Below are positions 1 through 64,000 of a stretch of DNA of 64,000 bases, piece by piece; the stretch's first letter is position 1; each line of letters begins with the position of its first letter. The position numbers and the translations under genes are program-made. The stretch comes from Nitrososphaerota archaeon (GTDB lineage: Archaea > Thermoproteota > Nitrososphaeria > Nitrososphaerales > UBA183): contig JAFMAA010000003.1 of NCBI GenBank assembly GCA_029785235.1, forward strand, positions 6,642 through 70,641, given 5' to 3'. Below the pieces are notes generated by a model. It searched no databases and was not told where the DNA came from. It was given only the letters and a program-made list of their open reading frames with translations.

Positions 1-360
1 GCCTAGACAAATACGGGGAGCCGCGGAAGGTGGCTCATGTGAAGTAAGGTGCCAGAAAACCCCCCAAAGGAGACAGCGCCGAGGCACACATCTTCGAGCT
101 TTCCATGTTCTTGATCACTACGGCGATATAGCGTGTCCATGAGCCGAAGATGTATGGCCCACCGAGGCTGAGAGAAGCGATAAACAGGCCGGCCGAAGTC
201 TACGACAAGTCAGATAGGCCCAAGTCAGATCCGTTGATGGCGTGGGCAAAAGCGGGGATAGACTCACCCGAACAAATTTCAGGTAACAGCGTCCTACGAG
301 GCATTCACCGTATTCCTCGACAGGATGGTCATCGAATTCATAGACGAGATGGAGCGCTGA
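1..360 (+). pseudogene. Decayed coding remnants at the left edge
   Basis: No intact gene fits here, but several reading frames look protein-like and are cut by stops or frame changes. One frame entering from the left ends with LDKYGEPRKVAHVK and a TAA at 45-47; the same frame then reads on to about 133. A second frame (from 150) reads DPLMAWAKAGIDSPEQI. It appears to continue in a third frame as a hydrophobic, acidic tail (FTVFLDRMVIEFIDEMER) ending in TGA at 358-360. I read this as one or two decayed genes and do not recognise the family. The short tail at 1-47 could instead be the intact end of a gene outside the window. Confidence 0.35.
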
Positions 361-439
361 TACCTGCATCCCACCCCAAGGTACCTAACCCTCTGTCAAG
401 CCTGGCCAGGGAGTTTTCAGGGCCCGTCCAGTTCAACCC

Positions 440-444
440 TTAAG
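440..444 (+). promoter_or_regulatory. TATA-like box for the acetamidase gene
   Basis: TTAAG at 440-444 lies about 28 bases before the TTG start at 470, the spacing expected for an archaeal promoter giving a leaderless message. The box is weak, so this is suggestive only. Confidence 0.35.
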
Positions 445-469
445 ACAGTCACGCGCGAAATATTGAACG

Positions 470-1408
470 TTGGCCTCTCACCGCGTAGGACGACAGACAT
501 TCCACTATAAGTGGGACAGGGCGCACAAACCGGCACTGACTATCCGACCTGGGGACACGGTCACTTTTGACGCCAACGACGTCCTGAGCTGGCAGTTGAC
601 GTCGAAGTCCACGTCTTCAGACTTGGAGAAACTCGACAACGAGAAGCTATACCCACTGGCTGGGCCGGTCTATGTGGAAGGGGCGGAGCCTGGCGACGCC
701 CTGGTCCTTGACATATTGGATGTGAAGGTAGATGACTTCGGTTGGACAGCCATACTCCCTGGCCTAGGTCTGCTGGAGGAGTTCAAGAGGCCGTTCCTCT
801 ACAAATGGAACCTAGGCGGCGAAAGGTACGCCCGCTTCGAGAGGGGGATCAGGATTCCAATCAGGCCTTTCTGTGGCGTCCTGGGAGTGGCCCCTGCAGA
901 GGCGGGCTCTTTCGAAGTCATGCCTCCCGGAAGGCACGGCGGGAACATGGACATCAGGCACACAACCGCAGGGAGCAGGGTGAGACTACCGGTCCAAGTG
1001 GAGGGGGCCTTGTTCTCGGCTGGTGACCTCCATGCGGCCATGGGGGATGGGGAGATTTGCGTATGCGCGATCGAATGCGCAGGCTCGGCGAAGATACGCT
1101 TCGGCCTAGAGAAAGAGGCGGGTCTGAACTATCCTGACTTCCAATCGAGGAGGGAGCCTACGTCGAGTGCGGGGTGGTACACGACTACAGGGATTGCGAG
1201 CGACCTTATGGCGGCGGCCAAGGAGTCGGCCAGAGGCATGATTGACCACCTAACCAGAACCTACAAGCTCTCGAAAGAAGAGGCTTATGTCCTCTGCAGC
1301 GTGGCGGCCGATCTCAGAATCCACGAAGTCGTAGACTCACCCAACTGGGTGGTTGGAACAATGATTCCTCTCGATATCTTTCCTAGTCTTCACGGCAAGG
1401 GTCTATGA
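470..1408 (+). CDS. Acetamidase/formamidase family protein
   Basis: A 312-residue cytosolic hydrolase of the FmdA/AmdA family, which cleaves short amides such as formamide or acetamide to ammonia and the acid. The sequence shows the family's early IRPGDTVTFDANDV block, the GAEPGDALVLDI segment, the IPIRPFCGVLGVAP block, the RHGGNMDIRHTTAGS signature and LFSAGDLHAAMGDGE with its metal-binding-type acidic and histidine residues. The length matches the family. The start is TTG at 470, directly after an in-frame stop at 464-466. It stands alone between decayed sequence and pheA. The exact amide substrate cannot be read from the sequence; nitrogen scavenging is a reasonable guess. Confidence 0.88.
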   Translation: MASHRVGRQTFHYKWDRAHKPALTIRPGDTVTFDANDVLSWQLTSKSTSSDLEKLDNEKLYPLAGPVYVEGAEPGDALVLDILDVKVDDFGWTAILPGLGLLEEFKRPFLYKWNLGGERYARFERGIRIPIRPFCGVLGVAPAEAGSFEVMPPGRHGGNMDIRHTTAGSRVRLPVQVEGALFSAGDLHAAMGDGEICVCAIECAGSAKIRFGLEKEAGLNYPDFQSRREPTSSAGWYTTTGIASDLMAAAKESARGMIDHLTRTYKLSKEEAYVLCSVAADLRIHEVVDSPNWVVGTMIPLDIFPSLHGKGL

Positions 1409-1720
1409 TTACAAAAGGAGACATCGAAGCGTCTGGTCGCGCATACGCCAGACCTGCCGCGTCATCGTTTCACGCGTAGAAATCGCCGTTGGCGTCGGCA
1501 CCTGCGGCTACGCGTCCAACGCAAACAGCGCAGTGGACGCGCCGAATGCGGCTGGACAGGTCTGAATGGACGCGAGTTGGGGGATGTCGCATGCCATCTT
1601 GCAGCGGTGCGCCAGGCGGGTTGTGCGAGCGTTCCACGGGGGTTCGCAGAATCTTAGCGTATCAGAAGCAAACGGTTCGCGGAAAACGTCGCCCCGCGGC
1701 TTTGGTTATATAATCACGTC
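1409..1720. other. Intergenic region, no gene seen
   Basis: About 310 G+C-rich bases between the acetamidase and pheA. Open frames here (for example 1489-1713) have unnatural composition. I see no RNase P, SRP or tRNA signature. The only clear element is the pheA TATA box at the right end. Confidence 0.5.
1706..1713 (+). promoter_or_regulatory. TATA box of pheA
   Basis: TTATATAA at 1706-1713 is a near-consensus archaeal TATA box. Transcription should begin about 25 bases downstream, near 1735-1740. This excludes the ATG at 1721 and favours the ATG at 1742 as the translation start. Confidence 0.7.
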
Positions 1721-1741
1721 ATGGGCTTCGGTGGGAAAGCA

Positions 1742-2578
1742 ATGAAGACCCGTGGAATCGCGTTCCAAGGAGAGCACGGGGCTTACAGCGAGGAAGCGGT
1801 CCACCAGCACTTCGGAACCGAGACAGACACAGTGCCCTGCAAGACCATCTCGGAAGTGTTCAACCTGACTGAGACAGGCGAAGTGCAGCACGGGGTGGTC
1901 CCGGTGGAGAATTCAATCGAGGGGAGCGTCCACGAGACCTACGACTCCTTGATAACGAGCAACACGAAGATAACCGGCGAGATAGTGCTAAGGGTGGTTC
2001 ACTGCCTCATCGCCCTGCCTTCAACCACAATAAGCGACGTAAAAGTGATCTATTCGCACCCTCAAGCCCTCGCTCAATGCAGGGGGTATCTCGCCACCCT
2101 CGGCGTGGAAGTGAAGGTATCCTACGACACTGCAGGGAGCGTCAAGATGATCAGAGACGGCCGCATGAAAGATGCAGCGGCTGTCGCGAGCATGGGCGCG
2201 GCTCAAATCTATGAGATGAACGTGTTGAGACAGGGTATAGAAGACTACGGACACAACTACACCAGATTCTTGGTGATGTCGGCCAAAGAAAGCGAAAGGG
2301 CACCTATGTGCAAGACATCCGTCATCTTCTCAGTACCGCACGTGCCCGGCTCTCTGTACGCTTCACTCGAGACTTTCGCGACTCACGGGGTCAACCTGAC
2401 CAAGATAGAGTCCAGACCCACCAGACAGCGCCCATGGGAATACTACTTCTTTCTAGATTCCGAAGGGCACAGGGACGAGGCGGCCCAGAAGGAAGCGCTG
2501 CGGGAATTGGTAAAGAGGACGACGTTCCTGAAAGTACTGGGTTCGTACCCTCGAGCACGGCCCGAACCGCCGCAATGA
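1742..2578 (+). CDS. pheA: Prephenate dehydratase
   Basis: This 278-residue enzyme converts prephenate to phenylpyruvate, the committed step to phenylalanine. The N-terminal catalytic part opens with IAFQGEHGAYSEEA and contains VPVENSIEGSV and the catalytic NYTRFLV block. The C-terminal part is an ACT domain with GSLYASLETFATHGVNLTKI followed by ESRP, the usual phenylalanine-binding feedback site. It has no chorismate mutase domain; that activity is fused to an aminotransferase in the aro operon at 13348. The start at 1742 is chosen because the TATA box at 1706-1713 places transcription initiation after the upstream ATG at 1721. It is a monocistronic gene, separate from the aro operon. Confidence 0.95.
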   Translation: MKTRGIAFQGEHGAYSEEAVHQHFGTETDTVPCKTISEVFNLTETGEVQHGVVPVENSIEGSVHETYDSLITSNTKITGEIVLRVVHCLIALPSTTISDVKVIYSHPQALAQCRGYLATLGVEVKVSYDTAGSVKMIRDGRMKDAAAVASMGAAQIYEMNVLRQGIEDYGHNYTRFLVMSAKESERAPMCKTSVIFSVPHVPGSLYASLETFATHGVNLTKIESRPTRQRPWEYYFFLDSEGHRDEAAQKEALRELVKRTTFLKVLGSYPRARPEPPQ

Positions 2579-2696
2579 CAGCCTGGTAGCCCTTGTAGGC
2601 ATTCCGCGGTGCACCGGAACTTGTAGGTGCAGGCTTGTGGGCCCGCTACGGTCCATGCCTGGACTGGCGCTGGCGAGACGTGCTATGCGAATTTGC

Positions 2697-3656
2697 TCAG
2701 AGGTCATAGACGACCCCAGGAACCTTGGGGAACGGCTGCACCTCGCCGATATGTTTCGCCCCTACTATCCAGCCGACGATTCGTTCGATACCGATGCCAG
2801 CTCCAGCAGACGGTTTGATTCTTCCTTCTTCGGAGAGCCTGAGGAGGAGTGAGAAGTTTTTCTGGTCGATTCCATCCCTCTCCATCTTCGACACTATCCT
2901 GTCGTGCTCCCACTCGCGTCTGGCACCTGAGAGTATCTCCCCGTAATAGGGGACGAAGAGGTCGTAGTTGTCCCACCTTCCGGTGGCGGGGTCCTCGTAG
3001 TCGTAGAACTCTCTGGGGATGTTTGTGACCCAAACGGGGCGACTTGTCTGCTGAGGCAGGACCAGCTCCCACTCTTGTCCATGCCTGGCTATCAGGTCCC
3101 GTCTATCGAGGACTTCGAACGGGGTCTTCATCGCTTCGCGCCCGAAGGAGACAGGAAGATCCGAAGTCGTCTTCAGGTGAGCGACCAGGCCCGCGACGAC
3201 GGCCTCCACCAACTCCCGGACATCCTCGGAGCCGGCACCGCGCAACTCGAAATCAAACTGAGTGAACTCATAGGCATGCCGTCCGGTGTCCTTCCTTTCT
3301 CTCCTCTCAATCCTGACGTTCGGAGATAGGACGAAGAGCTTCGGGTACGCCGTCGAGGAGGCGACCAGCTTGTGGATGATCATGCTGTGCGTAGTCCTGA
3401 CGGGCTCTCCATAGATTTCCGTCTCCACCCTCTTCTCGATGGAAGCCCCCGGGTCCGGCCAGAGGGGGTCTGTGGACTTCGAGAAGACCACAGGCAATAG
3501 CCAATCGAAACCTCGGCTCTCAAATTCACCAGTAAGGTATCTGAGAACCCTCGTGGTGACCTTCGCAACCTGCTCTTTCCTCTCCAACTCGTGGTCAGTA
3601 AGCAGATGGAGCGGCTTCGGGATTACAGTGGCGCCGGGCTCAAACGTTTCACTCAC
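2697..3656 (-). CDS. asnA: Archaeal asparagine synthetase A (AsnRS-related)
   Basis: This 319-residue protein is built like a class II aminoacyl-tRNA synthetase catalytic domain without an anticodon-binding domain. It has a motif 2-type strand (LFVLSPNVRIER, then YEFTQFDFELRG) and a motif 3-type end (SAGAGIGIERIVGWIVG). Archaeal proteins of this design make asparagine from aspartate, ATP and ammonia. The start is GTG at 3656, just after a TATA-like box on the same strand. It is divergent from an Lrp/AsnC regulator with a palindrome between them, an arrangement that echoes asnA-asnC of enteric bacteria. A stand-alone tRNA-synthetase paralogue of other function is the main alternative. Confidence 0.85.
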   Translation of the reverse strand: MSETFEPGATVIPKPLHLLTDHELERKEQVAKVTTRVLRYLTGEFESRGFDWLLPVVFSKSTDPLWPDPGASIEKRVETEIYGEPVRTTHSMIIHKLVASSTAYPKLFVLSPNVRIERRERKDTGRHAYEFTQFDFELRGAGSEDVRELVEAVVAGLVAHLKTTSDLPVSFGREAMKTPFEVLDRRDLIARHGQEWELVLPQQTSRPVWVTNIPREFYDYEDPATGRWDNYDLFVPYYGEILSGARREWEHDRIVSKMERDGIDQKNFSLLLRLSEEGRIKPSAGAGIGIERIVGWIVGAKHIGEVQPFPKVPGVVYDL

Positions 3657-3677
3657 AAAGTTACATAGCTGCGATGA

Positions 3678-3687
3678 AATATAATCA
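3678..3687 (-). promoter_or_regulatory. TATA box of asnA
   Basis: On the minus strand the sequence reads GATTATATTT, centred about 26 bases before the GTG start at 3656. The asnA message is therefore probably leaderless. Confidence 0.55.
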
Positions 3688-3697
3688 TTAAGCTAAA

Positions 3698-3720
3698 TTT
3701 TCTGGCATCTTGCCGGAAAA
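3698..3720. promoter_or_regulatory. Palindromic operator between asnA and the AsnC-family gene
   Basis: TTTTCTGGCA (3698-3707) and TGCCGGAAAA (3711-3720) form a 10-base inverted repeat with one mismatch and a 3-base spacer. It lies between the two divergent TATA boxes, about 11 bases from the asnA box and 6 from the regulator's box. Size and symmetry suit an Lrp/AsnC dimer site. That the neighbouring regulator binds here is inference. Confidence 0.6.
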
Positions 3721-3726
3721 CAAATG

Positions 3727-3734
3727 GTTTAATT
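3727..3734 (+). promoter_or_regulatory. TATA-like box of the Lrp/AsnC gene
   Basis: GTTTAATT at 3727-3734 sits about 28 bases before the ATG at 3759, which predicts a leaderless message. It directly abuts the palindrome at 3698-3720. Confidence 0.5.
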
Positions 3735-3758
3735 CCAATTCCACGGCATACTGACAGT

Positions 3759-4202
3759 ATGATGGACGCTAAGGACTCGAAGATACTCGCTGAGTTGGTA
3801 TGCGACGGCCGGAGACCCATCGTTGATATTGCTAGCCACTTAGGGTTGCCTCGGGCCACAGTCCAGGATAGGTTGAGGAGGATGATGGAGTCAGGGGTGA
3901 TAAGGAAATTCGTCGCAATCCCGGACTACTCCAAAATCGGGAAGCGGGTGATGGCCTACGTCTTCGTCGCCTTCGGAGGCGAAGGGAGGCTCTCACAGAG
4001 GACGCTCGCAGAGGCGATATCGAAGATGCCGGGGGTCTACGAGGTGTCAGTGATTTCGGGGGAGTGGGACATTCTACTGAAGGTCAGGGCAAACACGTTA
4101 GAGGAGATTGGAAACCTCGTCGTTGACAGGTTGAGGTCCATGAGCGGGGTCGAAAAGACAGAGACCTGCGTCTCATTCCAAACTATCAAGGAGAGCTTCT
4201 AG
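3759..4202 (+). CDS. Lrp/AsnC family transcriptional regulator
   Basis: This 147-residue protein has an N-terminal winged helix-turn-helix (residues about 5-50, including ILAELVCDGRRPIVDIASHL and PRATVQDRLRRM). A C-terminal RAM/ACT-like effector and oligomerisation domain follows (about 65-140, with GVYEVSVISGEWDILLKV). This is the standard Lrp layout and size. Proteins of this family bind amino acids and act as dimers or octamers on palindromic sites. Its position, divergent from asparagine synthetase across a palindrome, suggests it controls asnA and itself in response to asparagine or a related amino acid. It also lies directly upstream of the aro operon, so a role there cannot be excluded. 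Confidence 0.92.
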   Translation: MMDAKDSKILAELVCDGRRPIVDIASHLGLPRATVQDRLRRMMESGVIRKFVAIPDYSKIGKRVMAYVFVAFGGEGRLSQRTLAEAISKMPGVYEVSVISGEWDILLKVRANTLEEIGNLVVDRLRSMSGVEKTETCVSFQTIKESF

Positions 4203-4335
4203 TCTAGGATTCTGTAGTCTTGTGTTTTGGATCCCAGGAAGCTCCTTCCAGGCCCAAGACCGAATTACGCCGGCCGGCCCGAAGAGGCACGTTCGTCGAG
4301 CAGGGCAAGGGGCGATGTACATCTTCGTGCACCAA

Positions 4336-4345
4336 TTCATAAATA
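4336..4345 (+). promoter_or_regulatory. Probable TATA box of the aro operon leader
   Basis: TTCATAAATA at 4336-4345 predicts transcription initiation near 4366. The aromatic leader reading frame starts at 4387, about 20 bases into the message, and lysC follows at 4489. A weaker CTATAG at 4437-4442 could serve as a second box with initiation near 4463, which would skip the leader. Confidence 0.5.
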
Positions 4346-4386
4346 GGTCACGGGTAGCCATCTGGTTCGCGAGAAACTTGGATGCC

Positions 4387-4449
4387 ATGACACGGGCTGA
4401 CCGTCCCGACCACTGGACCGTGTTTGGCTTTTTCGGCTATAGCTGGTAA
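4387..4449 (+). CDS. Putative aromatic leader peptide of the aro operon
   Basis: A 20-codon frame runs from ATG 4387 to TAA 4447-4449. Its last 11 residues are WTVFGFFGYSW, so all three aromatic amino acids occur (Trp10, Phe13, Phe15, Phe16, Tyr18, Trp20). It lies between a TATA-like box and the 11-gene aromatic operon. The stop codon is followed at once by a hairpin that hides the lysC ribosome-binding site. Bacterial trp, phe and his operons use such peptides for ribosome-stalling control. A similar device in an archaeon would be unusual, so the functional reading is inference. The frame could be chance, because it remains open upstream to 4222. Confidence 0.5.
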   Translation: MTRADRPDHWTVFGFFGYSW

Positions 4450-4464
4450 GAATCCCTTCCAGCT
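4441..4464 (+). promoter_or_regulatory. Leader hairpin 1 (alternative structure)
   Basis: AGCTGG (4441-4446, the Ser19-Trp20 codons) is complementary to CCAGCT (4459-4464). Pairing them puts the 5' arm of hairpin 2 (4449-4456) in the loop. The two hairpins cross, so they are mutually exclusive unless they form a pseudoknot. This is the geometry expected of a switch. Confidence 0.45.
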
Positions 4465-4482
4465 TTCAACTTGGGGGATTCT
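4449..4482 (+). promoter_or_regulatory. Leader hairpin 2, sequesters the lysC Shine-Dalgarno
   Basis: AGAATCCC (4449-4456) pairs perfectly with GGGATTCT (4475-4482), and two further U-G pairs extend the stem inward. The strand carrying the G-run GGGGGA (4473-4478), the likely ribosome-binding site 10 bases before the lysC ATG at 4489, is buried in the stem. No U-tract follows, so control would be at translation rather than by termination. Confidence 0.5.
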
Positions 4483-4488
4483 AGTTCA

Positions 4489-5712
4489 ATGAGCAAGAGC
4501 AGGTTTCATGAAATCGTCATAATCAAGTTCGGAGGGTCTGTGCTGGACGACGGACAAGCCATCGTTCAGGCTGTCGAGCTCATCGCCCGCACTCTCAGGA
4601 AGGGGGTGGGGGTTGTCGTCGTGGTCTCGGCGATGAAGGGGGTCACCGACGGCCTCCTCACCCTTTCCAAGGGAGTAAATCCCAACATGGAGGCATCTCT
4701 CGTAGACGAGCTCCTCTCGTCAGGGGAGAAGACTAGCGCCAGGCTTGTGGCTGCGTCCATGGCGCACCATGGGCTCAAGCCTGTTGTGATAGACACAGAC
4801 ACCCCTGGCTGGCCAATCATCACCGACGACAGGCATCAGGACGCCAACCCTATCATGGATGTCACACGACAGCGGAGCAGGGAGACCCTGCTCCCTATAA
4901 TCGAGCGCGGCGAAGTCCCCATTGTGTGCGGTTTCCTGGGGCGGACCGAGACAGGGAAGGTGACCACCCTGGGGCGCGGTGGGAGCGACACCACTGCGGT
5001 CCTCCTGGGGAGCTGCCTCGGGTCAAAGGAGGTCGTGCTCATAAAGGACGTCGACGGAGTCTTCTCGAGCGATCCTGGGAGAGTGAAGAACCCCCAGCTG
5101 ATCGAGAGTCTGAACGGCGAAGAGGCCGAGCTGCTCGCAGCGGGCGGGGCCAAGTTCCTGCATCTGAAGGCCCTCAGCTATCAGGCGCAGGGGCTTAAGA
5201 TTAGGGTGACCAGTCTGGAGAAACTCGACGCAGGGACGGTCATAGAAGGGGACATACCAGAGACCAAGGTAGAGGTGACCAACGTGGAGACCTCAATGAT
5301 GACCATCGTCGGAATAGACCCTGCGCGCTTCGAGTCCGTTCAGGCGGTCGCCGACGCGATAAGTGGGTGCGACGCCAAGATTCTGGCCCTCTCCCTGGAG
5401 TCGACCTCAGCTATCTTCTACATCTCAGGGGGCCGAGAGGTACTCGACCGAGTCCATCATGTCCTAGTCGGGGAGAGGATCGGCAAGGCGGTGTCGTCCT
5501 ACGACGGCCTGGCCATGATTTCGATTCGAGGGAGGGCCCTCGAGACCCAGCCAGGCATAGTCCAGCGGGTGACCCAGCCGCTGGCGAGTTCTGGAATCAA
5601 CCTATTCGGGATCGTAACAATCCAGTCGTCTGTCCGGGTGTTCGTATCCGCGGACCAGGCGCAGCGGGCGTCTAAGCTGGTCAAGGAATCGATGATGGTG
5701 GGGGTGCAGTGA
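4489..5712 (+). CDS. lysC: Aspartate kinase
   Basis: A 407-residue kinase that phosphorylates aspartate. The N-terminal amino-acid-kinase domain has IIKFGGSVLDDG, the TTLGRGGSDTTAVLLG loop and LIKDVDGVFSSDP. Two C-terminal ACT domains follow (about residues 265-400). The start is ATG 4489, because GGGGGA at 4473-4478 is a good Shine-Dalgarno for it; TTG 4471 is the other option. It opens an operon that leads into ADH synthase. In archaea lacking DAHP synthase, aspartate semialdehyde is the nitrogen- and carbon-donating precursor of dehydroquinate, so here this kinase serves aromatic synthesis as well as, possibly, threonine and lysine. It ends in a GTGA overlap with asd. Confidence 0.95.
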   Translation: MSKSRFHEIVIIKFGGSVLDDGQAIVQAVELIARTLRKGVGVVVVVSAMKGVTDGLLTLSKGVNPNMEASLVDELLSSGEKTSARLVAASMAHHGLKPVVIDTDTPGWPIITDDRHQDANPIMDVTRQRSRETLLPIIERGEVPIVCGFLGRTETGKVTTLGRGGSDTTAVLLGSCLGSKEVVLIKDVDGVFSSDPGRVKNPQLIESLNGEEAELLAAGGAKFLHLKALSYQAQGLKIRVTSLEKLDAGTVIEGDIPETKVEVTNVETSMMTIVGIDPARFESVQAVADAISGCDAKILALSLESTSAIFYISGGREVLDRVHHVLVGERIGKAVSSYDGLAMISIRGRALETQPGIVQRVTQPLASSGINLFGIVTIQSSVRVFVSADQAQRASKLVKESMMVGVQ

Positions 5713-6773
5713 GCAAGCTCCGGGCTGCGCTGCTGGGCGCGACGGGAGCGGTGGGCCAGAGATACCTCATGATGCTGAGCCGCCACCCTACCATCGAGCT
5801 CGAAGTGCTCATGGGAGGAGACTCAGCTGGCAGAGCTTACGGCGAAGCTGCCCGCTGGCTCGTCTCTGAGGACATCCCGGATAGATTCGCGGATAGGAAG
5901 GTACTCCCAACCGACCCGCGCAACGCGGAAGGGTGCGACGTTGTCTTCTCAGCGCTCCCCGCCGAGGCGGCTTCCACAGTCGAACCGGAGTTCGTCAAGG
6001 CTGGCCTCACGGTGATAAGCGAAGCTAGCGCTCATAGGCTCGAGGAGGACGTCCCCCTAGTGATTCCGGAGGTCAACCCTGACCACCTCGGGCTCTTGGA
6101 CTTGCAAAGGAAGAGGAGGGGATGGAGCGGTTCCCTGGTCGCCACCCCCAACTGTACTGTCACAGGACTAGCCATGGTCCTCAAGCCTCTATCGGACAGC
6201 TTCGCGCTAAGGCGCGCCATCGTAACGACAATGCAGGCGGTGTCAGGGGCGGGCTTCCCCGGCGTCCCTTCCATGTTGATCATGGAGAACGTCGTGCCAT
6301 ACATCAAGGGCGAGGAGGAGAAAGTCTCTGATGAGTCCCGGAAGATCCTTGGGACCCAATCGGAAATCGGGATTCGCAGCGCCAATCTGCAGATTGCTAT
6401 TTCGTGCAACAGGGTCCCGGTCATAGACGGCCACGTCGAGACGCTGTACGCTGAGCTTGGGAAGGACATCGAGCCGGAGGAGGCGGTGGACTGCCTGAAT
6501 AGGTTCCGGGGTGCGCCTCAGGAACTGGGTCTCCCTTCGGCGCCCATGCAGCCAATCATCGTCAGGCCTGAGCCAGACAGGCCTCAGCCCCGCCTGGACC
6601 GCCTCTCTGGCTCGGTCCCAGGCATGAGCGTAGCGGTGGGGAGGGTACGGAGGGGGCTAGGCCGCGACTCGATTCAGCTAACACTCGTTTCTCACAACAC
6701 AATCAGGGGCGCCGCAGGCACAGCGATACTCACGGCCGAACTTATGGATAACAAGGGGCAGCTCGGGAGATAG
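5709..6773 (+). CDS. asd: Aspartate-semialdehyde dehydrogenase
   Basis: A 354-residue NADPH-dependent enzyme that reduces aspartyl phosphate to aspartate semialdehyde. The Rossmann glycine motif is LLGATGAVGQRY near the N-terminus, and the catalytic cysteine is Cys149 in ATPNCTVTGLA. The dimerisation and substrate region (SGAGFPGVPS, CNRVPVIDGHVE) belongs to the archaeal/fungal subclass. The start is GTG 5709, overlapping the lysC stop as GTGA, which implies coupled translation. Its product feeds the next gene's enzyme directly. Confidence 0.95.
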   Translation: MSKLRAALLGATGAVGQRYLMMLSRHPTIELEVLMGGDSAGRAYGEAARWLVSEDIPDRFADRKVLPTDPRNAEGCDVVFSALPAEAASTVEPEFVKAGLTVISEASAHRLEEDVPLVIPEVNPDHLGLLDLQRKRRGWSGSLVATPNCTVTGLAMVLKPLSDSFALRRAIVTTMQAVSGAGFPGVPSMLIMENVVPYIKGEEEKVSDESRKILGTQSEIGIRSANLQIAISCNRVPVIDGHVETLYAELGKDIEPEEAVDCLNRFRGAPQELGLPSAPMQPIIVRPEPDRPQPRLDRLSGSVPGMSVAVGRVRRGLGRDSIQLTLVSHNTIRGAAGTAILTAELMDNKGQLGR

Positions 6774-6776
6774 GGT

Positions 6777-7568
6777 TTGGTCTCAGGCAAGACGTTCAGG
6801 ATTTCAAGAATCGTCGACCGCGGCAGGATGCTCTGCGTCCCAATGGATCACTCCATCACCAACGGCCCTATCAGAGGCCTCGAGGAGCCTGAGTTGATGA
6901 TAAAATCTGTCGCCGAGGGCGGCGCGACTGCTTTCCTAGCCCACAAAGGCGTCCTGAAAGCCCTCAAGGAGGCGCCCCCGATCGGCATGATACTCCAACT
7001 CTCGGCGAGCACCGTCCTCGGACCAGCTCCCAACCGGAAGGTCCTGATATCGTCAGTCGAGGAGGGGGTCAGGCTCGGAGCCGACGCCGTCTCCGTCCAC
7101 ATCAACATAGGCGCCAGGGAGGAGTCCGAGATGCTGGGCCAGCTTGGTATGGTTGCAGACGAGTGCGACAGCCTGCAGGTCCCGCTTATAGCCATGATGT
7201 ACCCTCGCGGAGAAGGAATCAAGGACCCGAACGACCCAGACACCATCGCCCACGTGGCCCGCATCGGCGCCGAAGCTGGGGCTGACATTGTCAAGACGGT
7301 CTACACCGGAAGCATCGAGACGTTCAGGGAGGTCGTGAGGAAATGCCCCGCCCCCGTGGTGCTTGCGGGGGGCTCTAAGGTCGACTCCGACAGGGCCCTG
7401 CTCGAAATGGCAGGCTCCGTCATGAGAGCGGGGGCGATGGGAGTGACCTTCGGGAGAAACGTCTTCGGGCACAGCGATCCTGTTGGCATTGTCAGGGCGC
7501 TGCGCAGCGTGGTGGTGGAAGGACAGTCCGCCGACAGAGCCATGGAGTCCCTCAGCCATGCTGACTGA
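6777..7568 (+). CDS. aroA': 2-amino-3,7-dideoxy-D-threo-hept-6-ulosonate (ADH) synthase
   Basis: A 263-residue class I aldolase-fold enzyme. It joins aspartate semialdehyde with 6-deoxy-5-ketofructose 1-phosphate to give ADH, the first step of the archaeal route to dehydroquinate. Visible features are the family's VPMDHSITNGPIRGLE opening, the Schiff-base lysine Lys173 in GADIVKTVYTG, and the phosphate-binding GGSKVD and GVTFGRNVFGH segments. A plain fructose-bisphosphate aldolase is the alternative, but the next gene is DHQ synthase II, which settles the role. The start is TTG 6777, four bases after the asd stop. Confidence 0.93.
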   Translation: MVSGKTFRISRIVDRGRMLCVPMDHSITNGPIRGLEEPELMIKSVAEGGATAFLAHKGVLKALKEAPPIGMILQLSASTVLGPAPNRKVLISSVEEGVRLGADAVSVHINIGAREESEMLGQLGMVADECDSLQVPLIAMMYPRGEGIKDPNDPDTIAHVARIGAEAGADIVKTVYTGSIETFREVVRKCPAPVVLAGGSKVDSDRALLEMAGSVMRAGAMGVTFGRNVFGHSDPVGIVRALRSVVVEGQSADRAMESLSHAD

Positions 7569-8571
7569 AGACAAGGCGCTGCTCCTCCATATTTCAGGGC
7601 CCGAGATGTCCGAGGTCATCCTTAACGACGCCGTAGCAGCCGGGGTGAGAGGGCTGGTCGTAGACCGGCCACTTTCGACATCAGTCCCACTGAACGGGCT
7701 CGATGTCTTCGAGGTCTCCGAAGGCGAAGGGGAGAACAAGGCTAGGTGGATTAAGGTAGCCGGGGCAGGCGACGTCGAAAGGGCGTTGACCGCAAGCACG
7801 TTGAGCCTGGCCTTCGTTGTCGTCGAGTGCTCCGACTGGCGCATCATCCCACTGGAGAACCTCATCGCGGAGTTCAGGCGCCGTGGACGCAAACTCTACG
7901 CCTACGCCGAATCGAAGGAACAGATTGAGACGGCTTTCTCCGTCCTTGAGCTAGGGGTCGACGGCGTCGTAATCCCATACTCTTCTATCGTCGAGGCCAA
8001 GAGGCTCTCCGTCAGAAGGGCAGAGCTCCCCCTCGAACCTGCCGAGGTGACAAGAGTAATGGATGCAGGGGTCGGAGACCGCGCATGCGTCGACACAACG
8101 TCGCTGCTGGAGGTAGGGGAAGGAATGCTCGTCGGGAGCAGGGGTGGGTTCTTCTTCCTCGTGCACGGAGAGACGATACCGTCGGAGTACATCGCCACCC
8201 GGCCCTTCAGGGTGAACGCAGGCGCGGTGCACAGCTATACTCTAGCCTCGGACGGGAAGACGAGGTACCTGTCGGAGCTCAAGCCCCCAGACACGGTCAC
8301 CATCGTGAGCAGCGGTGGAGGCAGCCGGGAGGCGTCGGTGGGAAGGGTCAAGATAGAGCGGCGGCCACTGGTGCTTGTGGATGCTAGGTCGAAGGCCGGT
8401 TCTGGGACGGTGATACTCCAGAAAGCCGAGACTATCCGTCTGGTGCGCCCCGGCGGGGGTGCGGTCTCAGTGACAGAACTAAAGACGGGAGACGCGGTCT
8501 TGGTTCACGTCGAGACAGCCAAAGCTAGGCACTTCGGGTTAGAGGTGGATGAGCATATCAACGAAAAGTAG
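7558..8571 (+). CDS. aroB': 3-Dehydroquinate synthase II (archaeal)
   Basis: A 337-residue enzyme that oxidatively deaminates and cyclises ADH to 3-dehydroquinate, using NAD. It matches the archaeal DHQ synthase II family, with VVDRPLSTSVPLNG early, then GEGMLVGSRGGFFFLVHGET and RPFRVNAGAVHSYTL in the centre. It ends with a beta-rich tail (VSVTELKTGDAVLVHVE). The frame is open further upstream, but ATG 7558 is chosen because it overlaps the aroA' end by 11 bases and gives the normal family start. It has no relation to the bacterial AroB fold. Confidence 0.93.
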   Translation: MLTEDKALLLHISGPEMSEVILNDAVAAGVRGLVVDRPLSTSVPLNGLDVFEVSEGEGENKARWIKVAGAGDVERALTASTLSLAFVVVECSDWRIIPLENLIAEFRRRGRKLYAYAESKEQIETAFSVLELGVDGVVIPYSSIVEAKRLSVRRAELPLEPAEVTRVMDAGVGDRACVDTTSLLEVGEGMLVGSRGGFFFLVHGETIPSEYIATRPFRVNAGAVHSYTLASDGKTRYLSELKPPDTVTIVSSGGGSREASVGRVKIERRPLVLVDARSKAGSGTVILQKAETIRLVRPGGGAVSVTELKTGDAVLVHVETAKARHFGLEVDEHINEK

Positions 8572-9274
8572 CGCGGTAGAGCTCGTCGCTCCCCCTATGG
8601 AGGGCCAGAAGACATTGGTGTGCACGTCCGTGTCGGCAAGAACACCAGCCGAACTGAGGGCCAAGGCGCAGAGGGCGTTCAACTCGGGGACAGATCTAGT
8701 CGAGTTCAGGCTGGACTCACTCAGGCCGTTCAGGTCTAAGGCGCAGGAAATCACAGAATTCTTGAGCAGGGCGATACTTACCGTAAGATCTCAGGGCGAG
8801 GGGGGAGACTTCGAGGGGAGGGAGCCAGACCGCCTGAACGCCATCAGGGCCTCCTGCGAACTGGGACCCGCCTATGTAGACGTCGAGCTCCGGACCCTCA
8901 GGGCTAATCACGACTTGGTCTCCGAACTGGCCGGCCAGAAACTCATCGTCTCTTGGCACGACAGTCTCCAGACTCCTCCCAAGGCCCGCCTAGCTTCTAT
9001 CCTAGCGGCCGCAAAGGCCTTCGGGGGCCTCGCGAAGCTGGTCCCCACCGCCAGAGAGGCATCAGACAACCTCGCTGTCCTGTCCCTGTATGGCTGTCGG
9101 GCCCCGGCGCCGATAGCATTCTGCATGGGTGAAGCGGGCGTGCTTTCAAGGGTCATGGCGATCGAACTGCGGACCCCCATCGTCTACGCTTCTCTCCCCG
9201 GGGAGCAGACCGCCCCCGGACAGCTCACCTTGTCCAAACTCCTGGCGCTGCGGAGGAAGCTGGGATGTGACTGA
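8549..9274 (+). CDS. aroD: 3-Dehydroquinate dehydratase, type I
   Basis: A 241-residue TIM-barrel enzyme that dehydrates dehydroquinate to dehydroshikimate through a lysine Schiff base. The sequence shows DLVEFRLDSL, the general-base histidine His137 in LIVSWHDSL and the Schiff-base lysine Lys163 in GLAKLVPTA. The end carries SLPGEQTAPGQL, a family signature. It overlaps the end of aroB' by 23 bases; ATG 8598 is another possible start. The downstream aroE begins 8 bases before its stop. Confidence 0.95.
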   Translation: MSISTKSSAVELVAPPMEGQKTLVCTSVSARTPAELRAKAQRAFNSGTDLVEFRLDSLRPFRSKAQEITEFLSRAILTVRSQGEGGDFEGREPDRLNAIRASCELGPAYVDVELRTLRANHDLVSELAGQKLIVSWHDSLQTPPKARLASILAAAKAFGGLAKLVPTAREASDNLAVLSLYGCRAPAPIAFCMGEAGVLSRVMAIELRTPIVYASLPGEQTAPGQLTLSKLLALRRKLGCD

Positions 9275-10103
9275 CCGGTACCTACTGCTGGGCGAGGACG
9301 TCAACGCCTCGCCTTCTCCCACAATGATGAACGCGGCCTTTGTTGCCATTGGCGTGGACGCGACATACGACGCCATCAGCGTTCCGCCCTCAGGCCTGGA
9401 CGACGCCTTCGGCAGGGTCAAGGATGACGGAGTCCAGGGCCTGAACGTCACCATGCCCCACAAGGCAGCAGTGATGCATCTGCTCGATTCGCTAGACGAA
9501 GTCTCGGCTAGCGTGGGCGCGGTGAATACGGTGAACGCCGAGCGAGGGGAGTATCGTGGGTACAACACTGATGTCGACGGAATCATCGAGCCGCTCGTGG
9601 CCCGCAATCTCCCGCCATTCCGCCACGCAGTCGCCCTAGGGACAGGTGGGGCGGCCAGGGCTTTCTGTGCTGCTGTGCACCAGACTGGGTCCCGCTCGCT
9701 GACGTTCTTGTCGAGAGACCCCAAGAAACGACAAATCTTCTTGGAGAGCCTGACGGCGGCTTTTCCTAGCATGAACCTGCGCGTCCTTTCGTACCACGAC
9801 GCCAAGTCCCAGCGCCCCGACCTGCTCTTCAACGCGTCGCCAGCCGGCTCAGGAGGGAGGCCCCTCCCGGGCGAAGTCTCGCTTCTGATGGATTCGAGAC
9901 CTGTCGTGTTCGACGCGGTCTACTCCCCGGTGGAGACCGAGCTGATGCGACTAGCTTCGGCCAGGGGCTGCACAGCAATTCACGGGTACGAGATGCTCCT
10001 TGCCCAGGCCATCAAGGCGCTGAAGATATGGACGGGGAGACAATGTCCAGCAGAACCTGTTAGGGAAGCGCTTCTTGCCTCCTTGGGGGTGGCGGCGATC
10101 TGA
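9267..10103 (+). CDS. aroE: Shikimate dehydrogenase
   Basis: A 278-residue NADPH enzyme that reduces dehydroshikimate to shikimate. It contains the substrate-site NVTMPHKAAVM and NTDVDG blocks and the nucleotide-binding ALGTGGAARAF loop. The C-terminal HGYEMLLAQAIKALKIWTG matches the family end. GTG 9267 is chosen as start because it gives YLLLGEDVNASPSP at the usual distance and overlaps aroD by 8 bases. The TGA stop forms a CTGA overlap with the shikimate kinase frame. Confidence 0.95.
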   Translation: MTDRYLLLGEDVNASPSPTMMNAAFVAIGVDATYDAISVPPSGLDDAFGRVKDDGVQGLNVTMPHKAAVMHLLDSLDEVSASVGAVNTVNAERGEYRGYNTDVDGIIEPLVARNLPPFRHAVALGTGGAARAFCAAVHQTGSRSLTFLSRDPKKRQIFLESLTAAFPSMNLRVLSYHDAKSQRPDLLFNASPAGSGGRPLPGEVSLLMDSRPVVFDAVYSPVETELMRLASARGCTAIHGYEMLLAQAIKALKIWTGRQCPAEPVREALLASLGVAAI

Positions 10104-10972
10104 TCGGAAGAGCCACCGCCATGGGTGCGGTCAGCATCGTCAACGCGATAGCGAGCGGCCGCGGAGCCTCATTCGCAGTGGACCTCCCCACGACAGCCAC
10201 GGTCGCGGTCCGCGAAGGGCGCGGCAGGTGGACGGGTTTGACGAACGGCAGGCCTGCTACCTCCACTCTGCTTCAGCAGACTGTGAGGAAGGCAATCGGG
10301 ACTCTGGGAAAGGACCCCAACAGATACTCCGGCCGGATAGAGACTGAGACATCAGCCCCAGTGGGCGTAGGCCTCAAGACCTCCTCCTCTTCATCCGTCG
10401 CGGCCGCCCTAGCAACCTTCTCCGCGTTCGGAAGGCATAACTATGAACCTGAACAAATCCTCGAATGCAGCGTTTCGGCTTCCCTCGCCAGCGGGACAAG
10501 CGTCACCGGGGCGATGGACGACGCAGCGGCATGCCTCCTCGGCGGCGGGGTTCTCACTGACAACCGTTCGAACAGCGTCGTAGCCAGGGTAAGACTGGGA
10601 AGACCACTTGTTGTCATCATCAGAATCCCAGACGACGGGAGCAGGAGGGCCTCCGTCCCCACGTCCGAGGTAAGACGCTTCGCAAAACTAGCGGACTCCA
10701 TCTTCGACCAGGCCAGACGGGGGAGAATTTGGAAGGCCATGATTTTGAACGGGTCACTTTACAGCGCAATCTACGGCTATCCGAACTCTGATGCCCTCGA
10801 AGCACTTGAGAACGGAGCACTAGGCGCCGGCCTCTCGGGGACCGGCCCCGCCGTGGCTTGCGTGTTCGACGACGTCGCCGCGGCAGAGAACCTCGAAAGC
10901 AACTGGAAGGAGATCGGGGGCATGACGGTCAGGACGAAGACCTCCGATGGAGGGGCCACGATTGGTCGCTAG
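10100..10972 (+). CDS. aroK: Shikimate kinase, archaeal GHMP type
   Basis: This kinase phosphorylates shikimate at O-3 and belongs to the GHMP (homoserine kinase-like) superfamily, unrelated to bacterial AroK. It shows the ATP-binding TSAPVGVGLKTSSSSSVAAA loop and LSGTGPAVACVF near the end. The family's conserved start, GRATAxGAxSIVNAI, begins before the first ATG (10121). The best start is therefore CTG 10100, which overlaps the aroE stop as CTGA and gives 290 residues. With ATG 10121 the protein has 283 residues and loses the GRATA strand. No ATG, GTG or TTG exists in between. The pattern recurs at 45139 and 49862. Confidence 0.9.
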   Translation: MIGRATAMGAVSIVNAIASGRGASFAVDLPTTATVAVREGRGRWTGLTNGRPATSTLLQQTVRKAIGTLGKDPNRYSGRIETETSAPVGVGLKTSSSSSVAAALATFSAFGRHNYEPEQILECSVSASLASGTSVTGAMDDAAACLLGGGVLTDNRSNSVVARVRLGRPLVVIIRIPDDGSRRASVPTSEVRRFAKLADSIFDQARRGRIWKAMILNGSLYSAIYGYPNSDALEALENGALGAGLSGTGPAVACVFDDVAAAENLESNWKEIGGMTVRTKTSDGGATIGR

Positions 10973-12251
10973 GGCGACTCTGGTGTCACGCGGGCCGCTC
11001 GACGGGAGCGTCAGGGTCCCTCCCAGCAAGAGCTATACTCACAGGTCAGTGCTCATGGCCAGCCTTTCGCCTGGGGTGAGCAGGGTCAAGAACCCCCTCC
11101 GCTCCAGGGACACTATCGCCACCGTCGAGGCGTGCAGGGCTATGGGCGCTGATGTAGCAGACTCGGGGTCCGATCTCGCCATAACCGGAGCAGAACCCAG
11201 GGCGGCGGTGAAGGATGTGAATGTCGAGAACTCAGGGACAACACTCAGGTTCATGACCTCAGCCTTCGCCCTCCCACTTCGAGGGAGGACAGTGCTCACG
11301 GGGGATGCGAGCGTTCGCATGAGGCCGATGCAAGGCCTCCTAGACGCGCTAGCTCAGCTCGGGGCAGAGGCGCACTCTGTCGCTGGGAACGGCTGCGCCC
11401 CCGTCGTCGTCGGAGAGGGAGGCATGCGAGGAGGGCAGGCCACCCTCCGTGGGGACGTTTCGTCGCAGTTCGTCTCCTCGATTCTCATATCCGCGCCGCT
11501 AGCGAGAGAGGACTCCTATCTGACGGTCGTCGACGCAGTCTCAAGGCCCTACATCGATGCGACCCTAAATCTCTCTGAGCTGCACGGCATACGCATCGAA
11601 CGAAACGGCTATGAGCGCTTTGTAATCCAGGCGGCCCAACAGTACCGCCTCGCCGACTTCGCCGTCCCCGCTGACTTCAGTTCCGCAGCCTTCGTCATGG
11701 CTGCGACCGCTCTGGCAGGGGGCAGAGTCGAACTCTTGGGCCTCGGGGGTGGGCTCCCCCAGGCAGACTCTGCGATTCTGAAGATACTCGGGGACCTGGG
11801 TGCAAGGATTGAACTCAGGTCTGACTCGGTGATGGTGTGCGCACAAGGCGATGGGCTCAAGGGAGGGTCTTTCTACCTTGGCGACTGTCCCGATCTACTG
11901 CCCGTGCTTGCCGCCTTGGCCCTGAAGTGCGAAGAGCCGCTGCGGATGTACGGTGTCGCCCACGCTCGGCTGAAAGAGACTGACAGGCTCAGTGTCCTAG
12001 CGCGGGAGCTCTCCAAGATAGGGGCGAGGGTCGAAGAACACTCCGATGGGTTGACGGTAACGAGGCCTCGCGAGTTCACCCATTCTAATCTGGACGCCCA
12101 CGGCGACCACAGGATGTTCATGGCTTTCGCTCTGGCCTCGCTCCTCGTACCGGGGGGAGTCCCAGTGATAGGTGTGGAGAGCCTCGATGTGTCATATCCG
12201 GGTTTCCTCTCCGACATGGAGCAGATCGGAGTCGGGGTCGCTGTGGGTTGA
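10947..12251 (+). CDS. aroA: 3-Phosphoshikimate 1-carboxyvinyltransferase (EPSP synthase)
   Basis: A 434-residue enzyme that transfers enolpyruvate from PEP to shikimate 3-phosphate. Visible landmarks are VRVPPSKSYTHRSVLMASL (substrate lysine and serine), ENSGTTLRFM, the RMRPMQGLLDAL block, GDVSSQFVSSILISAP and the C-terminal RLKETDRLSVLARELSKIG and DHRMFMAFALASL. The length is normal. ATG 10947 overlaps aroK by 26 bases; TTG 10962 is another possible start. It shares a TTGA overlap with aroC downstream. Confidence 0.95.
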   Translation: MEGPRLVARATLVSRGPLDGSVRVPPSKSYTHRSVLMASLSPGVSRVKNPLRSRDTIATVEACRAMGADVADSGSDLAITGAEPRAAVKDVNVENSGTTLRFMTSAFALPLRGRTVLTGDASVRMRPMQGLLDALAQLGAEAHSVAGNGCAPVVVGEGGMRGGQATLRGDVSSQFVSSILISAPLAREDSYLTVVDAVSRPYIDATLNLSELHGIRIERNGYERFVIQAAQQYRLADFAVPADFSSAAFVMAATALAGGRVELLGLGGGLPQADSAILKILGDLGARIELRSDSVMVCAQGDGLKGGSFYLGDCPDLLPVLAALALKCEEPLRMYGVAHARLKETDRLSVLARELSKIGARVEEHSDGLTVTRPREFTHSNLDAHGDHRMFMAFALASLLVPGGVPVIGVESLDVSYPGFLSDMEQIGVGVAVG

Positions 12252-13351
12252 GCGGGAACATCATAGGCGAAAGGTTCCTGCTGGTCACCTTCGGCGAAAG
12301 CCATGGGAAGGTAGTCGGCGCGGTCTTGGACGGATGCCCTGCGGGCCTGGCTCTGAGGGAAGAAGACATCCAGGCGGAACTCGACCTGAGAAGGCCGGGC
12401 CAGTCGATAGTCACTTCCCAGAGGAAGGAGGAGGACAGAGTGGAGATAATGTCCGGGGTCTTCAACGGCCGCACCACCGGCGCTCCGATAATGATGCTCA
12501 TCAGGAACGGGGACAAGGACTCAAGGCCCTACGACGCGATGGTGAACTCCCCCCGCCCAGGCCATGCAGACCTAGTCGCGAGGCTGAAGTACGGAGGATT
12601 CAACGACTATCGGGGGGGAGGCAGGTTCTCCGGAAGGATCACGGCGTCCTTCGTGATGGGCGGAGCCGTGGCGAAGAAGCTCCTGCACGAGGTGCTGGGG
12701 GTGGAGGTCATCGCCTATTCGCTGGAGATCGGCGGGGTTCGCGCCGAGAGGTTTGACGTGGACACAGCCAGGAAGAACCGATATGAGAACGATGCCCGAG
12801 CTCCCACGACCGAAGCCGCGGTCCTGATGAAGAAGAAGATAATCGAGGCCCGCGGGAGAGGGAACAGCCTCGGCGGCATCGTCGAATGCGTGGCGCTTAA
12901 CGTTCCGCCCGGCTTAGGCGAACCTGTCTTCGCATCCTTGGACTCTGACCTCGCACGGATGGCCCTCTCAATCCCCGCCGTCAAGGGCGTGGAGTTTGGC
13001 TCCGGGTTCGCTTCGGTCAGACTCAGGGGGACTGAGAACAACGACGAGTATTACTTCCAAGGCGACAGGGTCGTGACGAAAACGAACAACTCCGGGGGAA
13101 TCCTCGGGGGGCTTTCGAATGGGATGCCCGTCGTGTACAGGGTCGCCTTCAAACCGGCATCGTCCGTTGCATCCAAGCAGACGACGGTCGACCTAGCCTC
13201 CAGGAAGGAGGTGGAGCTCATAGTGCCGGGGCGCCACGATCCGACGGTGGTCCCCAGGGCTGTCCCGGTGGTTGAAAATGCGACTGCACTCGTGCTCGCA
13301 GACCATGCAATCAGAGCGGGGAAGATTCCCCCGGTGCTCAGGGGACCATGA
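12248..13351 (+). CDS. aroC: Chorismate synthase
   Basis: A 367-residue FMN-dependent lyase that makes chorismate from EPSP. The family signatures are clear: FGESHGKVVGAVLDGCPAGL, the RPGQSIVTSQRKEEDRVEI block, RPGHADLVARLKYG, DYRGGGRFSGRITA and the late GRHDPTVVPRAVPVVE. The start is TTG 12248, overlapping the aroA stop as TTGA, and its own stop overlaps the next gene as ATGA. This gene completes the chorismate pathway within the operon. Confidence 0.96.
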   Translation: MSGNIIGERFLLVTFGESHGKVVGAVLDGCPAGLALREEDIQAELDLRRPGQSIVTSQRKEEDRVEIMSGVFNGRTTGAPIMMLIRNGDKDSRPYDAMVNSPRPGHADLVARLKYGGFNDYRGGGRFSGRITASFVMGGAVAKKLLHEVLGVEVIAYSLEIGGVRAERFDVDTARKNRYENDARAPTTEAAVLMKKKIIEARGRGNSLGGIVECVALNVPPGLGEPVFASLDSDLARMALSIPAVKGVEFGSGFASVRLRGTENNDEYYFQGDRVVTKTNNSGGILGGLSNGMPVVYRVAFKPASSVASKQTTVDLASRKEVELIVPGRHDPTVVPRAVPVVENATALVLADHAIRAGKIPPVLRGP

Positions 13352-14748
13352 CAGAGACGAAGCCGGAGCCTGGAATAGACGACCTCCGCGCCAAGATATC
13401 CGAGACCACCAGAGAGGTCATCAGGCTTGTCGGCCGCAGGAACAGCCTGGCCCGCGAAGTAGGGAGGCTGAAGGCCATGGGGTCCATCCCCATCGAGGAC
13501 GACGCCGTCGAGGACTCCCTGCTCAGGGATGTGACAGAGGAGTGCGACCGCGCCGGAGTGGAAAGGAGCGCAGGCCTGAAGATGCTCGCCCTTCTCCTCG
13601 CCGAGTCCAAGAAGGCCCAGGGGGTACAGGCACGGCAATCTGGGCCGAGCCCCATGTCGGTCTTCGCCAAAGCCATCGAGCTGCAGAGAGGAGGGGCGAG
13701 ACTGATACGCCTCGACGTGGGCGAGCCTGACTTCAAGCCGCCCCCGGCTGTCATCGAAGCGTGTTCAGAGGCCCTGTTCGGCTTCAAGACGCACTACACC
13801 GAAGCGAAGGGTATCCCGGAGCTCCTATCCGCACTCAGGGGTTACCTGCGAAGGAAGAGCGGCTTCACAGCAGATGAGGACGAGGTCGCGGTGACCCCTA
13901 GCGGAAGGTTCGCCGTATACGCAAGCCTCTCCGCGTTAGTTTCTGAAGGGGACAGCGCCATCGTCCCAGAGCCCAACTGGCCCGCCTACCGCGAAGCCCT
14001 TCAGCACCTGGGAGTGAAGCCCATCATAGTCCGAAGCAGGCTTGAGAACGGCTGGTCGCTCTCACCCAGCGAAGTGGAGGGGGCAATCCGCCCCAACACC
14101 AAGGCGATAATCCTGAGCTACCCCAACAACCCGACTGGCAAGGTGTTATCCCCAGAGGCCTTCAGGGAGGTGGTCCAGATCGCTGACGATCGCGGCCTCA
14201 CGGTGGTAAGCGACGAGATATACAACGAGTACTCGTCAAAGCCCTGTCCAAGCGTCCTCCGTACGGTCCCTAGGAAATTCGTGATGACCTCGTCCTTCTC
14301 GAAGACCTGGGCGATGACCGGGTTCAGGATAGGCTACGTCGTCTCCAGCAAAGACATCGTCGCCAGGGTAACAAGCATGATCTCGTTGATGTTTTCTTCG
14401 GTCCCCGAGTTCATTCAATACGGGGCCATCAGGGCTCTCGACTCGGACGCCGAAGTCAAGACGAACGTGACGGAGATGAAGGAAAGGATTGAAGCCGTCT
14501 CAAAGGAGCTGGACAGGATTGAATCATTGGAGTACTTCAAGCCCGACGGCGCCATGTACTTCTTCCCGCGGCTAAGGAAACGGGGACTGACGGGAAGGAA
14601 GTTCGTCGAACGCCTCCTCCAGAAGGGGGTCACCGTAACCCCTGGCGCCGCCTTCGGGGCCTATGAAGACTTCTTCCGAATCTCCTTAGGCCAACCCAAG
14701 GAGACTATCATCGAAGGAGTGAGGAGGATGGGTGACCTACTCGCTTGA
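13348..14748 (+). CDS. Chorismate mutase (AroQ)-class I aminotransferase fusion
   Basis: A 466-residue two-domain protein. Residues about 8-92 form an AroQ-type chorismate mutase helix bundle (IDDLRAKISETTREVIRLVG, RNSLAREVGRLKAMG, IEDDAVEDSLL, SKKAQ). The arginine usual before the catalytic Glu in the DxxRE-type turn is Val here. Residues about 100-466 form a PLP fold-type I aminotransferase with SYPNNPTGKV, VVSDEIYNEYS and the PLP lysine Lys319 in SSFSKTWAMTGFRIGYV. The likely role is to make prephenate and then transaminate prephenate, phenylpyruvate or hydroxyphenylpyruvate. It lies between aroC and tyrA with 4-base overlaps on both sides. No stop or frame change separates the domains, so the fusion looks genuine. 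Confidence 0.9.
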   Translation: MTETKPEPGIDDLRAKISETTREVIRLVGRRNSLAREVGRLKAMGSIPIEDDAVEDSLLRDVTEECDRAGVERSAGLKMLALLLAESKKAQGVQARQSGPSPMSVFAKAIELQRGGARLIRLDVGEPDFKPPPAVIEACSEALFGFKTHYTEAKGIPELLSALRGYLRRKSGFTADEDEVAVTPSGRFAVYASLSALVSEGDSAIVPEPNWPAYREALQHLGVKPIIVRSRLENGWSLSPSEVEGAIRPNTKAIILSYPNNPTGKVLSPEAFREVVQIADDRGLTVVSDEIYNEYSSKPCPSVLRTVPRKFVMTSSFSKTWAMTGFRIGYVVSSKDIVARVTSMISLMFSSVPEFIQYGAIRALDSDAEVKTNVTEMKERIEAVSKELDRIESLEYFKPDGAMYFFPRLRKRGLTGRKFVERLLQKGVTVTPGAAFGAYEDFFRISLGQPKETIIEGVRRMGDLLA

Positions 14749-15572
14749 GGGTCGCCGTCCTAGGCTCCGCCGGAGCCATGGGCTCATATTTCGTAGAATA
14801 CTTCCGACGCCTAGGTCACACGGTCGCGGGATCTGATGTACAACGAACAGGCTCCCTGCTTCAGGCCGGTACTGTCTCTTCCAACCTAGGTGCCGTCAGA
14901 CAGGCCGACCTCGTCCTCCTCGCCGTCCCTCTCTGGGACACCCTCAAAGTAGCCAGGGAGATTAAACCTGCCCTGAAGCGCGGCTGCACGCTCGTCGAAA
15001 TCACGTCAATCAAAGGGACGACGCTGGCCCAGCTCGAGAAGATCGCGTCTTCCTGCGATGCCTCCCTGCTCTCTCTCCACCCAATGTTCGGACCATCATC
15101 GAGGTCGAAGGCACCTAGGATACTGGTGGTGGGAAAGGGCAGAGACCTGGAGACCGCAAGGGGGATTTTCAAGGGGGCGGAACTTACCTTGGTCGGGGCA
15201 GAAGATCACGACCGGCTTGTGGCATACGCACTCTCGCTAGTGCACCTTACCAACCTGGCCTTCGCCATGGCGGTGGCGAATGGTCCAGGTCTGAAAAAGC
15301 TCCAGAAGTCCGCCCCGCCTTTCGCCTCAGCCCAGCTGGACCTCGTTAAGGCAGTCCTCCTGCAGGGCCCTGAACTCTACTTCTACATCGATACCATGAA
15401 CAGGTCAGTCACGGACGCCCTCTCCTCGACCATCAACGAGCTCTCTACACTGAGGGCCATCATCGCGAAGAAAGACTCGAAGGCCTTCGTCAGCGAATTC
15501 TCAAGGCTCCTGCGCCAGTTCAGGAAGTCGGAGTTGGAGGCTTCCCTCGCCAAGGTCTATGCGAAATCCTAG
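14745..15572 (+). CDS. tyrA: Prephenate dehydrogenase
   Basis: A 275-residue NAD(P)-dependent enzyme that converts prephenate (or arogenate) toward tyrosine. It opens with a Rossmann motif (VAVLGSAGAMGSYF) and has ITSIKGTTLAQLEK and LLSLHPMFGPSSRSKAPRIL, the family's substrate-binding His-Pro-Met-Phe-Gly block. A helical dimerisation domain fills the C-terminal half. It lacks a mutase or ACT domain. The start is TTG 14745, overlapping the upstream stop as TTGA. It is the last gene of the operon, and its stop overlaps the stop of the converging trpA. Confidence 0.93.
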   Translation: MRVAVLGSAGAMGSYFVEYFRRLGHTVAGSDVQRTGSLLQAGTVSSNLGAVRQADLVLLAVPLWDTLKVAREIKPALKRGCTLVEITSIKGTTLAQLEKIASSCDASLLSLHPMFGPSSRSKAPRILVVGKGRDLETARGIFKGAELTLVGAEDHDRLVAYALSLVHLTNLAFAMAVANGPGLKKLQKSAPPFASAQLDLVKAVLLQGPELYFYIDTMNRSVTDALSSTINELSTLRAIIAKKDSKAFVSEFSRLLRQFRKSELEASLAKVYAKS

Positions 15573-16372
15573 GCGGACCTTGCAGCGAGTTTCATGGATC
15601 TGACGTAGGCTTCAATCCTGCCAAGAGCCTCATCCTCGCCGCTGTCGACTGAGGCCACCATGTCAACTATCGCGCTTCCTACTATGGCCGCGTCAGCACC
15701 GGCTCCTATCACAGCTCTGACGTGCTCAGGCTTGGAGATGCCAAAACCGACCCCCAAGGGGACCTTCCCTCGCGTAAACCCGTTCGCGAACTTGACAAGC
15801 CTGATCGCGTTGTCCTTCAGTTGCTCTCTCGCCCCTGTGACTCCGAGCACCGAAACCAGATATAGGAATCCGGACGTGTTCGCGACTATCTCCTTCATGC
15901 GCTCCTCACCGGTGGTGGGGGCAGCGAGCAGGACAGAGTCAATCCCTCTAGCGCGCGCCACATCGCCGAACTTTTTGGCCTCGTCTAGGGGGAGGTCGGG
16001 CACAATCACCCCGTCGACCCCACTTCTTCTGGCAGCATCGAGGAAGGCGGCTGGGCCCTTAGCGAGTATCGGGTTGAAGTATGTCATCACCACCACTGGG
16101 ACGTCGCGAGTCTTCTTCACATATGACGCAATACGAAGCACATCCGCTGGCTTCGTACCAGATTTGAGCGCTCGAACCCCTGCAGCCTGAATCGACCTGC
16201 CATCGGCTATGGGATCAGAGAACGGGATGCCTAGCTCGATGATGTCCGCCCCGCCCCTCAGGACCGCTTCCGCGACCCCCACCGAAGCCTCCAGGTCTGG
16301 ATCTCCGCCCATTACATAGGCCACAAGGGCTCCACCATCGATCGAGTCGAACATCTCTCGTATTCTGCTCAT
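15569..16372 (-). CDS. trpA: Tryptophan synthase alpha chain
   Basis: A 267-residue TIM-barrel subunit that cleaves indole-3-glycerol phosphate to indole. It shows [20 protein letters not shown] (catalytic Glu), [15 protein letters not shown] (catalytic Asp), [11 protein letters not shown] and [11 protein letters not shown]. The start is ATG 16372, overlapping the trpB stop as ATGA; the frame is open further upstream, inside trpB. It ends the trpEGDCFBA operon. Confidence 0.95.
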
Positions 16373-17544
16373 GACTCGAATCCCTTTCTCTCCCCGATAA
16401 TCTGCACGTCCTTGTCTCCTCTCCCCGATAAGGTGACCACCACGCATTCGTCGGGCTTCATCGAGGCTGCCAGCTTCATCGCATACGCGACCGCGTGGGC
16501 GGACTCGAGGGCCGGAAGTATCCCCTCTTCTTTCGCCAGCAGGTGGAAAGCCTCGACCGCCTCCTCGTCGTTGGCTGTTACATAGGCGACCCGTTTGGTA
16601 TCTTTCAGATAGGCGTGCTCAGGGCCGACCCCCGGGTAGTCCAACCCAGCAGCTATGCTGTGCGTCTGGCCTATCTGCCCATACTCATCCTGCAGGATAT
16701 ACGTCATCATTCCGTGGACCACGCCTATCCTCCCATAGGATAGGGTGGCCGCGTTGTGGTCCTCCCCAGTTCCGCCAGCCTCGACCCCATACAAGTCCAC
16801 GTCCCTCTTCCGCAGGAAGGGATAGAATGTCCCAATCGAGTTGCTCCCTCCACCGACGCAGGCGACCAGGGCGTCGGGGAAGGCTCCCTGGGCTGACAGT
16901 GCCTGCCTCGCAATCTCTCTCCCTATGACACTCTGGAAATCCCTGACTATCACCGGGTAAGGATGTGGCCCGACGACGGAGCCGATGAGGTAGTAAGTGT
17001 CTGCGAGGTTGGTGACCCAATCCCTAAGCGCTTCGTTGATGGCGTCTTTGAGTGTCCGCGAGCCAGCATCCACAGGATGGACTTCGGTTCCGAGCAACTC
17101 CATCCTGAACACATTGAGCTTCTGCCTTTCCACGTCTTCTGCCCCCATATAGACCTCTGACTTCAGGCCGAGGGCAGCACAGGCCATCGCCGTCGCGACT
17201 CCATGTTGCCCCGCCCCCGTCTCGGCGATGACCCTTCTCTTCCCCATCCTCTTCGCCAGCAACCCCTGTCCCAACGTGTTGTTGATTTTGTGCGCCCCCC
17301 CGTGCAACAGGTCTTCGCGCTTCAGGTAAATCTTCGCGCCTCCTGCTTTCTTCGTCATGTTGCCCGCGAAATAGAGTGAGGTAGGTCTCCCGGCGTAGTT
17401 CTTCAGGAGCCCGGCCAAATCTGATTTGAACTCATCGTCCGCTCTGAATCGTCGGTAAGCCTCCTCTAGCTCTTTCACGGCGGCCACGAGCGCCTCAGGG
17501 ACATACTGCCCGCCGTACCTCCCGAACCTCCCTCCCTCAGGCAA
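16369..17544 (-). CDS. trpB: Tryptophan synthase beta chain
   Basis: A 391-residue PLP enzyme that joins indole and serine to tryptophan. It has the TrpB1-type N-terminus ([17 protein letters not shown]), the PLP lysine in [15 protein letters not shown], the [17 protein letters not shown] block and the [12 protein letters not shown] phosphate-binding loop. TTG 17544 overlaps trpF by 8 bases. It pairs with TrpA encoded next to it. Confidence 0.96.
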
Positions 17545-18172
17545 CTTGATGACTCCTCACCGTGGCGACGAACGCTTTCACCCTGGATGGATCCTTTACA
17601 CCTGGGGCTACCTCAACTCCGGACGACACGTCGACGGCGTAAGGATTCACCATTGAAATCGCCTCCGCGATATTCTCAGGCTTCAGGCCCCCAGAAAGGA
17701 TGAAAGGCAGAGGGAAGACAAGATCCCTTAGTTTCCTGCATTCGTCCCAATCTGAAGCCCGGCCTGTCCCACCAGCGGCTCCTTCCACAAAGGTATCTGC
17801 AAGCAGGGCGTCATAACCGACGGCGCTTCCGGCTCCAATCTCATGATTGTCTATCAGGTGTGGTAGTATCAGCTTCACTTTCAGTTTCTCCTTCAAAGCT
17901 ATGGAATCTGGGATACGACCGTAGAGTTGGATGGCCGAAGGCCCAATCCGAAAGATTTTCTCAATGTTTGACTCCACCACCTCGGCCCGCGCGACCAAGA
18001 CGGAGTCGACGAACGGGGGCACCCTCCTGATGAGGTCTCCTGCCCGCTCGATGGAAATATTCCGAGGGGACTCGGCGAAGCCGCTGACGAACCCCACTGC
18101 ATCGGCGCCAGCCTCAACCGCAATGTCGACGTCCTCTTCCCTAGTCAGCCCGCATATCTTGACTCTGGTCAC
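17537..18172 (-). CDS. trpF: Phosphoribosylanthranilate isomerase
   Basis: A 211-residue TIM-barrel enzyme that isomerises phosphoribosylanthranilate. It has the [20 protein letters not shown] start with the catalytic cysteine, [22 protein letters not shown], and the late [16 protein letters not shown] and [15 protein letters not shown] with the catalytic Asp. GTG 18172 overlaps the trpC stop as GTGA. Confidence 0.94.
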
Positions 18173-18969
18173 GGTTTCGCCCTCGACAGGGCCCTGAGGG
18201 ACCCTGCAGGGTCCCTGGACCTCATCAATTCCGAACCAATCAGGAAGCCGCCAGCACCTAGGGCCGCCAGAGACTCGACTTGGTCTCTGGTCCTAATACC
18301 ACTCTCGCAGATTATGGGCTTCACGAAAGGCCCCTTGCGGAGGAGCTCTCTGGAGACGTCGAGGGAGACTGAAAGATTGCCCAGATTTCTGTTGTTTATC
18401 CCGACAATGTCTGCAGCGCTCGAAAGGGCGATGGCAAGCTCGCTTTCGTCATGCACCTCGACCAATGCCTCCATCCCACTGGCATGAACGCTGGCGAGCA
18501 TTCTATCCAGTCCGGCTGCGGCGTCTCCATTCTCGAAGATGCCTACAATCAGCAGGACTGCGTCAGCACCCAGGCGGTCGGCTGCTTCCACCTGTGCTTC
18601 GTCCACAAAGATGTCCTTCATCAAGACCGGGATCCCTACAGCCTGCTTGACAATCGGGATGTAGTCAAGGCGTCCATCGAAGTGCTCAGGCTCGGTCAAG
18701 ACGGATATCCCTGACGCCCCGCCCTCTTCGTAGGCTTCGGCCACTTCTCTGACGCTTCTCGGTTCAGCGAGCCTCCCATCAACCGGGGAACGAAATTTTA
18801 CCTCGGCGATGATCGGCGTCCTGCCTTCCCTCCTGAGTGACCTCCTAAGGCTGAGTCGCTGGCGTCTCTCTTCTGCCCTGACATCGTAATAGCCATTGGC
18901 GACCCGAGCCCTGGCCGACACGGCTAGCTGCTCGAGAAAGTTCTCATCTGCTTGCTGCATGGGCCTCAA
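18169..18969 (-). CDS. trpC: Indole-3-glycerol phosphate synthase
   Basis: A 266-residue TIM-barrel enzyme that closes the indole ring. Typical motifs are PIIAEVKFRSPVDGRLAEP, GGASGISVLTEPEHFDG, VLMKDIFVDEAQV (catalytic lysine), LVEVHDESEL, VGINNRNL and ICESGIRTRDQV. The proposed start lies 26 bases inside trpD. Confidence 0.95.
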   Translation of the reverse strand: MRPMQQADENFLEQLAVSARARVANGYYDVRAEERRQRLSLRRSLRREGRTPIIAEVKFRSPVDGRLAEPRSVREVAEAYEEGGASGISVLTEPEHFDGRLDYIPIVKQAVGIPVLMKDIFVDEAQVEAADRLGADAVLLIVGIFENGDAAAGLDRMLASVHASGMEALVEVHDESELAIALSSAADIVGINNRNLGNLSVSLDVSRELLRKGPFVKPIICESGIRTRDQVESLAALGAGGFLIGSELMRSRDPAGSLRALSRAKP

Positions 18970-19999
18970 TCCTCGAAACGTCTCCGCCGCTCCCTTCGAC
19001 GAGCCTCTTCAACTTAGTAAGCGCGGCGCCGCTTGCCAGCGACTTCCTGGCCAACTCGACCCCTCCGGGGAAGTCGTCCGCTCTTCCTGCAACCACCAGC
19101 GCCGCGGCGGAGTTCAACAGCACCATGTCAATCAGGGGGGCCATTCTGCCATCGCCTCCGAGTATAGAGAGCACCGCCCCTGCAGCCTCCTCTGCCCCGC
19201 CTACCGCACGGATTTGCGTCCTCGTCTCTCCGACTCCGAAGTCCGATGGAGACAGCTCGAGGGTCTCGATCTCGCCTTCCTTGAGCCATGCTGCCAACGT
19301 CTTCCCGGACGTCGAAATCTCGTCCATACCCTCCCGCGCATGGACGACCATCGCCTCCTCGCACCCCAGCATCCTAAGCACGACTGCCACCCTCTCCACC
19401 AGATCCGGCGAATACACGCCTACGAGTTGGGTGCTGGCCCCGGCGGGGTTGATGAGTGGGCCCATCAGGTTGAACACAGTCTTCATCCCAAGTTCCCTCC
19501 TGACTGGAGCGACGTATCTCATAGCAGGATGGAACGTCGGCGCGAACATAAAGCCGATTCCAAATCTCTCTATGCTCTCCTTCACCGCTGCGGGAGATGC
19601 GTCCACGTTGAACCCCAAGCGTTCAAGGACGTCGGCACTGCCGCAACTGCTTGTGACAGACCTATTACCATGCTTGGCTACCGACACCCCTGCCCCAGCC
19701 GCGACGAGAGCAGCGACTGTGCTGACGTTGAAGGTCTTGGCCCTGTCCCCGCCTGTCCCGCAGGTGTCCACCAGTCTGCCGCTGACTTTGGGGTCTATCC
19801 TGACGCTATACTCTCTGAGCGTAGACGCGAACAAGGCGATCTCTTCGGTGGTCTCTCCTTTCTTCCCAAGCGCCACGAGGAATCCCCCCATCTGCGCTTG
19901 GGTCGCCCTCCCCTCGGCGATTTCTCTGACTGTTCCTTCTATCTCGTCCCTGGTCAGCGGGGCCCCATCAACAATCTTCTGTATGGCCAGCTGAATCAC
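18944..19999 (-). CDS. trpD: Anthranilate phosphoribosyltransferase
   Basis: A 351-residue enzyme that adds phosphoribosyl to anthranilate. It shows the PRPP-binding VDTCGTGGDRAKTFNVSTVA block, the VAKHGNRSVTSSCGSADVLE signature and NLMGPLINPA. It is not fused to TrpG, unlike in many enterics. GTG 19999 overlaps the trpG stop as GTGA. Confidence 0.95.
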   Translation of the reverse strand: MIQLAIQKIVDGAPLTRDEIEGTVREIAEGRATQAQMGGFLVALGKKGETTEEIALFASTLREYSVRIDPKVSGRLVDTCGTGGDRAKTFNVSTVAALVAAGAGVSVAKHGNRSVTSSCGSADVLERLGFNVDASPAAVKESIERFGIGFMFAPTFHPAMRYVAPVRRELGMKTVFNLMGPLINPAGASTQLVGVYSPDLVERVAVVLRMLGCEEAMVVHAREGMDEISTSGKTLAAWLKEGEIETLELSPSDFGVGETRTQIRAVGGAEEAAGAVLSILGGDGRMAPLIDMVLLNSAAALVVAGRADDFPGGVELARKSLASGAALTKLKRLVEGSGGDVSRIEAHAASR

Positions 20000-20586
20000 T
20001 TTTCGACCCCTTTCTGGACAAAGTTCCTTACAATCTTCATGCCCTCGGGGGTCATTATCGACTCAGGATGGAACTGCACTCCCTCGATTGGGTACTGTGA
20101 ATGCCTCAGGCCCATGATCTCCGCATCGTCTAGGGCCAGGGCGGTAACCTTCAGCTCAGGAGGGAGCCCCTCCTTCTGTACGACCAGCGAATGATACCTA
20201 GTCGCCTGGAGGGGGCTGGCGACCCCCTGCAGCACCCCTTTGCCATCGTGCACTATTCTGCTGGTCTTCCCATGCATGATTCTCGACGCCCGGCCGACCT
20301 TGGCGCCGAACGCATACCCGATTCCCTGATGCCCCAGACAGACCCCGAGGGTGGGTACATCCTTGCTGATCCCTCTCAGCACGCTGGTACAGACGCCGAA
20401 TGATCGTTCGTCCGCAGGACTCCCAGGTCCAGGCGAGACTATGATTCTCTCGGGAGAGAGCTCCTCGACCTCGTCTATGGTGACCCCGTCGTTCCTTAGG
20501 ACGAGGGGCTCGGCTCCCAGGGCCCCGACATACTGGGCCAGATTGTAGACGAAGGAGTCGTAGTTGTCCAATATCAGTACCTTCAT
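19996..20586 (-). CDS. trpG: Anthranilate synthase component II (glutamine amidotransferase)
   Basis: A 196-residue class I glutamine amidotransferase that supplies ammonia to TrpE. The triad is visible: the cysteine in TLGVCLGHQGIGYAFG and the His-Pro-Glu in GVQFHPESI. SPGPGSPADE forms the oxyanion-side loop. ATG 20586 overlaps the trpE stop as ATGA. A shared role in p-aminobenzoate synthesis is possible but not shown. Confidence 0.94.
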   Translation of the reverse strand: MKVLILDNYDSFVYNLAQYVGALGAEPLVLRNDGVTIDEVEELSPERIIVSPGPGSPADERSFGVCTSVLRGISKDVPTLGVCLGHQGIGYAFGAKVGRASRIMHGKTSRIVHDGKGVLQGVASPLQATRYHSLVVQKEGLPPELKVTALALDDAEIMGLRHSQYPIEGVQFHPESIMTPEGMKIVRNFVQKGVEK

Positions 20587-21980
20587 GCTTTCTTCTCCGC
20601 CAGCTCTAGAGCCTCCAGCAGACCTCTCGCCTTCGCCTCGGTTTCATCCCATTCTTTCTCCGGGGACGAGTCTGCAACGATGCCCGCGCCGGCTTGTATA
20701 GAACATGTCCTCCCGCGGGAGACCAGGGTCCGTATAGTTATCGCGAAGTCGGCGTTTCCATTGAATGAGAAATACCCGACCGCTCCAGCGTAGGGGCCTC
20801 TCGTAGACGGTTCGAGCTGCTCGATTATTTCCATGGTCCTGACTTTTGGTGCGCCAGACACGGTGCCTGCGGGAAAGACCGCTCTCAGGGCGTCATACGA
20901 GTCGAGGCCTTCCCTCAACTCGCCGACCACGTGGGAGACCATGTGCTGAACATGGCTGAACCGTTCGACCGCCATGAACTCGGGGACTTTGACCGACCCG
21001 TACTTTGCAATCTTCCCAATGTCGTTCCTAGCCAGGTCTACGAGCATCACATGTTCGGCTTTCTCTTTTGGGTCGTCGACGAGCTCTCTCGCGAGCCTCG
21101 AGTTCTCTTTGCTGTCAGCCCGCGCAGGACGCGTCCCGGCAATCGGATATGTCTCCACCCTCCGGTCTTCTACCCTGACCAGCATCTCTGGGCTTGATCC
21201 GACGACCTTCGTACCTCCGAACTTGAGGAAGTACATATACGGCGACGGGTTGACTCGGCTCAGAGACTCGTAGAACGTTGAAAGCTCCCCTTCTACCTCC
21301 ACATCGATACGCTTGGAGAGCACAGCCTGGAATATGTCGCCGGCCGAAATGTACTCCTTCACTCGAAGGACTCGGTCCTCGAACTCTTGTCTGTTCATGG
21401 ACAGTCTCGGCTCAGAGGCCCTGACCGCGGTGTCTCCCTCTCCTCTCCCAGCCGTGGCGAGCACTTCGTTCACCCTATTCTCTCCGAGGGTGTAGTAGTA
21501 GGTCTCCCCTCTCACATGGTCGTAGACAACCCCGTCTCTGTAAATCCCAAACTGCAGGTCTGGAAATTGCGCCTGGACTCCGTCCCTGTGAGGCAGTCTT
21601 TCCCAGTATCTCACGGCGTCGTATGATATGTACCCGACTGCGCCTCCAATGAACCTGAAGAGTCCACTGACGGAGTCCGGGGGGACGATGCGCCTCAACT
21701 CCTTTAACGGGTCCGTAGTCTTGACCCGCTCCTTCGACCCTGTTGCTGCGTGGGTTACTTCCAGCACGCCTGACTTGGCTTCTACAAGTATCGAAGGCTC
21801 AAACCCGATGAATGAATACTCAGCCAGTTTCGAATGGTCGCTGGCAGACTCTAACAGGAATGCGTTCTCATATCTGTCCAGAAATCTCGCGAAGAGCTCT
21901 CTTGGTCGTTGTGTGAGGTCCAGCTTCTTGGCTGACAGTTCAAGCTCCGAGGCTACGACAGCAGGGCCAAAGGTGACCAC
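20583..21980 (-). CDS. trpE: Anthranilate synthase component I
   Basis: This chorismate-binding enzyme makes anthranilate with TrpG. It has LLESASDHSKLAEYSFIGF (the LLES feedback-type motif), a ProSPYMYFLKF segment, PIAGTRPARADSKE, VMLVDLARNDIGKI and GTVSGAPKVRTMEIIE. The frame opens at TTG 22007 (474 residues). The TATA box at 22012-22019 puts transcription initiation near 21990, however, so the in-frame GTG 21980 (465 residues) is preferred. It is the first gene of the trp operon. I see no aromatic leader peptide upstream, in contrast to the aro operon. Confidence 0.94.
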   Translation of the reverse strand: MVTFGPAVVASELELSAKKLDLTQRPRELFARFLDRYENAFLLESASDHSKLAEYSFIGFEPSILVEAKSGVLEVTHAATGSKERVKTTDPLKELRRIVPPDSVSGLFRFIGGAVGYISYDAVRYWERLPHRDGVQAQFPDLQFGIYRDGVVYDHVRGETYYYTLGENRVNEVLATAGRGEGDTAVRASEPRLSMNRQEFEDRVLRVKEYISAGDIFQAVLSKRIDVEVEGELSTFYESLSRVNPSPYMYFLKFGGTKVVGSSPEMLVRVEDRRVETYPIAGTRPARADSKENSRLARELVDDPKEKAEHVMLVDLARNDIGKIAKYGSVKVPEFMAVERFSHVQHMVSHVVGELREGLDSYDALRAVFPAGTVSGAPKVRTMEIIEQLEPSTRGPYAGAVGYFSFNGNADFAITIRTLVSRGRTCSIQAGAGIVADSSPEKEWDETEAKARGLLEALELAEKKA

Positions 21981-22011
21981 CCAATTTCCCTTCCGACTCA
22001 GTTTCAAAGCG

Positions 22012-22019
22012 CTTATAGT
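22012..22019 (-). promoter_or_regulatory. TATA box of the trp operon
   Basis: The minus strand reads ACTATAAG. Initiation is expected near 21990, which argues for a trpE start downstream of TTG 22007. Confidence 0.5.
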
Positions 22020-22315
22020 GATTCGTGCTCAGAAAAGTACACAACCAGAGCTAGCAGGGAGCCCATGGCCGAGATGGACTAGGCGCCTTCAAACTCCTAG
22101 AGGAGCTTTCTAGAGCTGATTATGCCGAGAACCTCCTTAAGCCACTCGAGCATCACTGGTCGAGAAAGGCACGCAGCTGTTCGACAGCTGACCCACCTGA
22201 CTGGGCTCACCTTTGGGGGCGTACGTGGACTATGAGCTCAACCAATCGCTTTCTTAGTGACGGCGTGGACTTTTCAAAGGATGGAGTAGCAACGGTGCTT
22301 CCCATGGCGCCTGAG
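22020..22315. other. Intergenic region with a possible gene remnant
   Basis: About 300 bases upstream of trpE. On the plus strand, 22066-22240 contains an open stretch of natural-looking composition, FKLLEELSRADYAENLLK then PLEHHWS, without a convincing start. It ends without a recognisable domain. I read it as a possible remnant and see nothing else. Confidence 0.25.
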
Positions 22316-22720
22316 CTAGGCTTGGCCCTCCGGGGCGGCCAGCCTCTCCAACGCGTGCACGGTCCCCGACCTGAAATGGCCCTCGTTCCAGTTCGAAACG
22401 ATGCGGAAGGCCCCCTTGAACTTCACGTCCCACACGGCGACCACCTGTCCGCCGTCCACCATTACAGTCTGCTTCCCAGTGAACGGACCCGACGTGTAGT
22501 TGATTGTCAGCCGTCGTTTGGCGTCGTCCTTAGAGATGTCCGCCTCTCCCGACCCACCGAATGCGAACTTTATCTTCACGTGGGCCACGCCGTTGTCTTC
22601 TTTCACGACCTCGAGGGTTCTGGTTCCGTGCCAGTATTTCGGAATCTCATTGATGGCTGACGCTCTCTTCCAGACCTCAGAGGCGTCGACCTCGAACTTC
22701 TTCGTCTCCTCGAAACGCAT
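22316..22720 (-). CDS. SRPBCC-family (START-like) protein
   Basis: About 134 residues with the SRPBCC (polyketide cyclase/START) pattern: an N-terminal strand and helix (FEETKKFEVDASEVWKRASA), several amphipathic beta strands (TRTLEVVKEDNGVAHVKIKF, RLTINYTSGP) and a long C-terminal helix (RSGTVHALERLAA). Such proteins bind hydrophobic ligands. ATG 22720 is chosen because it begins the fold; the 19 residues upstream are unlike protein. The ligand is unknown, and the gene stands alone. Confidence 0.7.
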   Translation of the reverse strand: MRFEETKKFEVDASEVWKRASAINEIPKYWHGTRTLEVVKEDNGVAHVKIKFAFGGSGEADISKDDAKRRLTINYTSGPFTGKQTVMVDGGQVVAVWDVKFKGAFRIVSNWNEGHFRSGTVHALERLAAPEGQA

Positions 22721-23232
22721 GTCGAAGGCAGAGGCGCCCGGATAGAAAAAGTGAACGCAAACCCACCGAAACAACATTCAGCACTTACAGGTTCCGAGAT
22801 TGCATTACATCCTGGAACCTGGGTTCTTTTTGGATGTGCTTGGCCGTTGAGGACCTGCGAGCAAGAGATCCCGTGAGAAACTCATTTCACCATGTTATCC
22901 GTGGACTAATTCAAAAGACTGGTTTGCGGTGAAAGACCGAGTCTCGAATCGCGGTCTGAGGTGCCCTCGAAGAGAACACACCTCGCTTCGACACCCGCAG
23001 GAAACTCGAAGCTCTCCTTGCATCCACAGGCATGCGCAAGGGACACCTAGACGCCATGGCCAAAGGACACCGAGTTCAAGGAGGTGAGAGGGGTGGACTC
23101 AGATTGGACCAGCAGGCTTCGCGACCGACCCTGATGGGAACGACATGATGTTCGATTAGCACGTCTAGCCTGACCGCACTCGGGGCAAGGGCGTGCCGAC
23201 AGCGGCACTCGACACAGACTGGTTCTTCCAGA
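22721..23232. other. Intergenic region without a gene
   Basis: About 510 bases in which I see no gene. It contains the inverted repeat at 22788-22821. Short phrases (for example around 23000) look coding-like but are broken by stops in all frames. Confidence 0.45.
22788..22831 (+). terminator. Hairpin followed by a T-rich run
   Basis: CAGGTTCC (22788-22795) and GGAACCTG (22814-22821) form a perfect 8-base inverted repeat, followed by GGTTCTTTTT. It looks like a plus-strand terminator, but no plus-strand gene ends here, so its function is unclear. It may instead be a leftover of a lost gene. Confidence 0.3.
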
Positions 23233-23829
23233 CTATGGCAGGGCATAGTCCTCCCTCCTTCTCCGTCCCCCTATGGCATACCCAAGGGCGAGGCCGAGCA
23301 GTGCCCCTCCCACATGGGCCAACCAATCCACGGAGGCGAACAGAAAGCTGCTGACCACGAAGACGACAACGAACCAGGCGACCAGGGTGAAATCGACCCT
23401 CCTACTTGTCGCCACGTCGAACGATATGACCCCAGCGAGGAGGCCGAAGATCCCCCCAGACGCTCCGAAGCTCGCTGCATCCGGCCCGGCAGCTAGGCTC
23501 ATGATGTTGCCTGCGATGGCGGTAAGAACGAAGACCAGGTAATACTGGTTCCTACTGTACGCAAGGGTGAAGAAACTATCGAGCCAGACCAATGCCATGG
23601 CGTTGAACCCAACGTCGAACACACCCGACAGCGTCGGAGGGGCGACGACCACCGAGGTGGCAAGCTGCCACACCCATCCCATCGCAACCAGACTGTTGAA
23701 CTGGAGGAGCAGGTAGGTCAGAGGTACACCGTCCACTCTCACCGATGCGAGGGCTGTCCCGGCTACCAGGCCCCCGACGACGACGAGGGTCAGGTTTCTT
23801 CCCTGTTTGGAGAGTTCCAAGGATGGCAA
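23233..23829 (-). CDS. Rhomboid-family intramembrane serine protease
   Basis: A 198-residue membrane protein with about six or seven hydrophobic segments. The catalytic serine is Ser124 in the GASGGIFG motif, and the catalytic histidine is His172 in DWLAHVGGALLG, each inside a predicted transmembrane helix. A basic C-terminal tail (RRRRED) probably stays in the cytoplasm. Rhomboids cleave membrane-anchored proteins within the bilayer. The substrate is unknown and neighbours give no hint. The catalytic pair is complete, so activity is expected. Confidence 0.88.
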   Translation of the reverse strand: MPSLELSKQGRNLTLVVVGGLVAGTALASVRVDGVPLTYLLLQFNSLVAMGWVWQLATSVVVAPPTLSGVFDVGFNAMALVWLDSFFTLAYSRNQYYLVFVLTAIAGNIMSLAAGPDAASFGASGGIFGLLAGVISFDVATSRRVDFTLVAWFVVVFVVSSFLFASVDWLAHVGGALLGLALGYAIGGRRRREDYALP

Positions 23830-23944
23830 CCCTGCTTGGGCCAGTGTTGAAAATCTGTTTCTTCAGGCAGCGAGGTTGGGCTACAGGCGTCAGTAATATG
23901 ATTCGGGTCATCCCAAGGGGAGGATGGTACTACGCCGAGGCACG

Positions 23945-24373
23945 TCACAGTCTCTCGAACTTTCCGATTACATCGGAGACCACTTCCTGCACGCGCTCCG
24001 TCGTTTCCGCGTGCTCTGCATGCGTCATGCTCACATGGTCTTGGACTCCATAGGGCAACAGCGTCCTGCACTTCTTGAGGTATGAAGGAACGTGCTCCGT
24101 TTCACCGAGATAGACGATTAGGTCTGCTCGCCTGACCATCTCCTCGGTCAACCGCTTCGACACTGCATCGGAAACGTCTATGCCGACGTCTCTAGTCATG
24201 ACGACTTCGGGACGCACTTCCACAAGTCGGCGTCCTTCGATGCCCGCATATCTTGCGGCGACGCCCGCGCTCGAAGCTCTATGTGGGGTTCCACGCCGGT
24301 TGAATATTGCTTCGGCCATCCGGTTCCCACAGACGTTCCACACGGGACGAAGAGCATTTCCAAATTCAGGCAT
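23945..24373 (-). pseudogene. Low-molecular-weight phosphatase/ArsC-like gene with damaged active site
   Basis: Most of the 142-residue frame matches the low-molecular-weight tyrosine phosphatase/arsenate reductase family. It has RMAEAIFNRRG, ASSAGV, and DVSDAVSKRLTEEMVRRADLIVYLG with a C-terminal helix. The P-loop that should read CxxNxxRSxMAEA is instead VCGNRMAEA. Reading the frame that begins at the ATG at 24357 gives MLFVPC. That suggests the original start MLFV-C was separated from the rest by a short deletion and frameshift. The CX5R loop is therefore absent, and the gene is probably dead. A sequencing error is the alternative. Confidence 0.6.
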
Positions 24374-24720
24374 CAGTAGTCCCGGTGTAAGATCTCACCT
24401 GAACATATCAGAGTGGTCGGGGGCGGCGGAGGACGCACGGCCCGAGTCAACAGACACATCTCAACGACAAAAGAACTGGGCGGCAAGCAGCACGAGGTGC
24501 GGCCTGACGCTGACGCTCCGAGCGGGCAGGCTTAGGCGGGTTCGAAGGAATCGGCTCTGCCCACAAAAAGAGGAAGCGAATCGTCTGACCAAGGATAAGA
24601 AATGATGGAGGGTCCGGCTCGAGACTTGCTACGAGGGGTGCGCTCGCCACTCCGTCGTCGGGCCGCGCGATTACATGCTAATGTTCTGCAGGATGAGCCG
24701 ACCGCAGGCGAGAGACTAGC
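24374..24720. other. Intergenic region, nothing recognised
   Basis: About 350 bases between the phosphatase remnant and the aldo/keto reductase end. No credible reading frame or RNA signature was seen on either strand. Confidence 0.5.
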
Positions 24721-25704
24721 CTAGGTGAAACCCACGACCGGCTGCGGGATGTAGGGCTCCTCCAGTCGCTTCGCCTCTTCGTCCGACAGCTTCACGTCTA
24801 TCGCACCTACCATCTCCACGAGATGCTCGACTTTTGAGGTGCCGATGATAGGGGCAGTCACTCCTTTCTTTAGCAGCCACGCGAGAGAAACCTGGTTGGG
24901 AGTCGCCCCTTTTTGCTTCGCGAGCTCGACCAACCTCCTACCTATCTCATCATTCTGGGGCTTCCCGACATAGCGCGTGTGCCCCATGGAGCCGGGGCTG
25001 ACCCGCTTGCTGTCCCCTTCCCTGGTCACCAGTTTCCCATTCTCGAGATACTTTCCTGAGAGTATGCCTCCAGCCGTAGGGCTCCAAGGGATGAGACCGA
25101 TCCCCTCAGCCTTGCAGAGTGGAATCATCTCCCTCTCTTCCTCACGGTAGAGGAGGTTGTAGAGGTCTTGCATGGTTGCGAACCGCGCGAACCCCTTCAA
25201 ATCACTGGTGTAGAGGGCCTTGGCGAACTGCCACGCCCACATGCTGGACGCGCCGATATAGTGCACTCTCCCCTGTCTGATCAGGTCGGTCATCGCCGAG
25301 AGCGTCTCCTCGATGGGCGTCTCGTAGTCCCACCTGTGAATCTGATAGAGGTCGATGTGGTCGGTCTTCAGCCTCCGAAGCGACTGGCTCACTTGCCACA
25401 TGATGTGCACCCTCGACAGACCCTGCTGGTTCGGCCCCGGGCCCATCTCTCCGCGGACCTTGGTGGCCAGCACAGCGTCGTTCCGGCGCCCCTCGAGGAA
25501 TTCCCCGACTATCTCCTCCGACTTGCCACTCGAGTACACATTTGCGGTGTCGTAGAAGTTAATCCCAAGGTCCCATGCGCGCGCGAGCACTCGTTTCGCA
25601 TCCTCGCCTTCGACCTTCCAATCGTCCTCTGTCCCGAAAGACATGCACCCCAGGCAGATCCGCGACACCTTGAGGCCCGTCTGGCCAAGTCTGACGTACT
25701 CCAT
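24721..25704 (-). CDS. Aldo/keto reductase
   Basis: A 327-residue TIM-barrel NADPH oxidoreductase. It shows GLKVSRICLGCMSFGTE, NFYDTANVYSSGKSEEIVGE (Asp and Tyr of the tetrad), VLATKVRGEMG (Lys), LYQIHRWDYETPIEET (His) and the cofactor segment GTSKVEHLVEMV. The tetrad Asp-Tyr-Lys-His is complete. It is most like the YajO/Tas/AKR type acting on aldehydes or sugars; the substrate cannot be deduced. It is a monocistronic gene. Confidence 0.92.
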   Translation of the reverse strand: MEYVRLGQTGLKVSRICLGCMSFGTEDDWKVEGEDAKRVLARAWDLGINFYDTANVYSSGKSEEIVGEFLEGRRNDAVLATKVRGEMGPGPNQQGLSRVHIMWQVSQSLRRLKTDHIDLYQIHRWDYETPIEETLSAMTDLIRQGRVHYIGASSMWAWQFAKALYTSDLKGFARFATMQDLYNLLYREEEREMIPLCKAEGIGLIPWSPTAGGILSGKYLENGKLVTREGDSKRVSPGSMGHTRYVGKPQNDEIGRRLVELAKQKGATPNQVSLAWLLKKGVTAPIIGTSKVEHLVEMVGAIDVKLSDEEAKRLEEPYIPQPVVGFT

Positions 25705-25765
25705 GGTCAGAATCAGGGATTCGAGTTTATAGACGTTCTCCGATGTGACGAATCCCAGCCATTTG

Positions 25766-27496
25766 CTATCTGAAGAGGTTGGTCCGTGCCAGGTCGAGGA
25801 CCTCGTCCCCGCGACCGTTGAGGACGGCCTTGACCATGTAGAGGGTCATCCCCCTGACCTCTTCGAGCTTCAGGCTCGGAGGGAGAGAGAGCTCCTGTCT
25901 GTTGACCACGACATCGAGGAGGGCGGGGCCTGGGTGCTGCAGCACCTGCCTTAACATAGGCTCCACCTGCTCCGGAAGTTCGGCCCGTAGGCCAAGAAGG
26001 CCGACTGCGTCGGCGAGCCTCGAAAAGTCTGGGTTGAGGAGGTCTGTGCCGTGCTCCAGTATGCCTGCCGCCTTCATTTCGAGCTCGACGAAAGCTAGGG
26101 CACCATTGTTGAAGACCACCACCTTCACTGGTAGATCCTGTTGCCTGAGGGTGAGCATGTCGCCCAAGAGCATCGTAAGCCCCCCGTCACCAGAGAAGGA
26201 GATCACCTGCCTCTCGGGGAACACCTTCTGGGCGCCGATTGCCAGGGGAAGCGCCCCGGCCATAGAACCATGTGAAAAAGATCCCAGCAGCCTGCGCTTC
26301 CCGTTCATCTTCAGGTACCGCGCCGCCCAGATTGTGGGGGTACCCACATCGCAGGTGAATATGGCGTCATCTGTTGCGACGTCGTTGGTCACTTTTGCTA
26401 CAAACTGCGGGTGTATCGGGATCTTCCCCGGCGTACCCATCGCCAGCGAATCAAGCTCGGCCCTGGTCTTCCGGTAGTGGTCCACACTCGCTTTCAGGTG
26501 GCCGCCTCCACGTTTGTTCGGGGACAGCAGCGGCATCAACGCCGCAAGGGTCGTCCTGACATCCCCTACCATGCCGAGGTCGACCTTCGTCCTCCTGCCG
26601 ATCTGCCCTCCCCTCACGTCGATCTGAATCACCTTCGCATCTGGAGGGTAGAACTGCTGGTATGGGAAATCAGTCCCCAGCATGAGGAGGACGTCGGAGT
26701 CCATCATAGCGTAGTATCCGGACGAGAACCCCAGGAGCCCAGTCATCCCTACATCGTACGGATTATCATACTCGATAAACTCCTTCCCTCTCATGGCATG
26801 CACTATCGGGGCTTTCAGGATCCCAGCGATGCCGATCAGTTCAGAATGGGCTCCTTCGCACCCGGCCCCACCAAGGATTGTGATCTTCGTGCCAGAATTG
26901 AGGATTTTCACTGCTCTCTGGAGCTCCGCTTCAGATGGGCACACCGACGGAGACGGCCTCTCGAAGGAAGGGACAGGGCGCTGGGTGGTCGAGTCGAGGA
27001 GGGCCACATCACCAGGAATCACCAGCACCGAGACGCCCCCTTCGGCGACTGCCTTCCGCATCGCAATCTCGAGCACCCTGCAGATTTGCTCGGGGTGGGA
27101 AACCAGTTCACAGTACAGAGAACACTCCTTGAACAGCAACTCCGGGTGGGTTTCCTGGAAGTAACCACTGCCAATCTCCCTGCTCGGGATGTGGGATGCT
27201 ATGGCAAGGACGGGCACCCTGTTCCTGTAGCAGTCGTAGAGACCGTTGATTAGATGCATGTTCCCCGGCCCGCAGCTCCCCGCGCAGACCGCGAGCTTCC
27301 TTGTCAGGTGTGCCTCTGCGCCGGCTGCGAAGGCGGCGCACTCCTCGTGGCGGACGCCGACCCACTCAATCTCGTCGCCCCTTGACCGGATTGCACTGAC
27401 TATTCCGTTGAGGGAATCGCCTACGACACCGTACACCCGCTCCACCCCTTGAGAAACAAACGAGTCAACTATGATGTCAGCCACCCTCTTTGCCAT
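25766..27496 (-). CDS. poxB: Pyruvate oxidase/quinone-dependent pyruvate dehydrogenase-like TPP enzyme
   Basis: A 576-residue thiamine diphosphate enzyme. The N-terminal PYR domain holds the catalytic Glu region (WVGVRHEECAAFAAGAEAHL) and CAGSCGPGNMHLINGLYD. The central FAD/NAD-like domain contains GGAGCEGAHSELIG, and the C-terminal PP domain has the TPP motif GDGGLTMLLGDMLTL with a following Asn. The pattern is closest to PoxB, which decarboxylates pyruvate to acetate and passes electrons to quinone. Acetolactate synthase is less likely because no small subunit is adjacent and the N-terminal half reads as PoxB. ATG 27496 follows a TATA box by about 26 bases. Confidence 0.85.
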   Translation of the reverse strand: MAKRVADIIVDSFVSQGVERVYGVVGDSLNGIVSAIRSRGDEIEWVGVRHEECAAFAAGAEAHLTRKLAVCAGSCGPGNMHLINGLYDCYRNRVPVLAIASHIPSREIGSGYFQETHPELLFKECSLYCELVSHPEQICRVLEIAMRKAVAEGGVSVLVIPGDVALLDSTTQRPVPSFERPSPSVCPSEAELQRAVKILNSGTKITILGGAGCEGAHSELIGIAGILKAPIVHAMRGKEFIEYDNPYDVGMTGLLGFSSGYYAMMDSDVLLMLGTDFPYQQFYPPDAKVIQIDVRGGQIGRRTKVDLGMVGDVRTTLAALMPLLSPNKRGGGHLKASVDHYRKTRAELDSLAMGTPGKIPIHPQFVAKVTNDVATDDAIFTCDVGTPTIWAARYLKMNGKRRLLGSFSHGSMAGALPLAIGAQKVFPERQVISFSGDGGLTMLLGDMLTLRQQDLPVKVVVFNNGALAFVELEMKAAGILEHGTDLLNPDFSRLADAVGLLGLRAELPEQVEPMLRQVLQHPGPALLDVVVNRQELSLPPSLKLEEVRGMTLYMVKAVLNGRGDEVLDLARTNLFR

Positions 27497-27518
27497 ACCA
27501 TCTTTTGCCTGTATGGGG

Positions 27519-27528
27519 GCATTTATGC
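27519..27528 (-). promoter_or_regulatory. TATA box of poxB
   Basis: On the minus strand GCATAAATGC lies about 26 bases before the ATG at 27496, which predicts a leaderless message. Confidence 0.5.
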
Positions 27529-27734
27529 CATTTGGCTCGCTGCGCGGTCTTGGTCCGAGCCCTTACGGAAACATCGAGCCGCTTTTTCCCAAGCCGAACA
27601 CAGGGTTGGTTCCATACCTGTTGGGTCCTCGACGTGGGCGTGGGTCCGCCGCAAAGGCGTCAGCTCCAGCAGATGGGCGAGCAGAGATAACATGGCGACG
27701 CAGCCCATAAGCTGCGAGCGGCCCCAAGGCGCTT

Positions 27735-27742
27735 TCTTATAG
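27735..27742 (+). promoter_or_regulatory. TATA box of the KaiC-like gene
   Basis: TTCTTATA lies about 27 bases before ATG 27766, which supports that start over the upstream TTG 27754. Confidence 0.5.
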
Positions 27743-27765
27743 TGACGTGACCTTTGACAAGAGGG

Positions 27766-28365
27766 ATGAGCTCCGGACCGCAGCATCCCCTGTCCTTCTT
27801 TCAGCCACTCGCAGGGAAGACCTCCACGTTCCTGATGGGGAGCAGGCAGGACAACCTCGCGTTCGCGCGGGCCGTCATAGGGCTGCTGAGAGCTTCAGGG
27901 AGAACATGTACTTTCATGGATTTAGACGCTCTCTACTCCTCCTACGCCGACGTGGTCTTCGCCCCCACGTCAGTCGGGGACGACTCGTGGACTCTGAGGG
28001 TCCCCTACCCTGGCTCTGACATCGAAGCTGAGATGTCTCAACTCTTCGAAGCCCCCCAACGCACCATAGTTTTAGACAGCCTCAACACACTCTATCACCT
28101 GTTCTCCCTTGAGGACGGCAGCTCCCGCGGCAGAAGGATGGGATTCGCGCTGGCGAGCCTTTCATATCTGGCAAGGACGAATTCCAAGGCAGTAATCCTG
28201 TGTATGTACAAACGTGAGGGCTTCGGAAGGCTTGGAACCGCCAGGTCGATTTCTGGGCTTTCAGACATAACGGCGTCCGTGGAAGTGAGGGAATCCGAAC
28301 TGACTGTTAGAGCGGAGAGAGGCTCAGCCTGGCCGGGAGGAGTGTTCTCTACCCGAATCCCTTGA
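27766..28365 (+). CDS. KaiC/RecA-like domain protein lacking a Walker A motif
   Basis: About 199 residues with the outline of a RecA/KaiC ATPase core: a strand-loop start (LAGKTSTFLMGS), a helix with LAFARAVIGLLRASG, a Walker B-like strand TIVLDSLNTLYHLF and an RMGFALASLSYLARTNSKAVILC block. The phosphate loop GxxxxGK[ST] is not present, so nucleotide hydrolysis is doubtful. ATG 27766 fits the TATA box; TTG 27754 is the outer option. Its end overlaps the convergent membrane-protein gene. The function is unknown; a structural or regulatory paralogue of KaiC-like proteins is a guess. Confidence 0.6.
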   Translation: MSSGPQHPLSFFQPLAGKTSTFLMGSRQDNLAFARAVIGLLRASGRTCTFMDLDALYSSYADVVFAPTSVGDDSWTLRVPYPGSDIEAEMSQLFEAPQRTIVLDSLNTLYHLFSLEDGSSRGRRMGFALASLSYLARTNSKAVILCMYKREGFGRLGTARSISGLSDITASVEVRESELTVRAERGSAWPGGVFSTRIP

Positions 28366-28756
28366 GGATCGCGAGGTTGAATCCTATGAACAGCGAAACT
28401 ATGAGCAGCAACAGGGCGATGCCGAGATAGAAGTTTACGGCCCTAGACCTGACCGTCTGCCTTCCGCTCATGTAGGTCAGGTAAATGCCCGCCCCCCCCA
28501 TGACGATCACCATGGCGTCGACCACGGCTTCGGGCACCGTCTCGTTCGAGCCGCTGGGGTAAGGAATCAGTGTCTCGTTGGCTACAGGGTAGGTAATTGC
28601 ACTAACAAACCCTGCCATGAGGCCGATTATGACTATGACGTAGAGCAGCTGGATGAGGCCCCCCCCTCTGGTCGCGGAGGATACGGTGCCCACTAGCCAG
28701 TCTTTCAGGGCACCTACGCTCTTCTTGTAGGCCGACTGGATTGCTTGTCTGATCAT
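28349..28756 (-). CDS. Small membrane protein, unknown
   Basis: A 135-residue protein with three clear hydrophobic segments (about residues 36-56, 80-98 and 108-130) after a basic amphipathic N-terminus. An Asn-Thr/Ser-containing loop (NETLIPYPSGSNET) between the first two is probably outside and may be N-glycosylated. I do not recognise a family. The gene follows the 68-residue zinc protein and topA without a gap, so it is probably co-transcribed with them. The Sec61-beta-like length and the basic leader are suggestive but not enough to name it. Confidence 0.6.
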   Translation of the reverse strand: MIRQAIQSAYKKSVGALKDWLVGTVSSATRGGGLIQLLYVIVIIGLMAGFVSAITYPVANETLIPYPSGSNETVPEAVVDAMVIVMGGAGIYLTYMSGRQTVRSRAVNFYLGIALLLLIVSLFIGFNLAILKGFG

Positions 28757-28963
28757 CTAACTACCACGCAGGGCTTCTGCTACCTCTTTTGCCCAGGGGC
28801 CCGTCTGGGCGTTGCGTATAACGTTATCCAAGAAGTCTTCCCAACTAATCCCTCCATAGGCCATGACCCACCGAGGAAATGCCGCCTCCAGCCTCTCTTT
28901 CGCACTTTCGTGGCGCCTACAGAGGCTTTCCTGCCCCTGCCTGCCACAGATGGCACACCTCAT
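28757..28963 (-). CDS. Small zinc-knuckle protein next to topA
   Basis: A 68-residue protein starting MRCAICGRQGQESLCRRH, a compact Cys-x-x-Cys...Cys-x-x-His zinc site. A helical part with conserved-looking aromatics (FPRWVMAYGGISWEDFLDNV) follows. ATG 28963 overlaps the topA stop as ATGA, and its stop is followed at once by the next start, so three genes form a unit. Such a protein may be a nucleic-acid-binding partner of the topoisomerase. That is inference from position alone. Confidence 0.65.
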   Translation of the reverse strand: MRCAICGRQGQESLCRRHESAKERLEAAFPRWVMAYGGISWEDFLDNVIRNAQTGPWAKEVAEALRGS

Positions 28964-31026
28964 GGTTTCTTCCGTCCGGGGCAGTCAGGGTTGACGCAGA
29001 GCGTCCATGGTCGCTTCCCCACTGAGATGTACACCAAAGGCCAAGAGCACTTCCCACAAGCCTTCGCGGTCGGCCTGAGGGTCCCTTTCTGAGGTAGAGG
29101 AGCGGACGCCCTACACCCATTAGAGTAATTCGAGCAGCCCACGAACCTCTTCTTCGTGGCCTTCGAGCGTACGACACTAAGGTGTCCGCTCTTGCAGATT
29201 GGGCACTTCCCTAGAATGCCAGACCTGGCCGCCTCAGCAGCCAGTGTCCCATCTATCTCCTTCCCCACCTCCTCCTCGTTAGCGATGAGCTTCATGAGTT
29301 GCTCGGAGGCCGCGCGTATCGTCTCTCTGACGATGCCCGACTCTCCTTCTGTCCCATCCTCGATGCACTCGAGCCTCTCTTCGACTTTCCGGGTGAGGTC
29401 GGTGCTCACCACCGAGGGGGAGTACTTCTCCATCGTCTCGATCACCGCGAACCCGAGGTCCGTCACCTCCAAGCTTTCCCCCGACACGTAACCCCTCGAC
29501 AGCAGGGTCGAGATTATGTCTGCCCTGGTCGCCTTCGTTCCAATCCCCTCGCTCTCCATCTTCCCAAGCAGGCTGCCCTGGTTGTACCTCTGAGGCCTCT
29601 GTTCGAACTTCTCTGCGACGGTCACCCCGGCGACCTCTACTATGTCACTTTCCGCGGCTGGGAAAGGCTCCGTGTCCCTGCGTCCTGCATAACTGCCATA
29701 GTACTCCATCCATCCATGGAATGAGGTCCTGCTCCCCATCGCCCTGAACTGGTATCCCTCCACCTCGAGCAAGGTGTCGACCAGCTCACTTCTTGCCGGT
29801 GGCCCGAATCCAGCGAGGAACCTCCGGACGATGAGTTCGAACAGCGAGTGTGTCAGCGCGCCGAGAGAGGTCCGGGGCCTCTCGCCGGTGGGGTGGATGG
29901 CGGGGTGAGCAGGGTCAGACTTCGTCCCCTGTGTGGTTCTGGTCCCGTGCTTCAATATCTTTTGAACCGCGTCGGAGTACGCTGGCATCTTCCCAATGCC
30001 GTCGAGTATTCTCCGGAAATCCAGAGAGGCAGGCAGCATCTGGCTGCTGGTTCGAGGATAGGAGATCAGGGCAGTCAGGTATAGGCTCTCGGCTATCTGG
30101 AGTGTCCTGCTCGGAGGGATTCTGAGCGCTCTGTATGCCTCCCTCTGGAGGTCTCCGAGATTGAATGGTGTGGGCGGGCTCACTTGGACCGTGCTCCTCC
30201 GCACCGCTGCGACCACTGCCATGCCACCTCTGCACGCGAGACGAATCCCCTCAGCCTTCACTCTAGTCTTAACCTTCTCTTCGATGTACCCAGCCGAGAA
30301 CTCTTTGCCGTCTTTCCGAAAGAGCCCGGTCACCTTCCAATAGGGGATGGGGACGAACTCGCGTATCTCTCGTTCCCTCTTTGCCAAGAATCCTAAGGTG
30401 GGCCCTTGGACCCTGCCTACGCTCATCGTCCTGTATCTGCGCCCTGAGGCGAGCGGGGACTGCGATAGTGCTCTTGACAGGTTGATCCCCCACAAGAAAT
30501 CAATCGCGTGTCTCGTCCGCCCGACCCTCGCAAGGCCGTCGGTTTCCTGAGGTTTCAAATCGCCGAAGGACCTCCTCAGATCATCCTTTGTCAGCGTCGA
30601 GAACCTGGCCCTGAGCGCTCCCTTCTCCTTCCCTCCGCAGGCATATCTCAATAGATTGAATCCAATGGTTTCCCCTTCGACGTCGAGGTCGCAGGCGTTG
30701 ACGAATTTGGCAGCCCCAGCTGCTAGCTTCCTTATGGCCGCAATTCGACTCCTCGCCGTCGTGCTCCCCTTGTCCACTTCGTTCAAGGGGTACCACTCCA
30801 CATCGAAGACAGGATAGACTGTCCTTTCCCGTGATGGGTCTGACACGCCGTATAGGTGCCCCAGGGCGGAGCAGACAACGAACTCCTCTCCTTCCCTCAT
30901 GAACCTGAACACGGGGGCACCCTCCACCTGCGAGACAGCGCACTTCCCATCCGAAAGGGCGTCGGATACCCTCCTTGCCGCATCCGGCTTCTCGCAGATG
31001 ACTAGGGTGTAACCGTCGGCTGCCAT
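28960..31026 (-). CDS. topA: DNA topoisomerase I, type IA
   Basis: A 688-residue enzyme that relaxes negatively supercoiled DNA through a 5'-phosphotyrosine. The N-terminal Toprim domain has VICEKPDAARRVSDAL with the catalytic Glu12 and the acidic DLDVEGE (113-119). The active-site tyrosine is Tyr323 in LISYPRTSSQ. The C-terminus carries two four-cysteine zinc fingers (CPICKSGHL...CSNYSNGC and CGKCSWPL...CVNPDCPG). The size and architecture suit archaeal TopA/TopIII; there is no helicase part, so it is not reverse gyrase. It is the first gene of a three-gene unit with two small proteins. Confidence 0.94.
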   Translation of the reverse strand: MAADGYTLVICEKPDAARRVSDALSDGKCAVSQVEGAPVFRFMREGEEFVVCSALGHLYGVSDPSRERTVYPVFDVEWYPLNEVDKGSTTARSRIAAIRKLAAGAAKFVNACDLDVEGETIGFNLLRYACGGKEKGALRARFSTLTKDDLRRSFGDLKPQETDGLARVGRTRHAIDFLWGINLSRALSQSPLASGRRYRTMSVGRVQGPTLGFLAKREREIREFVPIPYWKVTGLFRKDGKEFSAGYIEEKVKTRVKAEGIRLACRGGMAVVAAVRRSTVQVSPPTPFNLGDLQREAYRALRIPPSRTLQIAESLYLTALISYPRTSSQMLPASLDFRRILDGIGKMPAYSDAVQKILKHGTRTTQGTKSDPAHPAIHPTGERPRTSLGALTHSLFELIVRRFLAGFGPPARSELVDTLLEVEGYQFRAMGSRTSFHGWMEYYGSYAGRRDTEPFPAAESDIVEVAGVTVAEKFEQRPQRYNQGSLLGKMESEGIGTKATRADIISTLLSRGYVSGESLEVTDLGFAVIETMEKYSPSVVSTDLTRKVEERLECIEDGTEGESGIVRETIRAASEQLMKLIANEEEVGKEIDGTLAAEAARSGILGKCPICKSGHLSVVRSKATKKRFVGCSNYSNGCRASAPLPQKGTLRPTAKACGKCSWPLVYISVGKRPWTLCVNPDCPGRKKP

Positions 31027-31072
31027 GGGTACTTCCAGGTGCGCGGACCTATGACCTCCCTATCCGCCAACT

Positions 31073-31252
31073 CTAGTCGAAAGAGCCGTCAATCTTCCTG
31101 ACTTCGACCTGGAACCTGCTCAGAGCGAGCTTGACACCGCACTTCCTGCACCGGTAGTCTGCTGCCTTCAACACGTCGCCCGGAGACCGTAGGTCAAACC
31201 CAGAATACAACGGGGCGCCACAGGAGTTGCAAACAATCTCATAGGTCAACAT
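31073..31252 (-). CDS. 59-residue zinc-ribbon protein
   Basis: A short frame (ATG 31252, TAG 31073-31075) encodes a protein with two Cys-x-x-Cys knuckles. CNSCGAP lies near the N-terminus and CRKCGVK after a 23-residue spacer, the layout of a rubredoxin-like or ribosomal-type zinc ribbon. It reads cleanly between topA and cofE on the same strand. The family is not recognised; an RNA- or DNA-binding role is plausible. Confidence 0.65.
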   Translation of the reverse strand: MLTYEIVCNSCGAPLYSGFDLRSPGDVLKAADYRCRKCGVKLALSRFQVEVRKIDGSFD

Positions 31253-31281
31253 CGAAGCCAGCTCGGCGCGGGCATTTAGGC

Positions 31282-32049
31282 CTATACGCGACCAGCAAAT
31301 CCGAGGCTCCTGAGGTAGACATCTTCCTCTATCCTTACTGCGAACCTCCTTGGACCGTACTCCAATCCATCCCGAAGAGCTCTCTTCAGCCCCCTGACCA
31401 ACACGATGGGCGTGGACTCGTCCGACTCGCCCATCAGCACCTCTGCCGCCGAGCTAAGGTCATCGGCTATCGCCTGAGAGGTGACCTTGAGCACGTTGCC
31501 GAAGAGGTCCCTCCTGCCTCTCATATCCCGTACTGCGTCTATCCCCGACGCCCCTATCGCCACCCCCGTGGTCCCCTTCCGAGTGGGAGAGAGCCTGCTG
31601 TCGCAAACCACAACACCCACGGAGACGCCCCTGGAAAACATCAGGGCCTCTCTGATCATATGGGCGGCGACATCGGCTTTCCTGGGGTAGAGGATTACTG
31701 CCCCATGTCTGACGTTCGACTTGTCTATGCCCGCGTTGGGCGTCAGGAGCCCTTCCTTGCTGGCTAGCAGGAACCCTGGTATCCCGCCTATCACATGGTC
31801 GGACTCGCGGAGGACAAGCTCGCAGAGCTTCGAGTCCATGTGGTACTCCACCCCCAGCGCCTTCGCCTTGGCCGTCGCCTTCACACTCCCGAGTCTTATC
31901 ACTCTCCCTTCTGACATGGCGATGAACTTGCTCGAAATTACGAGCACGTCACCGTCTCTCAGTCCGGCGCCAATCTTCTTTTCGATGGCCGCGACGATGT
32001 CGAACCTCGTGACCTTCACAGGGACTCGCACCGGGCGCAGGATGAGCAA
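31282..32049 (-). CDS. cofE: Coenzyme F420-0:L-glutamate ligase (CofE-like)
   Basis: A 255-residue protein matching the F420 gamma-glutamyl ligase family: GLRDGDVLVISSKFIAMSEGR, the ELVLRESDHVIGG segment, LLTPNAGIDKSN, GVVVCDSRLSPTRKGTTGVAIG with metal-binding Asp residues, and GRRDLFGNVLKVTSQAIADDL. CofE adds glutamates to F420-0 using GTP. The frame stays open far upstream (to 32568), but that part lies opposite gcvT. A bidirectional TATA box at 32074-32084 fits TTG 32049 as the start. The presence of the gene suggests the organism makes F420. Confidence 0.88.
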   Translation of the reverse strand: MLILRPVRVPVKVTRFDIVAAIEKKIGAGLRDGDVLVISSKFIAMSEGRVIRLGSVKATAKAKALGVEYHMDSKLCELVLRESDHVIGGIPGFLLASKEGLLTPNAGIDKSNVRHGAVILYPRKADVAAHMIREALMFSRGVSVGVVVCDSRLSPTRKGTTGVAIGASGIDAVRDMRGRRDLFGNVLKVTSQAIADDLSSAAEVLMGESDESTPIVLVRGLKRALRDGLEYGPRRFAVRIEEDVYLRSLGFAGRV

Positions 32050-32073
32050 CGATTTCCGCCAGTGCGTCGTCCA

Positions 32074-32084
32074 CTTAAATAATA
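32074..32084. promoter_or_regulatory. Shared bidirectional TATA element of cofE and gcvT
   Basis: CTTAAATAATA lies midway between the divergent starts, about 25-30 bases from TTG 32049 on the minus strand and GTG 32104 on the plus strand. The 54-base gap has room for one promoter core only, read in both directions. Confidence 0.5.
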
Positions 32085-32103
32085 TCGGGGCCAGTTCTAC
32101 GTC

Positions 32104-33216
32104 GTGCTCAAGACCACCCAGCTCTTCGGCTACCATTCTACGCACGCAAAGCTCACGGAGTTCGCGGGTTACGAGATGCCGCTCTGGTATACCACCACCA
32201 TGGCAGAGCACATGGCAGTCAGGAACGCATCGGGGGTCTTCGACGTCTCGCACATGGGGAGGTTCGGTGTAGAGGGTCCGAATGCCACAGACTTCTTGGA
32301 GAGCCTGGTCCCGACTGCGGTAAAGACTCAGCCCCCGGGGAAGGTATTCTACACTCTCCTCCTCAACTCGAATGGCGGGATAATTGACGACGTGATAATT
32401 GAGAAGCTCAGGGAGGACGCGTATATGGTCGTAGTCAACGCGGCCAACACCAAGGCCGACATGGACCACATGCTCGCCCATTCTCCTGAGGGCTTGAGTG
32501 TCGACGATAGGACTGCCTCTACTGCCATGATTGCAGTGCAGGGTCCAGGTGCTATCACCTCCCTCCAAAGCCTGACCGACCTAGACCTGGGCCAGCTCAA
32601 GCGGTTCAGGTGCGCCGAGGCCAGGGTGGCAGGCGGGAATGCCTTGATTTCAAGGACTGGGTATACAGGCGAAGACGGTTTTGAAGTGACCGTCTACGAT
32701 GCGACCAACGAGCATCCAGGTGGGGCGGTGAATGTTTGGGAGAAGCTGGCAGAGACATCGACGCCCTGCGGCCTAGGCGCCAGGGATTCCCTGAGGCTTG
32801 AAGCGGGTTTCCCGCTCCACGGCGCCGACATAGACCAAACCACGAACCCGTTCGAGGCGGACCTCGCATGGGTAGTTGCCGCAGGAAAACGGGACTTTGT
32901 AGGTTCGGATGCGATGGAAGCGTTGGCGGCCCAACCTCCGTCTAGAATCAGACGAGGGTTGGTGCTGGACTCGGGAATACCCCGGCACGGCTTCGAAGTA
33001 ATAGGTGACGCTGGGCCGATTGGCGTAGTAACCAGTGGCACCTTCTCTCCCATCCTTCGGAAGGGAATCGCTCTCTGCTACTTGGCGTACTCCAGTTCCG
33101 AACCAGGCTCAAGGGTCGGCGTGACTATCAGGGGTGACAACCAGCCGGGAGCGGTCACGAGACCCCCGTTCTATGAAGAGCGGTCATACGGGTGGAAGAG
33201 ACAGAAGGGTAATTAG
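32104..33216 (+). CDS. gcvT: Glycine cleavage system T protein (aminomethyltransferase)
   Basis: A 370-residue folate-dependent enzyme that releases ammonia and methylene-tetrahydrofolate (or a tetrahydropterin equivalent) from the aminomethyl-lipoyl H protein. Visible are MPLWYTTTMAEHMAVRNASGVFDVSHMGR, NSNGGIIDDVII, ISRTGYTGEDGFEVTV with the catalytic region, LGARDSLRLEAGFPLHG and the C-terminal domain GVVTSGTFSPILRKGIAL. The start is GTG 32104, just downstream of a TATA element. gcvH follows after 23 bases. The P protein is not in this window. Confidence 0.95.
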   Translation: MLKTTQLFGYHSTHAKLTEFAGYEMPLWYTTTMAEHMAVRNASGVFDVSHMGRFGVEGPNATDFLESLVPTAVKTQPPGKVFYTLLLNSNGGIIDDVIIEKLREDAYMVVVNAANTKADMDHMLAHSPEGLSVDDRTASTAMIAVQGPGAITSLQSLTDLDLGQLKRFRCAEARVAGGNALISRTGYTGEDGFEVTVYDATNEHPGGAVNVWEKLAETSTPCGLGARDSLRLEAGFPLHGADIDQTTNPFEADLAWVVAAGKRDFVGSDAMEALAAQPPSRIRRGLVLDSGIPRHGFEVIGDAGPIGVVTSGTFSPILRKGIALCYLAYSSSEPGSRVGVTIRGDNQPGAVTRPPFYEERSYGWKRQKGN

Positions 33217-33239
33217 CCACACAGTGCGGCGTGGGCCCA

Positions 33240-33650
33240 ATGGAGATTCAAGGATATCAGATTCCAGACGACTTGATGTACACGGAGGAGCACGAGTGGG
33301 CCAAACAGGAGGGGAAGACGATAAGGATCGGGATCACAGACTACGCGGCCAAAACCCTCAACGACGTGGTCTACGTCAGTGCACCAAAGGTGAGCGTCAC
33401 GGTTGAGCAGTCGAAGCCAATGGGTACGGTGGAATCCATCAAAGCAGTCTCAGAGGTCTACGCACCCCTTTCAGGCAGAGTGGTGGAAACCAACGGCGCC
33501 CTTGACTTTCACCCTGAGCTAATCAACAAATCGCCCTATGTGGAAGGATGGCTCATAGTGGTCGAGCCGTTGAACCTGTCCACCGAGCGGAAGTCCCTCC
33601 TCGATGCGAAGGCCTACACTGCGTACCTGGAAACCCTGCTCCAGAAGTAG
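33240..33650 (+). CDS. gcvH: Glycine cleavage system H protein
   Basis: A 136-residue lipoyl carrier protein. The lipoylated lysine is Lys68 in TVESIKAVSEVYAPLSG, followed by NGALDFHPELINKSPYVEGWL, both family signatures. ATG 33240 is preferred; GTG 33231 adds three residues. It works with GcvT encoded just upstream. A second, degenerate H-like domain occurs at 41310. Confidence 0.95.
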   Translation: MEIQGYQIPDDLMYTEEHEWAKQEGKTIRIGITDYAAKTLNDVVYVSAPKVSVTVEQSKPMGTVESIKAVSEVYAPLSGRVVETNGALDFHPELINKSPYVEGWLIVVEPLNLSTERKSLLDAKAYTAYLETLLQK

Positions 33651-33665
33651 CCTAAAAGAGCACGG

Positions 33666-33673
33666 TTAAAATA
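33666..33673 (+). promoter_or_regulatory. TATA box of aglB
   Basis: TTAAAATA lies about 29 bases before TTG 33699, which indicates a leaderless message. Confidence 0.55.
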
Positions 33674-33698
33674 GGCCGCAGAAAGTCGAAGTCAAGAC

Positions 33699-36152
33699 TT
33701 GGGCGCGCTCGACACCCTACGGTCTTCCATCAGGCGGCCAACCCTTTCACGCCGTTCCGTAATGCTGACGATGGCGCTGGCGATAATCTTCTCCATCGCG
33801 GTCTTGATGAGATCCTATGCCGCGAAGTATGGTTTCTACCTCAATGAGTTCGACCCCTATTATGACTACTATGCGGCCCAGCACATCGTGAACCTCGCTC
33901 ACGAAGAGGGTTTGTACGCGGCCTTCTTCGCTAACCCAGCAGGGTGCGGCCCGACCATCCTCACAAGTTGTCACAACCTGCAGGGCTATTTCTTCTGGCA
34001 TGACATCCAGACATGGTTCCCAGTTGGGCGGAACGTAGCCGCGACTTCCCAGGACGGCCTCCAAATCGGCGGGGCGATGATTTACCTGCTGGTCCACGAT
34101 ATCTTCGGCGTTCAGATAACCCTCTATGACCTCCTGATTGTACTGCCTGTGTTCTTCGGAGCGTTGACTTCAGTCCTATTCTACTTCGTAGTGAGGAAGA
34201 TAGCCGGCGACGCGGCTGGTCTGTTCGCTGCGCTCGTCTTCGCGGTCTCTCCCCCCCTCATTGAAAGAGGGAACCTGGGATGGTACAAGTCAGAGCCCTT
34301 CACCATACTCCTCTTCGTAGCTGCGAGCTACATGTTGCTCACCGTCTTCGACAAAGAGAGGCCCGCGAGAGGACGGGTCCTCCGAGCCCTCGCAGGTGGG
34401 ATTATGATGGGGTATGGCAACACCGCGTGGGGCGGTGGGAACTACTTCACCGCGGCGTTCGGCGTAGTCTTCCTTATCCTTCCATTCTTGAACATCGACC
34501 TCAGCGGTTACTCGCCTGCGATTGTCACATTCACCTCGGCCACCCTCTTCATGAGCGCTGTCTTCCCCTTCCCCGGCGTCCACTTGATCACCGACCCTGT
34601 GGGTCTTGCGCTGATCGGAGGGACCGTGTTCTTCCTTATCGCACAATGGGTTAAGGGCTGGGCGAAGCCGACCGAGTTCAGGCCTACTCTCTTCAAACTC
34701 CTTTTCGGCTTCGGTCTCGGCGGGCTCGCCCTACTGAGCTTCGGCCTGGTCGGAGGGCTGTCACTGAGATACCTCACCGTCTTGGACCCAGGGATAGTCG
34801 CATCAGGTACAACCGCTTCTGACGAACTCGTGAAGTCTGTCGCAGAGCAGGTGGTGCCTACGGGAGCTGACTATTTCACTTCCTATGCGATTCTCATGTC
34901 CTTTGGGATAGTGGGGGCTCTGGTGGCCTTCAAACGCAGAGGTATTCCGATGATCTACGCCCTTGTGTTCGGCCTGACGGGCCTATACTTCTCAGCTTCG
35001 TTCTCTCGCCTGCTGGTCTATTCCTCTCTCGCGCTAGGAATCTTGGGAGGGATTGGTTTCGCCGAGCTCGTCTTTGCCCTGGTAAAGCCGAACGCTACCG
35101 CTCTGGTCAAGAAAAAACAGGTGCCGACTTCACGCAACGAGATGAAAGTCGTCTTCTCGATAGCTGTCATAGCCCTGCTCGTACTACCGGCAGGTACCTA
35201 CTGGATTCCCAATCCTGTCCAGTGCACCTCCAGCGGGCAGCTCTTCTGCGACAACAGTCCTGCCGACTCTGGGGTGAGCATCACCAACGGGGCGACCATC
35301 TACTCTCGGGGCGGGTTCCCTGACTGGATAGACACACTCCAGTGGATGAGACAAAACACGCCGACTAACTCCGTAATCATCGCCTGGTGGGATTACGGCT
35401 ACTGGATTGCGGTCATGGGAAACAGGACCACTTTGATAGATAACGCCACCATCAACAGCTCCAGGATTGCGCAGGTGGGTCGGCTTTTAATGTCCAACTC
35501 CACGCAGGCAGCGGCCATGGCTCAGAGCATGACAGACGGCAGGCCGACCTATGTCGCCATATTCATCACGGGCAGCATAATGCCCGTCTCCTCGTCTACA
35601 ACTGGCACGTCCTACTACTACATATTGCAGGTCCCGAGCGGGGGCGGGTTCACCGCAGGCGGCGGGGACGAGAGCAAGAAGCAGTGGTTTATACGCATCG
35701 GCGGGCTGAACGAGTCAACTTACTTAGAGTGCCCCACAGCCGGCGCTCCACCATGCACCGGCGTCGATGACTTCAACCTGACCCCCTACGGAGCAGATAG
35801 CTCACTCTTCGGCCAGCTCCTCCCATTCCGTTACGCAGGATGGCTCGTCCCCTCGTCGTCGAACACCGGCACCGTCTGTGCCAACTTATTCTACTGCTCC
35901 TTCTCTTCGACCTACCAGCAAGCGAGTAACGGTGCTCCGCCCTACCAGGCGTTCGCCTATCCGGGCACCCTCACCTATCCGTCTAACAGCACCGGTCCGT
36001 TCAGGCTCGCGTACATATCTCCCAGTTTCTCCCTGGCACAGCAGGGCATCTCGGGGACTTCTGCAGGCAACCCATGCCCAGGTGACACGTCTCTCCAGTG
36101 CTTCAACACAATTCTGGTCTATCAATTGGTCCCAGGCAACTACACCGCCTGA
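33699..36152 (+). CDS. aglB: Oligosaccharyltransferase, STT3/AglB family
   Basis: An 817-residue membrane enzyme that transfers lipid-linked glycan to asparagine in N-x-S/T sequons on the outer face of the membrane. The N-terminal half has many transmembrane helices, with the first acidic motif in LNEFDPYYDYY (about residues 48-58). The catalytic WWDYG motif lies near residue 563 in VIIAWWDYGYW. The C-terminal part is an extracellular, Ser/Thr- and Gly-rich domain with its own sequons and several Cys. Length and layout match archaeal AglB. The start is TTG 33699. Confidence 0.95.
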   Translation: MGALDTLRSSIRRPTLSRRSVMLTMALAIIFSIAVLMRSYAAKYGFYLNEFDPYYDYYAAQHIVNLAHEEGLYAAFFANPAGCGPTILTSCHNLQGYFFWHDIQTWFPVGRNVAATSQDGLQIGGAMIYLLVHDIFGVQITLYDLLIVLPVFFGALTSVLFYFVVRKIAGDAAGLFAALVFAVSPPLIERGNLGWYKSEPFTILLFVAASYMLLTVFDKERPARGRVLRALAGGIMMGYGNTAWGGGNYFTAAFGVVFLILPFLNIDLSGYSPAIVTFTSATLFMSAVFPFPGVHLITDPVGLALIGGTVFFLIAQWVKGWAKPTEFRPTLFKLLFGFGLGGLALLSFGLVGGLSLRYLTVLDPGIVASGTTASDELVKSVAEQVVPTGADYFTSYAILMSFGIVGALVAFKRRGIPMIYALVFGLTGLYFSASFSRLLVYSSLALGILGGIGFAELVFALVKPNATALVKKKQVPTSRNEMKVVFSIAVIALLVLPAGTYWIPNPVQCTSSGQLFCDNSPADSGVSITNGATIYSRGGFPDWIDTLQWMRQNTPTNSVIIAWWDYGYWIAVMGNRTTLIDNATINSSRIAQVGRLLMSNSTQAAAMAQSMTDGRPTYVAIFITGSIMPVSSSTTGTSYYYILQVPSGGGFTAGGGDESKKQWFIRIGGLNESTYLECPTAGAPPCTGVDDFNLTPYGADSSLFGQLLPFRYAGWLVPSSSNTGTVCANLFYCSFSSTYQQASNGAPPYQAFAYPGTLTYPSNSTGPFRLAYISPSFSLAQQGISGTSAGNPCPGDTSLQCFNTILVYQLVPGNYTA

Positions 36153-36232
36153 GTCCTCTCAGCCTTATTTCAGTTAGGCTCTGCGGACAGGTCATGGTCA
36201 AGTGGCGTATGTTCAGGTGCGGGTTCGGAGAT

Positions 36233-36427
36233 TCAGGCGCTCGCGGCATCTGTCGGCTTTTCCGACCGTCCTTCTTCGTAAGCCAGCGGGCTCCGATACC
36301 TCGCGTATCTGTCGTCAGGCGAGTAGCGAGCGGGATGGACCGTGACGGCCTTTGCCCCACAGATGGGGCAGCTATCAGCCAGCGTGTATCTGCCACACTG
36401 GGTGCACTTCAACATCAGGCCCCTCAA
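36233..36427 (-). CDS. nop10: H/ACA ribonucleoprotein subunit Nop10
   Basis: A 64-residue zinc protein of the H/ACA pseudouridylation complex. It shows LKCTQCGRYTLADSCPICG (four-cysteine zinc site and the YTL motif) and HPARYSPDDRYARYR, the family's Cbf5-binding tail. TTG 36427 overlaps the eIF2-alpha stop as TTGA; ATG 36415 would give 60 residues and is equally credible. The pairing with eIF2-alpha is common in archaea. Confidence 0.93.
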   Translation of the reverse strand: MRGLMLKCTQCGRYTLADSCPICGAKAVTVHPARYSPDDRYARYRSPLAYEEGRSEKPTDAASA

Positions 36428-37224
36428 GACGACCCGCCATACTTCCTCGATATCTCTCGTTTGAAGCTGAAGGCGTCATGCTTACCCACGCCGTCCTTGA
36501 TCTTCTCGAGTACTGCGTCCATCGCCTTTTCGGCCTGTTTGTAATCGTCGGCTGTTATCCTCACCCTGTAGTGCGGAGCCCCTGCATAGGTGATGCGGAC
36601 ATCCGCAGACGGAGTGGATGCAGCCGCCAGGAGGGTCTTCTTCACTTGCTCTATCCCCTCAGGGGACCTTGAAGACACCTCCACCAGCGCTCCAACCTCG
36701 TACCTGGGGGGTATGATCTTCTCTGATGCGATTTCGGCTATGGCCTTTGTCTCCCTATCCATGAGCCCAGCCCCCGAGAGCCCTTCGGCGCCTCTCCTAG
36801 CAGCTGTCTCCAGAGAGGCGTACAATGTTCCGAACTCCCCCTCGAGTTTCTGTTTCAGTTCCCTTACATGGACTTCATCAATCCCAATCTTCTTGCTCAC
36901 GGCGTCGATGATAGTCAGCGCCCTCTCCTCACGCTTCCACTCAATCACCTTCTGGCGCCTCTCCTCATTGGTCACCTGTCTAAGTGAAAGGTCGATCTCC
37001 CTGCGCACCCTGTTCACCCTGATTACCTTCAGGATGAGTTTCTGTGAGACTTTGGCCACCCTGTCGATGTTCCTGACCCAGCCGGTGGAAATCTCAGAGA
37101 CGTGCAAGAACCCGTTAGTCCCATCGTATTGGTCCAGGTTGACATAGATGCCGTGTGACGTAATCTCTCTGACTGTGCAGACTACAATCTCGCCCGGGTC
37201 GGGGAGTGACCTATCTTCGCCCAC
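36424..37224 (-). CDS. eif2a: Translation initiation factor 2, alpha subunit
   Basis: A 266-residue subunit of the aIF2 GTPase complex that delivers initiator tRNA. The N-terminal S1 domain (about residues 10-85) has EIVVCTVREITSHGIYVNLDQY and GFLHVSEISTGWVRNI. A helical domain then leads into a C-terminal alpha-beta domain (about 175-260) with APHYRVRITADDYKQAEKAM. It sits in the usual L44e-S27e-aIF2alpha-Nop10 order. Confidence 0.95.
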   Translation of the reverse strand: MGEDRSLPDPGEIVVCTVREITSHGIYVNLDQYDGTNGFLHVSEISTGWVRNIDRVAKVSQKLILKVIRVNRVRREIDLSLRQVTNEERRQKVIEWKREERALTIIDAVSKKIGIDEVHVRELKQKLEGEFGTLYASLETAARRGAEGLSGAGLMDRETKAIAEIASEKIIPPRYEVGALVEVSSRSPEGIEQVKKTLLAAASTPSADVRITYAGAPHYRVRITADDYKQAEKAMDAVLEKIKDGVGKHDAFSFKREISRKYGGSS

Positions 37225-37258
37225 GTCTTCATCGGCCTTTCAGGTGGTATTTCTCGGT

Positions 37259-37456
37259 TTAGCCAAGCCGCTTGACCACAGTGGCCAGGACCACCGACTT
37301 GCCGCCCTTGCTCTCGGCGAGCTTCCTCCCACACCCTCTGCATCCGATGTCCTTGGCCGAGTTCGTGAAGAGTATCCTCTCCTCGCCGCAATCGGGGCAC
37401 TTGACGAGCAGAAATGAACTCCTTGTCTTGGGTATCGGCTCCCGGTCGCGTTTCAT
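37259..37456 (-). CDS. rps27e: Ribosomal protein S27e
   Basis: A 65-residue zinc-ribbon ribosomal protein with SSFLLVKCPDCGEERILF and CRGCGRKLAESKGGKS, giving two CxxC pairs. ATG 37456 overlaps the L44e stop as ATGA. Confidence 0.96.
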   Translation of the reverse strand: MKRDREPIPKTRSSFLLVKCPDCGEERILFTNSAKDIGCRGCGRKLAESKGGKSVVLATVVKRLG

Positions 37457-37731
37457 GCAGCTATCTCCGCTTTCCGCAGTCTGATGCCGTCGCGCATGCT
37501 TTCACGATTGCATTCTTTGCACTTCAAACGTAGGGTCGCCTTCTTGGTAGTCTTTGCTGTTCGAATCAGTTCGGGGAACTTTTGGCCGCCATACCCGCGC
37601 TTCCTTCCCGCCTGTCTTCTGGCTCCCCACGACCCCGCGCGTTCTTTCCCTCTCTTGTAAAGCCCGACAGAGTGGCTGGTATGATGTTTACACCAACGGC
37701 AGTAGGTGCTCATTTCCTTTGGGAATTTCAT
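37453..37731 (-). CDS. rpl44e: Ribosomal protein L44e
   Basis: A 92-residue large-subunit protein with a four-cysteine zinc site (YCRWCKHHTSH and LRLKCKECNRES) and the basic GRKRGYGGQKFPELIRTAKT core that enters the tRNA E site. It is first in its operon; CATTTAAGT at 37770-37778 on the other strand reads as its TATA box. Confidence 0.96.
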   Translation of the reverse strand: MKFPKEMSTYCRWCKHHTSHSVGLYKRGKERAGSWGARRQAGRKRGYGGQKFPELIRTAKTTKKATLRLKCKECNRESMRDGIRLRKAEIAA

Positions 37732-37769
37732 ATTCTCACCGAAGCGGATTGGCCCCGGTCTCGCTCATG

Positions 37770-37778
37770 CATTTAAGT
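37770..37778 (-). promoter_or_regulatory. TATA box of the L44e-S27e-aIF2alpha-Nop10 operon
   Basis: On the minus strand ACTTAAATG lies about 43 bases before ATG 37731, so the message has a short untranslated leader of roughly 15 bases. Confidence 0.45.
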
Positions 37779-37935
37779 TTGGCTCGTTCTCCGTTCTCTG
37801 GTCATTCGCCTCAGATTATGCCATGAGGCTGTTGATGGGTCTTCAGTTTCAGGCGGTGTATGTTCGCTTCGAAGTATTCCTGCCAACGCTTATTATCCAA
37901 TCCCAGTTGACTAAGACGAAGGAACCCGACACACC

Positions 37936-38691
37936 TTGTTTCTAGCAAGGACATCCAGCTCTGTTGAATGGCGGGCGGTAGCTGCAGCAGTCAAGACACT
38001 GGTCGAGGAAGCGACTTTTGACGCGAATTCAGAGGGGATCACCTTCCGGGCCATGGACCCCTCACACGTCGCACTAGTCGATCTCGCATGGCCGGTCTCT
38101 GCATGGGCTGCCTATGAGTGTGACAAGCCGTTCCGGTTCTCCATACGCGTCGAAGACTTGGTCCGGACCATCGGGCGGGCTGAGAACAAGGACAGCGTAG
38201 AGATTTCATCAGGAGAGGACGACAGCATCATGATAAAATTCACCAACGGTTACAAGCGTGAGTTCAACATACACCTGATAGAGAGCACCGCAGCCTCCGC
38301 CCCGCTCCCCAAGCTCGAGTTTGACACAAAGATGACACTGACAAAGAGCATATTGGAGAAAGTTCTCGGAGACGTGTCAGTCGTCTCCGACCAGATTACA
38401 CTCACAGCGACGAAGGACAAGCTGACGTTTTCAGGCAAGAGCGACATCGGAAAGGCCGAAATCTCGCTCGCGAAGAACGACGCAGATGTCCTCGAACTGC
38501 AGTCCAATGCCGAAAGCAAGGCTACTTACTCCACTGACTACATCTCGGGGATTCTAAAGGCCCTGGGCGGGGTCGTAGACACGGTCGAACTGGAGTATTC
38601 TACCAAGAAGCCAGTCCGCCTGATGCTGAAGTTGAACGATCAGGGTGCTAAGATGGCGTACTTCCTCGCGCCTAGGGTCTCATCCGACTGA
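37936..38691 (+). CDS. pcn: DNA sliding clamp (PCNA)
   Basis: A 251-residue ring subunit that tethers DNA polymerase and other partners to DNA. It shows EGITFRAMDPSHVALVDLAWP (PCNA signature), the interdomain connector and the C-terminal LMLKLNDQGAKMAYFLAPRV, where partner PIP boxes dock. The start is TTG 37936, with GAAGGAA upstream as a weak ribosome site and GCTTATTAT near 37889-37897 as TATA box. Only one PCNA gene is seen here, consistent with a homotrimer. Confidence 0.95.
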   Translation: MFLARTSSSVEWRAVAAAVKTLVEEATFDANSEGITFRAMDPSHVALVDLAWPVSAWAAYECDKPFRFSIRVEDLVRTIGRAENKDSVEISSGEDDSIMIKFTNGYKREFNIHLIESTAASAPLPKLEFDTKMTLTKSILEKVLGDVSVVSDQITLTATKDKLTFSGKSDIGKAEISLAKNDADVLELQSNAESKATYSTDYISGILKALGGVVDTVELEYSTKKPVRLMLKLNDQGAKMAYFLAPRVSSD

Positions 38692-38794
38692 GGTCGCTGC
38701 CGACCCTGTATACTTGGACTCGCATGATGCTTGTGGCTCCGCATCATGGGGGTTTCGCGAAAACTAGCCCGGTCGCCCGCGCATATTCGACAAT

Positions 38795-40357
38795 ATGGCA
38801 TCCTTCTGCAAACGGTTTTACCTTTCACAATCGTACCTTCACAGGTCGTTGATCAGCCGCCTCGAAGAAGCGACGATACTAGAACTGCAAGCAGCCATGG
38901 AGGCTGGGAAACTCACTTCGAGAGCCTTGGTCCAAGAATATCTCGACCGGATTGCCAAACTAGACAAGGCTGGACCTAGGCTGAACTCGATTGCCGAAGT
39001 AAACCCTGACGCTCTAGTGATAGCCCGACGCTTGGACGAAGAGAGGGTGAAGACAGGCCCGCGAGGGCCGCTGCATGGTATCCCTGTGCTTCTGAAGGAC
39101 AATATCGCCACTACTGACAAGATGGAGACCACCGCAGGTTCACTAGCCCTGATAGGCTCCAGGCCTAGTCGGGAAGCATATGTCGTGAAGAAGCTCCGTG
39201 AGGCGGGAGCAGTGATACTCGGGAAGACCAACCTCAGCGAGTGGGCCAACTTCCGCTCCAGCAACTCTTCCAGCGGATGGAGTGCCCGCGGAGGACAGGT
39301 ACGCAACCCATATGCCCTGGATCGGTCCCCCTGTGGTTCAAGCTCAGGCTCGGCAGTGGCCGCGGCTGCCAACCTAGCTGCGGCTGCCGTCGGCACGGAG
39401 ACCGACGGCTCGGTGCTCTGCCCTTCCTCGGTCAATGGTATCGTAGGCATCAAGACCACCTTGGGACTCATTTCGCGCGCAGGGGTGGTACCAATAGCCC
39501 ACAGTCAGGACACAGTTGGCCCGATGGCGAGGACGGTCGAAGACGCCGCCGTCCTTCTGGGTGCGATGGCGGGCGAAGACAGAATGGACCCGTCAACCCG
39601 GTCAGGCATCGGAAAGTCGCATCGCGACTATACCAAGTTCCTCGATTGCGATGGGATGAGGGGGGTGCGGCTTGGAGTCCCACGTGAGGTATATTTTGGG
39701 TACAGTGACAAAGCCGACGCCATAGCGGAAGCTGCGATAGGTGTGATGCGGAGGATGGGTGCCACAATCGTTGACCCAGCCGACATCCCTTCGGCGAAGC
39801 ATATGGACGAAGGCGAGATGACCGTCCTCTTGCACGAGTTCAAGGCCGATCTGAACCGATATCTTTCACGGCTCGCGTCCTCGAAGGTGCGGTCGCTGAA
39901 AGATGTCATTGCGTTCAACGAGAAGCACAAGGAGAAGGAATTGAAATATTTCGGCCAGGATTTGTTCCTCAAGGCGGAGGCGACCATCGGCCTGAAGGAC
40001 AGAGTGTATCAGACTGCGCTGAAAAAGAACCACAGATTGTCAAGGAAGGAGGGGATTGATTATGTCATGGACAAGCACCACCTGGACGCCCTGGTGGCCC
40101 TGACAGGGGCGCCTGCATGGGTGATAGATCACGTCGACGGTGACCACGGCATAGGGGGTTCGTCCCAGCCCACCGCCCTGGCAGGCTACCCCGCAATCAC
40201 CGTTCCTGCTGGGTTCGTGTTCGATCTCCCTGTGGGTATCACTTTTATGGGTCGGGCTTACAGCGAGCCTATCCTGATCAGGCTCGCTTATGCATTCGAG
40301 CAGGCGAGCCGCCACCGGACCCCTCCAAAGTACCCTCCAACAACGGCTTCTGAGTAG
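38795..40357 (+). CDS. Amidase signature family enzyme
   Basis: A 520-residue serine hydrolase with the Ser-cisSer-Lys triad. The lysine is in IPVLLKDNIAT, and the two serines are in SPCGSSSGSAVAAAANL and the GTETDGSVLCPSS block. The C-terminal QPTALAGYPAITVPAGF matches bacterial/archaeal amidases that act on peptide or aryl amides. The GatA subunit of Asp/Glu-tRNA amidotransferase has the same fold, but no gatB or gatC is near and the C-terminus differs. ATG 38795 gives a poorly conserved 18-residue lead; TTG 38849 starts at the family's usual point and fits GGTTTTA at about 38813 as TATA box. Confidence 0.88.
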   Translation: MASFCKRFYLSQSYLHRSLISRLEEATILELQAAMEAGKLTSRALVQEYLDRIAKLDKAGPRLNSIAEVNPDALVIARRLDEERVKTGPRGPLHGIPVLLKDNIATTDKMETTAGSLALIGSRPSREAYVVKKLREAGAVILGKTNLSEWANFRSSNSSSGWSARGGQVRNPYALDRSPCGSSSGSAVAAAANLAAAAVGTETDGSVLCPSSVNGIVGIKTTLGLISRAGVVPIAHSQDTVGPMARTVEDAAVLLGAMAGEDRMDPSTRSGIGKSHRDYTKFLDCDGMRGVRLGVPREVYFGYSDKADAIAEAAIGVMRRMGATIVDPADIPSAKHMDEGEMTVLLHEFKADLNRYLSRLASSKVRSLKDVIAFNEKHKEKELKYFGQDLFLKAEATIGLKDRVYQTALKKNHRLSRKEGIDYVMDKHHLDALVALTGAPAWVIDHVDGDHGIGGSSQPTALAGYPAITVPAGFVFDLPVGITFMGRAYSEPILIRLAYAFEQASRHRTPPKYPPTTASE

Positions 40358-40424
40358 AGATGCCGTACCACCTGCTGTCCCCCCATGGTCTTCGCTGCGG
40401 CACCAAATCCTCCACGAGGAACCC

Positions 40425-40430
40425 TTAAAT
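40425..40430 (+). promoter_or_regulatory. TATA box of the sulfurtransferase gene
   Basis: TTAAAT at 40425-40430 is about 28 bases before GTG 40455, which supports that start. Confidence 0.5.
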
Positions 40431-40454
40431 CAGGATTATTACATATGTTATAGT

Positions 40455-41306
40455 GTGGGTGAAAGCTACTCGCATCCGGAGGTCATCGTATCCACACAGT
40501 GGGTCTTCGAACACCTGCACGACCCAAAGGTAAGGGTCGCCGAGGTCGACTATGACCCGGCGGCGAACTACAACCAGGGGCACGCCCTCGGCGCCGTCCT
40601 ATTCGACTGGAAGAAGGACATGAACGACTCTCTGAAAAGGGATATACTCTCCAAGGAGCAGTTGGAGGAGCTCTTCCAACGTAACGGCATCTCCAACGAC
40701 ACCACCTTGGTCCTCTACGGTGACTTCAACAACTGGTTCGCTGCATACGCGTTCTGGGACCTCAAATACTACAAGGTCGACAAGGTGAAGCTGATGGACG
40801 GAGGGAGGAAGAAGTGGTTGTTGGAAGACAGGCCGATATCCAAGGACATCCCATCGTACCCGCGCGCCAAGTTCAGTGTCGCCGGGCCAGACACGGCGGT
40901 CAGGATATACCGGGACGAAGTAAGGGCGGCGGTGGGGAAGCCTGACAAGGTCCTAGTCGATGTCAGGGGTCCGAAGGAGTTCACAGGCGAGATAACCGCG
41001 CCGCCGGAATATCCCAACGAGGCAGCCCAGAGAGGGGGCCATATCCCCGGCGCGAAGAACATCCCGTGGGGGATGGCGGTAAACGATGCTGATGGGACCT
41101 TCAAGCCAAGGCAGGAACTTGAAGCGCTGTACACAGCCAAAGGTGTCACCAGAGACAAGGGGGTGATCACCTACTGCAGGATAGGAGAGCGCTCCTCACA
41201 CAGCTGGTTCGTTCTGAAGTACCTGCTTGGGTATCCAGACGTGAAGAACTATGACGGCTCTTGGACTGAGTGGGGTAACTCCATACTCTATCCTGTAGAG
41301 AAGTGA
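40455..41306 (+). CDS. sseA: Thiosulfate/3-mercaptopyruvate sulfurtransferase (two rhodanese domains)
   Basis: A 283-residue tandem rhodanese. The N-terminal domain (about 10-130) carries LVLYGDFNNWFAAYAFWDL in place of an active loop and is catalytically silent. The C-terminal domain has the persulfide cysteine in ITYCRIGERSSHSWFVLKYLLG and VLVDVRGPKEF. GTG 40455 is chosen from its TATA box; the frame remains open upstream inside the amidase. It converges on a gene with a TusA-like domain, suggesting shared sulfur-relay work. Confidence 0.9.
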   Translation: MGESYSHPEVIVSTQWVFEHLHDPKVRVAEVDYDPAANYNQGHALGAVLFDWKKDMNDSLKRDILSKEQLEELFQRNGISNDTTLVLYGDFNNWFAAYAFWDLKYYKVDKVKLMDGGRKKWLLEDRPISKDIPSYPRAKFSVAGPDTAVRIYRDEVRAAVGKPDKVLVDVRGPKEFTGEITAPPEYPNEAAQRGGHIPGAKNIPWGMAVNDADGTFKPRQELEALYTAKGVTRDKGVITYCRIGERSSHSWFVLKYLLGYPDVKNYDGSWTEWGNSILYPVEK

Positions 41307-41309
41307 TAT

Positions 41310-41960
41310 TCAGCCTTTCTTCACTATGAAGTGACTGAGCGCGCCTTCTGGGCGCACCTCTAGGAGGAAGTTTCCAGTCTGGTCCTGCCACCTGGCCATC
41401 TCGATTTCAGCAGTGGGGTCATCGGAGACCAAATGGATAACCGTTCCCCTGGCTGACTTGGCCAGTTCCTCGTCCAGCCGCGCGAGGACGACAGAACACT
41501 CTGCTCCTACTTCGTAAAGCTCGACATCAGGGAAGGCGGCGAAGCAACGGACCCCCATGGAACGGTGTCTCTCTTCAAGTGTCGGGGTGGCGACTTCGAG
41601 AGAGCGAAGCCTACACCGTCCCCCCACGTTCTCCACCAGAGCCAGCCACCCGTCGCCGAAGGGGTCCCTGTTGACGATGCGCGGATTCTTCCCGAGCGTC
41701 TCATTTGGCTTCTTCACGACACATTCAAACGGCGCCCGGACCACGTCGAAGTGTCTGGGGCCTTCCACAGCGGCCAGCGAATGTCCCTCAGCAATCCTGG
41801 ATTCCTCAGGTTTCACCGAGACAGCAGTGAACCCCCCCGAAAGCCAGGAGACTAGAGGCGTGACACCAACTCTCCATAGGCTCCCCTCGAGGCGCCCCCA
41901 CGTCCCGAACTCGGGATCATACAGCATGTCATCCCTGTATTCGCAACCGCCAACTTTCAT
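41310..41960 (-). CDS. H-protein-like domain fused to a TusA-like domain
   Basis: A 216-residue protein. Residues about 1-112 follow the GcvH fold closely (YDPEFGTWGRLEGSLWRVGV, GHSLAAVEGPRHFDVVRAPF, NPRIVNRDPFGDGWLALVE). The lipoyl lysine position is Arg69, so it cannot be lipoylated in the normal way. Residues about 140-216 look like TusA/SirA, with the reactive cysteine retained as Cys155 (VGAECSVVL in place of CPxP) and a clear VIHLVSDDPTAEIEMARWQ strand-helix. ATG 41960 begins the H-like fold. The tail-to-tail rhodanese gene ends three bases away. A sulfur-carrier role is inferred from domains and neighbour, not shown. Confidence 0.75.
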   Translation of the reverse strand: MKVGGCEYRDDMLYDPEFGTWGRLEGSLWRVGVTPLVSWLSGGFTAVSVKPEESRIAEGHSLAAVEGPRHFDVVRAPFECVVKKPNETLGKNPRIVNRDPFGDGWLALVENVGGRCRLRSLEVATPTLEERHRSMGVRCFAAFPDVELYEVGAECSVVLARLDEELAKSARGTVIHLVSDDPTAEIEMARWQDQTGNFLLEVRPEGALSHFIVKKG

Positions 41961-42093
41961 GCTCAAAAGGGTGGACCGGGGGGTCTTAGAGCATTTGCGG
42001 CCAGTGCAGGCGAACACCGGCTTCAGTGGTCTATCTCCGGCACGGAATGGCTCGTTGAATTCCTGAAATAGCGGCTCGCGATAGTAGACAGCC

Positions 42094-42561
42094 TTGTTTC
42101 ACGATGGCCCCCGCCTAGTTGTAATCCGTAGTGCTTCTGTGCTCTTCGGATTCTTCCTCGGACTGGTGGGCGCCTCCCTGGACCTGTATTCAGCATATCA
42201 ATTCATGGTCGGGCCTTCTCAGAATCCCATGCCCGCGCCCGCTGCGGGGATGCTGACTATCCAATTCGTCGGGCCTGGGTTCCTCTTTGGGGTCGGTGGC
42301 GCTGCATTGGGGATTTTTGTACTTGCATCCGCTGCGGCGAGCATATCGGCCTTCGGGGCCGCCCACATGAGAGCGTTCGGGGGATTGATGATTGTCTATG
42401 GACTCCTCATGGTATTGACAGGGTCATCCATGGGAGGGATGGCGTCAGCCAAGGGGCCGGAGTCCTTTCTTGGCTTCGGAATGTTGCTGGTGGGAGGACT
42501 CATGGCGATCAACGGTTTCATGATGCTGAGGGAAGCCGCGCTCTCGCCCAACTCGATGTAG
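42094..42561 (+). CDS. Four-helix membrane protein, unknown
   Basis: A 155-residue protein with four hydrophobic segments (about residues 15-35, 58-85, 92-112 and 122-145), rich in Gly, Ala and Met and without a recognised catalytic motif. TTG 42094 is the outer start; GTG 42139 begins the first helix and is also possible. It stands alone ahead of a cupin gene. Paralogues of this type are common in thaumarchaea, but I cannot assign a function. Confidence 0.55.
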   Translation: MFHDGPRLVVIRSASVLFGFFLGLVGASLDLYSAYQFMVGPSQNPMPAPAAGMLTIQFVGPGFLFGVGGAALGIFVLASAAASISAFGAAHMRAFGGLMIVYGLLMVLTGSSMGGMASAKGPESFLGFGMLLVGGLMAINGFMMLREAALSPNSM

Positions 42562-42617
42562 TAGACTGTGCCCAGGGGCGCTTATCTTAAAGCGGACCGT
42601 GCGGGTGACCACGCACA

Positions 42618-42986
42618 ATGACGGTGAAGCCAGATGGGTCAGTGAGGCGTCAGCCTGTCGAGAACGCCGTCGATACAGAGATCGAGTGGCTGGTCGACAG
42701 ACACGATGGCGCGCCAAACTTCGAGATGAGGAGATTCAGGATCAGACCGGGAGGGAGCATCCCGAAGCACCTCCATCCGGCGATAGAGCACGAACAGTAT
42801 GTGCTGCAGGGGCGGTACAAAGTGGGGATCGGTGACCAGATCCACGAAGTGAAGAAGGGAGACTCCATCTACATCCCCAAAGGCACTCTGCACTGGTACC
42901 AGAACACGGGGGACCAGGACGCGGAGTTCCTCTGTATAGTCCCCAAGACAGAGAAGTACGACTCAGTCTATCCGAAAGTAGAATGA
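42618..42986 (+). CDS. Cupin-domain protein
   Basis: A 122-residue single-domain cupin. Motif 1 is GGSIPKHLHPAIEHEQYVLQG with the His-x-His and Glu metal ligands, and motif 2 is GDSIYIPKGTLHWYQNTG with the last His. It should bind a metal ion in a small beta barrel. Such proteins act as dioxygenases, isomerases or ligand sensors; nothing narrows the choice. TATCTTAAA near 42586-42594 reads as a TATA box. Confidence 0.85.
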   Translation: MTVKPDGSVRRQPVENAVDTEIEWLVDRHDGAPNFEMRRFRIRPGGSIPKHLHPAIEHEQYVLQGRYKVGIGDQIHEVKKGDSIYIPKGTLHWYQNTGDQDAEFLCIVPKTEKYDSVYPKVE

Positions 42987-43097
42987 CGGCAGTCCTAGCA
43001 CAGACAGCCGAATCAGACGTAGCACATCCTGCACCAGAGGAGCAGGATTAGACGTGGGTGCTGCTCTCCGGATTAATCTAGGACAACGGGCTCAGAG

Positions 43098-43105
43098 TTC
43101 TTATC
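43098..43105 (+). promoter_or_regulatory. TATA box of priS-gins51
   Basis: TTCTTATC lies about 30 bases before ATG 43133, consistent with a leaderless or near-leaderless message. Confidence 0.45.
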
Positions 43106-43132
43106 TCCCATGTCTGAGGTTGCAACGCCGAG

Positions 43133-44218
43133 ATGAACGAATTCACGAAGAGCTTCCTCAGGTCAGCTTACAAGGAGTACTACTTCCGCTGGGCCAGTTC
43201 TATCGAGTTCCCAGTTGACATCGAGGGAAGGGAATTCGGATACATCCCGTTCGGCGCCGGGATGGTCCGTCACCTGTCGTTCAAGAACGAAGGGGTGGCG
43301 GTCGCAGAGATTCTAAGACAGTCGCCGTCATCTGTGTATTGTTCCAACGCCCGCTATGAACGCCCCACTATGCCCATTGATGAGAAAGGGTGGCTGGGCG
43401 CCGAACTAATCTTCGACATAGATGCCACCGACATCCCCACTCCGTGCAAAAAGGAACACGACCTCTGGTACTGCGAGAAATGCCACGCCTCGGGGAAACT
43501 CCCCAGGCCGGCCAAATGCTCCAAGTGCGGGGGGCCCACCACGGAGTTCCACGGAATCTGCGAAACCTGCTTGGACGCGGCATGGGAACACACTATGAGA
43601 GTGGTCTGCTTCCTTACTGACGACTTCGGGGTCGAACGAGAAGCGATTAGGATTTATTTCTCGGGCAACAGAGGATATCATCTCCAAGTATACGATGATA
43701 GGTTCGAACAACTGGATCAGCTCGCCCGCGGTGAGATAGCGGAGTACGTCCGTGGGACCTCTCTCCCACCCAGCCAAAGCATAACTTCGACTCTCAGGCG
43801 AAGGACGCAGACCGGCGCCATCGGCGCAGGATGGACCAGGCGCATAACTGCATACATCGAACAGCGCAGGGAAGGCTACAGCGGCACCACACAGAAGCTC
43901 GTCTCCGAGGCGATTGCCTCCCAGCGTGCTCTGGTCGATTCTTCGGTGACCACAGATATCCATCGGGTGTTCAGGCTAGCAGGGACGCTGCACGGGACAA
44001 CTGGGATGTCCAAGACGCGGGTGATGTCCAAGGATAGATTCGATCCCCAAGAGGATCCATACGTCTTGGCCGCGAAGGCGGTGAATGTCGCAGTATCTTT
44101 TTACCCCCAATTCAGGGCCAGGCACAGGGACTTTGGCCCGTACAAATCAGTCACAGTCGAGTTGCCCGCCTTTGCGGCGGTACAAATCCTGACTAGAGGT
44201 CTAGGCGAAGTGGTTTGA
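43133..44218 (+). CDS. priS: DNA primase small (catalytic) subunit
   Basis: A 361-residue archaeal/eukaryotic-type primase subunit that makes RNA/DNA primers. The catalytic acidic pair is Asp95 and Asp97 in ELIFDIDATD. The zinc-binding region follows (CEKCHASGKLPRPAKCSKCGG and CETC), then IRIYFSGNRGYHLQVYD with the nucleotide-binding SGxRGxH motif. Length is normal. The gene abuts the GINS gene, a frequent archaeal pairing that links priming with helicase assembly. Confidence 0.95.
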   Translation: MNEFTKSFLRSAYKEYYFRWASSIEFPVDIEGREFGYIPFGAGMVRHLSFKNEGVAVAEILRQSPSSVYCSNARYERPTMPIDEKGWLGAELIFDIDATDIPTPCKKEHDLWYCEKCHASGKLPRPAKCSKCGGPTTEFHGICETCLDAAWEHTMRVVCFLTDDFGVEREAIRIYFSGNRGYHLQVYDDRFEQLDQLARGEIAEYVRGTSLPPSQSITSTLRRRTQTGAIGAGWTRRITAYIEQRREGYSGTTQKLVSEAIASQRALVDSSVTTDIHRVFRLAGTLHGTTGMSKTRVMSKDRFDPQEDPYVLAAKAVNVAVSFYPQFRARHRDFGPYKSVTVELPAFAAVQILTRGLGEVV

Positions 44219-44776
44219 ATGCCTGAAGCGACGCTCGAACACCTGAAGCGTAGGCTCGAGTTGGAGACGCAGTCAGGAGGACTACTCCAGCTCCCGGCTG
44301 ACTTCTATGCGGGCATGTCAGCGTACACCCAGAAACTGAAGAGGTCCGCAGGCGCAGGGGCGTCAGAGATGACCGTCCGATTAGCTGCCGTCCAGGCGAG
44401 GATGATTGAGTCCATGGTCAGGGAGCTGCTGCAACTCAGGGTTGCGAAGGCGATGCGACAGGGCGCCATCCTACAACTTCTCCCGGAAGAAAGGTACGTG
44501 TGCTCCGCAGAGCAGAAGTTCGAGAAGCGCTTCCAGACCTTAGTAGAGGCGATTTCAGGGGGTCAACCATCCTTCCTAGAGTTCGCCCACATGACCGAGA
44601 GCCAGAGAAACATCACAGTGCGATTCGTGAAACACGTCAACGAGCTGGTGGGACTCGACCTGAGGCGTTACGGCCCATTCGAGCCCGAGGACGTGGCATC
44701 CATTCCTGCCGCCAGCGCAGATATCCTAATAGCGGGTGGTGATGCAATCGAAGTCACCACCAGAGACGACGTCTAG
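44219..44776 (+). CDS. gins51: GINS complex subunit, Gins51 type
   Basis: A 185-residue replication protein. The N-terminal helical A domain includes LPADFYAGMSAYTQKLKR. A compact C-terminal B domain follows, with LDLRRYGPFEPEDVASIPAASADILIAGGDAIEV, where the YGPF...GD...LP pattern typical of archaeal Gins51/15 is visible. The order A then B defines the Gins51 class. GINS joins MCM and GAN in the replicative helicase. It begins one base after the priS stop. Confidence 0.85.
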   Translation: MPEATLEHLKRRLELETQSGGLLQLPADFYAGMSAYTQKLKRSAGAGASEMTVRLAAVQARMIESMVRELLQLRVAKAMRQGAILQLLPEERYVCSAEQKFEKRFQTLVEAISGGQPSFLEFAHMTESQRNITVRFVKHVNELVGLDLRRYGPFEPEDVASIPAASADILIAGGDAIEVTTRDDV

Positions 44777-44794
44777 GTGGGTCTCGCACACAGG

Positions 44795-45139
44795 CTAGCT
44801 ATATGACCGCCAGGTGTGGCTGCACTTAGCACACCTGTAGAACTGCGTAGGCGGTTCGTCCCCGCTCCTTGTCTGCAGAAACCACCAGAAGGCCTCGTTA
44901 TGACCACACTTGGGGCACTCAGTCTTCGTCGTCGGGAGTGAATTGAGTTTCTCCTCTTTCTCCCCTACCACCTTTATTTGTGGAGTGTTGGAGAGTTCCT
45001 CCTCAGTCTTCTGGACCAACGCGTTCGCTTCCTTCTTAGAATAGCCACAGTTGTCGCAAATATATGTGACTGACACCTCCCTAACTCCCTTCACCTGTTT
45101 CAGCTTGAGTCGAGTCCCACACTTTGGGCAGAACTTCAG
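44795..45139 (-). CDS. tfs: Transcription factor S (TFS/TFIIS-like)
   Basis: A 114-residue RNA-cleavage factor for backtracked RNA polymerase. It has two zinc ribbons: N-terminal KFCPKCGTRLKLK with CDNCGYS, and C-terminal TECPKCGHNEAFWWFLQTRS with CAKCSHTWRS, including the catalytic acidic hairpin SGDEPPT. The N-terminal ribbon lies upstream of the first canonical start (GTG 45094). The only suitable codon is CTG 45139, which overlaps the rpoL stop as CTGA. Starting at 45094 would give a 99-residue protein lacking the first CxxC. It is co-transcribed with rpoL. Confidence 0.92.
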   Translation of the reverse strand: MKFCPKCGTRLKLKQVKGVREVSVTYICDNCGYSKKEANALVQKTEEELSNTPQIKVVGEKEEKLNSLPTTKTECPKCGHNEAFWWFLQTRSGDEPPTQFYRCAKCSHTWRSYS

Positions 45140-45423
45140 CTTGACCCACCACTGAGCGCTTTCTTTACGCCGTCGTAGAGCTCCTTGGTGGTCTCCATGG
45201 CCCTGTCGACACTGATAGCGAACGCCTTCTCCGGCCTTGCCCGTTGGGATCTGACCTTCAACACGAGCTTCTTAATCAAGGGGTGAGGCGGGAGTACTCC
45301 AGCGAAAGTGACGCTCTTCTCCTCCAGCAGTTCATGATGTACGATTTCAGCGAGGGAGTAATCTTCCCCTGTGATCTCCACCGTGAGGCCCTTTTCGTCT
45401 TCACTCGTGGTCTGAACCTGCAT
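45136..45423 (-). CDS. rpoL: RNA polymerase subunit L (Rpo11)
   Basis: A 95-residue subunit that pairs with subunit D in the polymerase assembly platform. It shows LTVEITGEDYSLAEIVHHELLEEKSVTFAG and PHPLIKKLVLKVRS, the dimerisation pattern of the Rpb11/alpha-N family. TTATTAAAC (45450-45458) reads as the TATA box on the minus strand, about 30 bases before ATG 45423. Confidence 0.94.
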   Translation of the reverse strand: MQVQTTSEDEKGLTVEITGEDYSLAEIVHHELLEEKSVTFAGVLPPHPLIKKLVLKVRSQRARPEKAFAISVDRAMETTKELYDGVKKALSGGSS

Positions 45424-45496
45424 ATTTTGTCTGGCCGCCCCCCGACTTGTTATTAAACAGATAGCAGCTTGTCAAGCAATGTTCCGAGTTCGGTGG

Positions 45497-46072
45497 CTAC
45501 GGCTCGATGGGGGTTGTCCCGAAGTCCCTGGCCAGTTTCCTCTCCTCTACATTGCCACATTCATCACACTTCAGCTTGGTCGCGCTCCCCTTTAGAAGGG
45601 GCCTTCCGCAGTTCCCGCACAGTGCAGCGACGACTCCCATGTCAGGCTCGTCAACGGTCAGGTGTATTATCCCATTTACCAGACTGAAGACCCTGCATCT
45701 GACGATGTCGCCAGGTTTGACCGGGGTGGTCCTTCTAGCCCCCCTCCCGCCTCCAGAGAGGCCTCTCAGAGAGAGCATGCCAGAGAAGTCCTTGTGAGTG
45801 GGTTTTCCGTTGAGGAAGAAGATATGGACGTTCGCGGAGTTCGCCTGAGACCCTTCGACTTGGCCTGTGACCCAGTCGTCCACGCGGAACAACTCAGGCT
45901 CCGTAGCAGGCTGCACTGAAATTTCCATATTCTTTATGTCCCTCACCACGGAGCCCGCCCTCAAGGCCCTGATTAGTCCGGAGGCGTCGTATGTGTGCAT
46001 GCCGGGGAGGAACTCCTCTGATACTGCAAGTTTGTCCCCTGGGAGGGCAATCGGCACTTTCCGCTCTTTCAT
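45497..46072 (-). CDS. csl4: Exosome RNA-binding subunit Csl4
   Basis: A 191-residue cap protein of the archaeal exosome. It has an N-terminal strand domain (LPGDKLAVSEEFLPG), a central S1 domain (about 62-130, with VDDWVTGQVEGSQANSANVH and VKPGDIVRCRVFSL) and a C-terminal zinc ribbon (CGNCGRPLLKGSATKLKCDECG). ATG 46072 overlaps the dph2 stop as ATGA. The pairing of csl4 with dph2 recurs in archaea. Confidence 0.93.
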   Translation of the reverse strand: MKERKVPIALPGDKLAVSEEFLPGMHTYDASGLIRALRAGSVVRDIKNMEISVQPATEPELFRVDDWVTGQVEGSQANSANVHIFFLNGKPTHKDFSGMLSLRGLSGGGRGARRTTPVKPGDIVRCRVFSLVNGIIHLTVDEPDMGVVAALCGNCGRPLLKGSATKLKCDECGNVEERKLARDFGTTPIEP

Positions 46073-47100
46073 TGCTTTATGAGCCCCACTGTGAGCTCGA
46101 TCCATTTCGCGCGCTCAAGGAACTCCCCCGGATCCCTCCCCTCAATAAGTGCGACTAATGCGTCCGCCTGGGGGATGGATAGCACCGGCCTATCGAAGGT
46201 AAACCCATCCACCGATATCCTGGGGCAGGCTGTCTGGACGAAAGCTTCGATTTCTCTATGGGGGGCGAGCCGCTCCGTGGTAATGTCCCTCATTGCCAAC
46301 CGAACCACTTTCTTCCCATTCATTTCTAGGCGCTTTGTTATCCAGTTGCTCCTTCCGAGCATCTTCTGACCTTCCTTCAGCCCTGTGATGACGCCGAACA
46401 CCCGAGCATCCCTGGCCTTGTAGACAGCGAGTATGGCCCTCTTCTTCCTCTCGTTGGCGGCAGCCTGCATATCGGTCACCTCATTGGTGTAGGGGTCGAG
46501 CATGAACGTGGGTTTCCCCATGGACAGGGCGAGCCCTACGGCGTGGAATTCGCTCTCTCCAAGGAAGACAAAGGCGTCTACCTCGCTCCTTGTGGGGAAG
46601 GGCGCGGAGAAGTCGCAACCGAACACCTGCCCCTCGAGCATCAAATTGTTCCTCCTGCCGACCACAACATGGAACCCCTTGGCTTCAAGCTTCTCTTTCA
46701 CTGGGCCGAGCTGATGGAGGTGCTGGCTGAACGTCGCGAGCCCAATCCGCTTGTAGGGGGCGAGGCCTTTCACCGCGGTCTCAACCACCTCCCCGAACTC
46801 CACATCGTCAACGGCGTCAATCAGATACGTGTAATTCCCTACCTCTCTGATAGCCGCATTGTGCCCGATATGAAGGGCAAGGTCTGCCTGTAACTTCTCG
46901 ACGTCGTCATCGATGGTATCGCAAACCCCGAAGCAGCTGTCTCCTGACATTATCACAGTCACTCCGTACCTCTCTTTCACCTTCTCCATCAGCTCCTTGG
47001 TCTGCCTAAGCAGGCCCCCGGGGGCATTGACCAGGACAACCCTGGGCCTTTTGTCTTCGATTATCCTGAATACCTCGTTTTCATCTATTTTCACGGTCAT
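46069..47100 (-). CDS. dph2: Diphthamide biosynthesis protein Dph2
   Basis: A 343-residue iron-sulfur enzyme that starts diphthamide on elongation factor 2 by transferring the aminocarboxypropyl group of S-adenosylmethionine. The three cluster cysteines are visible, one per domain, in GDSCFGVCD, VFGCDFSAPF and QTACPRISVDG. The frame opens at 47169, but a TATA box at 47146-47157 places initiation near 47125. ATG 47100 (TVKIDENEVFRIIEDKRP) is therefore the better start. Confidence 0.93.
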   Translation of the reverse strand: MTVKIDENEVFRIIEDKRPRVVLVNAPGGLLRQTKELMEKVKERYGVTVIMSGDSCFGVCDTIDDDVEKLQADLALHIGHNAAIREVGNYTYLIDAVDDVEFGEVVETAVKGLAPYKRIGLATFSQHLHQLGPVKEKLEAKGFHVVVGRRNNLMLEGQVFGCDFSAPFPTRSEVDAFVFLGESEFHAVGLALSMGKPTFMLDPYTNEVTDMQAAANERKKRAILAVYKARDARVFGVITGLKEGQKMLGRSNWITKRLEMNGKKVVRLAMRDITTERLAPHREIEAFVQTACPRISVDGFTFDRPVLSIPQADALVALIEGRDPGEFLERAKWIELTVGLIKQ

Positions 47101-47145
47101 GGAACATTCCTCGGGTGCGGTCTCAAGGAATGGCTCTCCGAGGCC

Positions 47146-47157
47146 AGTTATATAGTT
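47146..47157 (-). promoter_or_regulatory. TATA box of dph2-csl4
   Basis: AACTATATAACT on the minus strand is a strong box, about 50 bases before ATG 47100, giving a 5' leader of about 25 bases. Confidence 0.55.
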
Positions 47158-47230
47158 GGAGGGAGGCAACCGGTTTCGTGCTGGGCGTCAATGGAAGGAG
47201 CAGAGCCCTCGGGCGTCGGAGTGACCCGCC

Positions 47231-47523
47231 GTGTCTACGGTGATTGACGCCAAGAGTATCGTCAAGCTCTACAAGGGAAGCCAGACCCTGCCCTGAACAG
47301 TCTGGACCTCAACGCGAGCCAGGGGAAGATATTCACACCGTCAGGGAGGACGGAGCGGAAGACCACGTTCCTCAGGATGGCGAGCATCCATCTTGCCCCC
47401 ACCTCCGACACGGTCAGCGTGTTCGGGATGGATGCGATGTCGGAGGCGAGGAGGATCAGGCGCAGGGTCGCAATCACATCTCATGAGGGGGCATCTTCAG
47501 AGCGCGATAATCCTACCCTCTAA
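47231..47523 (+). pseudogene. ABC transporter ATPase remnant
   Basis: The frame from GTG 47231 (VIDAKSIVKLYKGSQT) and a second frame from about 47290 (ALNSLDLNASQGKIFT, then TTFLRMASIHLAP and VSVFGMDAMSEARRIRRRVA) together reproduce the N-terminal third of an ABC-type ATPase. A frameshift near 47287 separates them. The Walker A motif GPNGAGKTT is replaced by SGRTERKTT. The rest of the gene (signature motif, Walker B) is missing and the frame stops at 47523. This is a clear pseudogene of the drug-export/ABC-2 family. The stretch up to 47642 holds nothing else recognisable. Confidence 0.75.
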
Positions 47524-47642
47524 GAGAGCTGGTTCCACCCACGAGGAACAGCCCCGCCATCCCGGCGCATCCTTGGACCCGAACGCACGTGCCTGGCCCA
47601 TGCCACCTGGTTGCCGCCGCTAGACCACTGTTTCCGTGCTTG

Positions 47643-48344
47643 CTACCCTGACCCCTGCCCATCCAAGGAACCGGCCCCGGTCTGTGCCCGACCCCTCAGC
47701 ATCGCAACTGACACCCACCCCATCCAGAGAAGCATGGAAGCCAAGAACGCTCTCTCCGCGAGCCCTCCGTAATGGGCGAAGACGCCAGGAACGACGAAGC
47801 CGCCGAGGAGATCCACCAAGCAAAGGACGACTGCGGCATAGGCGATGGGGAGAGCCACGCCTCGGACCCTCGACAGGTGCCTGTTCCCTTCCATGCCTAG
47901 CGAAAGGTACACGGCCCCGAAGGCCCCCCCGAGGAAGGCGACGACGGCCACGGCTAGGTGTATCGCGCCGTGCCAGGAGATGGGGGTTGCAGGGACATCA
48001 GTGGGGAATGCTGCCAAGACCAGGGCCCCAACCGACCAGACGGCGAAGAGGTAGCCTCCTCTCCTGAATCGACGCCCCATGACGTCGCCGGCGGTCGCGG
48101 CCAAGGCGAGGGCGAACAGGAAGCAAAGGGAAAAGGCTCCTCTGTTGATGAAGTTCAGCGTCATGACGTAGCCGAACGGACCTACGGCGAGGTCGCTTTC
48201 CGCCTGGCTGACCGGACTGTAATGGGGCGGGAGGGCCTGGGCGGCCGAATCTAGGACGAGATAGAGGACCAGGCCTACCAGCGTGGCAGCGAAAAGGAGG
48301 CGCGTCCGTCTTGCCTGGGCGTCTTCTTCAGAGACGGCTACCAA
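47643..48344 (-). CDS. DUF998-family membrane protein
   Basis: A 233-residue protein with about six hydrophobic segments. The family motif SDLAVGPFGYVMTLNFINRGAF (in parts: SDLAVGPFGY then NFINRGAFSL) follows the first helix, and FPTDVPATPISWHGAIHLAV lies between later helices. TTG 48344 follows a TATA-like CTTAAATT by about 25 bases. The molecular role of DUF998 proteins is not established; some annotations suggest a lipid- or sterol-related membrane function. Confidence 0.75.
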   Translation of the reverse strand: MVAVSEEDAQARRTRLLFAATLVGLVLYLVLDSAAQALPPHYSPVSQAESDLAVGPFGYVMTLNFINRGAFSLCFLFALALAATAGDVMGRRFRRGGYLFAVWSVGALVLAAFPTDVPATPISWHGAIHLAVAVVAFLGGAFGAVYLSLGMEGNRHLSRVRGVALPIAYAAVVLCLVDLLGGFVVPGVFAHYGGLAERAFLASMLLWMGWVSVAMLRGRAQTGAGSLDGQGSG

Positions 48345-48605
48345 GGACTGGTTCTGCTTTCCACCGGCAATTTAAGCTCGTAACGTAAGTCAACCGAGGC
48401 CAACCCACACCAAATTCGTGTCCATTACAACACAGGCGGATCCGGCGGCGAGGATCAGGCGCCAAAGCCATACCAGGTAGATGCCAGTCCGACCTTCATT
48501 ACTCCACCTCGCAGATGCCACAGCACGGAATCGCCCTGGGCGTCTTGCGCATTTAAAACTGCAAAGGATAATCCAGCCTCCTGGTCGGACCTCGCGGCGG
48601 CTCAA
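48345..48605. other. Divergent intergenic region
   Basis: The region carries promoters for DUF998 (minus, box near 48368-48376) and for the MFS gene (TTTAAAAC near 48552-48559, plus). I see no gene or RNA in the rest. Confidence 0.4.
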
Positions 48606-49865
48606 ATGGGCAACCAGGGTAAAGGCGTCTTCGCCGTCTCTCGCACGCTGCTGCTGAACAGGAATATCCGAGCGATTGCGGTCACCGGCCTGATCTCCGG
48701 GGTCTACATTGGCATGCTCAACTTCGCCCTTCAGCTCTTCCCTCTGTCTATTGGCCTCGGGATCCCTGCCATTGGGATCCTTCAGGCCGTGGGGAGCCGC
48801 TTCTCAGGCGCGGCGGGAACTCTCATACAGCCTCTCGCGGGCCATTACTCCGACCTCCACAGCAGGAAGGGTTCGATCATGCTGGGAAGCGCGACTACGA
48901 TCGCGTCCATGCTCTGCTTCGTGGGGTCAGCGCTTACCGGGGACTGGTATCTGGTTATCATCGCATTTGTCCTCTATGGCTTGTCAGTACTGGGAAGCCC
49001 AGCATCCCAAGCCATGGTCGCCGAGTCGGTCGCGCTCGACCCTCACAAGATGGATGTCGCTTACAGCCTTGTGTTCTTCCTGGGGACCGTCCCCGGCGTG
49101 GTGTCTCCTGCCCTGGCGGGCTCCGCGGTGGGGACCACCGGCTACTTGGCTATCTTCGCTGCGGCCGCGCTCCTGGAGTCATTCGACCTCATCCTCTACT
49201 GGAGGGAACTCTCCGAGACGGAGCATGTCATGCCCGTCGAGCCAGAGCAGGGTCCGAAGTTCTCGTTGAGAGAGGCGTTCGCCTTTCCGAGGTCGGCATG
49301 GGGGTTCTACGGTGCGCTAGCCGCCGACGCCTTCGCCTTCGGCATCAGCTCCAACATCATCTATGCAATGGCCCAGGACCAGTTCCATTTCTCCGCTCAG
49401 GAGATTGGTCTACTTGTCGCAGTGTGGTACCTGGCCATGCTAGTCTCTCAGTACCCTGCGACCCGGCTCCTGATCCGATTCGGGCCGAAGAAGACCCTGA
49501 TAGCCTCCGAAGCCCTTGGGACGGCGCTGATGACAGGTTGGGCCCTCTCAAACAGCCTCCCCGAGTTCTTGGTCTTCTCCGTCGTCTTCGGAGCCTCGGT
49601 CACCACTTGGGTCCCAGGTGTCTCCTCGCTCCTCATGACCCACGCCCCCCCGAAGACACGAGGAGGTGTAGGGGGTAAAGTGGCGGCCTTCAGAGGTCTG
49701 GTCGCGTTCCCAGCCCCGATACTCGGAGGGTACCTCTACCAGTATCTAGGCTATGATGCCCCCATCCTGGCCAGCCTCGCAGGGACCCTGGCCTGCGTCG
49801 CGCTGATGATCCGGTTCCTCCCCGAGCGCCCGACGGCGACCACCAGAGGAGGGAGCGGTACCTGA
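48606..49865 (+). CDS. Major facilitator superfamily transporter
   Basis: A 419-residue membrane protein with about twelve hydrophobic segments. An MFS motif A-like loop lies between helices 2 and 3 (AGHYSDLHSRKGSIML), with a related one in the second half (RLLIRFGPKKTLI). It has no signal peptide. The substrate is unknown; multidrug efflux or sugar/organic-acid export are the usual roles of this shape. Its stop overlaps the SET-domain gene as CTGA. Confidence 0.88.
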   Translation: MGNQGKGVFAVSRTLLLNRNIRAIAVTGLISGVYIGMLNFALQLFPLSIGLGIPAIGILQAVGSRFSGAAGTLIQPLAGHYSDLHSRKGSIMLGSATTIASMLCFVGSALTGDWYLVIIAFVLYGLSVLGSPASQAMVAESVALDPHKMDVAYSLVFFLGTVPGVVSPALAGSAVGTTGYLAIFAAAALLESFDLILYWRELSETEHVMPVEPEQGPKFSLREAFAFPRSAWGFYGALAADAFAFGISSNIIYAMAQDQFHFSAQEIGLLVAVWYLAMLVSQYPATRLLIRFGPKKTLIASEALGTALMTGWALSNSLPEFLVFSVVFGASVTTWVPGVSSLLMTHAPPKTRGGVGGKVAAFRGLVAFPAPILGGYLYQYLGYDAPILASLAGTLACVALMIRFLPERPTATTRGGSGT

Positions 49866-50332
49866 CGCGCTTCAGGGTAGGAGATGCAGGGCCCAAAGGG
49901 AAGGGGGTGTTCGCGGACAGGGCAATCAGGGCTTCGGACGTGGTGGTCAGATTCCAAGGGAAGGCGAAGTGGATCTGGGACATCCCACGCGACGTGTGGC
50001 CATACACCATACAGGTCGACTACGACAGTTATGTTGTGCCAAAGAGGTACGGACTCGGCTGGTACCTCAACCATTCATGTGACCCCAACTGTGTGGTCTC
50101 AGGCATGTCTGTCGTAGCCGCGAGAGGTATCCGAAAGGGGGAGGAACTGACCTTCGACTACTCCACCGACGTGGACTGGCCCGGTTTCAGGATGCGGTGT
50201 AGTTGTGGCGCGCCGCAGTGCAGGAAGGTGATCAAAGCATATCGATTTCTTCCGGAGGGGCTGAAGAAGAAATACGGGACACATGTGGCTCCCTATCTCC
50301 GGCGGAAGCAGGAACCATCGAATACTGTCTGA
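49862..50332 (+). CDS. SET-domain protein
   Basis: A 156-residue protein made of one SET domain with a post-SET motif. Visible are GPKGKGVFADRAIRASDVV, the pseudoknot NHSCDPNC, the GEELTFDYSTD block and CSCGAPQCRK, which should bind zinc. The domain begins before the first canonical start (GTG 49907). CTG 49862, overlapping the MFS stop as CTGA, gives a full N-terminus (LTRFRVGDAG). SET proteins methylate lysines using S-adenosylmethionine. Archaeal targets include chromatin proteins, but none is evident here. Confidence 0.85.
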   Translation: MTRFRVGDAGPKGKGVFADRAIRASDVVVRFQGKAKWIWDIPRDVWPYTIQVDYDSYVVPKRYGLGWYLNHSCDPNCVVSGMSVVAARGIRKGEELTFDYSTDVDWPGFRMRCSCGAPQCRKVIKAYRFLPEGLKKKYGTHVAPYLRRKQEPSNTV

Positions 50333-50373
50333 CTGTCAGGATAGAGTCGCGAAGGGCCTTCCGGCGTATCTCA

Positions 50374-51561
50374 TCACTGTCCCGGGACTGACGCCACCAT
50401 CTTCGGCTTAGGAATCAGAACTGCCCCTATGGCGGAAACCAGCGCCAAGACGGCCATGTACTCGAAGGAGGCGCCGAGCCTACCGTAGTCGTTGAGCACA
50501 AACGCGTAGACCATCAGGGGTCCCAGGGCGTTCCCTCCAGTCGTCCCCAGACCCCAGACCAGCGAGTTGCCTAGGTTCGATGCCCCGACAGGGGCGTAGT
50601 CCGCTGCGAGGGACAGCAGTACCGGAAACCCAGTGTACGCGAAGAATCCGAATAGCGATAGGCAGGCGTAGCTCTCCGCTCCGCCCAAGCTGACGAAGCC
50701 CACAATGGATGCGGAGGCGCCGGCTGCTGAGAGGGCCATCACAAGCCTATGGTCGACCCTATCCACAAGCCATCCGAAAAGAGGCTGCCCCACGATAGCG
50801 GGTGCGAAGTAGACTGTGGTCAGGATACCGAGCAGGGACCCTACTCCCGCTCCCCTTTGGGTGGTGAGAAAGATCTGAACGTACGCCGCGACTCCGAATA
50901 TCGCCGCCGACCTGACGAAGGTGATTATCATCAGGATTATCATCGGCCTGGTGAGCGACCTCCGGAGAGACTCCCCTTCGCGTCTATCAGGCTTCCTGCC
51001 CGTTCTGGCCTCCCCTAGTCCGACCCAGATGAGAACCGCTGCTACCGCGCCCACCAATCCGAAGGCCGCCAGGGAGTCGGGTATCGTAACCACCAGGACT
51101 GCCGCCCCGTAAATCAGCGGGTACACCGCCCTGCCAACGCTCCCCAGGGCGCCGTTCAGGCCTAGCGCCCTTCCGGTATTGCTACGCTCGAACGAAGCCT
51201 GCAATATGCTCCCGCCCAGAGGATGGTAGAATGCGCTCCCAAACCCCATGACGAAGTCGAAGAAGAACGCAAGTGCGAAGAGCTCGGTGCCGGCCGTGTA
51301 GACCATCGTAGCGAAGAAGCCGATCAGCCCCATCGCCAAGAAAGCTATCCCTACGGCCATCAGCCTCCCAGATGCCCCCGTCCTATCTGCCCGCCTGCCG
51401 ACAAAGACGCTGGACACCATCGAGCTGAAGTAGAAGAAGAAGAGAAGAATCGACTGTTCGAAGTGCGTGGTTCCGTACCGGCTCCCAAGAAGGTCTACGA
51501 CCAGAGGAAGGAGGAAGACCGAGCCGTCGTTGGTGAAGTGCCCGAGGGAAGTGAACGCCAG
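50374..51561 (-). CDS. Major facilitator superfamily transporter
   Basis: A 395-residue twelve-helix transporter. ATG 51420 would drop the first helix; the reading frame upstream encodes RGLAFTSLGHFTNDGSVFLL, a typical MFS N-terminus. No ATG, GTG or TTG occurs between the in-frame stop near 51650 and ATG 51420. CTG 51561, preceded by the purine-rich GGAAGG and AGGGGG, is therefore the best start. Motif A-like VFVGRRADRTGASGR follows helix 2. It lies 43 bases after the class II aldolase gene on the same strand, so export or import of that enzyme's substrate is possible. Confidence 0.85.
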   Translation of the reverse strand: MAFTSLGHFTNDGSVFLLPLVVDLLGSRYGTTHFEQSILLFFFYFSSMVSSVFVGRRADRTGASGRLMAVGIAFLAMGLIGFFATMVYTAGTELFALAFFFDFVMGFGSAFYHPLGGSILQASFERSNTGRALGLNGALGSVGRAVYPLIYGAAVLVVTIPDSLAAFGLVGAVAAVLIWVGLGEARTGRKPDRREGESLRRSLTRPMIILMIITFVRSAAIFGVAAYVQIFLTTQRGAGVGSLLGILTTVYFAPAIVGQPLFGWLVDRVDHRLVMALSAAGASASIVGFVSLGGAESYACLSLFGFFAYTGFPVLLSLAADYAPVGASNLGNSLVWGLGTTGGNALGPLMVYAFVLNDYGRLGASFEYMAVLALVSAIGAVLIPKPKMVASVPGQ

Positions 51562-51604
51562 CCCCCTGGCCCTTCCAAGGCTGGAAGCATCGACATCGGC
51601 TTGG

Positions 51605-52234
51605 CTATTCGCGGCCGTACGCCTCTCTGATCCGCCTCTGCTCCGCCTCGCTCAGTCCGGTGACGCTCCCGGCCAGCCTCCCGGCCAGGTATATCTTGGA
51701 GCTCTCTTCAAGCACCTCCAGTCTGGACGCCGCCTCGTGCAAGTCCTTCCCCATCGAAAAGAATCCGTGGTTCCTTATTCCGACTAGGTCGCATCTCTTC
51801 AGCTTGGTCGCTATCGCCATGGCTCCGTCTTCTCCAGGAACAACGAAATCTACCACCTCCATCTTCTCGATCATGACAGCATGCTCAGGAGTCATGACAG
51901 GTATCTTCATCCCCACACTGACAAGCTCTACGGCGTTTGGTGGATGGCCATGGACAACTGCGTTCACGTCTTCCCTATTCCTGTAGGCCACAAGGTGAGT
52001 GGGGAGCTCGCTAGAAGGCCTCCCTCTGGTGATTACCTCTCCCTCGAGGCTAACCCTGACCAAGTCGCCCTGAACCGCTCCACCCTTGAAATAGCCCGCA
52101 GGGGTAATCAAGATTTGGCTCTTCATACGGAGGCGGGCGCTGGCGTTACCTCCTACACCAGAGACCAGCCCCCGCTTGTACATCCTCCTGATGGTGCGGG
52201 CGAGGTCTTCTTTCAGGGATAGCGTCCCGTCCAT
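51605..52234 (-). CDS. Class II aldolase/adducin-family protein
   Basis: A 209-residue zinc aldolase of the L-fuculose/L-ribulose-phosphate aldolase family. The zinc ligands lie in VVHGHPPNAVEL (His-Gly-His) and in CDLVGIRNHGFFSMGKDL, with the catalytic Glu region in MTPEHAVMIEKM. LVSGVGGNASARL and ITPAGYFKG bind the phosphate. Methylthioribulose-phosphate dehydratase is a relative, and the choice is open. The box ATAATAAG near 52262 fits a leaderless ATG 52234. Confidence 0.88.
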   Translation of the reverse strand: MDGTLSLKEDLARTIRRMYKRGLVSGVGGNASARLRMKSQILITPAGYFKGGAVQGDLVRVSLEGEVITRGRPSSELPTHLVAYRNREDVNAVVHGHPPNAVELVSVGMKIPVMTPEHAVMIEKMEVVDFVVPGEDGAMAIATKLKRCDLVGIRNHGFFSMGKDLHEAASRLEVLEESSKIYLAGRLAGSVTGLSEAEQRRIREAYGRE

Positions 52235-52386
52235 ATCCTCCCCAAAGCCGGCGCCAGGTGCTTATTATGGTGCGTTTGCGGCGCCGACTACTGGCGGCGG
52301 GCGGCGCTCACGTATCCTGCCTCACTTTAGCATCTTGTCCAATGCGCTCAACTCAGTAGGACGTCCCAGAGGATAGGAACCGCACT

Positions 52387-53385
52387 CTAGTAGTATCTTG
52401 CAGCCAGGTATTCGGTCAGGCTATCGAGGCGGGCCGTGGCAGGTCCAGTTGGCACCGATGCCAGTACGGCCCTAGCTTTGTCTGTGTGCAACCTGACCTT
52501 CTTGCGTACGTAATCCAGTGAACCTTTCTCAAGCATCAGCCCGCGCAGTCTCTGAACTTCGTCCTGGGTGTAGGCGCCCCTGCGATTCGTAAGCCCCACC
52601 ACGAACTTCCGTTCCTCGGCCGAGCAACGGCCGAGGCAGTGCATCAGGACGAGGCTCTTCTTCCCTCCCCTCAGGTCCGTGAATATCGGCTTTCCGAGCT
52701 CAGACGCTTCGCCCATGATGTCCAACGTATCATCCTGAATCTGATAGGCCAGCCCTGCCTCCTCGCCGTACTTGCCCGCCGCCGCTGCCTCGTCGTCTGA
52801 TGCCCCGCCAACTAGGGCTCCACTGGCGCATGGAGCGCTCAGCAAGCTTGAAGTCTTCAACCTGATCATCTCTTCGTACCGCTCTTCAGTCCCTTCTTCG
52901 TCGTAGGCCATCTCCATATCTATGAACTCTCCCCACGTAGTGGCTCTGCATGCGTCGCCCAGCAGGTCCAGGGCCCTTGCGAGCCTACGGCTCTCCAGAT
53001 TTTCGTACTTCGCAATCATTTTGGGGACGTTGAAGAGGAGCAGATCGGAAGCCAGCAACGCTGTTGTTGAGCCATACTTCACTCCAATCGAGCTCTCCCC
53101 CCTACGCATCTCGGACCCATCGATTATATCGTCCTGGATCAGCGCGCTCGCGTGGGCAAGTTCGTATGCCACGGCCAGGGGTATTGCTGGCCTGTAGTCT
53201 CCAGAGAAGACCTCGCACCAGAGCAGGGCGAGCACGGCGCGCACCCGCTTCCCTCCCGCCACTACCGCGTCGTGCGCCGCTCTTTCCAGCGGGGTGGACG
53301 CGAGTTGCGGGGCAAGATCCTCCAGGGCTGAGTTCACCGGAACTATGTACTCCGTCAGCCACGAAGCCAGTCCTGGAGTCTGCAC
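52387..53385 (-). CDS. Polyprenyl (geranylgeranyl) diphosphate synthase
   Basis: A 332-residue isoprenyl chain-elongation enzyme. It has GGKRVRAVLALL, the first Asp-rich motif in ASALIQDDIIDGSEMRRGESS, and the second in LAYQIQDDTLDIMGEASELGK. In archaea it supplies C20 (or C25) chains for ether lipids. Product length depends on residues before the first Asp-rich motif (AYELAHASA), which I read as consistent with C20, though this is not firm. Confidence 0.93.
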   Translation of the reverse strand: MQTPGLASWLTEYIVPVNSALEDLAPQLASTPLERAAHDAVVAGGKRVRAVLALLWCEVFSGDYRPAIPLAVAYELAHASALIQDDIIDGSEMRRGESSIGVKYGSTTALLASDLLLFNVPKMIAKYENLESRRLARALDLLGDACRATTWGEFIDMEMAYDEEGTEERYEEMIRLKTSSLLSAPCASGALVGGASDDEAAAAGKYGEEAGLAYQIQDDTLDIMGEASELGKPIFTDLRGGKKSLVLMHCLGRCSAEERKFVVGLTNRRGAYTQDEVQRLRGLMLEKGSLDYVRKKVRLHTDKARAVLASVPTGPATARLDSLTEYLAARYY

Positions 53386-54390
53386 GGCACCAGTCTAGAT
53401 CAGGCATTATGTAACAGGTGTGCCCTGCACACCCGACCGCGTGGATGGGCGGTCAGCGGCGCGCAAAAGCCCAAAATCTACTTTCATGACACTCATATCC
53501 TCGACCGCAGCCTGCATTCTATCAATGATGGATGACTCACCAATCCACCTAGGAGGGTGTCGCACCCGCTCCTTCCAGCCACCATGAAGCTATTCATAGC
53601 AATCAGGGGATGTGGCACAGCACATTCCGTCACAAAATCGGATGCGGCTAGTCCGCAGGGCACACCGCCGACCTGTACAAGAGATTTACGCACTGTCGCA
53701 AGTACTGCAATGCGCCGTCCGTGACGCATGATGACAGGTCCTAGGAGATATACCTAGACACCAGGGTAATGCTTCGAACGTCCTCGAACAGAAACTCAGG
53801 AAGCTAAAAGACGAAGTGTTGTTGTCGAGCGCATCCGACCCGCACAAGCCAGTCGAGTCCAGATGCCAGTTGACGCGAAGCTGCCTCGTAGGGCTCTTAC
53901 GGCACGGATCCCCTGTATCCTGAAGTCGCTTCCGGTTCTGAGGGAGCTGAATCTGAAGGGAGTTCGAATGGAGCAGGGTCGGTCTGTCGATAGCCATTGT
54001 AGCATTCAGGAAGTTCGAACCTAGGGTCCAGCCGCTGGAAAAGAGGGTGGCGATTCTGAAGAGGCTTCTCGTCTCTAGGGTCAAGATCTGGGTGTCGTTC
54101 ACTCCCGCGGTGCCGGAATCATAATGGTAGGCCTTGAGCGCCTCTTCGCCGAACTGAGCGACGCCGAGAAGGATTGGGCCATCTCTGCACAACGAGGTTC
54201 GTGGGTTATGAATCGAAACCCACGTTCAAAACTGCGACGAGGATGAGCGCGAGTCAGGTCCTCGCCGGGGAAGAATATGTCATTACCACCCTGACCAGGC
54301 TGGTCAGGAAGTATGGACGGAACTCAAGGGCCACATAGACGACCTGAAGTAGGCGCGCAAAGCACATCTGGCGTTGGACGGCTTGGCCTA
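53386..54390. pseudogene. One-kilobase stretch of decayed coding sequence
   Basis: No intact gene lies here. On the plus strand several short phrases look protein-like but are in different frames: IPCILKSLPVLRELNLKG (about 53905-53960), EKRVAILKRLLVSRVKIW (about 54040-54095), GLERLFAELSDAEKDWAI (about 54130-54185) and MSASQVLAGEEYVITTLTRL (about 54245-54305). The last is followed out of frame by VWTELKGHIDDLK. This suggests one or more helical genes ruined by frameshifts. The minus-strand frame at 53686-54192 has unnatural composition and is rejected. Confidence 0.4.
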
Positions 54391-55245
54391 TTAGACCGCC
54401 CCAACCAAGCCTGCGCTCGTATCCCAGAGGCGCCGAGCAAGGGCCCTGTCATAGGACGCGGCAGCCGGTTCCTTCTCCCGCTTACGATCGAAGTACTTAC
54501 CGGTCACGCCTTCGAGCCCAGGAGACGAAGCGAGGAACACCGGGGACTCCGCCCCTTCTTCAGCGCTGGCGAGGAAGAGCCTGGTGACCTTAGTCAAGAA
54601 CGAAAACCGCCCGAGAGGCCTCCCCCAGATATTCGTTGCCACGGCGCCAGGATGAAGGGAGTTCACCGTGACCCCTGTACCTTTGATCCTCTCAGCGAGC
54701 TCGCAGCTGAAAATGACCTGGGCCAGCTTCGCCCTCGAGTATGCCTTCATCACGCTGTACCCTTCAGCCATCTGCAGGTCGTCAAAGTCGATGCGTCCGT
54801 CGTAGTGGGCGACAGACGACACGAATACGACGCGCGAAGGAGCGCTCTTCTTCAGCACTTCCAGGAGCAAATTGGTCAGCAGGAACTGCGATAGGTAGTC
54901 GACCTGGAACGTGGTCTCGAGACCGTCGACTGTCACTGACCGCGTCAGCTTGGCTATTCCAGCGTTGTTTATGAGGACATGCAGTGAGTCGTGGCTCTCG
55001 AGGTACGTCCTGGCGAGCTCCCTGACCGATTCTAGAGAGCTGAAATCTGCGAGGAGGAGCTCCATGGCGCCGGTTGCTCCCTTCTGCCTGATGCGGGTGA
55101 TTGTCCTTTCACCCTTGGCCCTGTCCCTGCAGACGAAGATCACAGTCGCACCGAGCATGGCGAGCCTTTCGGCCGTTGCCCTGCCGATACCTGAGCTCGC
55201 TCCAGTTACCATGCAGACCCTGCCACCCATCGGTCCGGAATCCAA
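54391..55245 (-). CDS. Short-chain dehydrogenase/reductase
   Basis: A 284-residue SDR close to the retinol dehydrogenase/WWOX group. It shows the cofactor motif VTGASSGIGRATAER, the NADP-type ATVIFVCRDRAKGE, INNAGIA, the catalytic serine in FVSSVAHYDG and the YSRAKLAQ Tyr-x-x-x-Lys pair (Tyr here in MKAYSRAKL). The end has HPGAVATNIWG. Substrate unknown. Confidence 0.9.
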   Translation of the reverse strand: MDSGPMGGRVCMVTGASSGIGRATAERLAMLGATVIFVCRDRAKGERTITRIRQKGATGAMELLLADFSSLESVRELARTYLESHDSLHVLINNAGIAKLTRSVTVDGLETTFQVDYLSQFLLTNLLLEVLKKSAPSRVVFVSSVAHYDGRIDFDDLQMAEGYSVMKAYSRAKLAQVIFSCELAERIKGTGVTVNSLHPGAVATNIWGRPLGRFSFLTKVTRLFLASAEEGAESPVFLASSPGLEGVTGKYFDRKREKEPAAASYDRALARRLWDTSAGLVGAV

Positions 55246-55311
55246 AGCTACGTCCCAACGCTCCGGAACGGGGGGCCTCCTAAGTCTTCGTGCAAGGTAT
55301 GACGACCCGGC

Positions 55312-55623
55312 CTATCTAGTCTCTTCGCCGAAGTGGCCCAGTTCCTGCTCCCTCTGCTCGACCTCAATGATGGCTCCCACCATAGAATATGCTCTCAGAA
55401 ACTCGTACCCTCGGGGCGTCATCATGTAGTCTACTCCGTCATCACCTTCCTCGGCTCGTAGCAACCCTTTGTCTGCAAGGAACTGCAGGTACTTCCTCGT
55501 CCTATCCAGGGGCGTGTTGGACGCGTACGAGAGGTGGGTTATCCTCCCTGAGCCGCCGTATGAGTCTATGGCGCGAAGCAGAGAATTGTAGATATCCAGC
55601 TTCGACCGCTTGACTTTCTTCAT
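55312..55623 (-). CDS. Winged-helix DNA-binding protein
   Basis: A 103-residue archaeal winged-helix protein. It has a helix-turn-helix (IYNSLLRAIDSYGGSGRIT, LSYASNTPLDRTRKYLQFL), a wing (GLLRAEEGDDGVDYMMTPRG) and a C-terminal helix that probably dimerises (EFLRAYSMVGAIIEVEQRE). ATG 55623 overlaps the stop of the beta-solenoid gene as ATGA, so the two are co-translated. It may regulate that gene or a shared process. Confidence 0.8.
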   Translation of the reverse strand: MKKVKRSKLDIYNSLLRAIDSYGGSGRITHLSYASNTPLDRTRKYLQFLADKGLLRAEEGDDGVDYMMTPRGYEFLRAYSMVGAIIEVEQREQELGHFGEETR

Positions 55624-56834
55624 ACTGGAGGGCTTGGAAGGCCAGAGACCTTCTCGGGCTGGCTGGCGAGGCTGACGTCCTTGCCCAGGTGGAGGGCTTC
55701 AGTGTACTGCAGCGGTCCAGATATCCTGCACCCCCTGCCGACCTCGGCCCTTCTGACGTAGACGCTCCTGAGAGAACAGCCAGCTTCGGCCCAGAGGCTT
55801 TCTGCATAGACATCCTCAGCCTCGGCATTTTCCTTGATCCTGACAGTCTCCCCTACAATCGGTCCTCTCACCCTGGCCCTCCTTGCTATGTCAACCTCTC
55901 GGGCCTTGGACCCCGCCGAAGTAGTAAGTCCTCCACCAATTTCCAGCTTTTCATCCGCCAACACCTTCGTTGCCTCTAGATTCCCACCTACGCCTATGGA
56001 TCCAGCTTCCAAAGCTCCTCCGATCTTCGCATCCCCTCCGACCGAAAGCTTGTCTTCGAGTTTCAGGTCCTTGACTACCTCCAGAATCCCCCCAATCGAG
56101 ACTTTCTCTCCTTTCCCCGAGCCAATGGTGAGCTGCCCTCCGACACGTATCTCTTCGAAGGTTAGCTCTCCCACGGACCTGAAAATCCCACCGACGCGGA
56201 CGTCTTCAACCTTTCCGCCACCCACCGCGGCAGTCCCTCCCACGGTAAGATCCCCAATATTCACGTCACCGGAGACTTCGACCGTCCCCCCTACGTCCAC
56301 GTCTTCCGCTTTGATGGTCTCCGCCCGGAGGTTTCCGCCTACTCGGACGTCATGGGAAATCAGTACCTTAACTTGGAGAGTCCCTCCCACTCTCACGTCA
56401 TCCGACTCAAGCTTCGCCCTCGCTTCCAGCGTCCCTCCGACCTTGACGTCTTCCAATTTGGCGTCGCCAGCCAACACTGCAGTCCCCCCCACTCGCATAT
56501 CATCCACTTCGGCTCTCCCGCCCACCCTGACGGCATTAGGCACGTCCACATCGCCGGCCCTGAAATCGCCTTTCACATCGAGGCTCGCTCCGTCGTCGAG
56601 CCTCACGTCGCTGGCTTCTAGGCCACCCTCCACCAGAAGATCTCCGTCCCCCCTCACCTCTTCCGCCTTTAGGCTCCCCTTGACGGTAGACCGGCCCCTG
56701 ACAACGAGTGTTCCGTGTACCACCACCTGCATCCCTAAGGGGATCACCGTGGAACCTTCGAGGAGCAGGTCGCCATCCGCCTCCGAGATGGTAGCCGTCT
56801 TCCCGCGTTCTACCCTCTCTTCGAATCCGCTCAT
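55620..56834 (-). CDS. Bactofilin-like beta-solenoid repeat protein
   Basis: A 404-residue protein made largely of repeats of about 17-18 residues with the core DVxVGGxLxAxxxLxA. At least twelve copies run from about residue 95 to 320, for example EDVKVGGTLEARAKLES and DDVRVGGTLQVKVLIS. Periodic hydrophobics plus Gly-Gly turns are typical of right-handed beta-solenoids of the bactofilin/polymer-forming family, which assemble into filaments without nucleotide. No signal peptide or membrane helix is present. A proline-containing tail (SQPEKVSGLPSPPV) ends it. The role as an archaeal cytoskeletal or scaffold element is inference. Confidence 0.75.
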   Translation of the reverse strand: MSGFEERVERGKTATISEADGDLLLEGSTVIPLGMQVVVHGTLVVRGRSTVKGSLKAEEVRGDGDLLVEGGLEASDVRLDDGASLDVKGDFRAGDVDVPNAVRVGGRAEVDDMRVGGTAVLAGDAKLEDVKVGGTLEARAKLESDDVRVGGTLQVKVLISHDVRVGGNLRAETIKAEDVDVGGTVEVSGDVNIGDLTVGGTAAVGGGKVEDVRVGGIFRSVGELTFEEIRVGGQLTIGSGKGEKVSIGGILEVVKDLKLEDKLSVGGDAKIGGALEAGSIGVGGNLEATKVLADEKLEIGGGLTTSAGSKAREVDIARRARVRGPIVGETVRIKENAEAEDVYAESLWAEAGCSLRSVYVRRAEVGRGCRISGPLQYTEALHLGKDVSLASQPEKVSGLPSPPV

Positions 56835-57166
56835 TCGGTCTTCGCCAACTTGGCGGTGATATATCGGCGACTCACATAAAGTGATTACCTCGCGCGCCGT
56901 GAATATTTAGAATAATGAACCCAATCCGTGTCCATGTCAGAAGAAAACGCGAAGAGGAAAAGAGAATCTGAGCGTAACGCGGAGACAACCCACGCGTCAG
57001 GTTACGCCCTGTTCCTCCGCCGATGAAGCCTGAGCCTTCCAGGGGCTCCCGGTCTGGGTCGGGATGACGCACGCGCCGCCGATGATGCAGCTCACCCAGG
57101 CGAGCCGGCTGGGACCGGCCGAACACTTTTACTCTAGAAAGGCGGCATGCCGGGACAGAAGAAGAC
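56835..57166. other. Intergenic region, nothing recognised
   Basis: About 330 bases ahead of the DUF1059 remnant. The frames on both strands have unnatural composition. ATGCCGGGACAGAAGAAG at 57147 could be the original start of the DUF1059 gene, now out of frame. Confidence 0.4.
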
Positions 57167-57436
57167 TTGACGACATACGCATCCAAGTGCAAAGACATCG
57201 GCATGCAGTGTGGATTCGAGGTGCATGGAGCCTCGCCGAGAGACAAGGTAATGCAATTGGCTGTCGTGCACGCCAAGTCTGCACACAACATGCAGACCGT
57301 CTCCCCAGACGTACCCAACAAGGCCAGTTCAGCGATAACAAACCGAGCTGGCCCTCCAACGTTCTTCGTCTCTCCTTATCGAGCTGTTTGCGACCCTTCG
57401 AGTTCCAAGGCAAGCGCAGAAGGCGCACAAGCCTAA
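57167..57436 (+). CDS. DUF1059-family small protein, probably decaying
   Basis: The first 57 or so residues match DUF1059: SKCKDIGMQCGFEVHG with its two cysteines, then LAVVHAKSAHNMQTVSPDV. The frame has only a TTG start (57167), while an ATG at 57147 encodes MPGQKKT in another frame. The last 30 residues read as non-family sequence, as if the original stop were lost. Family members are about 60 residues long. It may be a pseudogene; a functional TTG-start gene is possible. Confidence 0.5.
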   Translation: MTTYASKCKDIGMQCGFEVHGASPRDKVMQLAVVHAKSAHNMQTVSPDVPNKASSAITNRAGPPTFFVSPYRAVCDPSSSKASAEGAQA

Positions 57437-57555
57437 GCCTCACTCACAGCCGGCAGTTAGCGGGCCGTTGCGAGACGCCAGTTCAGTTTTTCTAACACTT
57501 TGTTCAAATCAATCACGCACCTGACCCTATAGGTTCCGGCCTCGCCCAGAAGGGC

Positions 57556-57810
57556 GTGTCTCTGCTGGCAACGACCGAAGACGCCGAGCAAGTGGCGAAG
57601 TCCTGGTTGCAGAGAAAGTACGGGAAGAGGCTCGGCAAGATAAAGTTCGTCGAGGTTATGAGAGAAAGCGACCACTGGATGGTAAAGGCGAACGTCAAAC
57701 TCGCATCCGGAGTGCTGCTGGTCAAACCTCACATGGTCCAGATTAAGATAGACTCCAACTCTACCCACGTCCTCGGCTACTCTGAGGTCGAAATCGAAAA
57801 GTCCTATTGA
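57556..57810 (+). CDS. Small alpha-beta protein, unknown
   Basis: An 84-residue protein with a helix (EDAEQVAKSWLQRKYGKRLG) followed by strands (KIKFVEVMRESDHWMVKANVKL, GVLLVKPHMVQIKIDSNS), resembling one PepSY-like or cystatin-like unit. GTG 57556 follows a CCTATAGG box by about 28 bases. Similar small proteins occur in thaumarchaea, but I cannot name a function. Confidence 0.6.
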   Translation: MSLLATTEDAEQVAKSWLQRKYGKRLGKIKFVEVMRESDHWMVKANVKLASGVLLVKPHMVQIKIDSNSTHVLGYSEVEIEKSY

Positions 57811-57888
57811 GAACCCTCAATAGCCTATCAGACCAAAGGCGGTCAGTCTGATGGAGAAATATGGTGCGATTGGCACCGTCTCCGGACG

Positions 57889-58866
57889 GTGGGCGGCCAG
57901 GTGACTCACAGCATGGGCCAAGAGGAACTTCCTGACATCAAGGAAATCGAGGACGCCTCCAGGCAGATTGCTGGAGTGGTGAGCCGGACGCCCTTAGTCG
58001 AATCTGTTCCCCTGTCCAGGCTGACTGGGAAGCAGGTCTTCCTCAAACTGGAGTGCTTCCAGCCCATCAAAGTCTTCAAGATTAGGGGAGCCTACAACAA
58101 GGTGTCCAAGGTGAAAGAAAGGGGCGTGGTCGCGGCGTCCTCCGGGAATCATGGGATCGCGGTGGCATACAGTTCCAGACTATTGGGCAAGAAGTGTACG
58201 ATAGTCGTGCCTGAGACTGTTGTTCAGGAGAAGGTAGAGGCGATAGAGGACTACGGGGCCATCGTGGTCAAGGCCGGACGATTCAGCGAAGAGCGCGAAG
58301 CCAGGGCGAGGGAGATTGCGCGCGCAGGCGACTCAGCCTTCATACACCCTTTCAACGACCGCGACGTGATTGCGGGTCAGGGGACCTGCGGGCTCGAAAT
58401 CAACCAGCAGCTAGCCGACTTCGATGCCGTACTGGTCCCCGTGGGGGGAGGGGGGCTGATATCAGGGGTTTCGATAGCACTAAAAGGAACAAGGGCCCCT
58501 GTAAGGGTGTTCGGAGTAGAACCAGCTGTTGCCCCGAAGCTGACCGCCGCCCTCTCCGCGAAGAGGGTAGTCCGAATCGAGCCAGCTGGCTCAGTAGCCG
58601 ATGGCCTAATCCCTTCCGCTCTAGGCAATCTCACATATCTGGCCTGTTCGAAATACATCGACGGCGCTCTGACGGTCTCCGAGGAGGAGATAATGGGCGC
58701 CACTAGGGCCATGGTGAACATGGCAAGAGTCTTCGCCGAGCCTTCGGGGGCCACCCCACTAGCGCCGCTTCTGTCAAAGAAGGAAGGACTGGGTGACCGG
58801 GTCGTCCTCGTGGTCTCTGGAGGGAATATCTCCAAGGACGTCCTCAGAAAGGTTCTGGTTTGGTAA
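57889..58866 (+). CDS. Threonine dehydratase/serine racemase-like PLP enzyme
   Basis: A 325-residue fold-type II PLP enzyme. The Schiff-base lysine is Lys64 in QPIKVFKIRGAYNK, the asparagine loop is ASSGNHGIAVAYSSR, and the phosphate cup is VPVGGGGLISG. The tail has VVSGGNISKDVL. There is no C-terminal ACT-like regulatory domain, so it resembles catabolic threonine dehydratase or serine racemase rather than biosynthetic IlvA. The start is GTG 57889 or ATG 57913. Confidence 0.9.
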   Translation: MGGQVTHSMGQEELPDIKEIEDASRQIAGVVSRTPLVESVPLSRLTGKQVFLKLECFQPIKVFKIRGAYNKVSKVKERGVVAASSGNHGIAVAYSSRLLGKKCTIVVPETVVQEKVEAIEDYGAIVVKAGRFSEEREARAREIARAGDSAFIHPFNDRDVIAGQGTCGLEINQQLADFDAVLVPVGGGGLISGVSIALKGTRAPVRVFGVEPAVAPKLTAALSAKRVVRIEPAGSVADGLIPSALGNLTYLACSKYIDGALTVSEEEIMGATRAMVNMARVFAEPSGATPLAPLLSKKEGLGDRVVLVVSGGNISKDVLRKVLVW

Positions 58867-58993
58867 AGTCGCTCTGAGGCACGGCCGTGGAGCGCCCGCA
58901 GCGACGAATCGTGTTGTACAAGGAGGTTGAACAGGGCCCGCCACGACTTTCAAAATTGCCGTTTCAAAAACCTGGCAGACTATACCACACGCT

Positions 58994-59434
58994 ATGATTG
59001 GAGGACTAAGGCGAAGGCTTTCGGGGAACGTCGAACACATTTGGAGTACAGACCAGGAACTCAAGCCCGAGGTCTCAGTTGACTCCGAATTCCATAGTGG
59101 AGCGGCAGTCCTGCTGACTACTGCGAAACCAACCAGCGAGAGGGAGACGAACGACGTCAGGATGAAAGAATACTACAAAGCCGTCCTAGGGACCGCCATA
59201 GAGAGAGGCGGCTGGTATCAGGGGCAGATAATGCCTCTCGCCTGGCTCAGGATGACACTCGCTGGCCTAGAATCCCGGCCTCTCCCGCCCGAAGCTTTGT
59301 GGGATGAGCAGGCAGCTGCTACAGGTGAGCCTGGCAGAGCCATCCCTTCCCGCGCAGACCTGTTTCCTGAAGAGAGGAGAGCCTGGCTAAGCCAAGTTAA
59401 GGCTGGACACAGCGCCTCTGGTGCCGGGGCCTAG
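58994..59434 (+). CDS. Conserved-looking hypothetical protein
   Basis: A 146-residue protein of natural composition, without recognised motifs. It has MKEYYKAVLGTAIERGGWYQGQIMPLAWLRMTLAG in the middle and an acidic, proline-containing second half. No membrane segment is predicted. Start ATG 58994 is uncertain; the ATG at 59162 is a later option. Confidence 0.45.
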   Translation: MIGGLRRRLSGNVEHIWSTDQELKPEVSVDSEFHSGAAVLLTTAKPTSERETNDVRMKEYYKAVLGTAIERGGWYQGQIMPLAWLRMTLAGLESRPLPPEALWDEQAAATGEPGRAIPSRADLFPEERRAWLSQVKAGHSASGAGA

Positions 59435-59537
59435 TAGGTGACGGCGCGCACTGTGAATCGAGCGTACAAACCGGCCCTTCGCTAGCGCGGTTTGCGTCAA
59501 TGGAAACCATTTAGCGCACCCTTACTGAAGCACCAGT

Positions 59538-60239
59538 GTGTTCGACGTATCACTAAGGCTGGACCATTCACTCCCCTTTTCCAATTTCTCTAAACTCTTC
59601 CCCACAGTTGGGATTCAAAGGTGGTGCAACTTGCAGGTAGACATCTTGGAGCTCCAGGTTTCCAAAGAAGAGGACGCTGAGAAACTTGAGCCCGCCCTGG
59701 GCGCAATGCTGAAGTCGTTGGGCGCCCGCCTGATACGGTTCAACCGATACTCTTCCAAGAACATGGAAGCGGTGGTGGGATGCAAATGCGCCACTGATAA
59801 CTCCACGGTCGCATTAATCGAGTGGGCGGAGTGCATACCGGTCATGCCAGTCACCTATCGCGGAGGGTTTGAACACTGCCGCTTGCTGGCCTTCACCAAA
59901 GATACTCTAAGTGGTGCCCTAAGCGCCCTCTCGAAGGTTTCTAAGGTCGAGATTGAGAGCAAGTCAGTGGTGCCAAGGGAATCAGCGAGAGGGGCCATCA
60001 CCATCCCAGTCGATGAGTTCTTGGGGGCACTGACGAAAAAGCAGCTCGAAGCGTTCATCGCCGCGCTGCAACTGGGCTACTATGGGATGCCCAAAGAGGT
60101 GACCTTGGATCAAATCGCAGCGAAGCAGGGGATGAGGAGGTCAACCTATGAAGAGCACCTCAGAAAAGCGGAGTTGAAGATATTGCAGGCCGTCAGGCCG
60201 TACGCCAGGCTTGCCTATGTGACGTCCCAGGAATCATAG
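59538..60239 (+). CDS. Bat-type HTH (HTH-10) transcriptional regulator
   Basis: A 233-residue protein whose C-terminus is the bacterio-opsin-activator helix-turn-helix: LTKKQLEAFIAALQLGYYGM, then EVTLDQIAAKQGMRRSTYEE and HLRKAELKIL. The first 150 residues form an alpha-beta domain with two cysteines (VGCKCATDN) and no recognised sensor motif. Archaea use such one-component regulators for redox, light or metabolite control. The target is not apparent. Start GTG 59538. Confidence 0.88.
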   Translation: MFDVSLRLDHSLPFSNFSKLFPTVGIQRWCNLQVDILELQVSKEEDAEKLEPALGAMLKSLGARLIRFNRYSSKNMEAVVGCKCATDNSTVALIEWAECIPVMPVTYRGGFEHCRLLAFTKDTLSGALSALSKVSKVEIESKSVVPRESARGAITIPVDEFLGALTKKQLEAFIAALQLGYYGMPKEVTLDQIAAKQGMRRSTYEEHLRKAELKILQAVRPYARLAYVTSQES

Positions 60240-60246
60240 CCCACAT

Positions 60247-60687
60247 TCACTGATAGGGAGAGCCCTTTGCCTCAGAGACATAGGGTCTGATTCTGGCCTC
60301 AATCATCTGCTTTGGCGCGGCGCCGACGAGGCCGTCCACAGGTTCGCCGTCTTTGAAGACCATAATTGTTGGGATTCCTTGGATGCCGAACTGCTGGGAA
60401 GTCAGCGGGTTGTCGTCAACGTTCAGCTTCCCAAAAGTGGCTTTGCCCGCCATCTCCAACGCAAGTTCCTCCAGCACCGGGGACACCACCCGGCACGGAC
60501 CACACCAGGGTGCCCAGAAGTCAACGACCACCACCTGATGTCTGCTCAACTCTTCTCTGAAGTTGGTGTCTGTCAGTTCGATTGGTCTTCCATCGCCAAT
60601 GGCGTCGCCTGATTGGGGTTTCGCGCGTCTCAGCATCTCTTCGAACTTCTTCTCGTTGATTTTCCGCACTTCATCGTCGAACGTCAT
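60247..60687 (-). CDS. trx: Thioredoxin
   Basis: A 146-residue thioredoxin with an added N-terminal helix (about 40 residues, charged). The active site is WCGPC at residues 61-65, preceded by VVVVDFWAP; GIPTIMVFKDGEPVDGLVG includes the cis-proline. It should reduce protein disulfides in the cytosol. The plus-strand regulator gene ends seven bases away, convergently. Confidence 0.94.
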   Translation of the reverse strand: MTFDDEVRKINEKKFEEMLRRAKPQSGDAIGDGRPIELTDTNFREELSRHQVVVVDFWAPWCGPCRVVSPVLEELALEMAGKATFGKLNVDDNPLTSQQFGIQGIPTIMVFKDGEPVDGLVGAAPKQMIEARIRPYVSEAKGSPYQ

Positions 60688-60910
60688 ACATCAATCACTT
60701 CGTAACACATCGAAAGGAGGTTGATTTAGGCTTACAGCCGGCAGCCGCCGGCCGCTCTAGCCCTATCTTGGACGCTGTTCCGCTCGGCTCCGTCGACTCT
60801 TCACCTCATCCGAGACAATGAACCAGAATGCATGAACCAGTAAACTAAAAGAACCCATTTGCTCTGGTGAGGAGGTCCGCCCCCCGATGGGAGCTCGGTT
60901 TTCCCCTAGG

Positions 60911-62392
60911 TCAGTAGAGGAATTTCTGATTCAGATAAGCCAACAGCCTTTCTGCATTGTACGACTCACCGAACACTTTCTCCTGAAGCTCTTTGGGCGG
61001 GTATATCGCCCCAAACCGATGGATCTTGGACCCAAGCCACTTCTTGAGCGTTCCGATGTCTCCTCCATCCAGCACCTCCTTTACTAGCGTACCTCTCCCC
61101 ATCGCGTGCCATATCATGGCAGCCACAATGTTCCCAAGGGTATATGTGGCAAAGTAGCCGAATGAACCTCCGCTCCAGTGCACGTCCTGGAGCGCGCCCT
61201 CGGCGTCATTCTTGGGTCGAATCCCCAAGTAGCTCTCGAAGGTGTCGTTCCAGACCTCTGGGATTTCAGCAACAGCCACCTCGCCTCCGATTATCTTCTT
61301 CTCGACTTCGTACCTCACTGCAGTGTGGAAGTTGTAGGTCAGCTCATCCGCATCCACCCTGATGACGCTCTTCCTGACTGTGTTGAAATACAGGTAGAGC
61401 TGTTCTGCGTCGTACCCCTCTACGAAAGAAAGGTTCTGTTTCAGCATGGGGTGGATCAGTTTGACGAATCCTCTGCTCCTCCCTACGACGTTCTCCCAGA
61501 ACCTAGACTGAGACTCATGCATCCCATATGATGCCCCGTCGGCGACTGGCGTGTATGCAAGCTTCGCACCCAGCCCTAGACCATAGATAGCATGACCACT
61601 CTCATGGATTGTCGAGTAGAGGGACGCCTTGAAGTCTTTCCCCTCATACCTGGTAGTAATCCTCACGTCGTCCGGTGCGATTTGCGTCGTGAACGGATGG
61701 GTCGAGACGTCCATCCGGAATCTGGCCATGGGCATCTGCAGGAGCTTGAGGACCTCTTCGTTCACCTTTCCCATGGCTGCAGTGTCATAGGTGACCGCCT
61801 CCAGCGGGTGCTTCGAAGGGTACATGCCGTTGGCTGCCACCTTCTTGAGGAGTCTCTTGCTCTCCGGTATCAGTACCGCGTAGACCCTGTCTGCGTCGTT
61901 CACCGTGAACCCTTCTTCATAAAGATCGAGCAGGGCATTGTATGGGTGCTTCTCATAGCCCAGCTTGTCGGCCACCCTCCTCTCGAGCTCGACAATCCTC
62001 TCAAGGTGAGGCTTGAAGATTCGGAAGTCGGACTTCTCGCGGGCGGTCCGCCATACGACGGTCGCTTCCGTGGTCTCTCTCTGGATTGCGTCTACCAGCT
62101 CCGGTGGAATCTTCAAGAAATAGTCTATGCTCCTCGTTAGTACCCGCACAACTCCTTTCTCCACGTCATCTAAGTCCCTTGCTTTCTCCGCCTTCTTCAC
62201 CAGGGCTTCCAGCCCAACGGTTGAATTCTGGACCATCATGGCAAGCTGACCAGACGCAATCCCTCTTGCCTTCGCCCCGGCTTCGGGCATGTGAGTCTCC
62301 GTGTCCCATCCGAGGACGGCCATAGAGTGACCCAGAGCCCACACCTTATGGTATTTCTCCAAGATTTCTCTGACTACAGGATTCTGAGCCAA
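60911..62392 (-). CDS. M32-family carboxypeptidase (Taq type)
   Basis: A 493-residue helical zinc metallopeptidase. The zinc motif is His263-Glu-Ser-Gly-His267 in STIHESGHAIYGLG, with GMHESQSRFWENVVGRS (the HES/GQ-type motif) and IRVDADELTYNFHTAVRYE downstream as further M32 signatures. It trims residues from the C-terminus of peptides. Length is typical. It is monocistronic. Confidence 0.95.
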   Translation of the reverse strand: MAQNPVVREILEKYHKVWALGHSMAVLGWDTETHMPEAGAKARGIASGQLAMMVQNSTVGLEALVKKAEKARDLDDVEKGVVRVLTRSIDYFLKIPPELVDAIQRETTEATVVWRTAREKSDFRIFKPHLERIVELERRVADKLGYEKHPYNALLDLYEEGFTVNDADRVYAVLIPESKRLLKKVAANGMYPSKHPLEAVTYDTAAMGKVNEEVLKLLQMPMARFRMDVSTHPFTTQIAPDDVRITTRYEGKDFKASLYSTIHESGHAIYGLGLGAKLAYTPVADGASYGMHESQSRFWENVVGRSRGFVKLIHPMLKQNLSFVEGYDAEQLYLYFNTVRKSVIRVDADELTYNFHTAVRYEVEKKIIGGEVAVAEIPEVWNDTFESYLGIRPKNDAEGALQDVHWSGGSFGYFATYTLGNIVAAMIWHAMGRGTLVKEVLDGGDIGTLKKWLGSKIHRFGAIYPPKELQEKVFGESYNAERLLAYLNQKFLY

Positions 62393-62476
62393 AGTTGTTC
62401 CAACGGTCCGTCTCCCAGGCTTTTATGTTTGCCAGGTCTGGAAAGGTTCTAGTCAAGGCAGGAGTAATGTGCTGGT

Positions 62477-63022
62477 ATGACACCTGAAGACCAGGAGACT
62501 TGGAAGAGAGCGCTCATTCGGTTCAGGCAAGAGAAGGATGAATTTTTCAGGTCAGATCCTAGCTCGCCCTTGCCCCAAGAGACTAGGCTCGTCTTTCCTG
62601 GCCTAAACCACTTCGACCCTGACTATCGATATCGATTCGAAGTGAGGCTGCAGAGGTCCCACAGCCCCGAGGGGGTGATTATGGGAACCAGCAAGGGGAC
62701 CCGCCAGCTCTTCAACAAGGTGGGACACTTCGACCTGTCGATGGGAGGAGAGAACTTCAGGGTCAGCGCTTACCAGTCTGCTGAGCGCCTTGAATCCACC
62801 CTGTTCATCCCATTCAGAGATGCGACCTCGGGGAAGGAGAGCTATGCGGCTGCCCGCTATCTGGACCTGGATGTTGAGCACGATGATGAGTACGTGGTCG
62901 ACTTTAACTACGCGTACAACCCATATTGCGCTTATTCCGACGGCTACGTCTGCCCCCTCCCACCGCAGGAGAACTGGCTCAAGATCGCAGTGAAAGCAGG
63001 CGAGCGGAAGCTCCACGGCTGA
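62477..63022 (+). CDS. DUF1684-family protein
   Basis: A 181-residue protein with the family's second-half signature: YAAARYLDLDVEHDDEYVVD, then FNYAYNPYCAYSDGYVCPLP and PPQENWLKIAVKAGER. The first half has a helical start (ETWKRALIRFRQEKDEFFRS) and a strand region (YRFEVRLQRS). The function of DUF1684 is not established. It is a single gene between two minus-strand genes. Confidence 0.88.
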   Translation: MTPEDQETWKRALIRFRQEKDEFFRSDPSSPLPQETRLVFPGLNHFDPDYRYRFEVRLQRSHSPEGVIMGTSKGTRQLFNKVGHFDLSMGGENFRVSAYQSAERLESTLFIPFRDATSGKESYAAARYLDLDVEHDDEYVVDFNYAYNPYCAYSDGYVCPLPPQENWLKIAVKAGERKLHG

Positions 63023-63099
63023 CTATCCGTGGCTTCGCTCGGTTCCGCCAAGATGCGCCGACCAGTGGGCCTGCCCGCCATGCCCTGCGGACTCTCGCA

Positions 63100-64000
63100 T
63101 CAGTAGATCATCATGTCACTGATGCGCAGCTTCTTCCCCTGATCCAGGAAGCGGGGTCTTTGGAGCCCTGCCATTCTCGCTTGCCCGACCGACCAGAGCT
63201 GAGCCAGGAACACGCAGTGGAAGAAGAGTTCTGTACTCGTCCTTCCCTGCGCAGGGGCGACACGGGCAACGTACCCGTTATTACGAAGCGCCGTTGCGAG
63301 TTTCGTCGACATTCCTGAACCGTCAAAATGGCCGAACACGTTGACAGCGTCGCCCTTCCTGAGTGAGAAGAGCTCCAAATGGCTGAACTCTTCGAGCAAC
63401 TCGCCGTGAGCGCAGGCGCCGAGGAGCTCGTATACCTTGGCTGCGGCATAGAGGGCAGCTGGATATGCCAGTGAGTTGCCGAGGAGATATGTGACGCCTC
63501 CCCCTAGTGAGAACTCAACGTTCTCCTCTTTCGCCGCCCTTAGGACCCTTGCGAAGTCACAGGGTAGGCGCCCCCCAACCATGACCAGCACCGCAAGGGC
63601 GGAGAGGCTGAATGACAGGATACCGGGTGTCTTTGGCACATATCTCATGGGGATTTTGAATGTCTTGCTCACTTGCTCCACTAGAGGGCTTCCTTCGTCC
63701 GCCGTCAGGGCGGCGGTGCTCCTCGCTTCGGACTTGACCGCCTTTGCTGCGTAGACGTTGGATGCGGTCCTCCCTGACGCAGAGATGAAGAAGACGTCCT
63801 TCCCTCTGGCAATCCTTGGGTCGCTCGCCAGGCTGTAGGGGTCAACGGCCAGGCACTTCCCTCCCGACGCGTAGAACCCCACAAGGGCGGCGGCGTAGGA
63901 GTCCCCTGCACCCACGAAGACGGATCCCACAGGCGCTTCAGGGAGCTCTTCTCCAGAGAAAGCTTCGAGCGCGCGAACCTGCCCATCAATTTCGGCGAGG
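63100..64000 (-). CDS. SIS-domain phosphosugar-binding protein, partial at its 5' end
   Basis: About 300 residues run off the right edge; the frame stays open through 64000 (reading LAEIDGQVRALEAFSGEELP before VGSVFVGAGDSYAAALVGFY). Two SIS units are visible: the first with VGAGDSYAAA and FFISASGRTASNVYAAK, the second with YLLGNSLAYPAALYAAAKVYE and HGELLEEFSHLELFSLRKGD. This is the layout of GlmS-type isomerase domains or archaeal phosphoglucose/phosphomannose isomerases. GTG 63930 is not accepted as a start because the upstream sequence is coding-like. Confidence 0.82.
   Translation of the reverse strand, partial: LAEIDGQVRALEAFSGEELPEAPVGSVFVGAGDSYAAALVGFYASGGKCLAVDPYSLASDPRIARGKDVFFISASGRTASNVYAAKAVKSEARSTAALTADEGSPLVEQVSKTFKIPMRYVPKTPGILSFSLSALAVLVMVGGRLPCDFARVLRAAKEENVEFSLGGGVTYLLGNSLAYPAALYAAAKVYELLGACAHGELLEEFSHLELFSLRKGDAVNVFGHFDGSGMSTKLATALRNNGYVARVAPAQGRTSTELFFHCVFLAQLWSVGQARMAGLQRPRFLDQGKKLRISDMMIY

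Follow-up and report, generated by a model that had tools for sequence, protein, structure and literature searches.

The window, by which we mean the whole 64,000-nucleotide stretch of DNA analysed here, comes from a genome (G000) of 0.91 Mb that is 66% complete, and it is placed in the Gagatemarchaeaceae (Thaumarchaeota Group I.1c), within a phylum that we take to be the Thermoproteota of GTDB. Its forward strand carries an operon in which profile matches give the order lysC-asd-aroA'-aroB'-aroD-aroE-shikimate kinase-aroA-aroC-aminotransferase-tyrA, so the chorismate operon that a first-pass annotation had called behind a leader is borne out. The operon's first gene is lysC, for aspartate kinase (4489..5712; TIGR00657, above cut-off), followed by asd, for aspartate-semialdehyde dehydrogenase (5709..6773; TIGR00978, above cut-off), aroA', for 2-amino-3,7-dideoxy-D-threo-hept-6-ulosonate (ADH) synthase (6777..7568; TIGR01949, above cut-off), and aroB', for 3-dehydroquinate synthase II (7567..8571; PF01959). 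Behind them lie aroD, for type I 3-dehydroquinate dehydratase (8549..9274; TIGR01093, below cut-off), aroE, for shikimate dehydrogenase (9270..10103; PF08501), an archaeal shikimate kinase gene (10121..10972; TIGR01920, above cut-off), aroA, for EPSP synthase (10947..12251; TIGR01356, above cut-off), and aroC, for chorismate synthase (12248..13351; TIGR00033, above cut-off). An aminotransferase gene with an N-terminal extension (13348..14748) has 90 model matches, the best 25 of which are to aminotransferases or their PLP-enzyme relatives, none of them above cut-off; the extension is chorismate-mutase-like, judged by eye only. The last gene is tyrA, for prephenate dehydrogenase (14745..15572; PF02153).

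The archaeal aromatic route is fed with aspartate semialdehyde by LysC and Asd, so it makes sense for an aspartate kinase gene to head an aromatic operon. Over the 12-13 kb read per relative, and with aroB' outside the comparison, the same gene order is found in L126, L127, L129, L130 and L131, and also in L128, where asd does not adjoin lysC. At each of the 29 loci whose sequence reaches far enough, the ADH synthase gene is a neighbour of lysC or one gene off: directly behind lysC in 22, behind asd in five and divergent in two (both of family f34). A gene of the Lrp/AsnC regulator family (3759-4202) lies directly 5' of the leader and points in the same direction; it is a possible second regulator of the aro operon. 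The isolate AcS1-27 (JAPCJP010000001; L032) is grouped under Ca. Gagatemarchaeum in the available excerpt of PMC10640624.

The leader itself is a short open reading frame 5' of lysC. The frame first described at 4387-4449 is exact: it translates to MTRADRPDHWTVFGFFGYSW, its tail reads WTVFGFFGYSW, and Phe, Tyr and Trp account for six of the final 11 residues. The ATG at 4387 is probably not its start, since the relative L003 has ATT there, whereas relatives keep an in-frame TTG at the place of the window's TTG 4378. Among relatives the in-frame start matching TTG 4378 is TTG, or ATG in three genomes of genus g7. A TATA box, ATAAATA (4339..4345), is assigned to the leader/lysC promoter by its spacing to the leader start, a distance of 36-39 nt in 21 of 25 leaders (21 from the Gagatemarchaeaceae and four from family f20); outside this range fall three genomes of genus g2, with 44 nt, and L026, with 32 nt. 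Because the TTG is kept in relatives and lies 36-39 nt behind a TATA box, the ORF likely spans 4378-4449 on the forward strand (23 codons, MDAMTRADRPDHWTVFGFFGYSW), with its true start probably at TTG 4378, nine bases 5' of the ATG. From the same spacing, transcription should start at about 4365-4371, roughly ten bases before the TTG, so that the mRNA would begin almost at the leader ORF.

The stop codon of the leader abuts a hairpin. The stem of 8 bp between 4449-4456 and 4475-4482 is exact; its 5' arm (4449..4456), which acts in the fold as an anti-Shine-Dalgarno (SD) strand, begins at the final base of the leader stop, and its 3' arm (4475..4482) overlaps the lysC SD, GGGGGA (4473..4478), at the same place as a GGAGG in several relatives. 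The proposal that this hairpin buries the lysC SD stands, as the SD of the window has a pairing probability of 0.99 against 0.79 in the null (p 0.023). The segment from the stop to lysC folds at -13.9 kcal/mol (z -2.9; as stable in 3 of 200 shuffles), and the 151-nt leader taken whole is of unremarkable stability (z -1.1; 31 of 200 shuffles). Removing 4447-4456, the stop codon plus seven bases, which would lie under a ribosome at the leader end, leaves the stop-to-lysC segment with -3.0 of its -13.9 kcal/mol. When the bases under a ribosome at the stop are occluded in simulation, mean SD pairing over the 25 leaders falls from 0.85 to 0.71 and that of the window from 0.99 to 0.62, or to 0.93 with a shorter removal, while in L004, L006 and L008 it stays at 0.90-0.98. 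In other words, ribosome occlusion would weaken the hairpin strongly, yet in this simple model it does not clear every SD. An Rfam search of window positions 4000-5000 gave six matches only, to miRNA and lncRNA models far below the gathering score, and 11 related loci gave no match, which places the leader in neither the T-box family nor any other Rfam riboswitch or leader family. Pairing between the leader start and the hairpin loop was considered as a first model and is striking in L157, L014 and L006; cross-species pairings often scored equally, since purines prevail in the 5' part and pyrimidines in the 3' part. The window has no such pairing (p 0.76), and it was dropped as a general feature.

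A rival pairing had also been described, and it too is exact: strand 1, the Ser-Trp codons AGCUGG (4441..4446), can pair with strand 2, CCAGCU (4459..4464), of which 4459-4462 can instead join 4471-4474 in the uppermost pairs of the hairpin. The segment 4435-4470 that holds this rival stem folds at -10.4 kcal/mol (z -2.2; 5 of 200 shuffles). Throughout genus g1 the stop is preceded by the hexamer AGCUGG or AGUUGG, whose partner is CCAGCU or CCAACU; seven of the eight distinct g1 leaders form the complete six-pair stem, L010 by a relocated partner, and the eighth forms five pairs. Of compensatory changes in this stem, one correlated change is seen, AGC/AGU with CCAGC/CCAAC in g1, and the events are few. 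The partner change in strand 2 is also matched on the SD side in L005 and L008 (CUGG to UUGG). Three g7 genomes pair the leader end over 9-11 bp with the segment just 5' of the SD; the covariation of this stem is not above shuffles (160 of 500). In several clades no such alternative stem can be made out.

Operon-type lysC was found in 22 of the 46 Gagatemarchaeaceae genomes searched, and the leader lies at the same place in all 21 distinct upstream regions of the family (L007, whose leader is identical to that of L006, was left out of the counts). The expectation that the aromatic codons would be conserved across relatives is supported, in that they are kept at the same place: the eight distinct g1 leaders all end in GYSW, seven of the eight g7 leaders finish with FGF and a further two or three residues, the other with YGFRY, and the leader of the single g5 genome reads NRLYLSYSYWVSYYY. 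The further expectation, that relatives keeping the operon do not lose these codons, holds only in part; the leaders of three g2 genomes have two aromatic residues each with the operon kept, and in most other Nitrososphaeria regions there is no aromatic-rich leader. Two of the four f20 leaders are weak. Over the 25 leaders, whose frames were picked for this test by their peptide tails, 130 of 561 residues in the leader frame are aromatic, compared with 42 of 536 and 48 of 536 for the two remaining frames (23% vs 8-9%), and mononucleotide shuffles give a mean of 47 with a maximum of 67 in 2000. An unbiased scan of the family places 13 of 21 regions at p<=0.02, with at least six aromatic residues among the last 14 in eight of 21. 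SD pairing is at least 0.98 in seven of the eight g1 leaders and 0.79 in the eighth; over the 25 near leaders it averages 0.85 against a null of 0.74, a moderate excess, and three g7 members are low (0.34-0.60). The remaining 24 of the 46 genomes, some of them incomplete, are without an aro-type lysC. In five of these (G016, G003, G009, G010 and G017) the only ADH-synthase-like genes are distant paralogues (best E 2e-38 to 6e-43), a pattern that points to operon loss and perhaps to auxotrophy for aromatic amino acids.

The predicted bias towards synonymous substitution is absent: over 14 close pairs, which are not independent and whose counts were summed, there are 43, 49 and 45 changes at codon positions 1, 2 and 3, with no third-position excess, a pattern that counts against coding constraint on the leader peptide. 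Six close pairs have gapped alignments, four with 3-base gaps only and two with other gaps.

The leader extends well beyond the Gagatemarchaeaceae. When 398 genomes of the phylum were searched by profile, 86 had this LysC, two of them in the genus of the window; from the remaining 84 a sample of 68 was analysed, and the 16 outside the sample are weaker matches or lie at contig ends. At least six aromatic residues occur in the last 14 codons in 43 of these 68 genomes of other classes, Bathyarchaeia included, and 38 of the 68 reach p<=0.01. In the 43 distant leaders, which were selected for frame 0, 349 of 602 residues are aromatic in frame against 55 and 63 of 602 in the other frames. Some hold ten aromatics, examples being NPYYYYYYYCFF, FGFFYGFYFYFYFGP, FFFSFWSYYYFALA and SFDYGFYYFGYFP. 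Aromatic-rich leaders occur in families f25, f31, f32, f34, f37, f41, f44 and f47 and in three Bathyarchaeota records (L034, L035 and L036), and the Jordarchaeia genome L033 has an aromatic leader, weakly. The remaining families, f29, f36, f38, f53, f62 and f79 among them, do not reach six aromatics. Elsewhere in the Nitrososphaeria two of 24 regions have at least six and most lack an aromatic-rich leader; of 19 class-level regions, seven entered the statistics and 12 (f21, f22 and f24) were read only.

Comparable loci behave differently. The same scan of bacterial lysC found none with at least six aromatics among 34 of 80 bacterial loci. At 30 trpE loci, taken from genomes picked for their aro leader, with starts set by similarity and 280 nt scanned, the same kind of scan found one locus with six aromatics, two with five and none with seven, so that no leader of comparable kind was seen for the trp operon there. 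Ahead of aroA' in f2, f3, f8, f10 and f11, families that we take, partly from genome features, to be mostly ammonia oxidisers, none of 15 loci has an aromatic-rich leader (maximum five); most of these loci have a TATA-like box close 5' of aroA', by eye. On these comparisons of sequence, the leader feature goes with the lysC-led operon and not with archaeal intergenic DNA in general. The trpE result also bears on a simple coupling or reinitiation scheme, in which the leader does no more than deliver ribosomes to lysC and the aromatic codons in it have no role of their own. The leader stop does lie 39-90 nt 5' of the matched lysC start in all 25 near leaders, as such a scheme would have it, but the aromatic enrichment, its absence before trpE and the hairpin at the stop would all be left unaccounted for, and we consider coupling alone very improbable.

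Across families the peptides diverge yet stay aromatic, ending for instance in GYSW, FGFYYF, SYWVSYYY, NWPYYWYYF or FFFSFWSYYYFALA, and their sequences and lengths differ. Phe and Tyr interchange at aligned places (FGFFGYSW vs YGYYGYSW). Codon use in the 43 distant leaders is TAT 120, TAC 45, TTT 85, TTC 82 and TGG 17, with Trp rare and Phe and Tyr dominant. That the peptides vary, that Phe and Tyr are swapped and that both codons of each are used argues for regulatory codons. The TnaC leader peptide, by comparison, stalls the ribosome with tryptophan, and one could imagine that the leader peptide here likewise binds a free aromatic amino acid or a pathway intermediate in the exit tunnel and arrests its own synthesis. 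An N-terminal RGGSVY in six of the eight g7 leaders, and RGGSLY in the other two, would fit nascent-peptide arrest, as would an RGDx(L/V)Y peptide encoded in many families. Against it, what the aromatic leaders of different families have in common is their composition, with neither sequence nor positions fixed; conserved arrest residues at set places, of the TnaC kind, were not found among them; and neither the window nor the Bathyarchaeota leaders L034-L036 contain the RGD motif. We regard arrest by the peptide as improbable.

In many Nitrososphaeria families (L112-L124, L160 and L023-L031) an exact or near copy of the nucleotide motif behind that peptide, GAGGCGATNNACTTTAY, occupies this same position ahead of lysC. 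Its reading as a conserved peptide RGDxLY is countered by in-frame stops in three f13 genomes and by its placement in f22, where the motif lies inside the LysC N-terminus, such as MVEGDLLYIYVLK; this argues for a nucleotide-level signal in those families. The motif is not part of the window's leader. It could nevertheless be supposed that the leader only resembles an ORF and is in truth an element of the DNA or RNA, such as a site where a protein binds. The persistence of GAGGCGATNNACTTTAY in several families despite in-frame stops (TGA in G079 and G057, TAA in G324), the 18 of 31 matches to its degenerate form in 400 genomes that precede lysC, and the even spread of changes over codon positions would agree with a non-coding element. 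Yet the motif is degenerate in the genus of the window, where it has no match, and the aromatic content is frame-specific and built from both Phe codons, both Tyr codons and TGG, so that we give this explanation hardly any credence.

Hairpins at the leader stop are common across families. Helices were sought between the stop and lysC in 68 leaders (25 near plus 43 distant): the 5' arm lies -3..+6 nt from the stop in 59 of the 68, against 41% in shuffles, the longest helix is at least 8 bp in 49, against 18% in shuffles, and the z of the stop-to-lysC fold is below -2 in 43. By a loose pattern, an SD-like sequence occurs in the 3' arm in g6, in four of eight g7, three of four f20, three of three f37 and three of six f32 leaders. 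The f25 set comprises 21 leaders, 20 of them distinct, and over the 20 distinct rows its paired positions hold 7 cells changed on both sides against 1.8 expected (0 of 500 shuffles). In f25 (L212-L236) the outer six pairs, GCCCAG/CUGGGC, are invariant in the 20 rows, as if the sequence itself were recognised, and the inner pairs covary. In the f25 leaders that were read, the hairpin sits 5' of the SD and not on it.

The form of the hairpin also bears on transcriptional attenuation, in which the hairpin behind the stop would end transcription unless a slow ribosome prevented it. A hairpin of 13-15 bp followed by U5 lies between the leader stop and lysC in f41 (L241 and L243), and a hairpin followed by a U run is present in f47; both are terminator-like. 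No U run follows the hairpin of the window, which in that respect does not qualify as an intrinsic terminator, its 3' arm overlaps the SD, and the other g1 leaders are alike. For the clade of the window we therefore think transcriptional attenuation unlikely. Because the hairpin is terminator-like or 5' of the SD in some families, the translational label is perhaps partial: to judge from the folds, it may hold for only part of the families, and elsewhere the output step may differ.

We propose that the leader acts in cis on the aromatic operon as a ribosome-mediated attenuator, translational in the clade of the window, and we put the probability of this explanation, the best we have, at about 0.7. 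The leader ORF is enriched in codons for the operon's products, a stable hairpin lies where a ribosome at the leader end would interfere with it, and in the window, not so in f25, the SD of the first gene lies inside the hairpin behind the leader. Hypothetically, when charged aromatic tRNAs are plentiful, the leader would be read through, the ribosome would leave, the hairpin would close on the SD and expression of the operon would be low. Should too little of an aromatic tRNA be charged, the ribosome would linger on Phe, Tyr or Trp codons. A ribosome lingering near the stop would cover the 5' arm of the hairpin, and one lingering a few codons earlier would leave the last codons free for strand 2. 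By either stall the SD would become more exposed, and lysC and the genes behind it would be translated.

The first-pass annotation had a stall at Tyr18 or Trp20 cover the 5' arm. The reach of a stall was estimated with the bacterial ribosome footprint: with Trp20 in the A site the ribosome would cover up to about 4456, as claimed, whereas at Tyr18 it would reach only about 4450 and hardly cover the arm. If the ribosome stalled at Trp10 or Phe13, strand 1 would be available to form the rival stem (-10.4 kcal/mol).

Leader-peptide attenuation is a textbook bacterial mechanism. In the excerpts of the cited papers used here, ribosome-mediated attenuation in bacteria uses regulatory codons (PMC1183508), and the trp, his and pheA attenuators resemble the archaeal leader in having a short leader ORF with codons for the operon's product, followed by hairpins (PMC1183508). 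Slow codon reading raises expression in those systems, and the same would be expected of the archaeal leader. They differ in that the leader described here is archaeal, its first gene encodes the aspartate kinase of the ADH/3-dehydroquinate synthase II route, the hairpin in the clade of the window hides an SD instead of ending transcription, and a single leader bears codons for all three aromatic amino acids (compared with PMC1183508). The erm leaders, as the excerpt of PMC5118997 presents them, are alike in that a ribosome stalled on the leader ORF opens an inhibitory stem-loop, as it would here; the signal here would be uncharged aromatic tRNA and not a macrolide, and the ribosome is archaeal.

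Archaeal control of aromatic biosynthesis operons is also exerted by TrpY and Tar/TK0271, which unlike the leader are DNA-binding proteins (PMC6737238, in excerpt); proteins of this kind are the archaeal aromatic-gene control that we found in print. As far as the excerpt of the same paper goes, almost all Crenarchaeota with aro, tyr-phe or trp operons are without TrpY and Tar, and a third regulator or mechanism is suggested for them (PMC6737238). The aromatic leaders are a candidate for that third mechanism. We think it reasonably probable, from the sequences compared, that the same sensor operates over 10 families from the Gagatemarchaeaceae to the Bathyarchaeia, with an output diversified into SD hiding and terminator-like forms, controlling the lysC-led aromatic operon, and that it is a candidate mechanism for lineages without TrpY or Tar. 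No earlier case of an archaeal leader-peptide attenuator was found in the open-access literature, as searched by titles and the starts of abstracts. If the proposal is true, archaea of many families within one phylum would, like bacteria, detect a lack of aromatic amino acids at the level of single codons, and translation of a leader could control expression in these archaea. The leaders would then also offer a simple reporter of tRNA charging for little-cultured lineages.
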